DNA of 41,572 nucleotides from contig JAGGYA010000013.1 in the NCBI GenBank assembly GCA_021162785.1, positions 1-41,572 of the forward strand, in the 5' to 3' direction. Every line of letters begins with the position of its first letter. Positions within the stretch are counted from its first letter, which is position 1. The stretch is from Candidatus Calescibacteriota bacterium (GTDB taxonomy: Bacteria > CAIJMQ01 > JAADFP01). Shown piece after piece: positions 1 through 41,572 of the stretch. The notes beneath the pieces are model-generated. The model was not told where the DNA came from and did no database searches. It saw nothing but the letters and a program-made list of their open reading frames with translations. The position numbers and the translations under genes were made by a program.

Positions 1-203
1 CCGAGATAAAGATGCCTTGTAATTATTTGAACGATCTCATCACTTAGTTTATTAAAAAGGTAATCTTTAAAAAGCGCAGGTATTGTTTTTACAGGTTTTA
101 CTTTTGCACCTAAAATTGATTCTATCTCATGCTGTGCAAAATAAGCTTCATCAGAGTCCCGCAGGTCAAATTTTATCTTTGCTAGAACCAGTATATCCCT
201 CAT
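1..203 (-). CDS. Partial ORF after the restriction gene, runs off left edge
   Basis: The first 67 codons of a gene whose 3' end lies outside the window. It opens MRDILVLAKIKFDLRDSD and shows an acidic, helix-rich N-terminus with no motif I can assign. Its ATG overlaps the stop of the restriction gene fragment (ATGA, 200-203), so the two are translationally coupled. By position the obvious guess is a modification methyltransferase or another component of the restriction-modification locus. The visible part does not contain the m5C methyltransferase start expected for an M.HhaI-type partner. A TRM11-like methyltransferase N-terminus is possible but unproven. Confidence 0.5.
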   Translation of the reverse strand, partial: MRDILVLAKIKFDLRDSDEAYFAQHEIESILGAKVKPVKTIPALFKDYLFNKLSDEIVQIITRHLYL

Positions 204-1060
204 GGTTTTTCACCACTTTCTAATTTAAAAAGTTCACACGGTTTTATTTTGAACTGAAGTTTTGTTGGATCTGGAGTTCCACCTTTCCTCTGCATGGTTA
301 TCCGCCCAATGTAAAGACTTCCTCTTGGAGAAACTTTTACATCCCCTTTCCCAAAGAAATTCATTGCAGTGTTTATATCTTTTAGGATCCATGTTGTAGT
401 ATCATTTTTCTTATTGCATCTTGTTACTAACATTCAATCCGCAGCAAACCCTCCCCTACCTTTCAGTATATCGCTTACTACAAGAATCTTATTTTTGGTG
501 AAAAATAATATAATCTTCTGGACTATGTCATCCCTAAGTTCGGTTAAAAACACTCTTCGTTTATCTCTTAGCTGTGAAATGCTCACTTTTAACATTTCTC
601 TGTGTGTTGAGGGAGGAATTTCACCAGTAAACAGTTTTAAAGCTAGAGCAATTTCATCATCAAAATGCCACATTTCCTTATAAGAGTCTACCCATCTCTT
701 GTCCACTTGATTGTAATCCGCATCAGAATTTGCCTTTTTTAAAGATAGATTCTCAACCTTTAAAGCATTATTTACCCTAATAATAAGCCTGATTTGAACT
801 TGAACATCTGTTTTCTTAAATCGCATTAATTCCTCATAATCTTCTTCACTAAACCCAAATTTTCCAATATCTTCTTTTTTAATTCTTGTTGCAATTTGTA
901 TTGCTTTCACATAATCAATTTTATCTGGATCATAACCCATAATTTTAAGCCAAAGTTTGGCATCTTCATCATTCTTCCAGTTGTTAAATTTTTCACAAAC
1001 TGCCTTTTCGTTTGCAAATCCACCTTTTGCTGTTCTTGAACCAAATTCAAAGTCATACAT
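200..1060 (-). pseudogene. HinP1I-like type II restriction endonuclease, interrupted by in-frame TGA
   Basis: Two contiguous reading segments in one frame (1060-434 and 433-200), separated only by the TGA at 436-434. Together they give about 286 codons resembling R.HinP1I (G^CGC cutter, about 247 aa) along the whole length, as I recall that sequence. Shared landmarks are GSRTAKGGFANEK near the N-terminus, the NQVDKRW and YKEMWHFDD blocks, FTGEIPP, DILKGRGGFAAD, then SPRGSLYIGRITMQRKGG and LQFKI near the C-terminus. The HinP1I active site is SD-X18-Q-X-K; here it reads TD-X20-S-L-K, so Asp and Lys remain but the Gln is a Ser. In HinP1I the residue after FAAE is Trp; here that codon is TGA, consistent with a TGG-to-TGA nonsense change. 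An ATG follows directly, so reinitiation could make a separate C-terminal piece. Shine-Dalgarno GGAGGAG lies 7 nt before the ATG at 1060. Other genes here use TGA as stop, so a recoded genome is unlikely. Confidence 0.85.
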
Positions 1061-1108
1061 TTTCTATCTCCTCCTTAATTTCATAGAGTATGTCGCCCAA
1101 CTCGTTCG

Positions 1109-1165
1109 TATCCGAACTGTTCGGATATACATCTGAATTTGGAAGATATGCGAACTGTTTGCATA
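1109..1165. promoter_or_regulatory. Pair of 19-bp palindromes upstream of the restriction gene
   Basis: Positions 1109-1127 read TATCCGAAC-T-GTTCGGATA, a perfect 9-1-9 palindrome. Positions 1147-1165 read TATGCGAAC-T-GTTTGCATA, with one arm mismatch. Both copies are followed by TACATC, so the unit repeats with a 38-bp period. That period is not a multiple of three, which argues against a protein-coding repeat. The pair lies 49-105 bp before the restriction gene start, where a control-protein or other dimeric repressor operator would be expected. No control-protein gene is visible in the window. Operator function is inferred from symmetry and position only. Confidence 0.55.
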
Positions 1166-1178
1166 TACATCCCTCTGG

Positions 1179-1620
1179 ATGAGTATTATTTTTTGTTGTT
1201 TTGCTCGAGTTTTCACCCACCCTCCTGAATATACCTTAAATCAATTCCGCTTTCTAAAAGACGCGTAGCAAAGCTATGTCTCAAAGAACGGATAGAGACA
1301 TCCTTACTGACTCCAGCTTTCTTACAGGCGTTCTGAAAGAGCTTTTGAAGGGATCTCGCATTTATATGCTTCTCTTTATTCCAAGCTGGAAATAGCCATT
1401 TTTGAGGCTTTTCTTTCTTCCAATATTCCCACAAGGTGGGAAGAGCAACATTTGAAAGTAAAGTATAGCGGTCTTTTCCGCCTTTTGAGATCCTAAAGTA
1501 AATCAGTTTCCTATTTGCAACTATATCTTCACGGCTGAGCTTTATAATCTCTCCAACCCGCAATTCACGGGAATACATAAGCATTAAAATGGATTTGTGT
1601 TTTATCAATATCCTTTTCAC
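1179..1620 (-). pseudogene. Truncated, frameshifted XerC/D-type tyrosine recombinase
   Basis: The longest segment (1620-1213) covers only the catalytic half of a phage/integron-type tyrosine recombinase. It contains the first catalytic Arg in SRELRVGE, the beta-hairpin Lys in KGGKDRYTLLS, and LRHSFATRLLESGIDLRYIQE with the H-x-x-R box. The N-terminal core-binding domain is absent. After IQE the frame is broken and stops, but the next frame (1220-1179) continues as VGENSSKTTKNNTH, matching the family tail LGHKSSKTTEIYTH. In that tail the catalytic His of LGH is Glu and the nucleophilic Tyr is Asn. Missing N-terminus, a frameshift and two lost catalytic residues make it inactive. It is probably a relic of the element that delivered the neighbouring restriction locus. 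Confidence 0.85.
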
Positions 1621-1639
1621 CTTTTACTTAAAACAAAAG

Positions 1640-1905
1640 GAGAATAGGGACAGCTACCCAATTTTCATTTTTTGGTGGTCTTCCTGCTGGTTTCGGGATT
1701 AATCTTTTTTTAAGAATTTCTTCTAACCTCCTTTCCTAATAGAAAGAAGATTTTCTTGACTGTTTTTCTTAATCAATTTTGCATATATGATTTGTTTATA
1801 ATTTCCTTGATCTGGTGGAGGATAACCTGCCCTTCTCGCAATTCCAAGCATAGGTTTATTTTAAAAAAATAAATTAAATTTGAAAAGGGTAGCTGTCCTA
1901 ATTTC
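1640..1905 (-). mobile_element. Transposase remnant between 12-bp inverted repeats
   Basis: GGACAGCTACCC at 1648-1659 is perfectly inverted at 1887-1898, bounding about 230 bp. On the minus strand the interior keeps a C-terminal coding trace, ERRLEEILKKRLIPKPAGRPPK, running into the left repeat (about 1735-1650). An upstream piece in another frame (MLGIARRAGYPPPDQ, from 1851) ends in a stop. A basic GRPxK tail next to a GGGACAGNTACC-type repeat is what I associate with REP-associated Y1 (IS200-like) transposases. The catalytic core is missing, so this is a decayed or MITE-like remnant. Assignment to the Y1 family is tentative. Confidence 0.5.
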
Positions 1906-2012
1906 CGGATTTTCTCTTGGTTGCAGATAAAAGGAATCCACCGCTTTAGCTTTCCTTTAAATTTTCCATTTTCTGAACTTATGCAGTAAAATCTCCAAAA
2001 ATTTAACTTTGC

Positions 2013-2018
2013 TATAAT
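2013..2018 (+). promoter_or_regulatory. -10 box TATAAT for the M48 lipoprotein gene
   Basis: A perfect TATAAT with 11 nt to the ATG at 2030. No convincing -35 is seen. The A/G-rich stretch AAGAAGGA ends only 1 nt before the ATG, too close for a normal Shine-Dalgarno, so a leaderless or very short-leader transcript is likely. The region 1906-2012 between the transposase remnant and this box holds nothing else I recognise. Confidence 0.5.
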
Positions 2019-2029
2019 AAAAGAAGGAA

Positions 2030-2761
2030 ATGAGGGTTATCAGAACATTCTTTATATTCTTATTACTTCTGATTCTTACAAGTGGATGTGTGACTTACTA
2101 TAATCCTGTCACCCAAAGGGAGGAAAAGACACTCATAAGTGAAGAAATGGAAATCAGAATTGGGAAAAATGCAGCCAGTGAAGTAGAAAGGGAATATAGA
2201 ACTTATTCCTCTTTAAGACTGGAGAATATAGGAGAAAGAGTGGCCAAGTCATCTCATCGACCTCACTTACCCTACCATTTCCAGGTGATGGAAAGTAAAG
2301 AGATAAACGCTTTTGCTTTACCAGGTGGATTCATATATGTAACATCTAAGCTACTGGAAATAGCAGACGATGACGAACTGGCAGGTGTCTTAGGCCATGA
2401 GATTGCTCATGTCTGCTGCCGTCATGGAGTGAAAAAACTGGAAGCACAGCTGGGTTATTCTCTCATAGCTTCGCTCATTCTTTCTAAGGAAAAAGCGGAT
2501 CTGGTAAGACTTGCCAATACAACTTTTAAACTGATCAGCCTGGGTTATTCCCGAAAGGATGAATTTCAGGCAGACGAGCTGGGAACTAAATATGCGTTTA
2601 AAGCTGGTTATTCTGCAGATGGGCTTTTAAGATTTCTTAAAAAGCTGAAGGAAATGGAGAAGATTGGACCTCAACCTCTGGAATTTCTCTCTACCCATCC
2701 CAGCGTAGATAAGAGAATTGAGAAACTGGAGGGACTTGTAAAAGAACTGGAAAAGGAGTAA
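2030..2761 (+). CDS. M48-family zinc metalloprotease, lipoprotein (BepA/LoiP-like)
   Basis: A 243-aa envelope protease. Residues 1-20 form a lipoprotein signal with lipobox LTSGC and lipidated Cys20. The zinc-binding motif HEIAH is at residues 123-127, and the third ligand is probably Glu178 in DEFQAD. ALPGGFIYVTSKLL before the motif is typical of M48 peptidases. The protein ends soon after the catalytic domain with STHPSVDKRIEKL, a common ending for short BepA/YcaL/LoiP-like proteins, and has no TPR domain. The family degrades or quality-controls outer-membrane proteins in the periplasm. It leads a plus-strand gene run and is 12 nt upstream of panC. Membrane anchoring and class are confident; the substrate is unknown. 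Confidence 0.9.
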   Translation: MRVIRTFFIFLLLLILTSGCVTYYNPVTQREEKTLISEEMEIRIGKNAASEVEREYRTYSSLRLENIGERVAKSSHRPHLPYHFQVMESKEINAFALPGGFIYVTSKLLEIADDDELAGVLGHEIAHVCCRHGVKKLEAQLGYSLIASLILSKEKADLVRLANTTFKLISLGYSRKDEFQADELGTKYAFKAGYSADGLLRFLKKLKEMEKIGPQPLEFLSTHPSVDKRIEKLEGLVKELEKE

Positions 2762-2773
2762 AAATTTCTTTCC

Positions 2774-3622
2774 ATGGAAGTTATAGGGAACCTTCAGTTG
2801 ATGCAGGAAAGATCTCTTGCATTGAGAAAAGAAGGGAAGATTATTGGATTTGTACCCACCATGGGTTATTTACATGAAGGCCATCTTTCTCTCATCAGGA
2901 AAGCAAGAGAGGAGACAGAAGTTGTAGTTGTGAGTATCTATGTGAATCCCACCCAGTTCGGCCCGGGAGAAGATTTTGATCGTTATCCAAGGGATCTTGA
3001 GAGAGATAGGAGTATTTTAGAAAATGAAAGGGTAGATATCCTATTTGCTCCTTCGGATAAAGATATGTATCCTCCTGACTTCTCCACGTATGTAGAGGAA
3101 ACAAAAATTTCTCAAAGGTGGGAAGGAGAAAGAAGGCCAGGGCATTTCCGCGGAGTCACCACCATTGTGGCAAAACTCTTCAACATTGTTTTACCTCACC
3201 GGGCTTACTTTGGTGAAAAAGACTGGCAACAAGCAAAGATTATAAAAAGAATGGTGCGAGATTTGAACTTCCCAGTGGAGATAATTGTGCTCCCCACTGT
3301 AAGGGAAAAAGATGGCCTGGCCTGTTCTTCAAGGAATACTTATCTTTCTCCTCAAGCCCGTGAAAAAGCAACCTCTATCTATAAAACACTCAAAAAGGGG
3401 GAGGAATGGCTTAGAAAAGGGTGGGGGCACAAAGAAATTCTGGAAAAAATGAAAAAGGAATTAGAGGAAATTCCGGGATTAGAACTGGAGTACCTTGTCT
3501 TAGTAGATCCTGATACCCTTGAACCTCTCCAGAACATCCAGAAAGAAAACCTCTTCCTTATCGCCTGTCGAGTAGATGGAGTGAGGCTCATCGATAACTT
3601 ATGTGTGAAACTGGAAAAGTGA
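2774..3622 (+). CDS. panC: Pantothenate synthetase
   Basis: Joins pantoate and beta-alanine with ATP, through a pantoyl-adenylate, to make pantothenate for coenzyme A. The 282-aa length is normal. FVPTMGYLHEGHLSL (residues 26-40) carries the nucleotide-binding HxGH motif; VNPTQFGPGEDFDRYPR, YFGEKDWQQ and GLACSSRNTYLS are the usual active-site blocks. No other pantothenate gene (panB, panD) is nearby. There is no clear Shine-Dalgarno before the ATG. CoA supply is thematically linked to the acetyl-CoA synthetase genes far downstream, but not by operon. Confidence 0.97.
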   Translation: MEVIGNLQLMQERSLALRKEGKIIGFVPTMGYLHEGHLSLIRKAREETEVVVVSIYVNPTQFGPGEDFDRYPRDLERDRSILENERVDILFAPSDKDMYPPDFSTYVEETKISQRWEGERRPGHFRGVTTIVAKLFNIVLPHRAYFGEKDWQQAKIIKRMVRDLNFPVEIIVLPTVREKDGLACSSRNTYLSPQAREKATSIYKTLKKGEEWLRKGWGHKEILEKMKKELEEIPGLELEYLVLVDPDTLEPLQNIQKENLFLIACRVDGVRLIDNLCVKLEK

Positions 3623-3634
3623 TAAAATGGGATT

Positions 3635-4474
3635 ATGAAGGTTAGACAACCTGCAGTAGCTGGCTCTTTTTATCCGGGAAGCAGGGAAGGACTGAGGAAA
3701 GAAGTAGAAAACTTATTAGGCTCGGTTGATTTACCTTTAATTTCTGGAAGAATTCTGGGAGGTATGGCTCCCCATGCGGGATATATGTTCTCTGGAAAGG
3801 CTCAGGCTTATCTTTACAAAGCTCTTGAGCCTATTTCCTTTGATACTGCAGTCATCATTGCCTCCTCTCATTATGCTTTTTACCGGGGTGCTTCGGTTTA
3901 CCCTGAAGGAGCATATTTAACTCCTCTGGGAGAAGTGGAAGTGGCAGAGGAAATTACCAAAAAGCTCCTTGATTACCCTGAATTTAATTATGTTCCAAGT
4001 GCGCACCAGCGTGAACACTCTATTGAGGTCCAGCTTCCTTTCCTGCAAGTGATAAAGGGGAATGTAAAAATTGTTCCTATTGTAGTTTCTGAATTCGACT
4101 TAGAACTTACGGAAAGATTGGGGAAGGCTATTCATGAAGTAACCGCAGGAAGAGAAGATGTTATCTTTATTGCCTCAAGCGATCTCTCCCATTATCCACC
4201 TTATGAGATAGCAAAAAAAGTGGATAATGAAATTCTTAAGATGATAGTCTCCTTAGATCCTCAACGGCTCCATGAGTCTGCGGTTCTTTTGAGGAGGGAA
4301 AGAGGGGTATCAACTGCTATTTGCGGTGAAGGTGCAGTATTAACTCTTCTTTATTGCCTTTTAGAAAAGGGAGTAAAAGAAGGGAAGTTGCTAATTTACT
4401 ATAATTCTGGAGATGTGGAGAAATTTATGCGTGAGGAAGTGGTAGGTTATGGTGCAGTAATATTCCTCTCTTAA
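3635..4474 (+). CDS. amrB: AmmeMemoRadiSam system protein B (Memo-like)
   Basis: A 279-aa Memo-family protein related in fold to class III extradiol dioxygenases. Family landmarks are VRQPAVAGSFYPG at the start, APHAGYMFSGKAQAY, SAHQREHSIEVQLPFLQ and IASSDLSHYPPYE, which hold the conserved His residues of the putative metal site. It is followed after 1 nt by the AMMECR1 gene, the standard A/B pairing. The radical SAM partner that names the system is not in this window. A TAAAAT box (3623-3628) lies 6 nt before the ATG and there is no Shine-Dalgarno. The biochemical role remains uncertain; a radical-based modification has been proposed for the system. Confidence 0.93.
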   Translation: MKVRQPAVAGSFYPGSREGLRKEVENLLGSVDLPLISGRILGGMAPHAGYMFSGKAQAYLYKALEPISFDTAVIIASSHYAFYRGASVYPEGAYLTPLGEVEVAEEITKKLLDYPEFNYVPSAHQREHSIEVQLPFLQVIKGNVKIVPIVVSEFDLELTERLGKAIHEVTAGREDVIFIASSDLSHYPPYEIAKKVDNEILKMIVSLDPQRLHESAVLLRRERGVSTAICGEGAVLTLLYCLLEKGVKEGKLLIYYNSGDVEKFMREEVVGYGAVIFLS

Positions 4475-4475
4475 A

Positions 4476-5018
4476 ATGGGGATGAGTGAAGAATCCAAAA
4501 GATTTCTGCTACAGCTGGCAAGAGACTCCATAAAAGCAAGGCTGGAGAATAAACCTCTTCCTTCTCCTACTCCACCCTATCCAGAATTGGAGGAGAAAAG
4601 AGGAGTTTTTGTAACTTTAAGAATGGGAAAGGAATTGAGAGGGTGTATTGGTCAAATCTTCCCCAGGCTCCCTCTTGTGGAAGCAGTGAAAGAAATGGCT
4701 GTAGCAAGTGCTTTCGAAGATCCGAGATTTCCACCCTTAACCAGAGAGGAGCTTGAAAAAGTCAAGATTGAAATCTCTGTTCTTTCCCCTCTTAAAGAAA
4801 TAAAGAGTATAGAAGAGTTTGAAGTAGGGAAGCACGGGATTTACATGGTTAAAGACTTCACCAGTGCTGTCTTCCTTCCTCAGGTGGCACCTGAACAAGG
4901 ATGGGACAGAGAAACTACCCTTAAGTATCTTTCTCTCAAAGCGGGATTACCACCCGACGGATGGAAAAAAGGAGCAAAATTCTATGTGTTTACTGCAGAA
5001 GTATTTGAAGAAGAGTGA
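4476..5018 (+). CDS. amrA: AmmeMemoRadiSam system protein A (AMMECR1 domain)
   Basis: A 180-aa protein that is essentially one AMMECR1 domain. The invariant LRGCIGQ hexamer region is at about residues 52-58, followed by the usual AVASAFEDPRFPPLTREEL and ISVLSPL segments, FLPQVAPEQGWD and the C-terminal KAGLPPDGW. It lies 1 nt after Memo and its TGA overlaps the GTG of hypD (GTGA), so the three are translated together. The family's activity is not established. An alternative ATG lies two codons downstream. Confidence 0.94.
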   Translation: MGMSEESKRFLLQLARDSIKARLENKPLPSPTPPYPELEEKRGVFVTLRMGKELRGCIGQIFPRLPLVEAVKEMAVASAFEDPRFPPLTREELEKVKIEISVLSPLKEIKSIEEFEVGKHGIYMVKDFTSAVFLPQVAPEQGWDRETTLKYLSLKAGLPPDGWKKGAKFYVFTAEVFEEE

Positions 5019-6100
5019 AATACCTCCAGGATTTCCGAGATAAGTCAAAAGTAAAAGCTTTGGAAGAAGCAATAGAAAAATTTTCGCTTCCTTCCTTTGT
5101 CTTTATGGAAGTTTGCGGGACACATACCTGGAGCATTTTTCATCATGGGCTGAGGAGTTTATTTCCTCACTGGATGAAACATCTTTCCGGCCCTGGTTGT
5201 CCGGTGTGTGTAACACCCAATGAGGTTATTGATTACGCAATAGAACTTACCCTTAAAGAAAAGGTGATTCTGGCCACTTTTGGAGATATGCTGAAGGTTC
5301 CTGGTTCATATATGTCACTGAGAGAAGTAAGGGCTAAAGGAGGTAAAATTCGAGTAATATATTCAGTAGAAGATGCTCTTAAAATTGCCAAAAACTTTCC
5401 TGGCCAGCCTGTAGTCTTTCTTGGAATAGGATTTGAAACCACTGCACCTTCCATTGCTTGGGCGGTTCTCAAGGCAAGGGAAGAAGGGATTAAAAATTTT
5501 TATATCCTTCCAGCTAACAAATTAATCCCCCCTGCTATACGGGAGATTCTTAAAGGGAACCCAAATTTGGATGGTTTTCTTCTACCCGGACATGTAAGCA
5601 CAATAATCGGGAGAACACCTTACCTTTTCATCAGTGAAGAATTTCATAAGGGAGGAGTTATTAGTGGTTTTGAACCACTGGATATCCTTTTTTCTCTTTA
5701 TCTCCTTTTGAAAATGAAAAAAGATGACTCTCCCCGTATTGTAAATCAGTATAAACGAAGTGTTAAAGAGGAAGGAAATCCCAAAGCCAAGATGATAATG
5801 AAGAAGGTATTCAAGGTGGTAGACAGTAAATGGAGAGGATTGGGTATGATCCCTGCATCAGGGCTGGATTTGAAAGATGAGTTCCGGGAGTTTAATGCTT
5901 ACCATGTTTTCCCTCTAAATATTCCTCCCTCTCAGGAATATCCGGGGTGTCGTTGTGGAGAGGTGCTTGCGGGAAAAATTGTCCCTCCTGAGTGTCCGCT
6001 ATTTGGTAAGGTATGCACTCCAGAAGATCCCAAAGGCCCATGTATGGTATCAGTGGAAGGAGCATGTGGAATATATTATCGCTATGGAGGGCAGGACTAA
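5015..6100 (+). CDS. hypD: HypD-like [NiFe]-hydrogenase maturation protein
   Basis: A 361-aa HypD. The family carries a [4Fe-4S] cluster and with HypC assembles the Fe(CN)2CO unit of [NiFe]-hydrogenases. Visible signatures are EVCGTHTWS (32-40), GPGCPVCVTP (59-68), GFETTAP, LLPGHVSTIIG and the Cys-rich end (YPGCRCGEVLAG, ECPLFGKVCTPEDPKGPCMVSVEGACG). The start is GTG at 5015, overlapping the AMMECR1 stop. No hypC, hypE, hypF, hypA/B or hydrogenase gene is in the window, so this copy is separated from its usual partners. Its place between AMMECR1 and queH is unusual. Confidence 0.93.
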   Translation: MKYLQDFRDKSKVKALEEAIEKFSLPSFVFMEVCGTHTWSIFHHGLRSLFPHWMKHLSGPGCPVCVTPNEVIDYAIELTLKEKVILATFGDMLKVPGSYMSLREVRAKGGKIRVIYSVEDALKIAKNFPGQPVVFLGIGFETTAPSIAWAVLKAREEGIKNFYILPANKLIPPAIREILKGNPNLDGFLLPGHVSTIIGRTPYLFISEEFHKGGVISGFEPLDILFSLYLLLKMKKDDSPRIVNQYKRSVKEEGNPKAKMIMKKVFKVVDSKWRGLGMIPASGLDLKDEFREFNAYHVFPLNIPPSQEYPGCRCGEVLAGKIVPPECPLFGKVCTPEDPKGPCMVSVEGACGIYYRYGGQD

Positions 6101-6617
6101 AATACTTCTTCATGTTTGTTGTGGTGTTTGTGCTACTTCGGTGGTGGAAAGATTATGTGAAGAAGGGTTCGAGGTTACAGCTTTTTTCTACAACCCCAAT
6201 ATTCATCCTCCAGAGGAGTATGAAAGGAGATTGAAAACTTTCCTTAAAGTGGCAGAAATAATGAATTTTCCCTATCTGATTGGAGAGTATGAGGTGGAAA
6301 AATGGTGGGAAAGAATAAAAGGACTGGAGAAAGAACCCGAAGGAGGAAAGAGGTGCGAAGTTTGTTTCCAACTGAGAATTGAGGAAACTTACCGAATAGC
6401 TAAGGAAATGGATTTTCCCTTTTTCACAACTACCTTAACTGTAAGCCCCCATAAAAAGGCGGAGGTTATAAACCGAATTGGTAAGGAAATAGGTGAAGAG
6501 AGATTTCTTATAAGAGATTTCAAAAAGAAAGAGGGGTTTAAAAGAGCAATACAACTTTCCAAGGAGTTCTCTCTTTACCGCCAGAATTATTGCGGATGTA
6601 TATTCAGTAAAAGGTGA
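6084..6617 (+). CDS. queH: Epoxyqueuosine reductase QueH
   Basis: A 177-aa QueH (DUF208) protein, the non-cobalamin enzyme that reduces epoxyqueuosine to queuosine in tRNA. It shows LLHVCCGVCA (residues 8-17), then KRCEVCFQLRIEET and the C-terminal YCGC, the Cys set that binds iron-sulfur/iron and does redox chemistry; FFYNPNIHPPEEYERR is also typical. I place the start at ATG 6084, inside the hypD end (17-nt overlap), because the family starts just before the CCGVC block. A longer in-frame start at 5955 would add 43 residues read out of hypD. The gene overlaps comFC by 4 nt. Confidence 0.93.
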   Translation: MEGRTKILLHVCCGVCATSVVERLCEEGFEVTAFFYNPNIHPPEEYERRLKTFLKVAEIMNFPYLIGEYEVEKWWERIKGLEKEPEGGKRCEVCFQLRIEETYRIAKEMDFPFFTTTLTVSPHKKAEVINRIGKEIGEERFLIRDFKKKEGFKRAIQLSKEFSLYRQNYCGCIFSKR

Positions 6618-7321
6618 GCTGGCTAAAGAGGATTATCTCCCTTCTCTTTCCTCATATCTGTCTCCTCTGTGAAAAACCTCTTCCCTGGAAGGAGGAAGGC
6701 CCTTTCTGCAAGGAGTGCGAGAAAGAGATCAAATATCTTGCAAAAGAAAAGGTTTGTAAAATTTGTGGGAAGCCTCTATTCTCCGGTCTCTGTGAGGATT
6801 GCAGGAGGAAAAGAAACAAGTTTGATTTCTCCCGATCCGTAGCTTTATATGAAGGGAAATGGAGGGAAATTATTCATCTTTTCAAGTACCGAGGTTCATT
6901 TACACTATCCTCCTATCTTGGCGAAAAACTCTGGGAAGTTTACCGCAATAACCCGATATATGAGACAGCGGATTATATTGTCCCTGTCCCCCTCACTTAT
7001 TGGACAAGGGTAAAAAGAGGATATCATCAGACTCTTTTACTGGCAAATTATCTCTCCAGAAAAACGGGTAAGAAAATCCTGAGAAAATTGTTATATAAAA
7101 GTAAAAATATCCCTTCCCAAACCACTCTTTCAAGGAAAGAAAGGTTGAAAAATGTCAGGGGGGCTTTCAAGACCAGAAACTCCAGAATAATTAAGGGAAA
7201 GAATATTTTACTTATTGACGATGTCCTAACCACGGGAGCAACAGTAAACGAATGTGTTAAGAGTCTTAAAAAGGCAGGGGCAAAAAAAGTATTTGTATTA
7301 ACCTTAGCCAGGGGTGAATAA
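6614..7321 (+). CDS. comFC: ComF family protein (amidophosphoribosyltransferase-like)
   Basis: A 235-aa ComFC/GntX-type protein. The N-terminus has four zinc-type Cys pairs (CLLC, CKEC, CKIC, CEDC) and the C-terminal half is a PRTase fold with ILLIDDVLTTGATVNEC as the PRPP-binding loop. PVPLTYWTRVKRGYHQ and SQTTLSRKERLKNVRGAF are standard ComFC blocks. The family helps internalise single-stranded DNA in competent bacteria, but it is widespread in genomes without shown competence and no other com gene is visible here. Start is GTG 6614, overlapping queH. It is the last gene of the plus-strand run and converges on the next gene with a 2-nt gap. Confidence 0.93.
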   Translation: MSWLKRIISLLFPHICLLCEKPLPWKEEGPFCKECEKEIKYLAKEKVCKICGKPLFSGLCEDCRRKRNKFDFSRSVALYEGKWREIIHLFKYRGSFTLSSYLGEKLWEVYRNNPIYETADYIVPVPLTYWTRVKRGYHQTLLLANYLSRKTGKKILRKLLYKSKNIPSQTTLSRKERLKNVRGAFKTRNSRIIKGKNILLIDDVLTTGATVNECVKSLKKAGAKKVFVLTLARGE

Positions 7322-7323
7322 AA

Positions 7324-7881
7324 TCAAAAATCGTAAGGCTTGGCAATTATTTCTCTTACTTTAATCTCAAAAAATCTGTTTGATGAAGTTGCCCTAATAA
7401 TAACTGCAGTATCTGCTCCCCTTCCTGTCCCTGCTACTGCAATAATATCACCGGGAGGAACCAGTCCCGCATCACTAACCATGGCAGCCATCTCCACACA
7501 TACCTTCATCCCCTGCCCAAAAATTCGCAATGTATCTGCCACAATTAATTCTTCAGAGTATCCAGATGTCTTTTTCAATGCTCCACCCAGCCCTCTAAGA
7601 ACCATAGTTCCTGTATAGACCTTCCCACCATTTGCTTCGATCTTTTCCCTTATCTCCTTGGTCATCTCAAGTTTCCCTTCTTCTTTGAATCCGTAATTAT
7701 GAGTAACAACAATGACTTTTATTCCACTTCCTTTTGCCAGTTCCACAGCTTTAATGCCCGTTTCACCGGTTGTTGAGGCTACAACCAGATAATTTATTCC
7801 TCTCTTTTTAGCCTCTTCAATAGCAAGTTTTAAGGTTTCCTCTGTATTCTCTTTTCCTGCCTTAACAAAATACTTCCCCAT
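7324..7881 (-). CDS. Pyruvate kinase alpha/beta (C-terminal) domain protein
   Basis: A 185-aa protein consisting of a stand-alone PK_C-type domain. The opening NTEETLKLAIEEAKKRGI followed by YLVVASTTGETGIKAVEL matches the domain, and the C-terminal half has GDIIAVAGTGRGADTAVII. The catalytic barrel of pyruvate kinase is absent, so it is not a pyruvate kinase itself. Free-standing versions are common in archaea and thermophilic bacteria and have no firm function; ligand binding is a guess. It is the last gene of the minus-strand run, 11 nt after miaB. Confidence 0.85.
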   Translation of the reverse strand: MGKYFVKAGKENTEETLKLAIEEAKKRGINYLVVASTTGETGIKAVELAKGSGIKVIVVTHNYGFKEEGKLEMTKEIREKIEANGGKVYTGTMVLRGLGGALKKTSGYSEELIVADTLRIFGQGMKVCVEMAAMVSDAGLVPPGDIIAVAGTGRGADTAVIIRATSSNRFFEIKVREIIAKPYDF

Positions 7882-7892
7882 TTTTCACCTCC

Positions 7893-9191
7893 TTATCGGA
7901 AATACCCTTCCAGGATTCCTTTACGATTTCTGACTATCCTCACCTTCACAAGTTTCCCCAGAAGAGGGAGAGAAGAGGAAATAATTACCGATTTATGATT
8001 CCGGGTTCTACCAAACCATCCTTCTCTTTCCCTCTTTTCCACAAGCACTTCCACCTCTTTTCCCACATAAATATCATTTTTCTTTTTACTTATGCTTTTC
8101 TGAAGTTGAAGAAGGTAATTGAGGCGTCTTTCCTTTTCTTCTTTACTCACATCGTCTTTGAGGGAATAAGCAGAGGTAAAGGGACGAGGTGAGTATTTAA
8201 ATATATATGCAGCATCAAACTCTACCTCCTTGACCAGACTCACCGTTTCCATAAACTCTTTTTCCCCCTCCCCAGGGAATCCCACAATTATATCCGTGGT
8301 TATACTCACTTCAGGAATTTCTTTCCTTATCTTTTCTACCAGCCTCAGATAGTCTTCTCTTGTATACTTGCGGTTCATAAGTTGGAGGATCCTGTTTGAA
8401 CCGGACTGAATGGGAAGGTGAATGTGTTCACAAACTTTATCAAGCTCCTTCACCGCTTTTATAAGCTCATCACTCAAATCTTTGGGATGTGAAGTGGCAA
8501 ATCTTATGCGGTAAAGTCCCTCCACTTTATTAACCAATTTTAAGAGTTCAGGGAAATCCACACATCTTCCATCTCTTACTGAAAATCCGCGATAAGAATT
8601 CACATTCTGGCCAAGAAGAACTACCTCCTTAACTCCCTTACTCACCGCTTTTTTTACCTCTTCAATTACACTCTCGGGTGATCTACTTCTTTCTCTTCCT
8701 CTTACATATGGGACTATGCAATAGGAACAGAAGTTATTGCAACCTCTCATGACAGAGATAAAGGTGGTAACTGCATCTTCTTCTATTTCAGGAGGAGGGA
8801 TCTCCAAAAGTTCCTCTTCTAAGGCTACTACCCGGTGTTCCAGAGCTTCCTTAACCAGTTGGGATATCTTGGGAATTACAAAAGTCCCCGCTACCAGATC
8901 CAGATAGGGGAATCTGTGGATGAGGTTTTCTCCCTCCTTTTGGGAAATACAGCCCAGTATCCCTATTTTCAAGGAAGGTTTCTTCTCTCTTTTATACTTC
9001 CCCCATATTCCAAGTCTGGAAAAAACACGATCTTCAGCATGTTGCCTCACTGCACAGGTATTCACCAGAATGAAATCTGCTTCTTTCCATTCATCAACCT
9101 TTTCCCATCCCTCTCTTTCAAGTAAAGAGGAAACAACACGGGAATCATATTGATTCATCTGACAGCCATAGGTCTCTATATAGAATCTCAT
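7893..9191 (-). CDS. miaB: tRNA-2-methylthio-N6-dimethylallyladenosine synthase
   Basis: A 432-aa radical SAM methylthiotransferase adding the 2-methylthio group to i6A37 of tRNA. The N-terminal UPF0004 domain starts YIETYGCQMNQYDS with a cluster Cys at position 10, plus VNTCAVRQHAEDRV and GILGCISQ. The radical SAM motif is CNNFCSYC, followed by IVPYVRGRERSR. A C-terminal TRAM domain ends the protein (VGKEVEVLVE to VRIVRNRKGILEG). QMNQYDS is typical of MiaB rather than MtaB or RimO. It follows the nucleotidyltransferase in the minus-strand run by 7 nt. Confidence 0.96.
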   Translation of the reverse strand: MRFYIETYGCQMNQYDSRVVSSLLEREGWEKVDEWKEADFILVNTCAVRQHAEDRVFSRLGIWGKYKREKKPSLKIGILGCISQKEGENLIHRFPYLDLVAGTFVIPKISQLVKEALEHRVVALEEELLEIPPPEIEEDAVTTFISVMRGCNNFCSYCIVPYVRGRERSRSPESVIEEVKKAVSKGVKEVVLLGQNVNSYRGFSVRDGRCVDFPELLKLVNKVEGLYRIRFATSHPKDLSDELIKAVKELDKVCEHIHLPIQSGSNRILQLMNRKYTREDYLRLVEKIRKEIPEVSITTDIIVGFPGEGEKEFMETVSLVKEVEFDAAYIFKYSPRPFTSAYSLKDDVSKEEKERRLNYLLQLQKSISKKKNDIYVGKEVEVLVEKREREGWFGRTRNHKSVIISSSLPLLGKLVKVRIVRNRKGILEGYFR

Positions 9192-9198
9192 CTAAAAA

Positions 9199-9942
9199 TC
9201 ATGGAGACCTGAAGATTTCCTTCCACTTCTCTATATTATCCAGCTGATGCACATAATTCACATCGTAACTTTCTACTCCAGGTATTTCCACTGTCTTTAC
9301 TCGGAAGCCATTTTCGAGGAATTTGGAATAGACCTTGGTCAGGTAGTACTCTTTCTGAGCATTATTATTATCCAGTTTCCTAAGCTCCCTGAAAATACTC
9401 CGGGAATAACAGCAGAGATATCCTGCATGCACTTCTTTTATTTTCTTTATATTCTCGTCAGCATCTTTATACTCCACAATATCCACAAATACTCCATTTT
9501 TTCTTATGATTCTTCCCTTTGTGCCTGGATCAGGTAATACTGCGGTGGCAAAAGTAATCTCAGCTTCTGAGGCGAGATGAGCATCCACAAGTTTTTTAAA
9601 AGTGGAAGTTGTAATAAGAGGTTTGTCTGCAAAACTAACCAGCATTACCACATCTTTACCTTCCAGGTAGGGAGCAGTAGAAAGTAAAGCATGACCCGTA
9701 CCCAGAGGTTCCTCCTGAATACAGAAAACTATATCCTTCTTTCCGCGAAAAATCCTTCTAACTTCTTCATGTTCCTTACCTACCACAATAACAACTTTTT
9801 CCACCAGAGGTTTCATAGCTTCATATACATGTAGAATTATCTCTTTCCCTTGATAAAGGTCTAAAAATTTATGGCGGAGACGATGATAACGGGAACTTTT
9901 ACCTCCTGCAAGAATCACTCCATAAATAGGCTTTTTTACCAT
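9199..9942 (-). CDS. Sugar-1-phosphate nucleotidyltransferase (GlmU N-domain-like)
   Basis: An MobA/GlmU-type NTP transferase of about 247 aa. The signature PIYGVILAGGKSSR near the N-terminus replaces the commoner LAAGxGTRM; EEPLGTGHALL, SFADKPLI and EYYLTKVYSKF follow the GlmU uridyltransferase pattern. There is no left-handed beta-helix acetyltransferase domain, so it is not a full GlmU. It probably activates a sugar phosphate for the glycosyltransferases just upstream. I use ATG 9942; ATG 9957 would add five residues. Neither has a Shine-Dalgarno. It overlaps the end of the preceding glycosyltransferase by more than 40 nt. Confidence 0.83.
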   Translation of the reverse strand: MVKKPIYGVILAGGKSSRYHRLRHKFLDLYQGKEIILHVYEAMKPLVEKVVIVVGKEHEEVRRIFRGKKDIVFCIQEEPLGTGHALLSTAPYLEGKDVVMLVSFADKPLITTSTFKKLVDAHLASEAEITFATAVLPDPGTKGRIIRKNGVFVDIVEYKDADENIKKIKEVHAGYLCCYSRSIFRELRKLDNNNAQKEYYLTKVYSKFLENGFRVKTVEIPGVESYDVNYVHQLDNIEKWKEIFRSP

Positions 9943-11059
9943 TGGGAATTTTATCATTTATGGCGTTAAGATAAAACTCTTCTGTTTCATCCACCATACG
10001 GCGAGAATTAAAATCCTTATAAATTCTTTTCTTCCCCTCCTCTCCCATTCTCTTCCTTTTTTCAGCAGAGGAAAGTAACTCAAGAATAGCTTTAGTTAAT
10101 CCTTCAGGAGAAGCAGGGGGAACAAGAATCCCTGTCACATCTTCCACCACTTCAGGTATCCCTCCCACTTTTGTGGCTACAACAGGTATTCCCATTCCCA
10201 TAGCCTCCATCACTGCCCTGGGTAATCCTTCAGAAAGAGAGGGATGGACAAAAATATCCATTATTTGAAGATAATCGGTAACATGGGAAACTTTACCTGT
10301 AAAATGGAAATACCTGTTTAAACCCTTATCCTCCACCATTTTTTCCAGTTCTTTTCTGTAATTACCATCACCCACCAGAATGAACATGACATTTTCTACC
10401 TTTTTCACTACCTCACGGGCGCTTTCAATCAAGTATTGATACCCTTTTAGTCTTATCAAACTCCCCACACCTCCCACAATCAGTTTTCCTTCGCCACCCA
10501 CTTCTTTTATCATTGCTTCTGGAGATTTTAAAGGTTTAAGACGAGAAAGGTCCACTGCATTTAAAATTACCTTCACTTTTTCAGAGGGAATTCTTATTTC
10601 TTCTAATAATTGGCGTTTTAAAGCTTCAGAAAGGGCAATAATATAATGGGGTCTTCTACGGAGTAATCGATTATATTTCCATAATGGAAAATTCATCTTG
10701 GGGTTTCCGAGTTTATCCCGGTTTAAAAAGGCATGAATAGTTGTAACAACAAGCGGAACCTTCATTTTCACCCCGGAAATTATCCCCGGGATATCTGCAT
10801 CCCTGTTATGGGTATGAACAATCTCAATTCTTCTATCCTGGATAAGACTGCAAAGTGTTTGGATAGCTCTTCTCCTATCCCTCAACTCAACAGGTATTGT
10901 TTCAAGTCCTTCACTCCTCAGCCAATCCCCTATCTTTCCTGGTCTGGTTACCACAATCACTTCATGTCCTTTTTCACAAAGTCCCAGAGAAAGGAAACGA
11001 GTGTGTTCCTGAGACCCTCCTCCTGGAGATTTCGAACCTAAAACCTGAAGTATTCGCAT
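9899..11059 (-). CDS. GT4-family glycosyltransferase
   Basis: About 386 aa, GT-B fold, family 4. It starts MRILQVLGSKSPGGGSQEH with the N-terminal Gly-rich loop. The C-terminal domain has GVGSLIRLKGYQYLI, the ILVGDG strand and the nucleotide-sugar block HPSLSEGLPRAVMEAMG with GIPVVATKVGGIPEVV. ATG 11059 is chosen because GGGGGAAG lies just upstream; ATG 11074 would add five residues. The last 19 or so residues lie in DNA also used by the next gene, so the native stop may have been lost. Role: cell-surface polysaccharide or glycolipid assembly; donor and acceptor unknown. Confidence 0.88.
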   Translation of the reverse strand: MRILQVLGSKSPGGGSQEHTRFLSLGLCEKGHEVIVVTRPGKIGDWLRSEGLETIPVELRDRRRAIQTLCSLIQDRRIEIVHTHNRDADIPGIISGVKMKVPLVVTTIHAFLNRDKLGNPKMNFPLWKYNRLLRRRPHYIIALSEALKRQLLEEIRIPSEKVKVILNAVDLSRLKPLKSPEAMIKEVGGEGKLIVGGVGSLIRLKGYQYLIESAREVVKKVENVMFILVGDGNYRKELEKMVEDKGLNRYFHFTGKVSHVTDYLQIMDIFVHPSLSEGLPRAVMEAMGMGIPVVATKVGGIPEVVEDVTGILVPPASPEGLTKAILELLSSAEKRKRMGEEGKKRIYKDFNSRRMVDETEEFYLNAINDKIPNGKKAYLWSDSCRR

Positions 11060-11060
11060 T

Positions 11061-12188
11061 TCATCTTCCCCCATGAGATTCTCTTAAAGTATCCAGGAGT
11101 TGCAGAACACGTTCACCCAGCTTTTTCCATGTAAATTCCCTTAAGAATCTCTGGCGTGCTTTAGAACCCAGCTCACTTCGTAAAGAATCATCTTCCAGTA
11201 GTTTCCTGATAGAAGTCTCCATTTCTTCCTTATCCCGTGGGGTGAAAAGGAAAAGTTCTCCACTCTTTTCAAAAAAATCTTTTATTTGGCCTTTTCTTGG
11301 AGCAAGTATTGCTTTTCCCATAGCCATATATTCAAAGAGTTTCACAGGGGAGGAGTAAATGCTCATATCGGGAAGGATACAGAGGTCCATAAGGGAAATA
11401 TACCGAGGGATCTCACTGTGAGAAACAGGGCCTGTGAATATCACCTTTTTACCCTTAGATTTTTCCTCAAGTTTCTTTCTTTCCCTTCCCTCTCCCACCA
11501 GAAGCAATGTGCAATTATCGGGTAAAACATCCAGAAGCATTTCCAGGCCTTGTCGAGGGGAAAGACTTCCCACAAATCCCACCACTTTTTCTCCATCCTT
11601 GATTTTAAGCCTTTCCCTCAATTTTTCATCGGGAGGACGGGGATGAAACAGTTCTTCATCAGCTCCATCTGGAATTACCTCTGCTTTTTCCCTGTGAGAG
11701 GGTGAAAGATAAACTTTCAAATTCCCGGTGGTAAGAATGAGGCGAGAAGTTAAGGAGAAAATTATCTTTTCGGTAAGTAAAGCTAAAGAAGGGAAATCAA
11801 AACGACGACGGGGTCCCCATCTAAGAGGAGCATTAATCTCCAGAAAATGGGGGATATGAAAAAGCCTCGCCACTATTACACCTGCAAAACTGTAAAAGTC
11901 GTATCTTTCATAGATTAAGGAAGGTTTAAAAAGGGAAATCTCCTTTATCAAAAAGGGCAGAATCTTCAGTTGTGTAAGAATACGGGAAAAATCTTTCCCC
12001 AACCATTTTTTTCTTACAGGTGGGAAAAACCAAACATTATCTCTTTTTTCTTCACCAGCAGTAGTGATAATTCTTACTGAATGGCCCAGTTTTTCCCAGG
12101 CTCCGGCCATCTCTCTAATATGAACTCCTGCTCCTTTATTGGAAAAGGGTGAATTATCCGGATCCGTAGAAAGATAAACAATCCTCAT
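11061..12188 (-). CDS. GT4-family glycosyltransferase
   Basis: A 375-aa GT-B enzyme with N-terminus MRIVYLSTDPDNSPFSNKGA and the EMAGAWEKLGHSVRIIT helix. The C-terminal domain shows VVGFVGSLSPRQGLEMLL, LLLVGEG and a donor-site region LPDMSIYSSPVKLFEYMAMG, a shorter and divergent version of the usual E-x7-E block (KLFEYMAMGKAILAP). It overlaps its upstream neighbour by 4 nt (ATGA) and ends at the start of the next glycosyltransferase, so the three are co-translated. Substrate unknown. Confidence 0.88.
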   Translation of the reverse strand: MRIVYLSTDPDNSPFSNKGAGVHIREMAGAWEKLGHSVRIITTAGEEKRDNVWFFPPVRKKWLGKDFSRILTQLKILPFLIKEISLFKPSLIYERYDFYSFAGVIVARLFHIPHFLEINAPLRWGPRRRFDFPSLALLTEKIIFSLTSRLILTTGNLKVYLSPSHREKAEVIPDGADEELFHPRPPDEKLRERLKIKDGEKVVGFVGSLSPRQGLEMLLDVLPDNCTLLLVGEGRERKKLEEKSKGKKVIFTGPVSHSEIPRYISLMDLCILPDMSIYSSPVKLFEYMAMGKAILAPRKGQIKDFFEKSGELFLFTPRDKEEMETSIRKLLEDDSLRSELGSKARQRFLREFTWKKLGERVLQLLDTLRESHGGR

Positions 12189-13270
12189 CTTTGATGAAGT
12201 TTTTCATAAACTTCTAAGGTTTCCTTACCCAGAATTTCTGGTGAGTAATTTTCTCTCACTTTTCTTCTCGCTTTTTCCACAATTTTTTTCACTTTTTCCT
12301 TCTGATTGAGAATTTCCAGCACAGCCTTCCCGAAATCCTCCGGATTTCTCCTGGATATAAGTATTCCTTCTTTTCCATTCTCTATTATTTCTGGTATCCC
12401 TCCCACCTTACTGGCTACCACAGGTATCCCGCAGAGCATAGCTTCTTTAATGACTGCTGGTGATCCTTCTATTTTGGAGGTGAGAAGGAAAACATCAAAA
12501 TCAGACACTATTTTTTCTACATCTTCTCTTTTACCAAGGAAAATAACCTTTTTATCCAGTTGAAAATCTCTTGTGAGTTTTCTTATATATCCTTCCAAAG
12601 GGCCTTCACCCACAATTACAAATCGGACCCGGGGATTTCTTTCCAGAATCCAGCGGGCGGTTTCAAGAAAAAGCGGATAATCTTTATGGTCTCTTATCCT
12701 TCCCACAGTGCCCACAAGAGGAATATTTGAAGAGAGTCCAAGTTCCTCTCTTAATCCCCCTTTTTGTCTCTTAAATTTTTCTATATCCACCGCACTGTGA
12801 ATGGTAGTGATTTTGGATGGAGGTATTTTAAAATCTTCTATCATTGCTCTTTTAATTATCTCTGCTACCGCTATAAAGTGGTGAGTGGCTTTTTGATAAA
12901 GAAAATAGTTGAAAAGATTTTTAGGGATAGGGGTCAAATTGTGTCTTGTGCGTATAAGCACTATCTCCAACCCACGGGAAGCCCAGAATCCCAGCCAGTG
13001 GTCTGAAGATCTGTGGGTGTGGAGAAGGGTAATTCCTTCCTCCTGGATTATCCTTCGCAATTTAAAAATGGAGGGTAGTGAAAACTCACTTTTAATTTTT
13101 AATGGGAAAACCTTTATTCCTTCTTTCTCAGCTTTTTCCCATAACGGGGAAAAGGGGGATATAGCCAGAGCACAGTAAACTCTTTTTTCCTTGAGGTATC
13201 TGGCAATAAAAAGTATTCGTTGCTCGATACCGCTCCAGACTTCACCTGCATTTATGTGAAGAATCTTCAT
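12185..13270 (-). CDS. GT4-family glycosyltransferase
   Basis: About 361 aa and first gene of the minus-strand run. It starts MKILHINAGEVWSGIEQRI and has a GT-B C-terminal domain: VGTVGRIRDHKDYPLFL, FVIVGEGPLEGYIRKL, then LTSKIEGSPAVIKEAMLCG and IPVVASKVGGIPEII. ATG 13270 is preferred because AAGGGAA precedes it and the family starts there; a TTG at 13303 would add 11 residues. With the two following glycosyltransferases and a nucleotidyltransferase it suggests a short glycan assembly pathway. No flippase, polymerase or priming transferase is seen here. Confidence 0.88.
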   Translation of the reverse strand: MKILHINAGEVWSGIEQRILFIARYLKEKRVYCALAISPFSPLWEKAEKEGIKVFPLKIKSEFSLPSIFKLRRIIQEEGITLLHTHRSSDHWLGFWASRGLEIVLIRTRHNLTPIPKNLFNYFLYQKATHHFIAVAEIIKRAMIEDFKIPPSKITTIHSAVDIEKFKRQKGGLREELGLSSNIPLVGTVGRIRDHKDYPLFLETARWILERNPRVRFVIVGEGPLEGYIRKLTRDFQLDKKVIFLGKREDVEKIVSDFDVFLLTSKIEGSPAVIKEAMLCGIPVVASKVGGIPEIIENGKEGILISRRNPEDFGKAVLEILNQKEKVKKIVEKARRKVRENYSPEILGKETLEVYEKLHQR

Positions 13271-13383
13271 TTCCCTTATTTTACCTAATAAACCCTTTTG
13301 CAAGGAGTTGAAAAAGTTTAATAAAAAGTTCTGTATCTCGTTTTCCTCATCCTGGGAGGGAACTTGGTGGCAGAAAGAAAGAA

Positions 13384-13429
13384 TTTCAATATCAAACTAA
13401 ACTGCTTTAATTTTTGGCTGATATTGAAA
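13384..13429. repeat. 11-bp perfect inverted repeat before the NSS transporter
   Basis: TTTCAATATCA at 13384-13394 is inverted exactly as TGATATTGAAA at 13419-13429, with a 24-nt loop. It lies 37 bp upstream of the likely -35 of the transporter gene. There is no following T-run, so it is not a standard rho-independent terminator. It could be an upstream operator or a hairpin at the end of an antisense transcript. Apart from this and the promoter, the 13271-13502 gap holds nothing recognised. Confidence 0.45.
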
Positions 13430-13465
13430 CTTTCTTAAGGAATTCACTTCATGTTTAAAAAAAGA

Positions 13466-13494
13466 TTGAAAGTAAAGACTTCTTCTCTTAAAAT
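13466..13494 (+). promoter_or_regulatory. Sigma-70-type promoter of the NSS transporter
   Basis: TTGAAA (13466-13471), a 17-bp spacer and TAAAAT (13489-13494). The ATG at 13503 starts 8 nt after the -10 box, about where transcription should begin, and no Shine-Dalgarno is present. This fits a leaderless mRNA. Confidence 0.6.
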
Positions 13495-13502
13495 CAATAG
13501 AG

Positions 13503-14963
13503 ATGGCAGAAAGGGAAAGATGGAGCAGTAGGGTAGCCTTCGTAATGGCTACCGTGGGATCTGCAGTAGGATTGGGGAATCTATGGCGATTCCCTTACAT
13601 CTGTTATAAAAATGGAGGAGGTGCATTCCTCATCCCCTACTTTGTAGCACTTTTCACTGCTGGAATTCCTCTCATGATTTTGGAATTTTCTCTTGGCCAT
13701 AAGTTTCAGGGTTCAGCACCGCATTCCTTCTCTTGTATCCGGAAAAAATGGGAATGGTTAGGGTGGTGGGCTTTACTCATTGGTTTTGTGATAACCACTT
13801 ACTATAATGTGGTAATTGCCTGGAGTGTTGATTATCTCTTCTATTCAATCCCTGTTTCATGGGGAGATAATGCAAAAGATTTCTTCTTCAAAAAGTTCCT
13901 CCAGGTCTCCTCCAGTCCCCTTCAGTTGGGTGGGATAAGAATACCCATACTTTTGGCAGCACTTGGTGTATGGTTATCCATTTATCTAATAATTTATAAG
14001 GGTGTAGAACGCGTGGGAAAGGTAGTCCTTTTCACAGTGCCACTTCCTGTAATTTTGCTTATTATTTTAATCATTCGAGGTATGACTCTACCCGGAGCTA
14101 TAGAAGGGGTTAAGTTTTATCTCACCCCTGACTTTTCAAAATTAGCAGATCCAAAAGTATGGCTTGCTGCTTATGCACAAATATTCTTCTCCCTCTCTTT
14201 AGCCTTTGGGATTCTTATTGCCTATTCTTCCTATCTCCCCTCTCATCATGATATAAACAACAGTGCTTTTATAATAAGTTTAACCAACTGTGGGACTTCC
14301 TTTCTGGCAGGTTTTGCAGTATTTCCGGTTCTTGGGTATTTAGCCCATGTTAAGGGTGTTCCTATCGAGAAAGTTGTAGCCAGTGGACCAGGCCTTGCCT
14401 TCATAGCCTATCCTACTGCTCTCAAATTGCTTCCCTTTGCCATCCAGTTTTTCTCTTTTCTCTTCTTTTTACTCCTCATTTCCTTAGGTATTGATTCTGC
14501 TTTTTCTCTGGTGGAAGCAGTAGTCACTGGAGTGATGGACAAATGGAAATTGAACCGCCATTTGAGCACAACACTTGTCTGTATTCCTGGGATAATCATA
14601 GGGATATTATTTACCACCCGCGCAGGACTATTATGGTTAGATATAATCGACGACCTCATGACCAGTTTTGGACTTACTTCGGTAGGGTTACTCCAGTGTA
14701 TCTTGGTGGGTTATATATATGGTGCGGAAGAAATGAGAAAATATGCCAATTCAGTATCCGATTTTCCTATAGGAAAATGGTGGAACTTCTGTGTAAGAAT
14801 TCTTACTCCTATAATTCTGGCCATTTCCATTATTCTGGTTCTGCAGGATAGAATTAAATCTCCTTACGGTGGATATCCTTATCCAGCACTTTTCTGTGGA
14901 TGGGGAATTTTCTTTTCCTTAATAGTTATTGCTTTATGGTTGGCAAGTAGAAGGGGTCGATAA
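13503..14963 (+). CDS. Neurotransmitter:sodium symporter (NSS/SNF) family transporter
   Basis: A 486-aa polytopic membrane protein of the LeuT fold. The first helix has the hallmark GSAVGLGNLWRFPYICYKNG (residues 17-36), whose unwound segment binds Na+ and substrate; GGGAFLIPYFVALFTAGIPL follows. Na+-coupled uptake of amino acids is the usual role in bacteria. Its TAA overlaps the ATG of a 32-aa single-helix gene (TAATG), the arrangement of MetP-MetS methionine/alanine transporters, so that substrate class is likely but not proven. The protein ends with a short basic tail. Confidence 0.94.
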   Translation: MAERERWSSRVAFVMATVGSAVGLGNLWRFPYICYKNGGGAFLIPYFVALFTAGIPLMILEFSLGHKFQGSAPHSFSCIRKKWEWLGWWALLIGFVITTYYNVVIAWSVDYLFYSIPVSWGDNAKDFFFKKFLQVSSSPLQLGGIRIPILLAALGVWLSIYLIIYKGVERVGKVVLFTVPLPVILLIILIIRGMTLPGAIEGVKFYLTPDFSKLADPKVWLAAYAQIFFSLSLAFGILIAYSSYLPSHHDINNSAFIISLTNCGTSFLAGFAVFPVLGYLAHVKGVPIEKVVASGPGLAFIAYPTALKLLPFAIQFFSFLFFLLLISLGIDSAFSLVEAVVTGVMDKWKLNRHLSTTLVCIPGIIIGILFTTRAGLLWLDIIDDLMTSFGLTSVGLLQCILVGYIYGAEEMRKYANSVSDFPIGKWWNFCVRILTPIILAISIILVLQDRIKSPYGGYPYPALFCGWGIFFSLIVIALWLASRRGR

Positions 14964-15061
14964 TGCCAATAAGTGCCTGGATAATGTTTTTCTTTGGTGT
15001 GGCGGTTCTCTATGGGGGATTGGCTTGGTGTCTGATAATTGCTTTAAGGAAGAGAAAATAA
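14963..15061 (+). CDS. MetS-like NSS transporter small subunit (32 aa)
   Basis: A 32-residue protein with a short N-terminus, one hydrophobic helix (MFFFGVAVLYGGLAWCLII) and a basic end ALRKRK. Size, the N-terminal ISAWIMF and the GGLxxC helix match MetS-type small subunits encoded directly after NSS transporter genes. The ATG overlaps the transporter stop codon, so translation is coupled. In Corynebacterium the MetP/MetS pair imports methionine and alanine. This gene is too short for most automatic gene calls. Confidence 0.88.
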   Translation: MPISAWIMFFFGVAVLYGGLAWCLIIALRKRK

Positions 15062-15090
15062 CTTTCTGTTTCTCTTAAAAATCTTTCTCC

Positions 15091-16752
15091 ATGGAGTTTT
15101 ATAAACTTGCTTTGCTCATTGAAGAACTCGAGAAAATCTCTTCTCGTAAAGAACTTGTAGAAAAAGTAATGAGCTTCCTAAAAGCATTGCCAGAAGAAAA
15201 CATACCAAGAGCAATAAGATTCCTTTTGGGGAAAAGTCTCCCTGATAAAGAACTGGGAGTGAGTGGAGGTATAATTTCCGAAGTAATAGAAGAGATATTC
15301 TCCTCAGAAATTCTTACCCATCTCCCCTGGACAGGAGACTTTGGAGATACGGTGAAATACCTATGGGAAAATTATCATCCTCTTCCTCCTTCCAGACTTT
15401 CTCTTGAGGAAATTGAAGAATACTTACTAAAAATCGCAGAGAAAGAAGGGGAGGGAGCAAGAGAAGGTAAAAAGCAATTACTTAAAGAAATATTACTAAA
15501 ACTTTCCCCACCCGAAGCACGATTACTGGTAAAAATAATCCTTGGGGAAATGAGGCATGGGGTAAAGGAAGGTTTGCTTCTCTGGGGATTGAGCGAAGAA
15601 ACAGGTATAGAAGAGAAGAAACTTGAGGAGTTCCTTCTTAAAGGAAAAAATCTTGAAGAATTGGTGATTGAGGGATTAAAAGGGGAAATTAAAGAGGAGA
15701 TTACCCCTCTTTTTAAACCTTTCCCTCCCATGCTGGCGGAAACAGCTCCCTCTGTAAAAGATGCTTTTGATTATGAGCGGGGAAAAACAGCTGTGGAGTA
15801 TAAACTGGATGGAGTAAGAATACAGGTGCATAAAGAGGGGGATACTTTAAAGATTTTCTCCAGGCGGGGAAGTGAAATTACCCAGAACTTCCCAGAGATT
15901 AATGAGGTTCTCAAAGATATTAAAGGGAAATTTATTCTGGATGGTGAGGTCATTGCCATCTCTCTCGATGGAAAACCTTTACCCTTTCAGGAGTTGATGA
16001 AAAGATTCCGTAGAAAAGAAAAAATTTTGAGGGGAAGGATGGAAATACCTGTTAAATTTTTTTTCTTCGACATCCTTCTTAAAGGAGAAAAACTCCTCTT
16101 CTCCCTTCCTTACGAGCAGAGAAGAAAAATACTCCAGGAGACTCTTCCTTCTCACTTACTTGTCCCTTCTAAGGTTATAAGTAATCCTGAAGAGGGGGAG
16201 AAATTCCTGGAAAAGGCTATTAAAGAAGGACATGAAGGGATAATGATGAAATATCTGGGAAGTTCTTATCTTCCCGGGAAGAGAGTGGGGGGATGGTACA
16301 AAATTAAAAAGGTGATTTCTCTGGATTTAGTGATTCTGGGAGCAGAATGGGGACACGGAAGAAGGAAAAACTGGCTTTCCGACTACTATCTGGGGATAAA
16401 AATGGGGAGGGAATTCCTCTGTGTGGGGAAAACCTTCAAAGGTCTTTCAGACAGAGAATTAGAGGAAATTACTGGGAAACTTCTAAACATTAAAATTAAA
16501 GAGGAGGGGAATATAATTTGGGTAAATCCGGAGATTGTGGTAGAAGTTACTTTTAACGAGATTCAGAAAAGTCCCCATTACCCTTCTGGTTTCGCCCTGA
16601 GGTTTGCAAGAATAGAGAGAATAAGAGAAGATAAAAACCCTGAGGAAATTGATTCTCTGGAAACTTTAAAACAGCTTTATCATCAACAGTTTCGCTACAA
16701 AGGCAAAAAAATCCCTTCCCTTCAACTGGAACTATTTCCTCAAGAGGAGTAA
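15091..16752 (+). CDS. ATP-dependent DNA ligase (archaeal/LigB type)
   Basis: A 553-aa ligase of the length seen in archaeal replicative enzymes. The N-terminal DNA-binding domain (about 1-200, ending RLLVKIILGEMRHGVKEGL) precedes the adenylation domain. The adenylated Lys is residue 238 in EYKLDGVRIQ; other nucleotidyltransferase motifs are FSRRGSEITQ, FILDGEVIAI, FFFFDIL, EGIMMKYLGS and WYKIKK, and the OB-fold domain ends the protein. Most bacteria use NAD-dependent LigA for replication; no ligA or Ku gene is in this window, so a repair or a replicative role are both possible. It is co-directional with its neighbours and lacks a Shine-Dalgarno. Confidence 0.95.
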   Translation: MEFYKLALLIEELEKISSRKELVEKVMSFLKALPEENIPRAIRFLLGKSLPDKELGVSGGIISEVIEEIFSSEILTHLPWTGDFGDTVKYLWENYHPLPPSRLSLEEIEEYLLKIAEKEGEGAREGKKQLLKEILLKLSPPEARLLVKIILGEMRHGVKEGLLLWGLSEETGIEEKKLEEFLLKGKNLEELVIEGLKGEIKEEITPLFKPFPPMLAETAPSVKDAFDYERGKTAVEYKLDGVRIQVHKEGDTLKIFSRRGSEITQNFPEINEVLKDIKGKFILDGEVIAISLDGKPLPFQELMKRFRRKEKILRGRMEIPVKFFFFDILLKGEKLLFSLPYEQRRKILQETLPSHLLVPSKVISNPEEGEKFLEKAIKEGHEGIMMKYLGSSYLPGKRVGGWYKIKKVISLDLVILGAEWGHGRRKNWLSDYYLGIKMGREFLCVGKTFKGLSDRELEEITGKLLNIKIKEEGNIIWVNPEIVVEVTFNEIQKSPHYPSGFALRFARIERIREDKNPEEIDSLETLKQLYHQQFRYKGKKIPSLQLELFPQEE

Positions 16753-16765
16753 AATTTTCCACCTT

Positions 16766-17974
16766 ATGGAGAATTTAAGCCTCCTTTTTGTAGTAGGGTC
16801 AGCAATTCTTCTCGCTCTCCTGGGTGGTAAAGCTGTCACTCGTTTCCGTATTCCCATGGTGACAGGCTATGTCATCATGGGGGTTATTCTGGGAAAATCC
16901 TTTTTAAACATATTGAAACCAGAAATTGTAGGAAGACTAAGCATTTTTAACGATTTAGCCCTGGGAATTATTGCCTTTCTTATTGGCGGTGAATTCTATC
17001 TTCCCAGGATTAAAAAACTGGGTAGAAGCATCGGCTGGATTGCGATCTGTGAATCGTTTTTTGCTTTTCTTCTGGTGACTTTTATTGTCTTCCTTCTCAC
17101 CCATAAACTTTACCTTTCCCTTATTCTGGGTGCAGTATCCTCTGCAACTGCACCTGCTGCCACCGTAGCCGTCATTAATCAGTACCGAGCTCGTGGTCCT
17201 CTCACCACAACTATCCTGGGTGTGGTAGGAAGTGATGATGCTATTGCTCTTATGATTTACAGTTTCGCTTCTACTTTAGCCCGTGCTTTCCTTCTCCATA
17301 CCCATATTTCCTGGGTTACCATTATCTGGAAACCTTCCCGGGAAATAATCTTTTCCCTCATTTTGGGTGGATTTCTGGGGTTTGTTTTAGGGAATCTCCT
17401 CCATCGAATAAGAGCAAGAAACGAAGCTTTCACCTTAGGAGTGGGATTTTTACTTCTTGCAGAAGGGCTTTCCATCCAGTGGAACCTTTCAGAACTATTA
17501 ACGGTTATGAGTATGAGTATGGTGGCGGTTAATCTCTCCCCTCCCAGAAGATTCAGTCAAGTTATGGAAGGGCTTAATCTTGCAGGATTCCCAATAATCG
17601 CTGCTTTCTTCTGTCTTGCAGGAACAAAACTGGATATTCATTTGCTTCCAAAAATCGGAATCTTAGGGATACTTTACACTGTCTTCCGAATGATGGGAAA
17701 AATGGGAGGTGCTTCCTTAGGAGCCATAATAGCTGGTGCACCCGGAGTTATTAGAAAATGGATGGGCGTAAGTTTATTCCCACAGATTGGAGTAGCCATT
17801 GCTTTAGCAGTAGTTGTGGAAAAAGAGTTCACACCCTTAGGAGCGGAAGGAATTCACCTGGCCAAACTGGTGATTAACATTCTCCTCTTTACAACAGTGA
17901 TTACGGAAGTAGTAGGGCCACTTTTGACAAAGAAAGCTCTGGAGAAAGCGGGAGAAATAGGTGTGATAAAATAA
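16766..17974 (+). CDS. CPA-type cation/proton antiporter (Kef/NapA-like)
   Basis: A 402-aa integral membrane protein with about 12 hydrophobic segments. GYVIMGVILGKSFLN near the N-terminus, LALGIIAFLIGGEFYLP, and AVSSATAPAATVAVINQYRARGP with GVVGSDDAIALMIYSF are typical of the Na+/H+ exchanger domain; the SDDA pair supplies the acidic residues of the transport site. There is no C-terminal RCK/TrkA domain. Instead a PII-like gene follows 9 nt later, so regulation may be in trans. A TAAAAT box (16750-16755) lies 10 nt before the ATG and no usable Shine-Dalgarno is seen. Ion specificity cannot be read from sequence. Confidence 0.9.
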   Translation: MENLSLLFVVGSAILLALLGGKAVTRFRIPMVTGYVIMGVILGKSFLNILKPEIVGRLSIFNDLALGIIAFLIGGEFYLPRIKKLGRSIGWIAICESFFAFLLVTFIVFLLTHKLYLSLILGAVSSATAPAATVAVINQYRARGPLTTTILGVVGSDDAIALMIYSFASTLARAFLLHTHISWVTIIWKPSREIIFSLILGGFLGFVLGNLLHRIRARNEAFTLGVGFLLLAEGLSIQWNLSELLTVMSMSMVAVNLSPPRRFSQVMEGLNLAGFPIIAAFFCLAGTKLDIHLLPKIGILGILYTVFRMMGKMGGASLGAIIAGAPGVIRKWMGVSLFPQIGVAIALAVVVEKEFTPLGAEGIHLAKLVINILLFTTVITEVVGPLLTKKALEKAGEIGVIK

Positions 17975-17983
17975 GGTGCGGTT

Positions 17984-18322
17984 ATGAAACTCTTAATTAT
18001 AGTGCTTAATCGTGAGGAAATTTTGGATGACCTGCTTCAATCCATGGTGGAGGCCGGGATTTTCGGAGCCACAATAGTAGAGTCAGTCCGATTAGCCGAA
18101 GTGATTGCCAGTGAAATTCCTATCTTTGCTGGACTGAGAAAGATGATGGGGGGTGGCAGAAAGTTTAATCGTATGATCTTCGCTATTGTGGAAGAGGAAG
18201 AAGCAGTGGATGAACTTGTAAATATACTGAAAGAATCGGGGATAGACTTTTCTAAAGAAGAAACAGGGGTAATGCTACTTCTTCCCGTAGAGAAAATCTG
18301 GGGGGTATGGGAAGGGGTTTAA
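17984..18322 (+). CDS. PII-like signalling protein next to antiporter
   Basis: A 112-aa protein with the ferredoxin-like PII layout: MKLLIIVLNREEILDDLLQ strand-helix, GIFGATIVES, a loop region (AEVIASEIPIFAGLRKMMGG), then NRMIFAIVEEEEAVDELVNIL and a C-terminal strand. The T-loop segment has no GlnB-type uridylylation Tyr motif. AAGGTG sits 7 nt before the ATG, 9 nt after the antiporter stop. Established PII-like proteins bind adenyl nucleotides or bicarbonate and gate membrane transporters; by context this one probably controls the antiporter. Ligand unknown. Confidence 0.8.
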   Translation: MKLLIIVLNREEILDDLLQSMVEAGIFGATIVESVRLAEVIASEIPIFAGLRKMMGGGRKFNRMIFAIVEEEEAVDELVNILKESGIDFSKEETGVMLLLPVEKIWGVWEGV

Positions 18323-18325
18323 CCA

Positions 18326-18889
18326 TCACTTAAGATTTTCTTCAACAATCTCACATATGATATGTCCCACGGTTATGTGAACTTCCTGAATTCTTGCTGT
18401 ATCAAAAGAAGGAACTATTAAGGAAATGTCCGCCACTTCCTTAATTTTCCCCCCATCTCTACCTGTTAAAGCAATAGTTTTCATTCCCAGTTCCTTAGCC
18501 TTCAAAATTCCTCTAATCACATTTTCTGAATTCCCTGATGTGGTAATTCCTATACATAGATCCCCACTTTCACCTACTGCAGTAACTTGCCGGGCAAAGA
18601 CTTCTTCAAAAGAATAATCATTGGAAATAGAGGTGAGAATAGAAGTATTTGTTGTCAAAGCCAATGCTGGGAAAGGGTTTCTTTCGCATTTGAACTTCCC
18701 CACCATTTCCGCAGCAATATGCTGAGCATCAGCTGCCGAACCCCCATTACCAAAGAGAAGTATTTTTCTTCCCTCCTGAAGTGTCTTGAGAACTTCCTGA
18801 GAGATTTTTATTATTGTCTGTGATTCTTCCCAGAGCCACTTCCTCAATTTTATACTTTCCTCAACCACTCTTTTAATTAGTTCCTTCAT
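18326..18889 (-). CDS. gmhA: SIS-domain phosphosugar isomerase (GmhA-like)
   Basis: A 187-aa SIS protein matching sedoheptulose-7-phosphate isomerase, the first step of ADP-heptose synthesis for LPS core or S-layer glycans. It shows LLFGNGGSAADAQHIAAEM, the SIS loop ITTSGNSENVI, and the C-terminal RIQEVHITVGHIICE that holds the active-site Glu and His. Its ATG overlaps the dnaJ stop (TGATG). Other heptose genes are absent from the window. DiaA is a sister family, so the exact substrate is slightly uncertain. Confidence 0.88.
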   Translation of the reverse strand: MKELIKRVVEESIKLRKWLWEESQTIIKISQEVLKTLQEGRKILLFGNGGSAADAQHIAAEMVGKFKCERNPFPALALTTNTSILTSISNDYSFEEVFARQVTAVGESGDLCIGITTSGNSENVIRGILKAKELGMKTIALTGRDGGKIKEVADISLIVPSFDTARIQEVHITVGHIICEIVEENLK

Positions 18890-20007
18890 CAGGAAATCTT
18901 GTTCCGGAAGTTACTACTTTCAGGATAATTGCTGGGAGATTCCAGTTCCTTAAATTTCTCCAAAATTTCTCTTTGCTTGGGAGTTAAGTTAACCGGTATT
19001 TCCACTTTAACTTTCACAAGTTCATCCCCTTTACCCCTTCCATATAGGTGAGGTATGCCTTTTCCCCTTAGTCTGAATATAGTTCCGTTCTGCGTGCCCG
19101 CAGGAATCTTCATCTTCACTTTCCCTTCAAGTGTAGGCACATCTACTTCCCCACCCAGAAGGGCGAGGGTGAGAGGTACGGGAATTTCAACTATAACATC
19201 ATCACCTTCCCTCCTGAAGAAAGGATGGGGAGCAACTCTTATCACTAAATAAAGATCACCAGGTGGGCCACCATGATATCCTACTTCTCCCTCCCCCCTA
19301 ATTCTTAGCCGGGAACCCTCCTTCACACCAGCAGGAATCTTTACCGTGATTTTAGCTTTCTCTCTCACTCTACCTGTCCCATGGCAACCTGGACAGGGTT
19401 CGCTTATTCTCCCTGTCCCACCGCATTGGGAACAGGTTTCCGAAAAGTAAAGGAAACCCCGGGTATAGGAAATCTCACCCCTTCCCCGACAACGAGGGCA
19501 GGTCCTCCAGCCCGCTCCTCTCTTTACTCCACTCCCACCACAGAGATTGCAGGCTGTATATCGGGGGATAGTAATGGTTTTCTCAGCACCTTTTGCAGCT
19601 TCTTCAAAAGTAATGGTAATCTCAAATCTTAAATCTCTACCCCTCTCCGGTACTTCCTCAGCCATAAAGGGTGTCCCCCGGAAAAATGTTTCAAAAAGGT
19701 CACGGAAATCCTGGAAAATATCCGAGGTGAAAATTTCAGAAAAATCACTAAATCCACGGAATCCCATCTCCTCCACCCCTGCATGCCCATATCGGTCATA
19801 CTGCGCTCTTTTCTGAGGATCACTCAATACTGCGTAAGCTTCTGAGATCTCTTTGAATTTTTCCTCTGCCTCCTTATCCCCAGGGTTTCTATCAGGATGA
19901 TACTTGAGAGCTAATCTCCGATAGGCTTTTTTTATTTCCTCCAAAGAAGCATCGCGGGGAACACCCAGAATCTCGTAATAATCCTTCTTAGTCCCTGACC
20001 TACCCAT
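18889..20007 (-). CDS. dnaJ: Chaperone protein DnaJ
   Basis: A 372-aa type I J-protein, the DnaK co-chaperone. The J domain (residues 8-72) contains HPD in [14 protein letters not shown] short Gly/Phe region follows ([12 protein letters not shown]), then the zinc domain with four CxxCxGxG repeats ([32 protein letters not shown]) and the C-terminal substrate-binding domain with [15 protein letters not shown]. dnaK, grpE and hrcA are not adjacent. A promoter lies upstream (20054-20026 on the minus strand); I see no CIRCE element. It is translationally coupled to the gmhA-like gene. Confidence 0.96.
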
Positions 20008-20025
20008 TGCTCCATTAAGTAAGAA

Positions 20026-20054
20026 AGATTAACAATCCCTGAGGTTTTAGTCAA
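20026..20054 (-). promoter_or_regulatory. Putative dnaJ promoter
   Basis: On the minus strand TTGACT (20054-20049), 17-bp spacer, TAATCT (20031-20026), ending 18 bp before the dnaJ ATG at 20007. The -35 is good, the -10 partial. The same divergent gap (20008-20109) also contains TATGAT at 20093-20098, 11 nt before the corA ATG, as a candidate corA -10. Confidence 0.45.
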
Positions 20055-20109
20055 GACTGCCAGCTTCAAATTCATTGTAAAACTTGTGGATTTATGATAA
20101 CTTTTAAGA

Positions 20110-21042
20110 ATGATAAGGATTTTCAGAACCAAAGAAGGCATCCTCAAAGAATTACAGAAGCCAGAAGAGAACTGCTGGATTTATGTAGTAAATCCTTCCC
20201 AAAGTGAACTTGAAAAATTGAGTAAGGAACTCTCTTTACCTCTCCATTTCCTCACCTATCCCTTAGATATAGATGAAAGACCTCGTATAGACTATGAAGA
20301 TGGTTGCCTCCTCTTAGTCATACGAGTCCCTCAATATGATGAAGATAATGAGGAGGTTCAATACACTACCCTCCCTATGGGGATAATCCTAAAGGAAAAC
20401 TTTATCCTGACCATTTCCTCACGGGAAAATGAAGTTCTATCTGCCTTTCTGGAAGGTAAAGTAAAAGGATTCTCTACAGCAAAAAGGGCAAGATTCATTC
20501 TCCAGATATTTCATCAAACCGCTCTTTCCTACCTCAATCATCTTAAAATGATAAACCGCAAAACCTCTATGGTGGAAAGAGAACTACACAAGTCCATGAG
20601 AAATGAAGAACTTATAAAACTCCTTAATCTGGAAAAGGGTCTGGTATTTTTCACTACTTCTTTAAGGGCAAATGAAATAATGATGGAAAGACTCCAACGG
20701 GGTGAAATAATTAAAATGTATGAGGAAGACAAGGATCTCCTGGAAGATGTCATAATTGAGAACCGACAGGCAATAGAGATGGCAAATATTTACTCCAACA
20801 TTTTAAGTGGAATGATGGATGCGTTTGCTTCCGTAATTTCCAATAATTTGAATATGGTAATGAAATTTCTTACCTCAGTAACCATTATCCTTATGCTACC
20901 TACCCTTGTGGCAAGTGTTTATGGAATGAATATAAAACTTCCTTTTCAAAATTCTCCCCATGCTTTTCTCATCACCATGCTCATCTCTGTGGGACTTTCA
21001 GTGGTGGGTATCTTGCTATTTATCCGAAGAAAATGGTTCTAA
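20110..21042 (+). CDS. corA: CorA-family magnesium/divalent cation transporter
   Basis: A 310-aa CorA protein. The N-terminal cytoplasmic domain includes the family-typical TYPLDIDERPRIDYEDGCLLLVIRVP, and a long helix leads to two C-terminal membrane helices. The pore signature YGMN (GMN at residues 272-274) ends the first membrane helix and the last residues (FIRRKWF) are a basic cytoplasmic tail. It forms pentameric channels for Mg2+, sometimes Co2+ or Zn2+. No Shine-Dalgarno is visible before the ATG. The TPR gene starts 1 nt after its stop. Confidence 0.94.
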   Translation: MIRIFRTKEGILKELQKPEENCWIYVVNPSQSELEKLSKELSLPLHFLTYPLDIDERPRIDYEDGCLLLVIRVPQYDEDNEEVQYTTLPMGIILKENFILTISSRENEVLSAFLEGKVKGFSTAKRARFILQIFHQTALSYLNHLKMINRKTSMVERELHKSMRNEELIKLLNLEKGLVFFTTSLRANEIMMERLQRGEIIKMYEEDKDLLEDVIIENRQAIEMANIYSNILSGMMDAFASVISNNLNMVMKFLTSVTIILMLPTLVASVYGMNIKLPFQNSPHAFLITMLISVGLSVVGILLFIRRKWF

Positions 21043-21043
21043 G

Positions 21044-21436
21044 ATGATAAGGCTTTTCAAATTTATTATATTTTTAATAATTGTCCTCGCCATACTCTCC
21101 CTTTTACCCACTTCCCTTAACTGGGCGGATACCTTCATTCAGAAAAACTTTGATAAACCCTGGGCAGCTACTGCTTACTATCAGCTGGGGAATCACTGTT
21201 ACAGAGTTTTAAAGTTCCAAAAAGCGCTGGAAATTTATGAAAGAGCTTTGAGAAAGTTTCCCAGACACAGAATGGCGCCTTTGGCCAGATTCCGTAGAGC
21301 TGTCTGTCTGGAGAAATTAAAGAGATATCGGCAAGCCATTCGTGCTTATAAAGACTTTGTAGATCGATACCCAGATCATTATCTTACACCACAGGCAGAA
21401 AATTCATTGAAGAAACTGAAAGAAATTTATAAATAA
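21044..21436 (+). CDS. Membrane-anchored TPR protein
   Basis: A 130-aa protein starting MIRLFKFIIFLIIVLAILSL, one N-terminal hydrophobic segment that is a signal anchor or signal peptide. After it come TPR-like units: AATAYYQLGNHCYRVLKFQKALEIYERALRKFP, then APLARFRRAVCLEKLKRYRQAIRAYKDFVDRYP. I choose ATG 21044, right after the corA stop, rather than the in-frame ATG at 20960 inside corA. TPR proteins of this size act as periplasmic scaffolds; the partner is unknown. It converges on purL with a 4-nt gap. Confidence 0.75.
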   Translation: MIRLFKFIIFLIIVLAILSLLPTSLNWADTFIQKNFDKPWAATAYYQLGNHCYRVLKFQKALEIYERALRKFPRHRMAPLARFRRAVCLEKLKRYRQAIRAYKDFVDRYPDHYLTPQAENSLKKLKEIYK

Positions 21437-21440
21437 AAAA

Positions 21441-23810
21441 TCAGGAGAGAAGGTTACTTAAAGCAAAGGTCCAGAGTTCTTTAAGTTCATTTAAAGAAAG
21501 ATTGATTAAGGTCTTTTCTCCTTTTCTCACTTCTACTCGAGGTTCGGAGATTACCACTCCAATTTTTTTGAAGTAAATCCCATACCCACCCGCTATTCTT
21601 TTAAATTCTTCCTCATTTATCACTTCCACAATAAACCCGGAGGATTGTGTAAAAAGTATTTTTTCAACTGGGAGGTCTTCCTCAATACCATCAATATCTA
21701 TTACTGCCCCCCTCCGGAGAGAACCCCGACCACTTATAAGCATCTCTATGATACTGGTTATCATCCCACCTTCAGAAATATCATGACAGGCAAGGATAAT
21801 CCCTTTCCTTATCAGATCAATAACCGCATATATTGCATTTCTTTCCTCTTCCCACCTCACCTGAGGAACATTTTTCCCTATCTCACCTAAAACTCTCAGG
21901 TAAAACTCTGAACCACCCAGTTCATCATAGCGTCTCCCAATAAGATAAATGGTGTCCCCAGCCTCTTTAAGGTGCATGGTAATGGCTTTACTATAATCAT
22001 CCAGTATCCCCACGCAGGCTACAATAGGGGAAGGATCAATAGCCCTTCCGGAAGCAGACTCATTGTAAAAGCTCACATTACCCGACACAATGGGAACAGG
22101 TGTACCCGGAGATCCTTTCAACCATAGATTCCTTGCAGCATCACTCAAACCCTTAACACTCTCCACAAAGTCATAAAAGGCTTCCGGTTTTTCTGGATTA
22201 CCAAAATTGAGGCAATCTGTAAGGCACCAGGGCACTGCACCTACACAGGCCACATTCCGCATAGATTCTGCCACTGCATTCGCACCTCCCCAGTAAGGAT
22301 CTATCCTCCCATAGAAAGGATTACCATCCAAAGAAAAGGCTATACCAACAGAAGAACCTTCTTCTTCCAGGGGGGCCATTACTCCTGCATCTGCCTCCCC
22401 AGGTCTTATAACAGCCTTACCCTGCACTTCCGTATCGTAAAACCTGTAGATATATTCACGGGAACAAACATTTGGAGAAGAAATAACTTTCTTAACTGCT
22501 TCTTCAAGGTCACAGGAAGAATATACTGGTTCTCTGAAATCTCTTTTAGGGGGAGTTGCTTTCCTCTCATAAACAATTCCTTCACTTATACTCTCTATAG
22601 GTATATCACAGACAATTTCTTCCTTAAATTTAACCCGGTACCTCTTTTCAGGTATTGCTCTTCCAATAACCTTTGCTTGTGCACCCTCATAAATATGGGG
22701 TAATTCCCAGATTTCGTTATAAATCCTAAGGACTTCAGGAGTAAACTCACTGGGAACCGCCAGCATATACCTTTCCTGGGTTTCTGCACAGAGAATAACC
22801 TCAGGTAATAAACCTTCCATAGCAATATGAACCTTATCCAGTTCTATCTCCACACCCATTCTCCCTGAAGCACCAAGTTCTGAAGAGGCTCCCGCTATAC
22901 CTGCTGCACCAAGGTCTTTGAAACCTATCCTGTATCCTCTTTTTTCTGCCTCCTGGAAAACCTGAGTATTGGCTTTCTTCAACAAAAGGACATTTTTGAG
23001 AAAAGGATCATGTACCTGAACCGCTCCCTTTTTCTCCTCTTCTTTCTCCTCATCCAGTATCTCAGATGCAAAAGCAGCTCCCCCAAACCCTGAAGCATCC
23101 GTGGGTTTGCCTACCAGAATCAGGTCATAGGGAATTTCCTTTGCTTCTTCCGGTATACGGGAATGAATTATATTTTTTTCCTTAACCACTCCCAGAGCCA
23201 CCACATTTACCAGACAGTTATCATCAAAGGAGGAATTGAAATAGACATCCCCTCCTATATTGGGAACGCCAAGTGCATTTGCATATTCCCAGATACCCTG
23301 GACAACCCCCTGAGCAATCCATCTCGACCTTTCCTTAAATTTACCTTCAGGATCTCCAAATCTCAAACCATCCGCCACCGCTATAACTTCTGCTCCCATA
23401 CAGTTCACATCTCTTACAATTCCCCCTATACCCGTGGCTGCACCTTCCACAGGGAGAACCTGTGAGGGATGATTGTGAGATTCATGCGCTATAACCAGTC
23501 CATATTTTTCTCCATTAACTGTAGCAAGATAAACTATTCCCGCATCTTCACCTGGTCCGAGAATCACATGGGGAGCAGAAGTGGGCAAATACTTTTTGAG
23601 AACTTTCTTGCTACTTTTATAAGAGCAATGTTCACTCCACTCCACATTGTAAACATGAAGTTCCACAACTGAGGGATCCCTTCCCAGGATATCCCTTATT
23701 TTCTTCACCTCTTCCAGCGTGAGAGAAATACCATTCTTTTTGAGTTGAGCCAGTAATTCTTTTTCTTCCAGTTGAGAAACCGGAATTATTCGGGAAGTGA
23801 ATCTCTCCAA
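21441..23810 (-). CDS. purL: Phosphoribosylformylglycinamidine synthase subunit PurL
   Basis: A 789-aa small-type PurL, which with PurQ and PurS converts FGAR to FGAM in purine synthesis. Clear landmarks: VEWSEHCSYKSSKKVLK, the active-site HESHNHPSQVLPVEGAATG, GGIVRDVNCMGAEVIAVADG, GVPNIGGDVYFN and LIGRRYDELGGSEF in the second half. The start is TTG at 23810 with AGAGGG six nt upstream. The tRNA-Phe gene lies 27 nt upstream on the same strand. purQ and purS are not in the window. Confidence 0.96.
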   Translation of the reverse strand: MERFTSRIIPVSQLEEKELLAQLKKNGISLTLEEVKKIRDILGRDPSVVELHVYNVEWSEHCSYKSSKKVLKKYLPTSAPHVILGPGEDAGIVYLATVNGEKYGLVIAHESHNHPSQVLPVEGAATGIGGIVRDVNCMGAEVIAVADGLRFGDPEGKFKERSRWIAQGVVQGIWEYANALGVPNIGGDVYFNSSFDDNCLVNVVALGVVKEKNIIHSRIPEEAKEIPYDLILVGKPTDASGFGGAAFASEILDEEKEEEKKGAVQVHDPFLKNVLLLKKANTQVFQEAEKRGYRIGFKDLGAAGIAGASSELGASGRMGVEIELDKVHIAMEGLLPEVILCAETQERYMLAVPSEFTPEVLRIYNEIWELPHIYEGAQAKVIGRAIPEKRYRVKFKEEIVCDIPIESISEGIVYERKATPPKRDFREPVYSSCDLEEAVKKVISSPNVCSREYIYRFYDTEVQGKAVIRPGEADAGVMAPLEEEGSSVGIAFSLDGNPFYGRIDPYWGGANAVAESMRNVACVGAVPWCLTDCLNFGNPEKPEAFYDFVESVKGLSDAARNLWLKGSPGTPVPIVSGNVSFYNESASGRAIDPSPIVACVGILDDYSKAITMHLKEAGDTIYLIGRRYDELGGSEFYLRVLGEIGKNVPQVRWEEERNAIYAVIDLIRKGIILACHDISEGGMITSIIEMLISGRGSLRRGAVIDIDGIEEDLPVEKILFTQSSGFIVEVINEEEFKRIAGGYGIYFKKIGVVISEPRVEVRKGEKTLINLSLNELKELWTFALSNLLS

Positions 23811-23837
23811 TTTTACCCTCTTATAAAAATCAAAAAG

Positions 23838-23910
23838 TGGCGCGACCCCGAGTCGAACGGGGGACGCCGGGCTTTTCAGGCCCGCGCTCTACCACCTGAG
23901 CTATCGCGCC
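23838..23910 (-). tRNA. tRNA-Phe (anticodon GAA)
   Basis: A 73-nt cloverleaf on the minus strand. The acceptor stem GGCGCGA pairs fully with TCGCGCC; the D-stem is GCTC/GAGC with loop AGGTGGTA; the anticodon stem CGGGC/GCCCG encloses CTGAAAA, giving anticodon GAA; the T-arm is CCCCG-TTCGACT-CGGGG; the discriminator is A at 23838. CCA is not encoded (next bases CTTTTTG), so it is added after transcription. The transcript heads into purL. Confidence 0.97.
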
Positions 23911-24009
23911 TATCATAAATAATTATAGGGAGAGTAATTTTACCTGTCAAGATTTCGAATTTGCCCCAAAAATAGCAATAGAAAGTATCAAAAACCTTAA
24001 GAATCTTGA

Positions 24010-24015
24010 TATAAT
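24010..24015 (+). promoter_or_regulatory. Candidate -10 box upstream of small ORF
   Basis: TATAAT in the 344-bp gap between tRNA-Phe and acdA; the -35 region (around 23987) is poor. The 11-mer CCTTAAGAATC occurs just before it (23995-24005) and again at 24091-24101. A second -10-like TATACT lies at 24233-24238, 16 nt before acdA. Confidence 0.35.
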
Positions 24016-24074
24016 TGGGCGGAAAAATAAAAAACTTCACCAAAGATAAAAGAAAAAACAAAGGAGATGAGAGG

Positions 24075-24242
24075 ATGATACAACAAAATTCCTTAAGAAT
24101 CAAAGTTAGAGGTTTTGTGATTAAAATCTGGAGCATTCTTAGGAAATCCTTTTTTCTTTTTGCTCTCCTTTCATCTTCTATGGCGATTTTTGGGGATAAA
24201 AATTGCTCTTCCCTCAAAGTGAATTTTCTGCTATACTGCTAA
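24075..24242 (+). CDS. Possible 55-aa hypothetical protein
   Basis: An ORF starting MIQQNSLRIKVRGF with a basic N-terminus, a hydrophobic centre (SFFLFALLSSSMAIF) and a polar end. GGAG lies about 8 nt before the ATG, and a TATAAT is about 60 bp upstream. I recognise no family. It could be a small membrane protein, or chance coding in an intergenic region; composition is no strong guide. Confidence 0.3.
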   Translation: MIQQNSLRIKVRGFVIKIWSILRKSFFLFALLSSSMAIFGDKNCSSLKVNFLLYC

Positions 24243-24254
24243 GATTTTTAAAAA

Positions 24255-25682
24255 ATGAATATTCATAAAATTAGTGAAGAACTCAATACTTTCTTCTATC
24301 CACGAGGTATTGCGGTAATTGGAGCTTCCTCTAATCCCAAAAAGGTAGGTTATGGTGTGGTTAAGGGATTGAAAGAGGGAGGAATGTACTCCCGTCCGGG
24401 TCTTAAAGGTTTCTCTGGAAACATCTACCCTGTAAACCCCTCCCATCCCCAGATCCTTGGTTTAAAGTGTTACCCCTCTGTTAAAGACATTCCAGGGATA
24501 GTGGACCTTGCAGTAATCTGTGTTCCTGCAAAAGTGGTTCCTGTAGTAATGAAAGAATGCGTAGAAAAGGGTGTTAAAAGCGTCATCATTATCTCAGCAG
24601 GATTCTCGGAAGCAGGTGAAGAAGGTAAAAGATTGCAGGAAGAATTTCTTAAAATAGCTCGGGAAGGAGGGATAAGAATCATAGGGCCCAATTGTCTGGG
24701 AATTCTTTATCCACCCAATAACCTAAACGCAAGTTTTGGATTGACTCTTCCCTACTCTGGAAAAGTTGCTTTTATCAGTCAATCAGGAGCTCTGGTAGAT
24801 TCAGTTATTGATTGGGCATTAAAGGAAAAGTATGGTTTTTCTGCAGTTATTAGTTATGGAAACAAAGCGGACCTGGATGTCCCACATTTTTTAGCATGGG
24901 CTTGTGAAGATGAATATACTCATGCCATCTGCATATACTTAGAAGGAGTTAATGATGGTAGACTTCTTTTAGAGGTTAGCAAAGAAGTAACACCAAAAAA
25001 ACCGGTGATAGCCTTAAAAGCAGGCAAATCCAGTGCTGGTAGTAGAGCAGTGAGTTCTCATACCGGTTCTCTTTCCGGCTCTTACAATGTCTATCTTGGT
25101 GCTTTTCGCCAGGCAGGTATTATCCCAGCTAATTCTCTTACCCATATGTTCAACTTGGGTAAAGCACTTTCTTCTCTTCCACCCCTTAAAGGAAATAGAA
25201 TTGCTATTGTTACCAATGGTGGTGGATGCGGAGTGCTATGTACAGATGCTCTGGAGGAAATGGGGATGGAAGTTCCTGCTCCTCAGGAAGAAATGATAAA
25301 ACGGCTTGATGCAACTGGTTTAATGCATCCTGCCTGGTCAAGGAATAATCCTTTTGATATTGTGGGTGATGCTACTCCGGAAAGATACAGAGTAGCACTT
25401 GAAGAGGTGATGAAATCTCCTCTTTTTGATGGTGTAATTGTGATCCAGACACTTCAGACAATGACTGATACAGTAAAGGATGCAGAAATTGTGGTGGAAA
25501 TGTTCAAGAAATATAAAAAACCCATAGTCACTTCCTTTATGGGTGGAGAGCTCACCCAAGAGGGAGTAAAGATTCTGGAAGAAAATGGAATACCCAATTT
25601 TAACGATGTTTATGATGCTGCAACAGTGATGCATGCATTATACATTTATGGGAAGTGGAGGGAAAAAGAAAATGAAGGATAA
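24255..25682 (+). CDS. acdA: ADP-forming acetyl-CoA synthetase, alpha subunit
   Basis: A 475-aa alpha subunit of acyl-CoA synthetase (NDP-forming), which turns acetyl-CoA, ADP and phosphate into acetate, CoA and ATP. A CoA-binding Rossmann domain opens the protein (FFYPRGIAVIGASSNPKKVGYG), followed by IIGPNCLGI and the succinyl-CoA ligase-like domain with FISQSGALVDSVIDWA. His269 in SSHTGSLSGSY is the expected phosphorylated His. NGGGCGVLCTD and AWSRNNPFDIVGDA mark the third domain. The beta subunit gene overlaps its end by 11 nt. The split form is typical of fermentative archaea and some candidate bacteria. Confidence 0.94.
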   Translation: MNIHKISEELNTFFYPRGIAVIGASSNPKKVGYGVVKGLKEGGMYSRPGLKGFSGNIYPVNPSHPQILGLKCYPSVKDIPGIVDLAVICVPAKVVPVVMKECVEKGVKSVIIISAGFSEAGEEGKRLQEEFLKIAREGGIRIIGPNCLGILYPPNNLNASFGLTLPYSGKVAFISQSGALVDSVIDWALKEKYGFSAVISYGNKADLDVPHFLAWACEDEYTHAICIYLEGVNDGRLLLEVSKEVTPKKPVIALKAGKSSAGSRAVSSHTGSLSGSYNVYLGAFRQAGIIPANSLTHMFNLGKALSSLPPLKGNRIAIVTNGGGCGVLCTDALEEMGMEVPAPQEEMIKRLDATGLMHPAWSRNNPFDIVGDATPERYRVALEEVMKSPLFDGVIVIQTLQTMTDTVKDAEIVVEMFKKYKKPIVTSFMGGELTQEGVKILEENGIPNFNDVYDAATVMHALYIYGKWREKENEG

Positions 25683-26376
25683 AGTTGAGGAGATCCTGGA
25701 AAATGTTCAGAAGGAAGGAAGAAGCTGGCTTTTGGAAAACGAAGCAGAAGAAATCTTCGAAATTTATGGAATTCAGGTTCCAGGAAGAGAGGTAGCAACA
25801 AGCGAAAAAGAAGCAGCAAGAATTGCCTCTACCCTTGGTTATCCTGTGGCTTTGAAAATACTTTCACCTCAAGTGCTTCACAAAAGCGATGTGGGTGGAG
25901 TAAAACTGGGAATTCAGAATGAAGAGGAATTAAAGAAGGCGTATAAGGAGATGGTTGAGAAAGTGGGAGAAAAAATACCTTCTTTTGAATTAAGAGGGAT
26001 ACTGATTCAGAAAATGGCTCCTCCTGGAGGTAAAGAAGTAATAATTGGGGGGATAAAGGATCCCACTTTTGGGCCTGTGGTTATGTTTGGTTTGGGAGGA
26101 ATATGGGTAGAGGTTTTTAAAGATGTCACTTTCCGTGTAGCTCCTGTAGAGGAGAAAGAAGCAAGAAGAATGATAGAAGAGATAAAGGGGAAGGATATTC
26201 TCTTCGGTGTGAGAGGAGAGGAAAGTGGGGATATAGAAGCATTGGTTTCAGCAATCAGCAAAATCTCACATCTGATAGCTGATTTCCCCCAGATAAAAGA
26301 AATAGACGCCAACCCTGTTTTCCTTTATTCAAAGAATCTCCTCTGTGTGGATGCCCGTATAGTTTTGGGTGAGTGA
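25672..26376 (+). CDS. acdB: ADP-forming acetyl-CoA synthetase, beta subunit
   Basis: A 234-aa ATP-grasp beta subunit. Nucleotide-binding features include LGYPVALKILSPQVLHKSDVGG, where His70 matches the second phosphohistidine position known for the Pyrococcus enzyme, then ILIQKMAPPGGKEVIIGG, DPTFGPVVMFGLGGIWVEV and EIDANPVFLY. The start is ATG 25672, inside the alpha gene; an upstream in-frame ATG at 25633 would add 13 residues. Together the pair gives substrate-level ATP from acetyl-CoA or other acyl-CoAs. Confidence 0.94.
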   Translation: MKDKVEEILENVQKEGRSWLLENEAEEIFEIYGIQVPGREVATSEKEAARIASTLGYPVALKILSPQVLHKSDVGGVKLGIQNEEELKKAYKEMVEKVGEKIPSFELRGILIQKMAPPGGKEVIIGGIKDPTFGPVVMFGLGGIWVEVFKDVTFRVAPVEEKEARRMIEEIKGKDILFGVRGEESGDIEALVSAISKISHLIADFPQIKEIDANPVFLYSKNLLCVDARIVLGE

Positions 26377-26399
26377 AATTTTTCTCGTTTATTTGAGGC

Positions 26400-27092
26400 T
26401 CAATTGTAATAAACTTCCACCTTCCTTCGTGGGAGAAGGAAAGGTAAAAGAGCAATACCTGTAATAAATCCTCCCACATGAGCCCACCAGGCCACTCCAC
26501 CTGCCATTCTCTCCCCCACCAGTAAAGCAGTTGTACCTGAGAAGAACTGCATAAGGAACCAAATCCCCAGATAAAAGAAAGCGGGTATTTCAATAACTGT
26601 CCAGAAGAAAAGGTAAGGTAGAAGGGTTATTATGCGTGAGAAGGGAAACAAGATGAAGTAAGCTCCCAGAACCCCAGCAATTGCTCCCGAAGCCCCAATA
26701 CTGGGGACAACTGAACGGGGATTGGTGTAAATATGAAATAATCCTGCTCCCATACCAGAAAGGAGATAGAAAATTAAAAACCGTAGGTGTCCCATCCGAT
26801 CCTCCACATTATCCCCAAATATCCATAAATAAAGCATGTTTCCTAAGAGATGAAACCATCCACCGTGCAGAAACATGGAGGTAAAGATTGGCAGTATCCT
26901 GGGTAAAAGTTCAGGTGAATGATGTTTAAGCCAAAAGTATCGGGCAGGGATTACACCATAAACTTTTATGAAATGGGGAAGGGCTGAACCTTGATTCAGT
27001 TCAACAAAAAAGAAAAAAATGTTGAGGATTATAAGGGTAACCACAATTCCTGGAAATCTCTGCGAGGGAATGGTATCTCTTAATGGAATCAT
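26400..27092 (-). CDS. Rhomboid-family intramembrane serine protease
   Basis: A 230-aa protein with about six membrane helices. HGGWFHLLGNMLYLWIFGDNVED (from residue 76) includes the conserved HxxxN; the nucleophile is Ser135 in IGASGAIAGVLG; the base is His205 in AHVGGFITG. It cleaves membrane-spanning substrates within the lipid bilayer; the substrate is unknown. A TAGAAT box lies 5 nt before the ATG on the minus strand and there is no Shine-Dalgarno. It converges on acdB with 23 nt between. Confidence 0.92.
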   Translation of the reverse strand: MIPLRDTIPSQRFPGIVVTLIILNIFFFFVELNQGSALPHFIKVYGVIPARYFWLKHHSPELLPRILPIFTSMFLHGGWFHLLGNMLYLWIFGDNVEDRMGHLRFLIFYLLSGMGAGLFHIYTNPRSVVPSIGASGAIAGVLGAYFILFPFSRIITLLPYLFFWTVIEIPAFFYLGIWFLMQFFSGTTALLVGERMAGGVAWWAHVGGFITGIALLPFLLPRRKVEVYYN

Positions 27093-27111
27093 GGATTATT
27101 CTAACTTAAAA

Positions 27112-27714
27112 TCATCTTCTGCTCAATTTTACTGAGAGAAAAGGAGAATCTTTTATAAAGAAACGATATTCCCATTCTTTTGCTTCTCCTGCATAGTCAA
27201 TACCTATCCTGGGAGAGGTATCAATCCTTGAAGGTTCTATCTTTTCTCCTTCCTTAAGGTATATTCTTTCCCCATCCAAGGATTCCCCATAAAAACTCAT
27301 ATCAATACCCAGAGCCTGGGTAAGTTTTGCAGGCCCTGAAGTAAGTTTAAAAATATCGTTTACACCTCTCCTCTTCTTCATGATTTCAATGCCTTCTAAA
27401 GGTTCAAGCGCTCTTATGAAGACGCATTCAGCAGTCCCCTTTTCTCCAGTAACGATATTGAAGCAAACATGCATACCATAAACAAAATAAACATAAACTT
27501 TTCCACCTTCTTCAAAGATAACCCGCGTTCTTTCTGTCTTTTTCCCACCGTAAACATGAGATGCAGGATCCTTTATCCCGGTATAGGCTTCTACCTCCAC
27601 AATTTTCCCTGAAGTTATTCCCTCAGGAAGGGATGTTACCAGGATCTTCCCAAGAAGTTCTGGTGCAACTGTGAGAACAGGTCTCTGATAAAAAGAAAGG
27701 GGAAGCTTACTCAC
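27112..27714 (-). CDS. 3-methyladenine DNA glycosylase (MPG/AAG family)
   Basis: A 200-aa monofunctional alkylpurine glycosylase of the AAG fold, removing 3-methyladenine and related damaged purines. Signatures: LGKILVTSLPEG, VEVEAYTGIKDPASHVYGGKK with the catalytic Glu in EVEAY, VYVYFVYGMHVCFNIVTG, and LTSGPAKLTQALGI. It overlaps the upstream HAD gene by 4 nt (ATGA), so the two are co-translated. It sits in a run with dnaE, giving a mild DNA-maintenance theme. Confidence 0.94.
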   Translation of the reverse strand: MSKLPLSFYQRPVLTVAPELLGKILVTSLPEGITSGKIVEVEAYTGIKDPASHVYGGKKTERTRVIFEEGGKVYVYFVYGMHVCFNIVTGEKGTAECVFIRALEPLEGIEIMKKRRGVNDIFKLTSGPAKLTQALGIDMSFYGESLDGERIYLKEGEKIEPSRIDTSPRIGIDYAGEAKEWEYRFFIKDSPFLSVKLSRR

Positions 27715-28469
27715 TTAAGCAACTCCTCCAATCTATCCACTATTATATCCGGTGTATGAGAAGGTGGAATTTTATCAATTTCCGCTCGAGTAGTAACTCC
27801 TGTGAGGACGAGGACTGTCTTTATTCCCGCTCTCTTTCCTGCAAGCACATCTGTATCTACTCTATCACCCACAATGAAAACCTCCTTTCCCTCACCCCGT
27901 TCCTGGAGTATAAGTTGAATACCTACTGGTTCAGGCTTCCCTATAACCACAGGTCTTTTACCAGTAGCTTTTTCCACAGAAGCTACAATACTTCCCGACC
28001 CAGGGAGTAATCCATCCTCACAGGGGAGAGTGGAATCAGTATTTGTAGCTAAAAAATGTGCTCCTTTTTCAATTGCTTTATAGGCAATGACAAGTTTCCG
28101 GTAATGGAAATCTCTGTCCAGTCCCACTACCACTGCTTCCACATCTGGAGACTCCTCAAGTTTTATTCCCCTACGAAGAAGAGCTTTTTTCAATCCTCCC
28201 TCTCCTATGGCAAAGACTTTCTTAATTCCACTTTCCTGAAGATAGGCTCCAGTAAGTTCAGCAGAAGTGTAGATATCGCAAGCCTCTACAGGAATACCCA
28301 GACGGGTTAATTTTTCAGAGTAGAATTCAGGAGTGAATAAGGAATTATTGGTCAAAAATACAAGGTCTTCCCCCTTATCTCTTACCCCCTCCACGAATTC
28401 CTTTGCACCTTCAATAAGTTTATTCCCTCTATAAACTACACCATCCAGATCCAGTATCCAGAGTCTCAA
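27711..28469 (-). CDS. HAD-IIA family phosphatase (NagD-like)
   Basis: A 252-aa HAD hydrolase, probably acting on small phosphorylated metabolites. Motif I is LDLDGVVYRG (residues 6-15), motif II is FLTNNS, the Lys motif is VIGKPEP, and motif IV is VGDRVDTDVLAGKRAGI. The C2B cap between motifs II and III places it in the NagD/4-nitrophenylphosphatase group. It lies 4 nt after dnaE. The physiological substrate cannot be inferred. Confidence 0.92.
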   Translation of the reverse strand: MRLWILDLDGVVYRGNKLIEGAKEFVEGVRDKGEDLVFLTNNSLFTPEFYSEKLTRLGIPVEACDIYTSAELTGAYLQESGIKKVFAIGEGGLKKALLRRGIKLEESPDVEAVVVGLDRDFHYRKLVIAYKAIEKGAHFLATNTDSTLPCEDGLLPGSGSIVASVEKATGKRPVVIGKPEPVGIQLILQERGEGKEVFIVGDRVDTDVLAGKRAGIKTVLVLTGVTTRAEIDKIPPSHTPDIIVDRLEELLK

Positions 28470-28473
28470 CTTT

Positions 28474-31400
28474 TCAGCCAGGGAATTTTAGTCTTACACT
28501 CTGATAACCCAGAATACTTTCCACTTCTTTAATCAGTCGTATATCCGGTTTTATATAAAATTTAGGAGAGGGTAAGAGAGAAATTTTCCTCTCCTTATTA
28601 TAAAGATGGAGAAAGAGTTTGTTCTCTCCGCGGAACTTCTCTAAAATTCCCTTTAACTCTTCCAGGACAAAGGGGGAGAGTATTTCCTCCCTTAAATGAA
28701 TATGAACTTCTACGGGTAGAAGTTTTTCTATTCCTTCCACAGGATAAACTTTCTCTGCCCGCATTCTGTAAGGAGGAGTATTTGATTCCAGTATACCTTC
28801 CACAATCACTATCCCATCCTTCTTCAACAAAGGATGATACTTCTCCAGAACCTGAGGGAAAACCGTAACTTCACAAACACCTTCCAAATCTTCTATACTG
28901 AGTCTCATCATCCGGTTAGAATTCCTGGTGTATTTAGTCTTTATTTGAGTAATTATTCCACCAATTCGGATTCGGCTATCATTTTCCATCTCTCTAAGTT
29001 TCCCAATGGATAGGGAATATATGGGGAGGATAGTTTCGTATTTTTTTAAAGGATGTCCAGAGAAATAAAATCCAAGAACTTCCTTCTCAAATGCAAGGGT
29101 CTCCAGGAGTCCCCATTGAGGCTCCTCTTTTTCCTCCGGCTCAGCAAAAAGAGTAAACTGCCCAGTTTTCTTTCTCTTTCCTTTTTTCTCCAGAAATTCG
29201 GGTAGAAGGGAAAGAAGTTTAGCTCGATTCCTGTCCAGAGAATCAAAAGCTCCACATTTTATGAGGCTTTCAATGGTTTTACGATTAACCTGTTTCATCT
29301 CCACTTTTTCCACAAAATCCTCCAGCGATGTAAATTCTCCTTTCTCCTCTCTTGCTTTTACCAGCTCCCTTACCGCACCCTCACCTACATTCTTCACGCT
29401 TGCCAGACCAAATCTTATCCTGTTCCCCTCCACTCTGAAGTCCGGGAAACTCTTATTTATATCGGGTGGAAGAATTTCTATCCCCATCTCTTCACATTCT
29501 TTAATGTATTCCACCACTTTATCCTGATTTCCTATTTCACTTGTGAGAAGTGCTGCCATAAACTGCAATGGGTAATTGGCTTTTAAAAATGCTGTCTGAT
29601 AGGAAAGAAAAGCATAAGCGGTAGCATGGGATTTATTAAATCCATATCCGGCAAAGTAAGCCATCATATCAAATATTTTCTCAGCTAACGCTTCATCAAT
29701 ACCTCTGCTTTTTGCTCCTTCAATAAACTTCCCCTTCATCTTCTCCATTATCTCAGGCACTTTTTTGCCCATTGCTTTTCTCAAATCATCCGCTTCCTCC
29801 ATGGTAAATCCACCAATTTTATGAGCAATCTGCATAACCTGTTCCTGGTAAAGAATGGTTCCATAAGTCTCCTTAAGGATATCTTCCAGTGAAGGATGCA
29901 AATACTCCACTGGCCATTCACCCCTCTTTCTCTTTATAAATTTCTCTACTTCACCACCACCCAGAGGTCCTGGACGATAGAGAGCAAGAACTGCAATTAT
30001 ATCTTCAAATTTTTCCGGTTTAAGTTCCCGGAGAATATCCCGCATCCCACGACTCTCCAACTGGAACACCCCCACTGTCTTCCCTTCCTGAAGTAAGCGA
30101 TAAGTCTTTCTGTCATCCAGCATTTGCATTTTTTCTCTTATCCCTTCCTCCTCTCCCTCTTCAATAGACTTAATTGTGTTATCAATTACCGTAAGTGTCT
30201 TGAGCCCTAAGAAATCCATCTTTAGAAGACCTATTCTGCTTAAAGAATCCATGTCGTACTGGGTAGTTATTTCCTTCTCCTTAGTAAGGTAAAGAGGAGT
30301 GAAATCTGTAAGTGGTCCAGGTGCTATCACCACTCCAGCTGCATGAACAGATGCATGTCTTACCGTTCCTTCCAGTGCCTGAGAAATTCGGTAAAGGTAA
30401 GGATACTTCTCAAAGGCTTCGCGTAATTCAGGGACTCTTTTCACCGCGTCTTCCAGCGTTATACCCGGGCCGGAAGGGACGAGTTTGGCAATCTTATCTG
30501 CATCCTGATAAGGAATTTCCAGAACTCTGGCCACATCTCTTATCACAGCACGTGCACCTAAGGTTCCAAATGTTATGATCTGACAAACTCTATCCTCTCC
30601 GTATTTTTTTCTTACATACTCAATAACTTCCCCTCTCCTTTCATCACAGAAATCCACATCAATATCGGGTAGACTTTTTCTTCCAGGGTTAAGGAAGCGT
30701 TCAAAAATCAAACCGTATTTTAAAGGATTGATATCAGTAATCCCCAAGCAGTATGCAATAAGACTTCCCGCAGTAGAGCCTCTACCTGGCCCCACAGGAA
30801 TATTGTTCTTTTTAGCAAAATCTATAAAATCCCTAACAATGAGGAAATACCCGGGGAATCTCATCCTTTTAATCACATCAAGTTCATAATTTATCCGCTT
30901 TTTAACTTCTGAAGATATCTCTCCAAATCTCTTCTTTGCACCTTCCCAAACCAGTTTTTCCAGATAAGTATCTAAATTAAAACCTTCAGGAACAGGGAAA
31001 CGGGGAAGATAAAAAACATCAGAAGGTATTTTGACATTGCATCTCTCTGCAATTTCTACAGTATTTTTAATTGCTTCAGGCACTTCACGGAACAGTTCCT
31101 TCATCTCCTCACTGGATTTGAGGTAGAATTCCTGGCTCCCAAATTTGAGTCTGCGAGGACTACTCAATGTGGTCTTTGTTTGAATACAGAGAAGAACCTC
31201 GTGAACTTGTGCATCTTCCTTATAAATGTAGTGGACATCATTAGTGGCTACAAGAGGGATATCCAGTTTTCTTGCTATCCTTATGATTTCTCGATTGATA
31301 CTATCCTGACCCGGGAGGGAAAGATTCATAAGTTCCAGGAAGAAATTCCCCTCCCCCATTATTTCTTTGTAAATCTCTGCTCTTTTTTCCGCCTCATCTA

Positions 31401-31863
31401 CTTTTCCCTGAGCAATGAGGAAGGGAACCTCACCTTTAAGACATCCGCTTAAAGCTATTATCCCTTTAGAGTACTGGGCTAAAACTTCCTTATCTATTCT
31501 TGCCCGATAGTAATAACCTTCAAGATATCCTATACTCACCAGTTTCATAAGGTTACGATACCCCTCATCTGTAGAAGCCAACAAAGTGAGATGATAAGAA
31601 GCCTCACGAATACCTTTCCCTCCTTTATCCTTCCTGCTACCCGGTGCCACATAAACTTCACAACCAATAATGGGTTTTATCCCCCGATTTATCGCCTCAT
31701 CATAAAATTTCACCACTCCAAACATTCCTTCAGAATCAGTAATGGCCAGGGCATGAAATCCCAGTTCTTTTGCCCTATCCAGTAATGGTTCTATCTTGCA
31801 AAGCCCATCAAGAAAACTGTAATGAGTATGAAGATGTAGATGAACAAAATCTGATTTCCTCAT
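28474..31863 (-). CDS. dnaE: DNA polymerase III alpha subunit
   Basis: A full 1129-aa DnaE. The N-terminal PHP domain has HLHLHTHYSFLDGL and AITDSEGMFGVVKFY. The polymerase core shows GPGRGSTAGSLIAYCLGIT and the metal-binding PDIDVDFCDERR around residue 400, then the thumb/fingers with GVFQLESRGM and YGFNKSHATAYAFLSYQTAFLK. A C-terminal OB domain (IRIGGIITQIKTKYTRNSNRMM) follows. PHP His and Asp residues are kept, so proofreading by that domain is possible. A TAGAAT box lies 12 nt before the ATG. Confidence 0.97.
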   Translation of the reverse strand: MRKSDFVHLHLHTHYSFLDGLCKIEPLLDRAKELGFHALAITDSEGMFGVVKFYDEAINRGIKPIIGCEVYVAPGSRKDKGGKGIREASYHLTLLASTDEGYRNLMKLVSIGYLEGYYYRARIDKEVLAQYSKGIIALSGCLKGEVPFLIAQGKVDEAEKRAEIYKEIMGEGNFFLELMNLSLPGQDSINREIIRIARKLDIPLVATNDVHYIYKEDAQVHEVLLCIQTKTTLSSPRRLKFGSQEFYLKSSEEMKELFREVPEAIKNTVEIAERCNVKIPSDVFYLPRFPVPEGFNLDTYLEKLVWEGAKKRFGEISSEVKKRINYELDVIKRMRFPGYFLIVRDFIDFAKKNNIPVGPGRGSTAGSLIAYCLGITDINPLKYGLIFERFLNPGRKSLPDIDVDFCDERRGEVIEYVRKKYGEDRVCQIITFGTLGARAVIRDVARVLEIPYQDADKIAKLVPSGPGITLEDAVKRVPELREAFEKYPYLYRISQALEGTVRHASVHAAGVVIAPGPLTDFTPLYLTKEKEITTQYDMDSLSRIGLLKMDFLGLKTLTVIDNTIKSIEEGEEEGIREKMQMLDDRKTYRLLQEGKTVGVFQLESRGMRDILRELKPEKFEDIIAVLALYRPGPLGGGEVEKFIKRKRGEWPVEYLHPSLEDILKETYGTILYQEQVMQIAHKIGGFTMEEADDLRKAMGKKVPEIMEKMKGKFIEGAKSRGIDEALAEKIFDMMAYFAGYGFNKSHATAYAFLSYQTAFLKANYPLQFMAALLTSEIGNQDKVVEYIKECEEMGIEILPPDINKSFPDFRVEGNRIRFGLASVKNVGEGAVRELVKAREEKGEFTSLEDFVEKVEMKQVNRKTIESLIKCGAFDSLDRNRAKLLSLLPEFLEKKGKRKKTGQFTLFAEPEEKEEPQWGLLETLAFEKEVLGFYFSGHPLKKYETILPIYSLSIGKLREMENDSRIRIGGIITQIKTKYTRNSNRMMRLSIEDLEGVCEVTVFPQVLEKYHPLLKKDGIVIVEGILESNTPPYRMRAEKVYPVEGIEKLLPVEVHIHLREEILSPFVLEELKGILEKFRGENKLFLHLYNKERKISLLPSPKFYIKPDIRLIKEVESILGYQSVRLKFPG

Positions 31864-31891
31864 TAGCTTGAAAAAATTCTATCAAAATTTT

Positions 31892-32650
31892 TCAGTAATT
31901 TACCCGCAGGAGGAAAAGAGCGTGAGCAGGAACTGCTGGTCCAGCAAGGGTTCTATCCTTTCCCTCCAGTATCTCCGCTACGCGGGAAACCAGTATTTTT
32001 CCCCTCCCTACCTCCAAGAGAGTCCCCACAATGTTTCTCACCATCTTCCTTAAAAAAGCATTCGCTTCTATTTCAAAACGAACATTTTTAATGGGGTACT
32101 CACACCAGGGCAGAATAAGTTTCTCCCTTTCTTCTATTTCCAGCTTTAAAATCTTCCTTATCTTTCCCCTCTCCTCACCAGCCTGGGAGAAAGAAGTGAA
32201 ATCATGTTCACCCAAAAGATATCTGGAAGCTTCCTTCATCTTTTCCACATCAAGAGTATAAGGGTAATGGAAAATATAATTCCTTAAAAAAACAGGCACT
32301 TCCTCTGGGGTGACAAGGTAAAGATATGTTCGGGAAATAGCAGAATAACGCGCATGGAATCCCTCATCCACCTCTTCCACTTCAATTATCCTTACTTCGG
32401 ATGGAAGTAAGGAATTAAGAGCCTTCTTAATATTTACAGGGAGAAGTTTTGAAGGGGCTACAAAATGAGCGGTTTGAGCAAGTGCATGAGCGCCCCTATC
32501 AATTCTTCCCTGTCCCACCAGTTTCACAGGTGTCCCATAAATTTTTTCAAGACATTCCTCTATCACGCCCTGGACAGTATATTTATCTTTCTGCTTCTGC
32601 CATCCGTAAAAAGATGTCCCGTCATACTCCAGTGTGAGTTTGTATTTCAT
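31892..32650 (-). CDS. truA: tRNA pseudouridine(38-40) synthase TruA
   Basis: A 252-aa TruA that isomerises uridines 38-40 in tRNA anticodon stems. LTLEYDGTSFYGWQKQ opens it. The catalytic Asp51 lies in GRIDRGAHALAQ, which departs from the usual GRTDAGVHA at two positions around the Asp. VRIIEVEEVDEGFHARYSA and NAFLRKMVRNIVGTLLEVGRG are standard blocks. Its ATG overlaps the stop of the small membrane gene upstream (4 nt). Confidence 0.95.
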   Translation of the reverse strand: MKYKLTLEYDGTSFYGWQKQKDKYTVQGVIEECLEKIYGTPVKLVGQGRIDRGAHALAQTAHFVAPSKLLPVNIKKALNSLLPSEVRIIEVEEVDEGFHARYSAISRTYLYLVTPEEVPVFLRNYIFHYPYTLDVEKMKEASRYLLGEHDFTSFSQAGEERGKIRKILKLEIEEREKLILPWCEYPIKNVRFEIEANAFLRKMVRNIVGTLLEVGRGKILVSRVAEILEGKDRTLAGPAVPAHALFLLRVNY

Positions 32651-32889
32651 CCTTTCTTCTTCCTCTGGGGAAAAAGATGTATCAACTGCAAGAGAATAGA
32701 GATAACTAAAAGCAGAAGGATAGAAATCAGGAGGAGTATTTGAAGAGCTTCAAGTTTATAGGAAGAAGTGAATACATTAAGAAATCCTTTTGAAGTTAAA
32801 ATCTTCAATCCATAAATCGCCTTCCCCATAAAGAAAAGAACAAGAAGGGAAAGAATAAGGAGGAGGAAAATTACCACCTGTCTCATCAC
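32647..32889 (-). CDS. Small two-helix membrane protein
   Basis: An 80-aa protein with two hydrophobic segments (about residues 4-22 and 47-69), a loop between them, and a basic C-terminus PQRKKKG. No family recognised. Coupling to truA through an ATGA overlap and divergent orientation to the MarR gene support it as a real gene. Confidence 0.6.
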   Translation of the reverse strand: MMRQVVIFLLLILSLLVLFFMGKAIYGLKILTSKGFLNVFTSSYKLEALQILLLISILLLLVISILLQLIHLFPQRKKKG

Positions 32890-32910
32890 AGTATTATACC
32901 CGGAAAATTG

Positions 32911-32940
32911 TTGACAAAGAGAGTGCTAAAAATTTAAAAT
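32911..32940 (+). promoter_or_regulatory. Promoter of first MarR operon
   Basis: TTGACA (32911-32916) followed by TAAAAT (32935-32940) with an 18-bp spacer, or TTAAAA with 17. The MarR-type palindrome starts 4 bp downstream, at the expected transcription start, so bound repressor would block initiation. Confidence 0.55.
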
Positions 32941-32944
32941 ATTG

Positions 32945-32967
32945 TATAATTAAAATATTTGATAATA
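32945..32967. promoter_or_regulatory. Imperfect MarR-type operator before marR1
   Basis: A 23-bp element starting TATAATTAAAA and ending ATTTGATAATA. It matches the perfect palindrome before the second MarR gene at all but three positions. The ATG of marR1 is 14 nt further on. Shared symmetry and position suggest autorepression. Confidence 0.55.
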
Positions 32968-32981
32968 AAGGATTTTTACAA

Positions 32982-33410
32982 ATGGATGACCTTAAGAAAT
33001 CTGCTGAAAAGTTGGATGGGATTGTCCTTTCAATCCAGAGGAAAATTAGAGCAAGACTGCATAACGAACTTTCTCAGGGAATAATTACCATCCCTCAATT
33101 CCATGTCCTCACCTATCTTCTCGACCAGGGAGAAGCCATCATGGTGGAACTTGCAAGATTCCTCCAGGTAAGCGCCTCTGCTATCACCAGCATTGTAGAC
33201 AATCTGGTGAAAATGGGTATGGTGGAGAGACATTTTTCTCCGGAAGATCGGAGAATAGTCCTTGTTTCCCTTACCAGAAAGGGGAAGGAGATTATCACCA
33301 GGATTCAGCGAGAATTCAGAGAACTCCTGGAAAATATCCTGGAAAAATTCACCCCAAAGGAAAGGGAAAAATTTCTCCAATTAAGTGAGAAAATGGAAAG
33401 GCTGTTATGA
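32982..33410 (+). CDS. MarR-family transcriptional regulator (copy 1)
   Basis: A 142-aa winged-helix regulator. The DNA-binding core is FHVLTYLLDQGEAIMVELAR, then LQVSASAITSIVDNLVKMGMVERH (recognition helix) and SPEDRRIVLVSLTRKGKE (wing). N- and C-terminal helices form the dimer interface. It is a close paralog of the regulator at 35163, sharing SIQRKIRARLHNELS-type and KFTPKEREK segments. It overlaps tolC by 4 nt, so it controls an efflux operon and probably itself. Confidence 0.92.
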   Translation: MDDLKKSAEKLDGIVLSIQRKIRARLHNELSQGIITIPQFHVLTYLLDQGEAIMVELARFLQVSASAITSIVDNLVKMGMVERHFSPEDRRIVLVSLTRKGKEIITRIQREFRELLENILEKFTPKEREKFLQLSEKMERLL

Positions 33411-34744
33411 AATCAAAAACACTGTTTTTCCTGCTTGTTACTTTTCCAGTTTTCCTCCTCGCCCAGCCTTTGACTCTTAAGGAAAGCATTTCCATAGCCT
33501 TAAAAAACAATCCCTCCTTAAAGGTAGCAAAAGAGAAAATTAAAGAGGCTGAAGCTGAAAAGAAAAAAAGTATAAGTTATTTTCTCCCCCATCTCTACTC
33601 CTCCTCTTCTTACACACGCCTTGATGAAAAGAAAAAGATGGAAATGAGTCTGCCCCCCATCCCTGGATTTCCCCCTCTTCCAGAAACATCCGTAACTCTT
33701 ACAGATGAAGAGATTTACGACTACAACCTCACTATTACTCAACCCATTTTCACTGGAGGAAGACTTACTGCACTATACAGAATGAATAACTTTAATTTTA
33801 AATGTTCCCTCTTCCAGCAGGAAAAAGTTAAAAATGACCTCATATTTGAGGTTAAAAAAGCCTATTACGAGGTCCTTACCGCAGAAAAACTGAAAAAGGT
33901 GGGTGAAGAAACTTTAAAGCAAACCCAAGCTCATCTAAAAGTGGTGGAAAACTTCTATCGGGAAGGTATGGTGCCGGAAGTTGAGGTTACCAGAGCAAGA
34001 GTAGCAGTGAGTAAAGCAAGAGAATTATTGATCAATACTGAAAATTCTCTCAAACTTGCTCAGGCCTATTTCAACAGTGTCCTTCATCGAGACATGGATG
34101 AAGAAGTCATACTGGAAGATATTCTTGAGTGTGAGGAAGCAGAGGTAGAGCTGGAAAAATGCATAAAGGAAGCATTCCTTCATCGACCAGAGTTAAAGGA
34201 ACTTGAGGAAAGAATAAAAATGGGTGAGGAAGGTATAAAAATAGCTCGTTCTGACTTCTTTCCTCAAGTATCCCTTCTCTATTCCTGGGATAGGAAAAGA
34301 GGCGAGGAAATTCCCATTGATGAATGGCAGGATTCCTGGATGGCGGTGATTTCCGTAACCCTCAATATCTGGGACTGGGGTGCAACTTGGAATGAAGTAA
34401 AGAAAGCTAAGGCACAGGTAGAACAATTGAAACAAACTCTCCAGCTTCTCAAGAAAAGAGTGGAACTGGAGGTGAGACAGGCCTATTTTAACCTCATCTC
34501 TTCAAAGGAAAGAATAAAGGTGAGTGAGGAAAGGGTAAAAGAAGCGGAGAAAAACTTCCATGACACAAGTTTAAGGTTCCAGGAGGGTATGGCCACAAAC
34601 ACTGATGTCCTGGATGCCCAGACCATGCTTACCCGAGCAAAAAGCGATTACTACCGCTCACTTTACAACTACAGAATTGCTCTTGCTCGCCTTGAGAAAG
34701 CCATGGGAAGAGAAATTTCAGATTTGAAAAGAGAGGAAAAATGA
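33407..34744 (+). CDS. TolC-family outer-membrane efflux channel
   Basis: A 445-aa OEP-type channel subunit. A signal peptide (SKTLFFLLVTFPVFLLA) precedes QPLTLKESISIALKNNPSL, the usual family start. The two long helical repeats are seen in KVAKEKIKEAEAEKKK and VEQLKQTLQLLKKRVELEVR, and the end has TNTDVLDAQTMLTRAKSDYY and RLEKAMGREI. It forms the outer-membrane exit duct for tripartite pumps. The next gene start (ATG 34741) overlaps its stop but is dead, so the adaptor and pump must come from elsewhere, likely from 35714 onward. Confidence 0.93.
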   Translation: MKSKTLFFLLVTFPVFLLAQPLTLKESISIALKNNPSLKVAKEKIKEAEAEKKKSISYFLPHLYSSSSYTRLDEKKKMEMSLPPIPGFPPLPETSVTLTDEEIYDYNLTITQPIFTGGRLTALYRMNNFNFKCSLFQQEKVKNDLIFEVKKAYYEVLTAEKLKKVGEETLKQTQAHLKVVENFYREGMVPEVEVTRARVAVSKARELLINTENSLKLAQAYFNSVLHRDMDEEVILEDILECEEAEVELEKCIKEAFLHRPELKELEERIKMGEEGIKIARSDFFPQVSLLYSWDRKRGEEIPIDEWQDSWMAVISVTLNIWDWGATWNEVKKAKAQVEQLKQTLQLLKKRVELEVRQAYFNLISSKERIKVSEERVKEAEKNFHDTSLRFQEGMATNTDVLDAQTMLTRAKSDYYRSLYNYRIALARLEKAMGREISDLKREEK

Positions 34745-34844
34745 AAAAACCCCTTCTCTGACCCTATCCCTTCTGGAATATGTGATCAACCGTAAACTCC
34801 AAGAGTGGAAAAAGGATTTAACCAACTTTGGCAGTTCCCACTAA
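34741..34844 (+). pseudogene. Remnant of adaptor start, possibly fused to a pump end
   Basis: ATG 34741 overlaps the tolC stop and reads MKKPLL then TGA, resembling the first codons of the adaptor at 35714 (MRKPIF). In another frame, 34761-34844 reads SLTLSLLEYVINRKLQEWKK, which is reminiscent of RND pump C-termini. This fits deletion of adaptor and pump genes from the first operon. The start match is short, and the pump-end reading is speculative. The rest of the 34845-35102 gap holds no gene I can support. Confidence 0.4.
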
Positions 34845-35102
34845 AAATCCTCAAAATTAATTTCCGAAAAAACGAGGAACTGGAGGAGAAAGAGAGACAA
34901 TCAGAGAAATGGATAGGCTAAGTGTGGTGAAACTAAGGAGGGATAAAGGAGGAAATGCGAGCCTTTTCCAGAACTCAAAATAGGGTTTTTCCTAAAGCCT
35001 TCCCTGTAATGAGACCTCTCCCCCTTAATTTCCAATCCCTTTATTCATGCCCTTTTCAGAAATCAGGGTGTCAAAGTTGAGTTTAACCCTTACTTTCTCG
35101 AT

Positions 35103-35130
35103 TTGACTTTTCTTTAAGTTTCTATATAAT
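35103..35130 (+). promoter_or_regulatory. Promoter of second MarR operon
   Basis: TTGACT (35103-35108), 16-bp spacer, TATAAT (35125-35130). The -10 is the left edge of the palindromic operator, so repressor and RNA polymerase would compete. A Shine-Dalgarno AAAGGAG follows about 10 nt before the ATG at 35163. Confidence 0.65.
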
Positions 35131-35147
35131 TAAATTATTTAATTATA
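35125..35147. promoter_or_regulatory. Perfect 11-1-11 palindromic operator before marR2
   Basis: The left arm TATAATTAAAT is exactly inverted as ATTTAATTATA around a central T. It covers the -10 box. A near copy stands before the first MarR gene. The sequence is very AT-rich, which raises chance symmetry, but an 11-bp perfect arm repeated before two paralogous regulators is good support. Confidence 0.65.
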
Positions 35148-35162
35148 AAGGAGATGAAATAA

Positions 35163-35588
35163 ATGGGAGTCAAGAAAAATGCTGAGTTACTACACAAGAT
35201 AATCCTTAGCATGCAGAGAAAGATAAGGGCTAAACTTCATAATGAGTTATCCTCTGGAGAGATAAGCATTCCCCAATTTCACATCCTTTCCTATCTTTTA
35301 GAGAAGAAGGAAACCATAATGGTGGATCTCGCCAAATACCTTCAGGTGAGCGCCTCTGCCATCACGGGATTAGTAGACAATCTGGTGAAGATGGGGTTAG
35401 TGGAAAGAAAGTTTTCGCCATTCGATAGAAGGGTTATAATAGCCTCTCTTACAGACAAGGGAAAAAAGGTAGTTACGAGAATCAAACAGCAATTCCGTAA
35501 TTTCTTAGAGGAGATTTTGGAAAAATTTACCCCGGAGGAACGGAAAAAACTTCTGGAACTGAGCGATAAGATGGAGAAACTCCTATGA
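35163..35588 (+). CDS. MarR-family transcriptional regulator (copy 2)
   Basis: A 141-aa winged-helix regulator, closely similar to copy 1 along its whole length: MQRKIRAKLHNELSSGEISIPQFHIL, LQVSASAITGLVDNLVKMGLVERK, SPFDRRVIIASLTDKGKK and KFTPEERKKLLELSDKMEKLL. It has a good Shine-Dalgarno. Its stop overlaps an ATG (35585) that begins a tolC remnant, the same coupling as between copy 1 and tolC. It probably represses the adaptor-pump genes downstream; ligand unknown. Confidence 0.92.
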   Translation: MGVKKNAELLHKIILSMQRKIRAKLHNELSSGEISIPQFHILSYLLEKKETIMVDLAKYLQVSASAITGLVDNLVKMGLVERKFSPFDRRVIIASLTDKGKKVVTRIKQQFRNFLEEILEKFTPEERKKLLELSDKMEKLL

Positions 35589-35712
35589 GGAAAAATCCCT
35601 TCCTTGGATGGGCATGGAAGGAAGTGAAGCGTCGGAGATGGGAAAAGGAGAGGCTTTATGTGATTTTCAGATGGCAAAAGTGGAATTGGAGAAGGAAATG
35701 GAGGTAAAGTGA
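35585..35712 (+). pseudogene. Remnant of a tolC gene (start plus C-terminal tail)
   Basis: ATG 35585 overlaps the marR2 stop as tolC does after marR1 and reads MRKNPFLG, like a signal-peptide start. From about 35656, in another frame, the text LCDFQMAKVELEKEMEVK runs to the TGA at 35710. It aligns with the intact TolC end LYNYRIALARLEKAMG (shared L, A, LEK and M, with conservative changes between). So a large internal deletion removed nearly all of tolC. A 40-codon Trp/Arg-rich reading from 35585 exists but looks like an out-of-frame artefact. Confidence 0.7.
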
Positions 35713-35713
35713 G

Positions 35714-36811
35714 ATGAGAAAACCGATTTTTTTAGCATTTCTTTTAGTTCTTTTCCCATCCTTAATGTTCGGCTTTGGATTTAGAAGAGAAAGAAGAGAA
35801 ATTATGGAGAAAGAAGTAAAGGTGCCTGTGAAGGTGGAGAAAGTAAAAAGAGGAGAAATTAAAAAGACCATTGATACATATGGAAATATTCTTCCTTATA
35901 AAAGAATCATAATTTATTCAAAGGTTCCGGGGGTTTTAGAGAGACTTTACTTTGATGAAGGAGATAGGGTTAAGGAAGGGGAACTTCTTGCAGAGATTGA
36001 GCATGAAGAACTTGAATTGAGGATAAAAAGCCTTAAAGCATCACTGAAAATGGCTGAGATAGAACTGGAGAGGATTAAAAAGGACTTTAAAAGGATTTCC
36101 TCCCTTTATAAAGAAAAAGCTGTATCTTCTCAACAGTATGACGATATAAAAGCAGGATATGAAACAGCAAAAGCAAGGGTGGAAAGCATTAAAGCAAATC
36201 TTTCTCTCGCAGAGAAGCAATTAAAAGATTCTTACATAACTGCTCCTTTCTCAGGAATAATTGAGAAGAAATTTGTTGATGAAGGAGAAATGATTACAGG
36301 TTCAAGTATGATGAAAAGTTCCCCTATTTATAGTCTCATAAAGGTTGATAAGGTAAAGATAATAGGAGAAGTAGCAGAGAATGATTTTCCATCTTTAAAA
36401 AAGGGTATGAAGGTTCTTATAAAAGTAGATGCATATCCAGAAAAATTATTTGAAGGTAGAGTTACAGATATTTCCCCTTCAATAGACCCATTATCCAGAA
36501 CAGGTAAGGTAAAGGTAGAGATTGATAATCCTCAATATAAATTAAAACCTGGTATGTTTGCAAGGATGAAAATAATAGTAAAGGAGAGAAAAAATACATT
36601 AGTTATTAATGAGAAAGCTATTTTTAAAGAGAACTCAAAGTTCTTTGTCTGGGTAGTAAAAAATGGAAAGGTCAGAAAAAGGTATGTTGAAAAAGGGATA
36701 GAGGAAAGAAGAAAAGTTGAAATCTTAAAGGGACTGGAAGAAGGAGAAGAGGTGGTTATAGAAGGAGGAATTGGTCTTAAGGAAGGAATGGAAGTTGAGG
36801 TAAGAAAATGA
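35714..36811 (+). CDS. RND efflux periplasmic adaptor subunit (MFP/HlyD family)
   Basis: A 365-aa membrane-fusion protein. A signal sequence (PIFLAFLLVLFPSLMFGF) precedes the lipoyl/barrel-sandwich halves (IIIYSKVPGVLERLYFDEGDRVKEGELLAEI and DSYITAPFSGIIEKKFVDEGEMI), which flank a coiled-coil hairpin (about residues 95-175). A beta-barrel follows (VKIIGEVAENDFPSLKKGMKV) and a membrane-proximal domain ends it. It bridges the inner-membrane pump to TolC. Its stop overlaps the pump start (ATGA). From here on the DNA looks richer in A/T and in ATA and GGA codons than the genes before 34745. Confidence 0.93.
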   Translation: MRKPIFLAFLLVLFPSLMFGFGFRRERREIMEKEVKVPVKVEKVKRGEIKKTIDTYGNILPYKRIIIYSKVPGVLERLYFDEGDRVKEGELLAEIEHEELELRIKSLKASLKMAEIELERIKKDFKRISSLYKEKAVSSQQYDDIKAGYETAKARVESIKANLSLAEKQLKDSYITAPFSGIIEKKFVDEGEMITGSSMMKSSPIYSLIKVDKVKIIGEVAENDFPSLKKGMKVLIKVDAYPEKLFEGRVTDISPSIDPLSRTGKVKVEIDNPQYKLKPGMFARMKIIVKERKNTLVINEKAIFKENSKFFVWVVKNGKVRKRYVEKGIEERRKVEILKGLEEGEEVVIEGGIGLKEGMEVEVRK

Positions 36812-39800
36812 ATATACCGGAAATTTCAGTTAAGAGAAAAGTTACAACTTTAATGATTGTTTTAATGCTTTGTATTTTGGGTATTCTTTCCTTCTTTAAT
36901 TTAGGTTTGGATATGATGCCTGATCTGGAATATCCTGTTGTTTCAATTGTAACGACTTACGAGGGAGTCTCTTCTGAAGAGATAGAATCAAGGATTACTA
37001 AATTGATTGAAGAATCCATAGGACTTGTAAAACATGTTAAAAAAGTATCCTCTTTTTCAATGGAAGGTATATCAGTTGTAATGGTTGAATTCCAGTGGGG
37101 AACAAAACTTGATTTTGCTGCCCAGGAGGTGAGGGATAGGGTCTCATTAATTGAAGATTATCTTCCAGATGATGCGGATAAACCAATTGTTATTAAATAT
37201 AATCCTTCAGATATGCCTATTCTTCTTTATGCTGTAACAGGATTTGGGGAAGACACTTTAAAATTGAGAACATACCTTGATGACGAAATAAAGCCAAGAT
37301 TGGAAGGAATAGATGGTGTGGCTCAGGTTATGCTTATGGGAGGGAAGAAAAGGGAGATAAATATATTTGTTGATGGTGAGAAATTAAAGGGATATAAGCT
37401 TTCTCTACTTCAGATTGTAAATGCTTTAAGAATGGAAAATATAAATATCTCAGGAGGACATATAAAGAAAGGATATAAGGAATATCTTTTAAGAACTTTA
37501 GGTGAGTATAAGAGTTTAGAGCCAATTAAAAACACAATAGTCGGAATTTATCAAGGTAAACCAGTTTATGTAAAGGATATTGCAGAAGTTAAGGATACAT
37601 TTAAAGAAGTAAGAGGTTATGCAAGAGTTGATGGGAAGGACTGCGTAATACTTGGAATAATGAAACAATCAGGAGCAAATGTAGTAAAGGTATCAGATAG
37701 GGTAAAGAAAAAACTTTCATCTCTAAAAGAAATAATACCTCCCCATGTTAAATTCTATAAATTAATGGATTTTGGTGATGTAGCAAAAAGAGTTGTAAGA
37801 ATGACAACCGAAAATGTCTTACAAGGTGGAATTATCACTGTAATTTTACTCTTCCTTTTCCTAAGGAGTTTTACCCCAACCCTTGTTGTCGGTTTATCCA
37901 TTCCTTTTTCCCTTCTTGTTGCTTTTATTGGAATATATTCAGCAGGATATACCTTGAATGTGGTGACCATGGCGGGAATGGCTCTTGGTGTGGGTATGCT
38001 TGTATCCAATGCCATAATAGTTATTGAGAATATATTCCGTTATCTTGAAGAAGGGAAACCACCTGATATATCTGCATCAGGTGGAACAACAGAGGTTATG
38101 GGAGCAATTTTAGCATCAACTTTGACAACCATAATAGTTTTCTTACCTACAATATTTGTTACAGGAATTACAGGAAGGTTAATAAGACCGCTTGCTTTAA
38201 CTGTGACTGTTTCCTTAATTGCTTCCTTCATTGCTGCAATTACTTTAGTTCCAATGATTTCCTCAGTTTTATTTAAAGGTAAAGGGGAAAAATTAAAAAT
38301 AGCAGAGGAAAAAGGATTTGGGAAAATAAAAAATTTTTACAAAAAGACTCTAACATTTGCTTTAAATCATAAATTATTATTCATCCTCCCTTCTTTTATT
38401 CTTTTTGGATTAAGCCTGTGGGGATTAAAATTTATTGGTAAAGAATTTATACCTTCAATAGATACACCAATGCAGATTTTCAAATTAAGTATGCCAGTAG
38501 GAACAACATTGGAAGATACAGAAAAGTATGTTGAATACATAGAAAGATGTTTCAAAGAACCTGAGGTAATCCATATTGCTTCTTTTGGTGGAATGAGTGA
38601 GGCATCAAAACTTGATGTTGCCTTTGGTATGGGAAGTTCAGAAGTTTATGAAGCACAGGTATTCGGAAGATTTAAGTGGAAAGAAGATAGGAAAAGGAGC
38701 ATATTCCAGATAAGAGATGCTATAAGGAAGAAAATTGCTCCTCTGGAAGGTATTCATTATGAATTTACTGATATGAGCAAAATGATGACGACTGCAGGTG
38801 GGGAAACTCAAGATATTGTTATAAAAATATTTGGGAAAGAATTACCGGTTTTAAAAAGAATAGCGGAGGAAGTTAAGGAAAGGATAAAGAATATTCATGG
38901 ACTTAAGGATTTGGATATAAGTTTGAAGACTGGAAAGCCTGAGATTAAAGTAATTATTGATAGAGAGAAAGCATCAAGAATTGGTTTAACAAGTGCTATT
39001 ATTGGTTCTACAGTAAAGACAGCATTTCTTGGCGAGGTTTCAACAAAATATAGAATTGGTGGAGATGAATATGATATGAGGGTAAGGTTCAAAGAGCCTT
39101 ATAGAAGAGATATTAAAGATTTAGAGAATCTTACCATAACTACAATGGGGGGTGTTCAAGTTCCACTTAAAGAGGTTGCAAAGATAGAAATTGGGAAAGG
39201 CCCTGTAAAAATAGAAAGGGAGAATAAAAAGAGGAAGGTCTCAGTTACAGGGAATGTTTCAGGAAGGGATTTAGGGTCTGTTGTGGAAGAAATAAAAGAA
39301 AAAATAAAGGATATAAAACTTCCCTTTGGATATTACATAGAATTTGGTGGTCAATACGAAAAGATGAAGGAGGCATTTGGTAGTTTATTCTTTGCATTTA
39401 TATTCGCAATTATCTTAGTTTATATGGTAATGGCATCAGATTTTGAATCCTTAATTCATCCATTAATAGTTATGTTCACATTGCCACTGGGGATAATAGG
39501 TGTTGTAGCAGGGCTTTTAATTTCTCATTCCACATTAAATATTGGTTCATTTCTCGGAATGATACTTATGGCTGGAGTTGTTGTAAACAATGGAATAGTA
39601 ATGATAGATTATGTGAATTTACTCAGGAGAGAAAGGAAAAAAGATGTGAGAGAATCTTTAATTGAAGGATGCACAACAAAACTTAGAGCAATAATACTTA
39701 CCACTCTAACAACAGTTTTTGGAATGTTTCCAATGGCAATATCTCATACTTCAGGTTCAGAGTTTAGAGCACCTATGGCTATATCTGTAATTGGAGGAGT

Positions 39801-39885
39801 TTTAATCTCTGCAGTCTTTACCCTTTACCTGATCCCGGTTATCTATGAATTAGCAGAAAAAGTGGGAAGAAGAAGAAAAATATAA
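36808..39885 (+). CDS. RND-family efflux pump, inner-membrane subunit
   Basis: A 1025-aa AcrB/MdtB-like transporter with two repeats of one helix, a periplasmic loop and five further helices. The N-terminus (IPEISVKRKVTTLMIVLMLC, DMMPDLEYPVVSIVTTYEGVSSEEIE) and loops (AAQEVRDRV, DGVAQVMLMGGKKREINIFVD) are typical. In TM4 the conserved Asp of AcrB (D407) is replaced: GMLVSNAIIVIENI has Ser400-Asn401. In TM10 the AcrB Lys940 position is Asn927 (GVVVNNGIVMID). Proton relay must therefore differ or be impaired. Works with the adaptor just upstream; exported substrate unknown. Confidence 0.94.
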   Translation: MNIPEISVKRKVTTLMIVLMLCILGILSFFNLGLDMMPDLEYPVVSIVTTYEGVSSEEIESRITKLIEESIGLVKHVKKVSSFSMEGISVVMVEFQWGTKLDFAAQEVRDRVSLIEDYLPDDADKPIVIKYNPSDMPILLYAVTGFGEDTLKLRTYLDDEIKPRLEGIDGVAQVMLMGGKKREINIFVDGEKLKGYKLSLLQIVNALRMENINISGGHIKKGYKEYLLRTLGEYKSLEPIKNTIVGIYQGKPVYVKDIAEVKDTFKEVRGYARVDGKDCVILGIMKQSGANVVKVSDRVKKKLSSLKEIIPPHVKFYKLMDFGDVAKRVVRMTTENVLQGGIITVILLFLFLRSFTPTLVVGLSIPFSLLVAFIGIYSAGYTLNVVTMAGMALGVGMLVSNAIIVIENIFRYLEEGKPPDISASGGTTEVMGAILASTLTTIIVFLPTIFVTGITGRLIRPLALTVTVSLIASFIAAITLVPMISSVLFKGKGEKLKIAEEKGFGKIKNFYKKTLTFALNHKLLFILPSFILFGLSLWGLKFIGKEFIPSIDTPMQIFKLSMPVGTTLEDTEKYVEYIERCFKEPEVIHIASFGGMSEASKLDVAFGMGSSEVYEAQVFGRFKWKEDRKRSIFQIRDAIRKKIAPLEGIHYEFTDMSKMMTTAGGETQDIVIKIFGKELPVLKRIAEEVKERIKNIHGLKDLDISLKTGKPEIKVIIDREKASRIGLTSAIIGSTVKTAFLGEVSTKYRIGGDEYDMRVRFKEPYRRDIKDLENLTITTMGGVQVPLKEVAKIEIGKGPVKIERENKKRKVSVTGNVSGRDLGSVVEEIKEKIKDIKLPFGYYIEFGGQYEKMKEAFGSLFFAFIFAIILVYMVMASDFESLIHPLIVMFTLPLGIIGVVAGLLISHSTLNIGSFLGMILMAGVVVNNGIVMIDYVNLLRRERKKDVRESLIEGCTTKLRAIILTTLTTVFGMFPMAISHTSGSEFRAPMAISVIGGVLISAVFTLYLIPVIYELAEKVGRRRKI

Positions 39886-39930
39886 AGTAGGCACTTGAAA
39901 AGGCTCTCAATAGTTTAGAGGGGTGAAAGA

Positions 39931-40096
39931 ATGGAGTTTAAAGCAGGTTGGATATTAGTTTGTCTTGGAGTGAGCAGTTAGTCTGGAATTGAGGGCATTG
40001 GTAACAACTAAGAAGAAGGTAAAAGAAATAGTGGATGAGTTATCTAAAGAAGGCAGAATTGGGCAAGAAGAAGGTAAGCATGTTAGGAGATATTAA
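39931..40096 (+). pseudogene. Phasin-like small gene with a frameshift
   Basis: ATG 39931 has a strong GAGGGGTG Shine-Dalgarno and reads MEFKAGWILVCLGVSS then TAG. In the next frame, 39992-40096 reads ALVTTKKKVKEIVDELSKEG and ends GQEEGKHVRRY, close to the pattern TKEKVEELVDELVKKGEISKEEGK of phasin-related proteins that often precede ABC1-kinase genes. A one-base shift between the parts would restore it. It overlaps the start of the kinase gene by 17 nt. Confidence 0.55.
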
Positions 40097-41453
40097 GCAA
40101 AAGATTCATAACATTCAAAGGCTAAATCAAATCTTGTGGGTTTTAGTCAAATACGGCTTTGGCTACATTGTTGACCGTTTGCATATTGGAGAGAAGCTCA
40201 TCCGGAGAAAACTGGTCAGGCGCGGTCCCCTAAGGAGGTTAGATATATTTGATATGCCAGCCTCTGTCAGGGTTCGCAAGGTTCTGGAAGAATTAGGGCC
40301 AACATTTATTAAGTTAGGACAGATATTAAGCACACGGCCTGATTTAGTGCCACTGGAATTTTGTGAAGAGTTTAAGAAACTCCAAGATAAAGCCCCTGTT
40401 TTTGAGTATGAAAAAGCGAAGAAAATAGTGGAAGAAGAACTCAAATGTCCTATTGATGAATTATTTGATGAATTTTCTGTAAAACCTATAGCTGCTGCTT
40501 CCTTATCCCAGGTTCATTCGGGTAAGTTAAAAACAGGAGAAAAAGTTATCGTAAAGGTTCAAAGACCAAATGTAGAAAGGATAATTAAACAAGATATCGA
40601 AATATTATACACATTAGCCAAATTAGCCGAAAAATATATTGAGGAAAGTAAACTTTATAATCCAGTGGAAATAGTAGATGAGTTTAGAAAGGCAATTTTA
40701 AAAGAGATTGATTTCAATACAGAAGCAAACAATATCGATAGGTTCCGCAGGAATTTTAAAGGTGATGATACAGTATATATCCCCAAAGTATTCCATGATC
40801 TATCAACCAAAAGAATCCTAATTATAGAGAAAATTGAAGGGATAAAGGTAACAGATGTAGAAAAGATAGAGAAATCAGGACTGGATAAGAAAAAAATAGC
40901 CATAAATGGAGCTAATGCAGTATTGAAACAGATTTTTGTAGATGGTTTCTTCCATGCAGACCCTCATCCTGGGAATATTTTTGTCTTGGATAATAATAGG
41001 ATTGCCTTTTTGGATTTTGGTATGGTAGGCCGCATTGATGAGGAGACAAAATCACAGTTTGCTAATATCTTGCAAGCAATTATTGAGCGAGATGCATCCA
41101 CCATAATAGAATCTTTTATTGCTTTGGGGATGGTTGAGGAAGATATGGATATTAAAAAACTTGAACTGGATGTTGCAGACCTTATAGACCGCTACTATGA
41201 GGTACCTTTAAAAGAGTTAAGAATGGAACGGCTCGTAGGAGAGATAATTAATGTGGTTTCGGAAAACAGGATAAAAGTTCCTCCTAATTTATACCTTTTA
41301 GCAAAAACACTGATAACAGTTGAAAGTATAGGAAGAGAGCTCGACCCTGATTTCAATATGATAACCAAAATAAGACCTTTTGTAAAGAAACTGTTTTGGC
41401 ATAAATATAAGGTCAAGTCCCATTTTTCCTGTAAAAAAGAGAGAGCCTTATAA
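40080..41453 (+). CDS. ABC1/AarF/UbiB-family atypical kinase-like protein
   Basis: About 457 aa. The family-specific PTFIKLGQILSTRPDLVP (KxGQ motif) comes first, then the Ala-rich nucleotide loop KPIAAASLSQVHSGKLKTGEKVIVKVQRP, EIDFNTEANNIDRFRRNF, and the catalytic FFHADPHPGNIFV with metal-binding IAFLDFGMVGRID. UbiB/COQ8 relatives support quinone or isoprenoid-lipid metabolism. I place the start at ATG 40080 (MLGDIKQKIHNIQRL), where relatives begin; ATG 40035 would add 15 residues lying over the phasin-like remnant. Unlike many family members, no C-terminal membrane hairpin is evident. Confidence 0.9.
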   Translation: MLGDIKQKIHNIQRLNQILWVLVKYGFGYIVDRLHIGEKLIRRKLVRRGPLRRLDIFDMPASVRVRKVLEELGPTFIKLGQILSTRPDLVPLEFCEEFKKLQDKAPVFEYEKAKKIVEEELKCPIDELFDEFSVKPIAAASLSQVHSGKLKTGEKVIVKVQRPNVERIIKQDIEILYTLAKLAEKYIEESKLYNPVEIVDEFRKAILKEIDFNTEANNIDRFRRNFKGDDTVYIPKVFHDLSTKRILIIEKIEGIKVTDVEKIEKSGLDKKKIAINGANAVLKQIFVDGFFHADPHPGNIFVLDNNRIAFLDFGMVGRIDEETKSQFANILQAIIERDASTIIESFIALGMVEEDMDIKKLELDVADLIDRYYEVPLKELRMERLVGEIINVVSENRIKVPPNLYLLAKTLITVESIGRELDPDFNMITKIRPFVKKLFWHKYKVKSHFSCKKERAL

Positions 41454-41552
41454 TTAAGCATTTACAGCCTCCATCTCTTTCTCTTCTCTTTTACTCTCTA
41501 TCCCCAAGGCTTTTTGAAGTGCCTTTATTTGAGCAATTTCTCTTTCTCCCAT
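41454..41552 (-). CDS. Possible 32-aa ORF at right edge
   Basis: An ORF MGEREIAQIKALQKALGIES followed by a Lys/Glu-rich tail ending VNA, with GGAGGAGG six nt before the ATG. The frame is open upstream to the window edge, so it may instead be the C-terminus of a longer gene. Its stop abuts the stop of the ABC1 gene. No family recognised. Confidence 0.35.
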   Translation of the reverse strand: MGEREIAQIKALQKALGIESKREEKEMEAVNA

Positions 41553-41572
41553 AGGTATCCTCCTCCATCTCC

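Follow-up and report, generated by a model that had tools for sequence, protein, structure and literature searches.

A candidate operator shared by duplicated MarR-type repressors of an RND efflux locus in Candidatus Calescibacteriota

To describe the locus we refer to the window, the whole stretch of DNA analysed, which comprises 41,572 nucleotides of contig JAGGYA010000013.1 (forward strand). It carries two MarR-family regulator genes among the genes of an RND efflux pump, each regulator gene preceded by a promoter-like match and a candidate operator:

32911..32940, plus strand: promoter-like TTGACA-18-TAAAAT before marR1, from a consensus scan (alternative -10 TATAAT at 32945-32950)
32945..32970, plus strand: candidate operator block 1, with the 23-mer at 32945-32967 and the downstream dyad core TTTGATAATAAAG at 32958-32970
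32982..33410, plus strand: marR1, 142 aa, MarR family
33407..34744, plus strand: tolC-like gene for an outer membrane efflux protein, overlapping marR1 by 4 nt
35103..35130, plus strand: promoter-like TTGACT-16-TATAAT before marR2, from a consensus scan
35125..35150, plus strand: candidate operator block 2, with the palindrome at 35125-35147 and the downstream dyad core TTTAATTATAAAG at 35138-35150
35163..35588, plus strand: marR2, 141 aa, MarR family, product 68% identical to that of marR1
35714..36811, plus strand: RND periplasmic adaptor (MFP), TIGR01730 above cut-off
36808..39885, plus strand: RND permease (ACR_tran), PF00873 above cut-off

The genes of an RND tripartite pump are present, with the outer membrane protein (PF02321), the adaptor (PF16576) and the permease (PF00873) all above their cut-offs. 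Both regulators belong to the MarR family (PF01047, 59.8 and 50.7 bits for a cut-off of 24.6) and gave profile matches to MarR-family PDB chains; they scored far below the cut-offs of the NCBIfam MarR-type equivalog models listed (MarR, SlyA, AdcR, HpaR and others). The 68% identity of MarR1 and MarR2 extends over 139 residues, and a search of their own genome with MarR2 as the query returned MarR1 and MarR2 as the only matches at E <= 0.001. Neither translation contains a cysteine. The segment SASAITSI / SASAITGL, which we take to be the recognition helix from general knowledge of the MarR fold, differs between MarR1 and MarR2 at two positions. On the minus strand, an ORF for an 80-aa hydrophobic protein without a Pfam match (32647-32889) has its start some 55 nt away from operator block 1, so that this block occupies a short intergenic region between divergent genes. 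Furthermore, an ATG overlapping the marR2 stop codon opens a frame of about 40 codons (35585-35713) for which no significant relative was found; this overlap resembles the start of tolC after marR1.

A previous sequence-only reading of this DNA had proposed a perfect 11-1-11 palindrome at 35125-35147 and a near-identical site at 32945-32967. Both descriptions were confirmed: the first site is TATAATTAAATTATTTAATTATA, a perfect 11-1-11 palindrome overlapping the -10 of TTGACT-16-TATAAT (35103-35130), and the second is TATAATTAAAATATTTGATAATA, which differs from it at three positions. The further statement that the site before marR1 lies just past the -10 holds if the promoter is TTGACA-18-TAAAAT, but if the -10 is TATAAT at 32945-32950 the hexamer falls within the site. 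That TATAAT aligns with the TATAMT opening the conserved block, described below, in the other six promoters. Both promoter-like matches score 11/12 and are the top two of the scan of the region, which yielded 8 sites in total versus 5.4 (sd 2.1) in shuffles; since this total is not above the shuffles, the promoter calls are weak by themselves. The earlier reading held that cross-regulation by both repressors would keep the divided pump genes in step; since the plus strand between tolC and marR2 showed no terminator-like site, read-through is another way in which these genes could be coupled.

Allowing for up to three mismatches, the 23-mer was found at two places in the window, compared with 0.01 on average over 100 shuffles. 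The same two places, with none for the control, were returned from the genome of the window (G000; 949,252 bases in 27 contigs, 64.07% complete, with about one third absent from the assembly that may contain further sites). The motif is therefore unique in this assembly to the two marR promoters rather than a general feature of AT-rich sequence, and the genome scan that had been suggested as a check leaves the shared-operator reading standing. Among 20,000 simulated upstream regions of local composition, a perfect palindrome with 11-nt arms and a loop of 0-4 nt appeared in 0.16% of those of 200 nt and, in a set of the same size, in 0.21% of those of 80 nt, while two simulated 80-nt upstreams matched at 20 or more of 23 nt in 1 of 4,000 cases.

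Seven genomes were compared for the phylum, including that of the window (G000-G006), of which G003 and G004 are close, so that few of the comparisons are independent. An orthologous marR was identified in six of the seven, G005 being without one. The genes marR-tolC-MFP-RND are contiguous, on the same strand and with a single marR, in G002, G003, G004 and G006; in G001 the operon genes are found on two contigs, C136 (marR and the start of tolC) and C110 (the rest of tolC, adaptor and permease). In the window, by contrast, another promoter-marR stands between tolC and the adaptor gene (marR-tolC / marR-MFP-RND). Further MarR matches exist in G001, G002 and G006 but are distant (28-30% identity), so that none of the five relatives shows a second close marR copy. 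Since the four relatives with one marR are undivided, the division would have arisen when the second promoter-marR came between tolC and the MFP gene. The orthologous-operon permeases of G003 (L081:11058-14120) and G001 (L082:1787-4953) are disrupted, the former by an in-frame TAA and the latter by a split into two reading frames separated by about 44 unmatched residues, which could reflect either decay or assembly error. From the adaptor gene of the window on (35700-41000), G+C drops from about 0.41 to 0.34 and the G-over-C skew rises. The window permease is nearest (48-49%) to the permease of a second G003 pump, which adjoins a gene for a TetR-like regulator (below all NCBIfam cut-offs); its identity to the orthologous-operon permeases is 33-40%. 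The window adaptor is nearest to those of G001 and G002 (45-46%), hence a separate history of the window pump core is only partly indicated.

The promoters of marR in the five relatives contain one 26-nt block, TATAMTTA-N5-CTTAATTATTAAG, with less conserved flanks. Together with the two copies of the window, the block is present in 7/7 promoters compared, i.e. a conserved dyad in the promoter of the repressor itself. Aligned on TATAMT, the seven promoters give TATAMTTA-N5-(C/T)TTAATTAT(T/A)AAG, from which the marR1 copy departs by two mismatches. Pairwise identity amounts to 0.65-0.96 in the block and to 0.17-0.70 in the flank from -40 to -10 (ungapped), and the block exceeds the flank in 21/21 promoter pairs. 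The best matches of the G001 26-mer in the six other 120-nt upstreams summed to 128/156, versus at most 95 in any of 60 simulations. Exact CTTAATTATTAAG was found once each in G001, G002, G003, G004 and G006, always in the marR promoter, and was absent from G000 and G005; its reversed control gave 3 matches in the same seven genomes, thus a few chance matches were to be expected and none was seen. The degenerate core TTWRATWATWAAG matched G000 at six places (controls 0), two of them the marR promoters; the other four, one of which (L084) is a few codons into a gene, were read as inside ORFs and were discarded as candidates for further regulon members. A looser 26-nt pattern allowing for up to three mismatches gave no sign of further targets in the seven genomes, with 7 off-promoter places, all at three mismatches, versus 6 for the control. 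What had been described as operators shared by both marR genes is a footprint extending across the phylum, distinct from general AT-rich sequence.

Two overlapping dyads can be drawn within the block, the one originally proposed (centres 35136/32956) and another 8 nt downstream (35144/32964). Summed over the seven sites, the downstream dyad scores 38/42 and the original one 30/42 when six pairs are counted, and 56/77 and 57/77, respectively, when eleven are; the mean per pair at other centres is 0.37. In either dyad, four pairs are invariant across the seven sites; those of the downstream dyad all lie clear of the -10, whereas three of those of the original dyad touch it. The downstream core is perfect in the relatives, reaching 14-1-14 in G004 as read from the sequence, and imperfect in both window copies, each with 4/6 pairs symmetric; the changes common to the two window copies improve the original dyad. 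The register of the proposed 23-bp palindrome may not be that of the operator: over eleven pairs the two centres are level, but the best-conserved symmetry outside the -10 lies 8 nt downstream. We take the 26-nt block as the putative operator, its register leaning to the downstream centre.

The origin of the second copy was approached by phylogeny and by a search for remnants. In a tree of seven rows, MarR1 groups with MarR2 at weak support (69/67), and rival clades are not rejected (p-AU 0.23 and 0.22); a tree with four distant outgroups was discarded for its long branches and open forks in favour of the seven-row tree. Remnants were sought as a decayed tolC after marR2 (35586-35713) and as pump remnants after tolC (34745-35100). 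At the protein level, frame segments of at least 12 residues were compared with seven proteins and retained if at most 15/500 shuffles were as good, which left a single match, a weak one to MFP in the spacer after tolC (6/500). At the DNA level, 11/12 comparisons had at least 21/100 shuffles as good, the tolC spacer against the G002 operon having 2/100. Given so many comparisons, we do not claim remnants of a longer duplicated unit, and neither search revealed in these two intervals a remnant that would prove the route of the duplication.

We consider it likely that each site is a private autoregulatory operator of MarR type, copied along with its repressor when marR was duplicated within the operon. 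Judging from the position of the block and the known behaviour of the family, a MarR dimer bound to it would cover the region of the -10, the start point and the ribosome site. Until released by an effector, it would thereby keep both its own gene and the following efflux genes repressed. The ancestral operon of the phylum would have had the order promoter/operator-marR-tolC-MFP-RND and one repressor; in the lineage of the window, promoter/operator and marR would have been duplicated, one copy now standing between tolC and the MFP gene. This would have left the locus with two repressors whose operators are almost identical, and the pump with a promoter inside the operon. Since the operators and the recognition helices are nearly unchanged, both repressors probably bind both sites, and cross-regulation by both is plausible. 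The lack of cysteine in MarR1 and MarR2 makes thiol sensing of the YodB/CatR or OhrR type unlikely, and a small-molecule ligand is our default guess.

Among the alternatives, the one that survives best, although we regard it as unlikely, is that the likeness of the operators is due to descent alone and that the repressors have drifted, so that each now controls its own promoter and cross-regulation is not functional. Of the two copies, marR1 evolves faster (branch of 0.37 versus 0.16 for marR2 in the seven-row tree), and block 1 is less like the blocks of the five relatives (identity 0.65-0.73) than block 2 (0.77-0.85), which leaves room for a changed specificity; the two differences in the recognition-helix segment also favour this reading. 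Against this, the two blocks are identical at 23/26 positions whereas the third positions of same-residue codons in marR1 and marR2 agree at only 40/94 and the fourfold sites at 13/34, as expected under one specificity; the comparison makes it more likely that the block was held by selection than that its likeness is due to recent copying. A more elaborate scheme, to which we give rather little credence, would give the operon two switches in place of one through the duplication of repressor and operator; in it the paralogs compete for both operators and two effectors or thresholds are combined. The outer-membrane channel and the pump core would then each stand behind a copy of the same operator, and the register would have shifted in this lineage from the downstream dyad of the relatives to a dyad centred on the -10, perfect before marR2.

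It is still less probable that the block is conserved merely as a core promoter and ribosome site read by no repressor. Its left end is indeed the -10 hexamer TATAMT in all seven promoters, and in the window, G001 and G002 its right end reaches the ribosome site, but the invariant bases include some that are not part of the -10 (TA at positions 6-7 and TTnATnATnAAG), and the right half persists where the ribosome site, by our reading, is more than 10 nt farther on. The distance from the block to the start codon is 25-34 nt in G003, G004 and G006, compared with 11-12 nt in the other four; CTTAATTATTAAG, unchanged at the longer distance, is thus not kept as a ribosome site. Moreover, the exact core occurs nowhere else in the five relatives and its degenerate form was seen at no other G000 promoter. 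Finally, that the palindromes are chance products of AT-rich intergenic DNA has next to no probability in view of their uniqueness in the genome assembly, the simulations and the phylum-wide footprint, even though A+T makes up 80% of the 80 nt upstream of marR2 and the four pairs of the 35125-35147 palindrome beyond the conserved arms have a joint chance of about 1% at local composition, so that the final perfection of this palindrome needs little or no selection.

We thus regard as real a candidate operator that is private to this locus in the genomes compared and common to the duplicated MarR repressors of an RND pump, and the arrangement fits an ordinary self-regulating pump operon with a copied repressor. 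The finding leaves existing knowledge of MarR control unchanged. It provides, for an uncultured candidate phylum, a candidate MarR operator that is sequence-specific and testable, and it adds a natural example of repressor and operator apparently being duplicated together within one efflux operon. A literature search that included the operator core as a string did not return the operator. In Pseudomonas aeruginosa, MexR is described as binding its own promoter and that of its pump, mexAB-oprM (PMC6018408). The locus in the window differs from this system in having a duplicated repressor gene ahead of the pump genes, on the same strand as these, and in an operator sequence found only in this phylum in the searches made. 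A precedent for two MarR-type paralogs with a common target gene is offered by Bacillus subtilis, in which catE is controlled by both of the paralogous MarR/DUF24 repressors YodB and CatR (PMC10458429). The DUF24 subfamily senses through conserved cysteines (PMC6943732), whereas the MarR proteins of the window are free of cysteine, and the target of YodB/CatR is not an RND pump. In general, operators of the MarR family are given as 16-20 bp in length with a palindrome that is not always perfect (PMC6018408, PMC10458429), and the block of the window is like them in its size, its imperfect dyad and its position in the promoter, while its sequence differs.

Follow-up and report, generated by a model that had tools for sequence, protein, structure and literature searches.

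A putative mosaic tripartite RND efflux system with native-type regulators and channel and an Omnitrophota-type adaptor and pump in a Candidatus Calescibacteriota genome

Analysis of a 41,572-base contig (C9; hereafter, the window) of a Candidatus Calescibacteriota genome (G000; 949 kb in 27 contigs, estimated to be 64% complete) points to a mosaic tripartite RND efflux system, in which a native regulator, promoter and outer-membrane channel are probably combined with an acquired adaptor and pump of Omnitrophota type; we place the probability of this reading at about 60%. The genes lie on the forward strand in two neighboring units, namely marR1 (32982-33410) with tolC1 (33407-34744), and marR2 (35163-35588) with the adaptor (35714-36811) and the pump (36808-39885). 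This layout had been proposed in a first-pass annotation of the DNA and is borne out by the open reading frame coordinates as well as by family models recovered in profile searches (MarR for both regulators, OEP for the channel, HlyD/RND_mfp for the adaptor and ACR_tran for the pump). An adaptor and a pump are absent downstream of marR1-tolC1, and a 125-bp scar occupies the place of tolC in the marR2-adaptor-pump unit. A channel is nevertheless available, in that tolC1 sits in the transcription unit neighboring the adaptor-pump genes; it is the only OEP gene found in the 949-kb genome, which likewise contains a single adaptor and a single RND pump of this type. The earlier description of one full tripartite pump spread over two promoters under paralogous repressors thus holds in terms of gene content, its function as a single pump being plausible. 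Comparison with plasmids gave no match, a search of named genomes with the MarR query gave none either, and a literature search at the level of titles found no report of this locus.

Comparison with the six other genomes of the class (G001-G006) reveals the native counterpart of these genes. The first-pass annotation had recommended a comparison with relatives retaining an intact operon, and a marR-tolC-adaptor-pump operon is indeed present in five of the six: it forms one run in G002, G003, G004 and G006, and the same genes are distributed over two contig ends in G001. The sixth relative, G005, has no close copy of it. All five operon-bearing genomes show a four-base overlap between the marR stop and the tolC start. 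The genes of the window resemble this class operon in the presence of a MarR, an operator over the promoter, the four-base marR/tolC overlap and the OEP-adaptor-RND complement, but differ in being split over two promoters and in having an adaptor and pump that are not orthologs of the class genes. As a separate observation, G003 also carries a second, TetR-linked tolC-adaptor-pump operon (contig C12, L063, 1738-7839) with the same pump subtype, which is close to that of G342, a genome outside the class; this suggests that operons of the TetR-linked type have been transferred repeatedly among distant groups.

The regulators and their promoters are of native type. MarR1 (142 aa; Pfam MarR, 2.3e-16) is 61-62% identical to the MarR proteins of G001 and G002, MarR2 (141 aa; Pfam MarR, 1.6e-13) is 66-70% identical to them, and the two are 67% identical to each other; in the tree MarR1, MarR2 and the G001/G002 proteins form an unresolved trichotomy, which does not fix the order of duplication. 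The marR1 promoter and operator (32911-32972, forward strand), recovered in a promoter scan, comprise a TTGACA element at 32911-32916 and an operator-like box at 32945-32972 (TATAATTAAAATATTTGATAATAAAGGA), while those of marR2 (35103-35152, forward strand) comprise TTGACT at 35103, TATAAT at 35125 and a box at 35125-35152. The two 28-base boxes are identical at 24 of 28 positions, with a local alignment score of 41 as against 17.3 ± 2.6 (maximum 31) for shuffled sequences, and the marR2 box contains a perfect 11+1+11 palindrome covering the -10 element. Related boxes occur 5' of marR in all relatives examined, and none was seen 5' of the Omnitrophota tetR (L178). MarR-family proteins act as autorepressors, and by analogy MarR1 and MarR2 probably each repress both promoters; if either repressor does act on both, the channel and the pump would still be induced together.

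TolC1 (445 aa; Pfam OEP, PF02321, 245 bits), which is 57% identical to the TolC of G002, is followed by a probable dead adaptor start at 34741-34761 (forward strand), where an ATGA overlaps the end of tolC1 and opens a frame that reads MKKPLL before a stop codon. The same ATGA coupling of tolC stop and adaptor start is seen in G001 and G002, where the adaptor then begins MKKIII, and the ATGA at 34741 lies at exactly the equivalent place, in agreement with the earlier identification of this site as a dead adaptor start. The intergenic region that follows (34745-35162) is without a detectable adaptor, pump or tolC relic: a six-frame comparison of 34745-35130 with these three genes gave a best score of 43, which is at the chance level (44 ± 3.7 for shuffled sequences). 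A 27-nt match to part of tolC1, located at 34868, was considered as a possible relic and set aside, its 78% identity being too weak. Outside the class, the TolC of G342 (L124) is 51% identical to TolC1 and the G342 adaptor groups with the class adaptors; given these two proteins, exchange between groups may have involved the native system too.

In the second unit, the segment between marR2 and the adaptor (35585-35712, forward strand) is the scar of a former tolC, combining its start in an ATGA overlap with marR2, a possible middle fragment and a TolC C-terminal-like tail. The ATGA marR/tolC overlap at 33407-33410 recurs at 35585-35588, as the first-pass annotation had noted, and since this coupling is kept in the five class relatives as well as at tolC1, it marks the ATG at 35585 as the former tolC start. 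The frame 35587-35712 reads ...GEALCDFQMAKVELEKEMEVK followed by the stop, and its tail (35656-35712) ends in a TGA one base 5' of the adaptor ATG at 35714. When aligned with TolC homologs at their C-terminal ends, this tail attains a best score of 42, which was reached by none of 1000 dinucleotide shuffles (24.4 ± 3.4, maximum 40), by one of 4000 random windows of the genome and by none of 1500 purine-rich ones. The similarity to tolC ends, on which the first-pass annotation had staked its claim of a tolC reduced to its start and C-terminal tail, is hence present at the protein level, and the start position and the tail together mark a former tolC in this unit. The DNA alignment suggested earlier would not have revealed it, as the spacer DNA aligns with tolC1 and with the tolC genes of G001, G002 and G130 at chance scores; the identification of the tail therefore rests on protein-level evidence. 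A middle fragment (GWAWKEVKRRR) resembling TolC1 residues 324-334 (GATWNEVKKAK; p about 0.02) is only suggestive of a further tolC relic. The tail fits the TolC ends of the class (G002) and of Omnitrophota (G130, L177) about equally, and its use as a pointer to the parent tolC was accordingly dropped. A 40-aa frame from 35585 (MRKNPFLGW...) was also rejected as a small gene, because it covers the tolC tail in another reading frame.

The adaptor and the pump show a different affinity. Both are of RND type, with the adaptor (365 aa, forward strand) matching TIGR01730 at 9.6e-83 (277.8 bits; cut-off 94.9) and the pump (1025 aa, forward strand) matching Pfam ACR_tran (PF00873) at 8e-259 (8.1e-259). 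The stretch 35813-37233 is 87.6% identical in DNA over 1424 bases to a locus of the Omnitrophota bacterium B48_G9 (QNCF01000033.1, L178), a comparison that takes in the adaptor and only the first 426 bases of the pump. The adaptors of the two loci are 82% identical in amino acids and 84% in DNA, and the pumps 96% over the 142 aa available; to other Omnitrophota pumps the window pump is 72-75% identical, as against only 37-39% to the marR-linked class pumps of G002 and G006. In the pump tree it groups with Omnitrophota (SH-aLRT 100), the native pumps of G001, G002 and G006 falling elsewhere. The adaptor tree is weaker, with an affinity to G130 at SH-aLRT 85 and a divergence from G130 that is large relative to that of the pump; G130 is here counted as Omnitrophota because its genus label is also that of G386, a genome with a pump contig matching the Omnitrophota record L163. 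The pump grouping and the low identity to the class pumps imply that the adaptor and pump did not originate as the remaining part of a native operon that had been duplicated. Both reading frames are intact and full-length, and dN/dS against L178 (0.094/0.68, about 0.14, for the adaptor; 0.020/0.35, about 0.06, for the 5' part of the pump) indicates purifying selection.

With respect to functional residues, the adaptor carries the RLS hairpin motif at residue 127; this motif and the EGMAT(N/S)TDV tip of TolC occur in the native as well as the donor-type systems. At the proton-relay positions the pump has S400, N401 and N927 in place of the canonical RND residues, D407, D408 and K940 in AcrB. 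The S-N pair at the first two positions is common to the Omnitrophota pumps and the second-system pumps of G003 and G342, while most other homologs aligned have D-N there and N at the third. An AcrB-like proton relay is thus not supported for the window pump by its sequence, and, given that most of the aligned homologs depart from the AcrB residues, these cannot serve to define RND pumps at large.

The change in affinity coincides with a change in base composition. Across the mature adaptor the sequence matches L178 at 80-90% of positions; the match weakens in the signal-peptide region and falls to the chance level of about 50% 5' of the adaptor start, where GC drops from 41% to 34%. GC and GC3 are 0.41 and 0.49 in marR2, 0.335 and 0.265 in the adaptor, 0.34 and 0.30 in the L178 adaptor, and 33.8% and 0.24 in the pump. 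In a scan of sampled stretches of the genome (about 280 kb), the 5-kb segment at the foreign block has the lowest GC of 104 and a tetranucleotide distance of 0.239, against a maximum of 0.190 elsewhere. The block forms the last 5.9 kb of the contig and includes, 3' of the pump, a low-GC ubiB/ABC1 kinase gene (39886-41453) whose nearest relatives (62%) are in the small, unrelated lineage f117. This UbiB is only 39% identical to those of B48_G9 and G002 and about 90 residues shorter at its C-terminus than its homologs, and 5' of its gene lies a degraded remnant of a reading frame found upstream of ubiB in G385 and G121.

Since the foreign block is at a contig end, the main rival is an assembly or amplification chimera, in which the native contig really stops after marR2 and has been fused with a low-GC contig from another organism that carries the Omnitrophota-type adaptor-pump; the cell would then contain no mosaic. 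The abrupt GC and tetranucleotide change near 35714, the extension of the block to the contig end, the occurrence of a donor-like pump (88% in DNA) in another metagenome bin and the lack of a same-species genome that could confirm the join are all in keeping with such an artifact. However, the join falls at an operon-sensible place, with the stop of the tolC tail followed by the adaptor ATG on the right strand and in the right order, and there is no appreciable L178 similarity at the join for an assembler to confuse. The sampled 280 kb contain no other windows of similar GC, and the nearest lineage of the adjoining ubiB (f117 rather than Omnitrophota B48_G9) means that the block is more than a single piece of Omnitrophota DNA. 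On balance we regard a chimera as rather unlikely.

Less probable still is the acquisition of the whole second unit, including marR2, from an unsampled donor in which marR and tolC had been brought together with an Omnitrophota-type adaptor-pump beforehand. The MarR trichotomy leaves room for it, as the tree does not require MarR2 to have arisen by duplication in this lineage; against it, marR2 is host-like in composition, unlike the adaptor (GC3 0.49 versus 0.27), and its operator matches the host's own. The first-pass alternative, in which an operon was acquired and adapted to a TolC already present, comes close, although only the adaptor-pump block looks acquired: the promoter, MarR2 and the operator are native in type, and in the Omnitrophota operon the regulator is a TetR and a tolC is included. 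The first choice of that annotation, a tandem duplication of the native four-gene operon with reciprocal loss, would account for the two paralogous MarRs with the same operator, the complementary gene content and the kept couplings. It fails for the adaptor and pump, which have the wrong affinity (the pump is 37-39% identical to the native G002/G006 pumps versus 72-75% and 96% (142 aa) to Omnitrophota), and survives only for the marR-tolC front end; as an account of the locus it is highly improbable.

Under the preferred reading of a mosaic, an ancestor with the class-typical marR-tolC-adaptor-pump operon would have had a second copy of at least the marR-tolC front end. A transfer from an Omnitrophota relative of B48_G9, a direction suggested by the pump tree and the low GC, would then have placed an adaptor-pump block behind this second front end, with the join at the adaptor start and without the TetR and tolC that the block originally had. 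The second tolC would have decayed by deletion to its start codon and C-terminal tail, with the tight gene spacing kept, and the native adaptor and pump of the first copy are absent from the assembled genome; as the genome is 64% complete, these may also lie in unassembled DNA. MarR1 and MarR2, on near-identical operators over their promoters, would allow an inducer to release both promoters together, and the resident TolC1 would dock with the acquired adaptor-pump to give one pump. The gene content, the scars, the affinity of pump and adaptor, the common operator and the intact frames under purifying selection are observed directly; we infer the direction and mechanism of transfer, the cross-regulation, the assembly with TolC1 and the substrates. 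The acquired pump probably uses TolC1, since no other OEP was recovered and sharing of this one channel is the most economical interpretation; some caution is needed here, as the assembly lacks roughly a third of the genome. We would give even odds to the fuller proposition that the host took up a pump from another phylum, brought it under its MarR control through a join exactly at the adaptor start, and operates it as a three-part machine with the channel of a different, native operon.

The Omnitrophota L178 operon (tetR-tolC-adaptor-pump) has an adaptor and pump closely related to those of the window but differs in its TetR in place of MarR, its retained tolC and its promoter. In the AcrAB-TolC system, an adaptor-pump operon uses a TolC encoded elsewhere. 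The window is comparable in that an adaptor and pump are transcribed without an OEP, the channel being encoded separately and shared, but differs in that this channel has its own adjoining MarR with the same operator, and in that the absence of tolC is derived, with its scar still visible. The parts themselves are ordinary, and, unless the join is an assembly artifact, the case is one of part-swapping in a known machinery. If the join is real, it offers a stepwise view of an efflux system rebuilt from two phyla, with native regulator and channel, foreign adaptor and pump, and a spare tolC in decay. It would then also make it possible to test how tolerant RND adaptors are of a non-cognate TolC and by what route local regulation takes over a transferred pump, and the locus would amount to a natural experiment on how RND pumps exchange parts and capture promoters.
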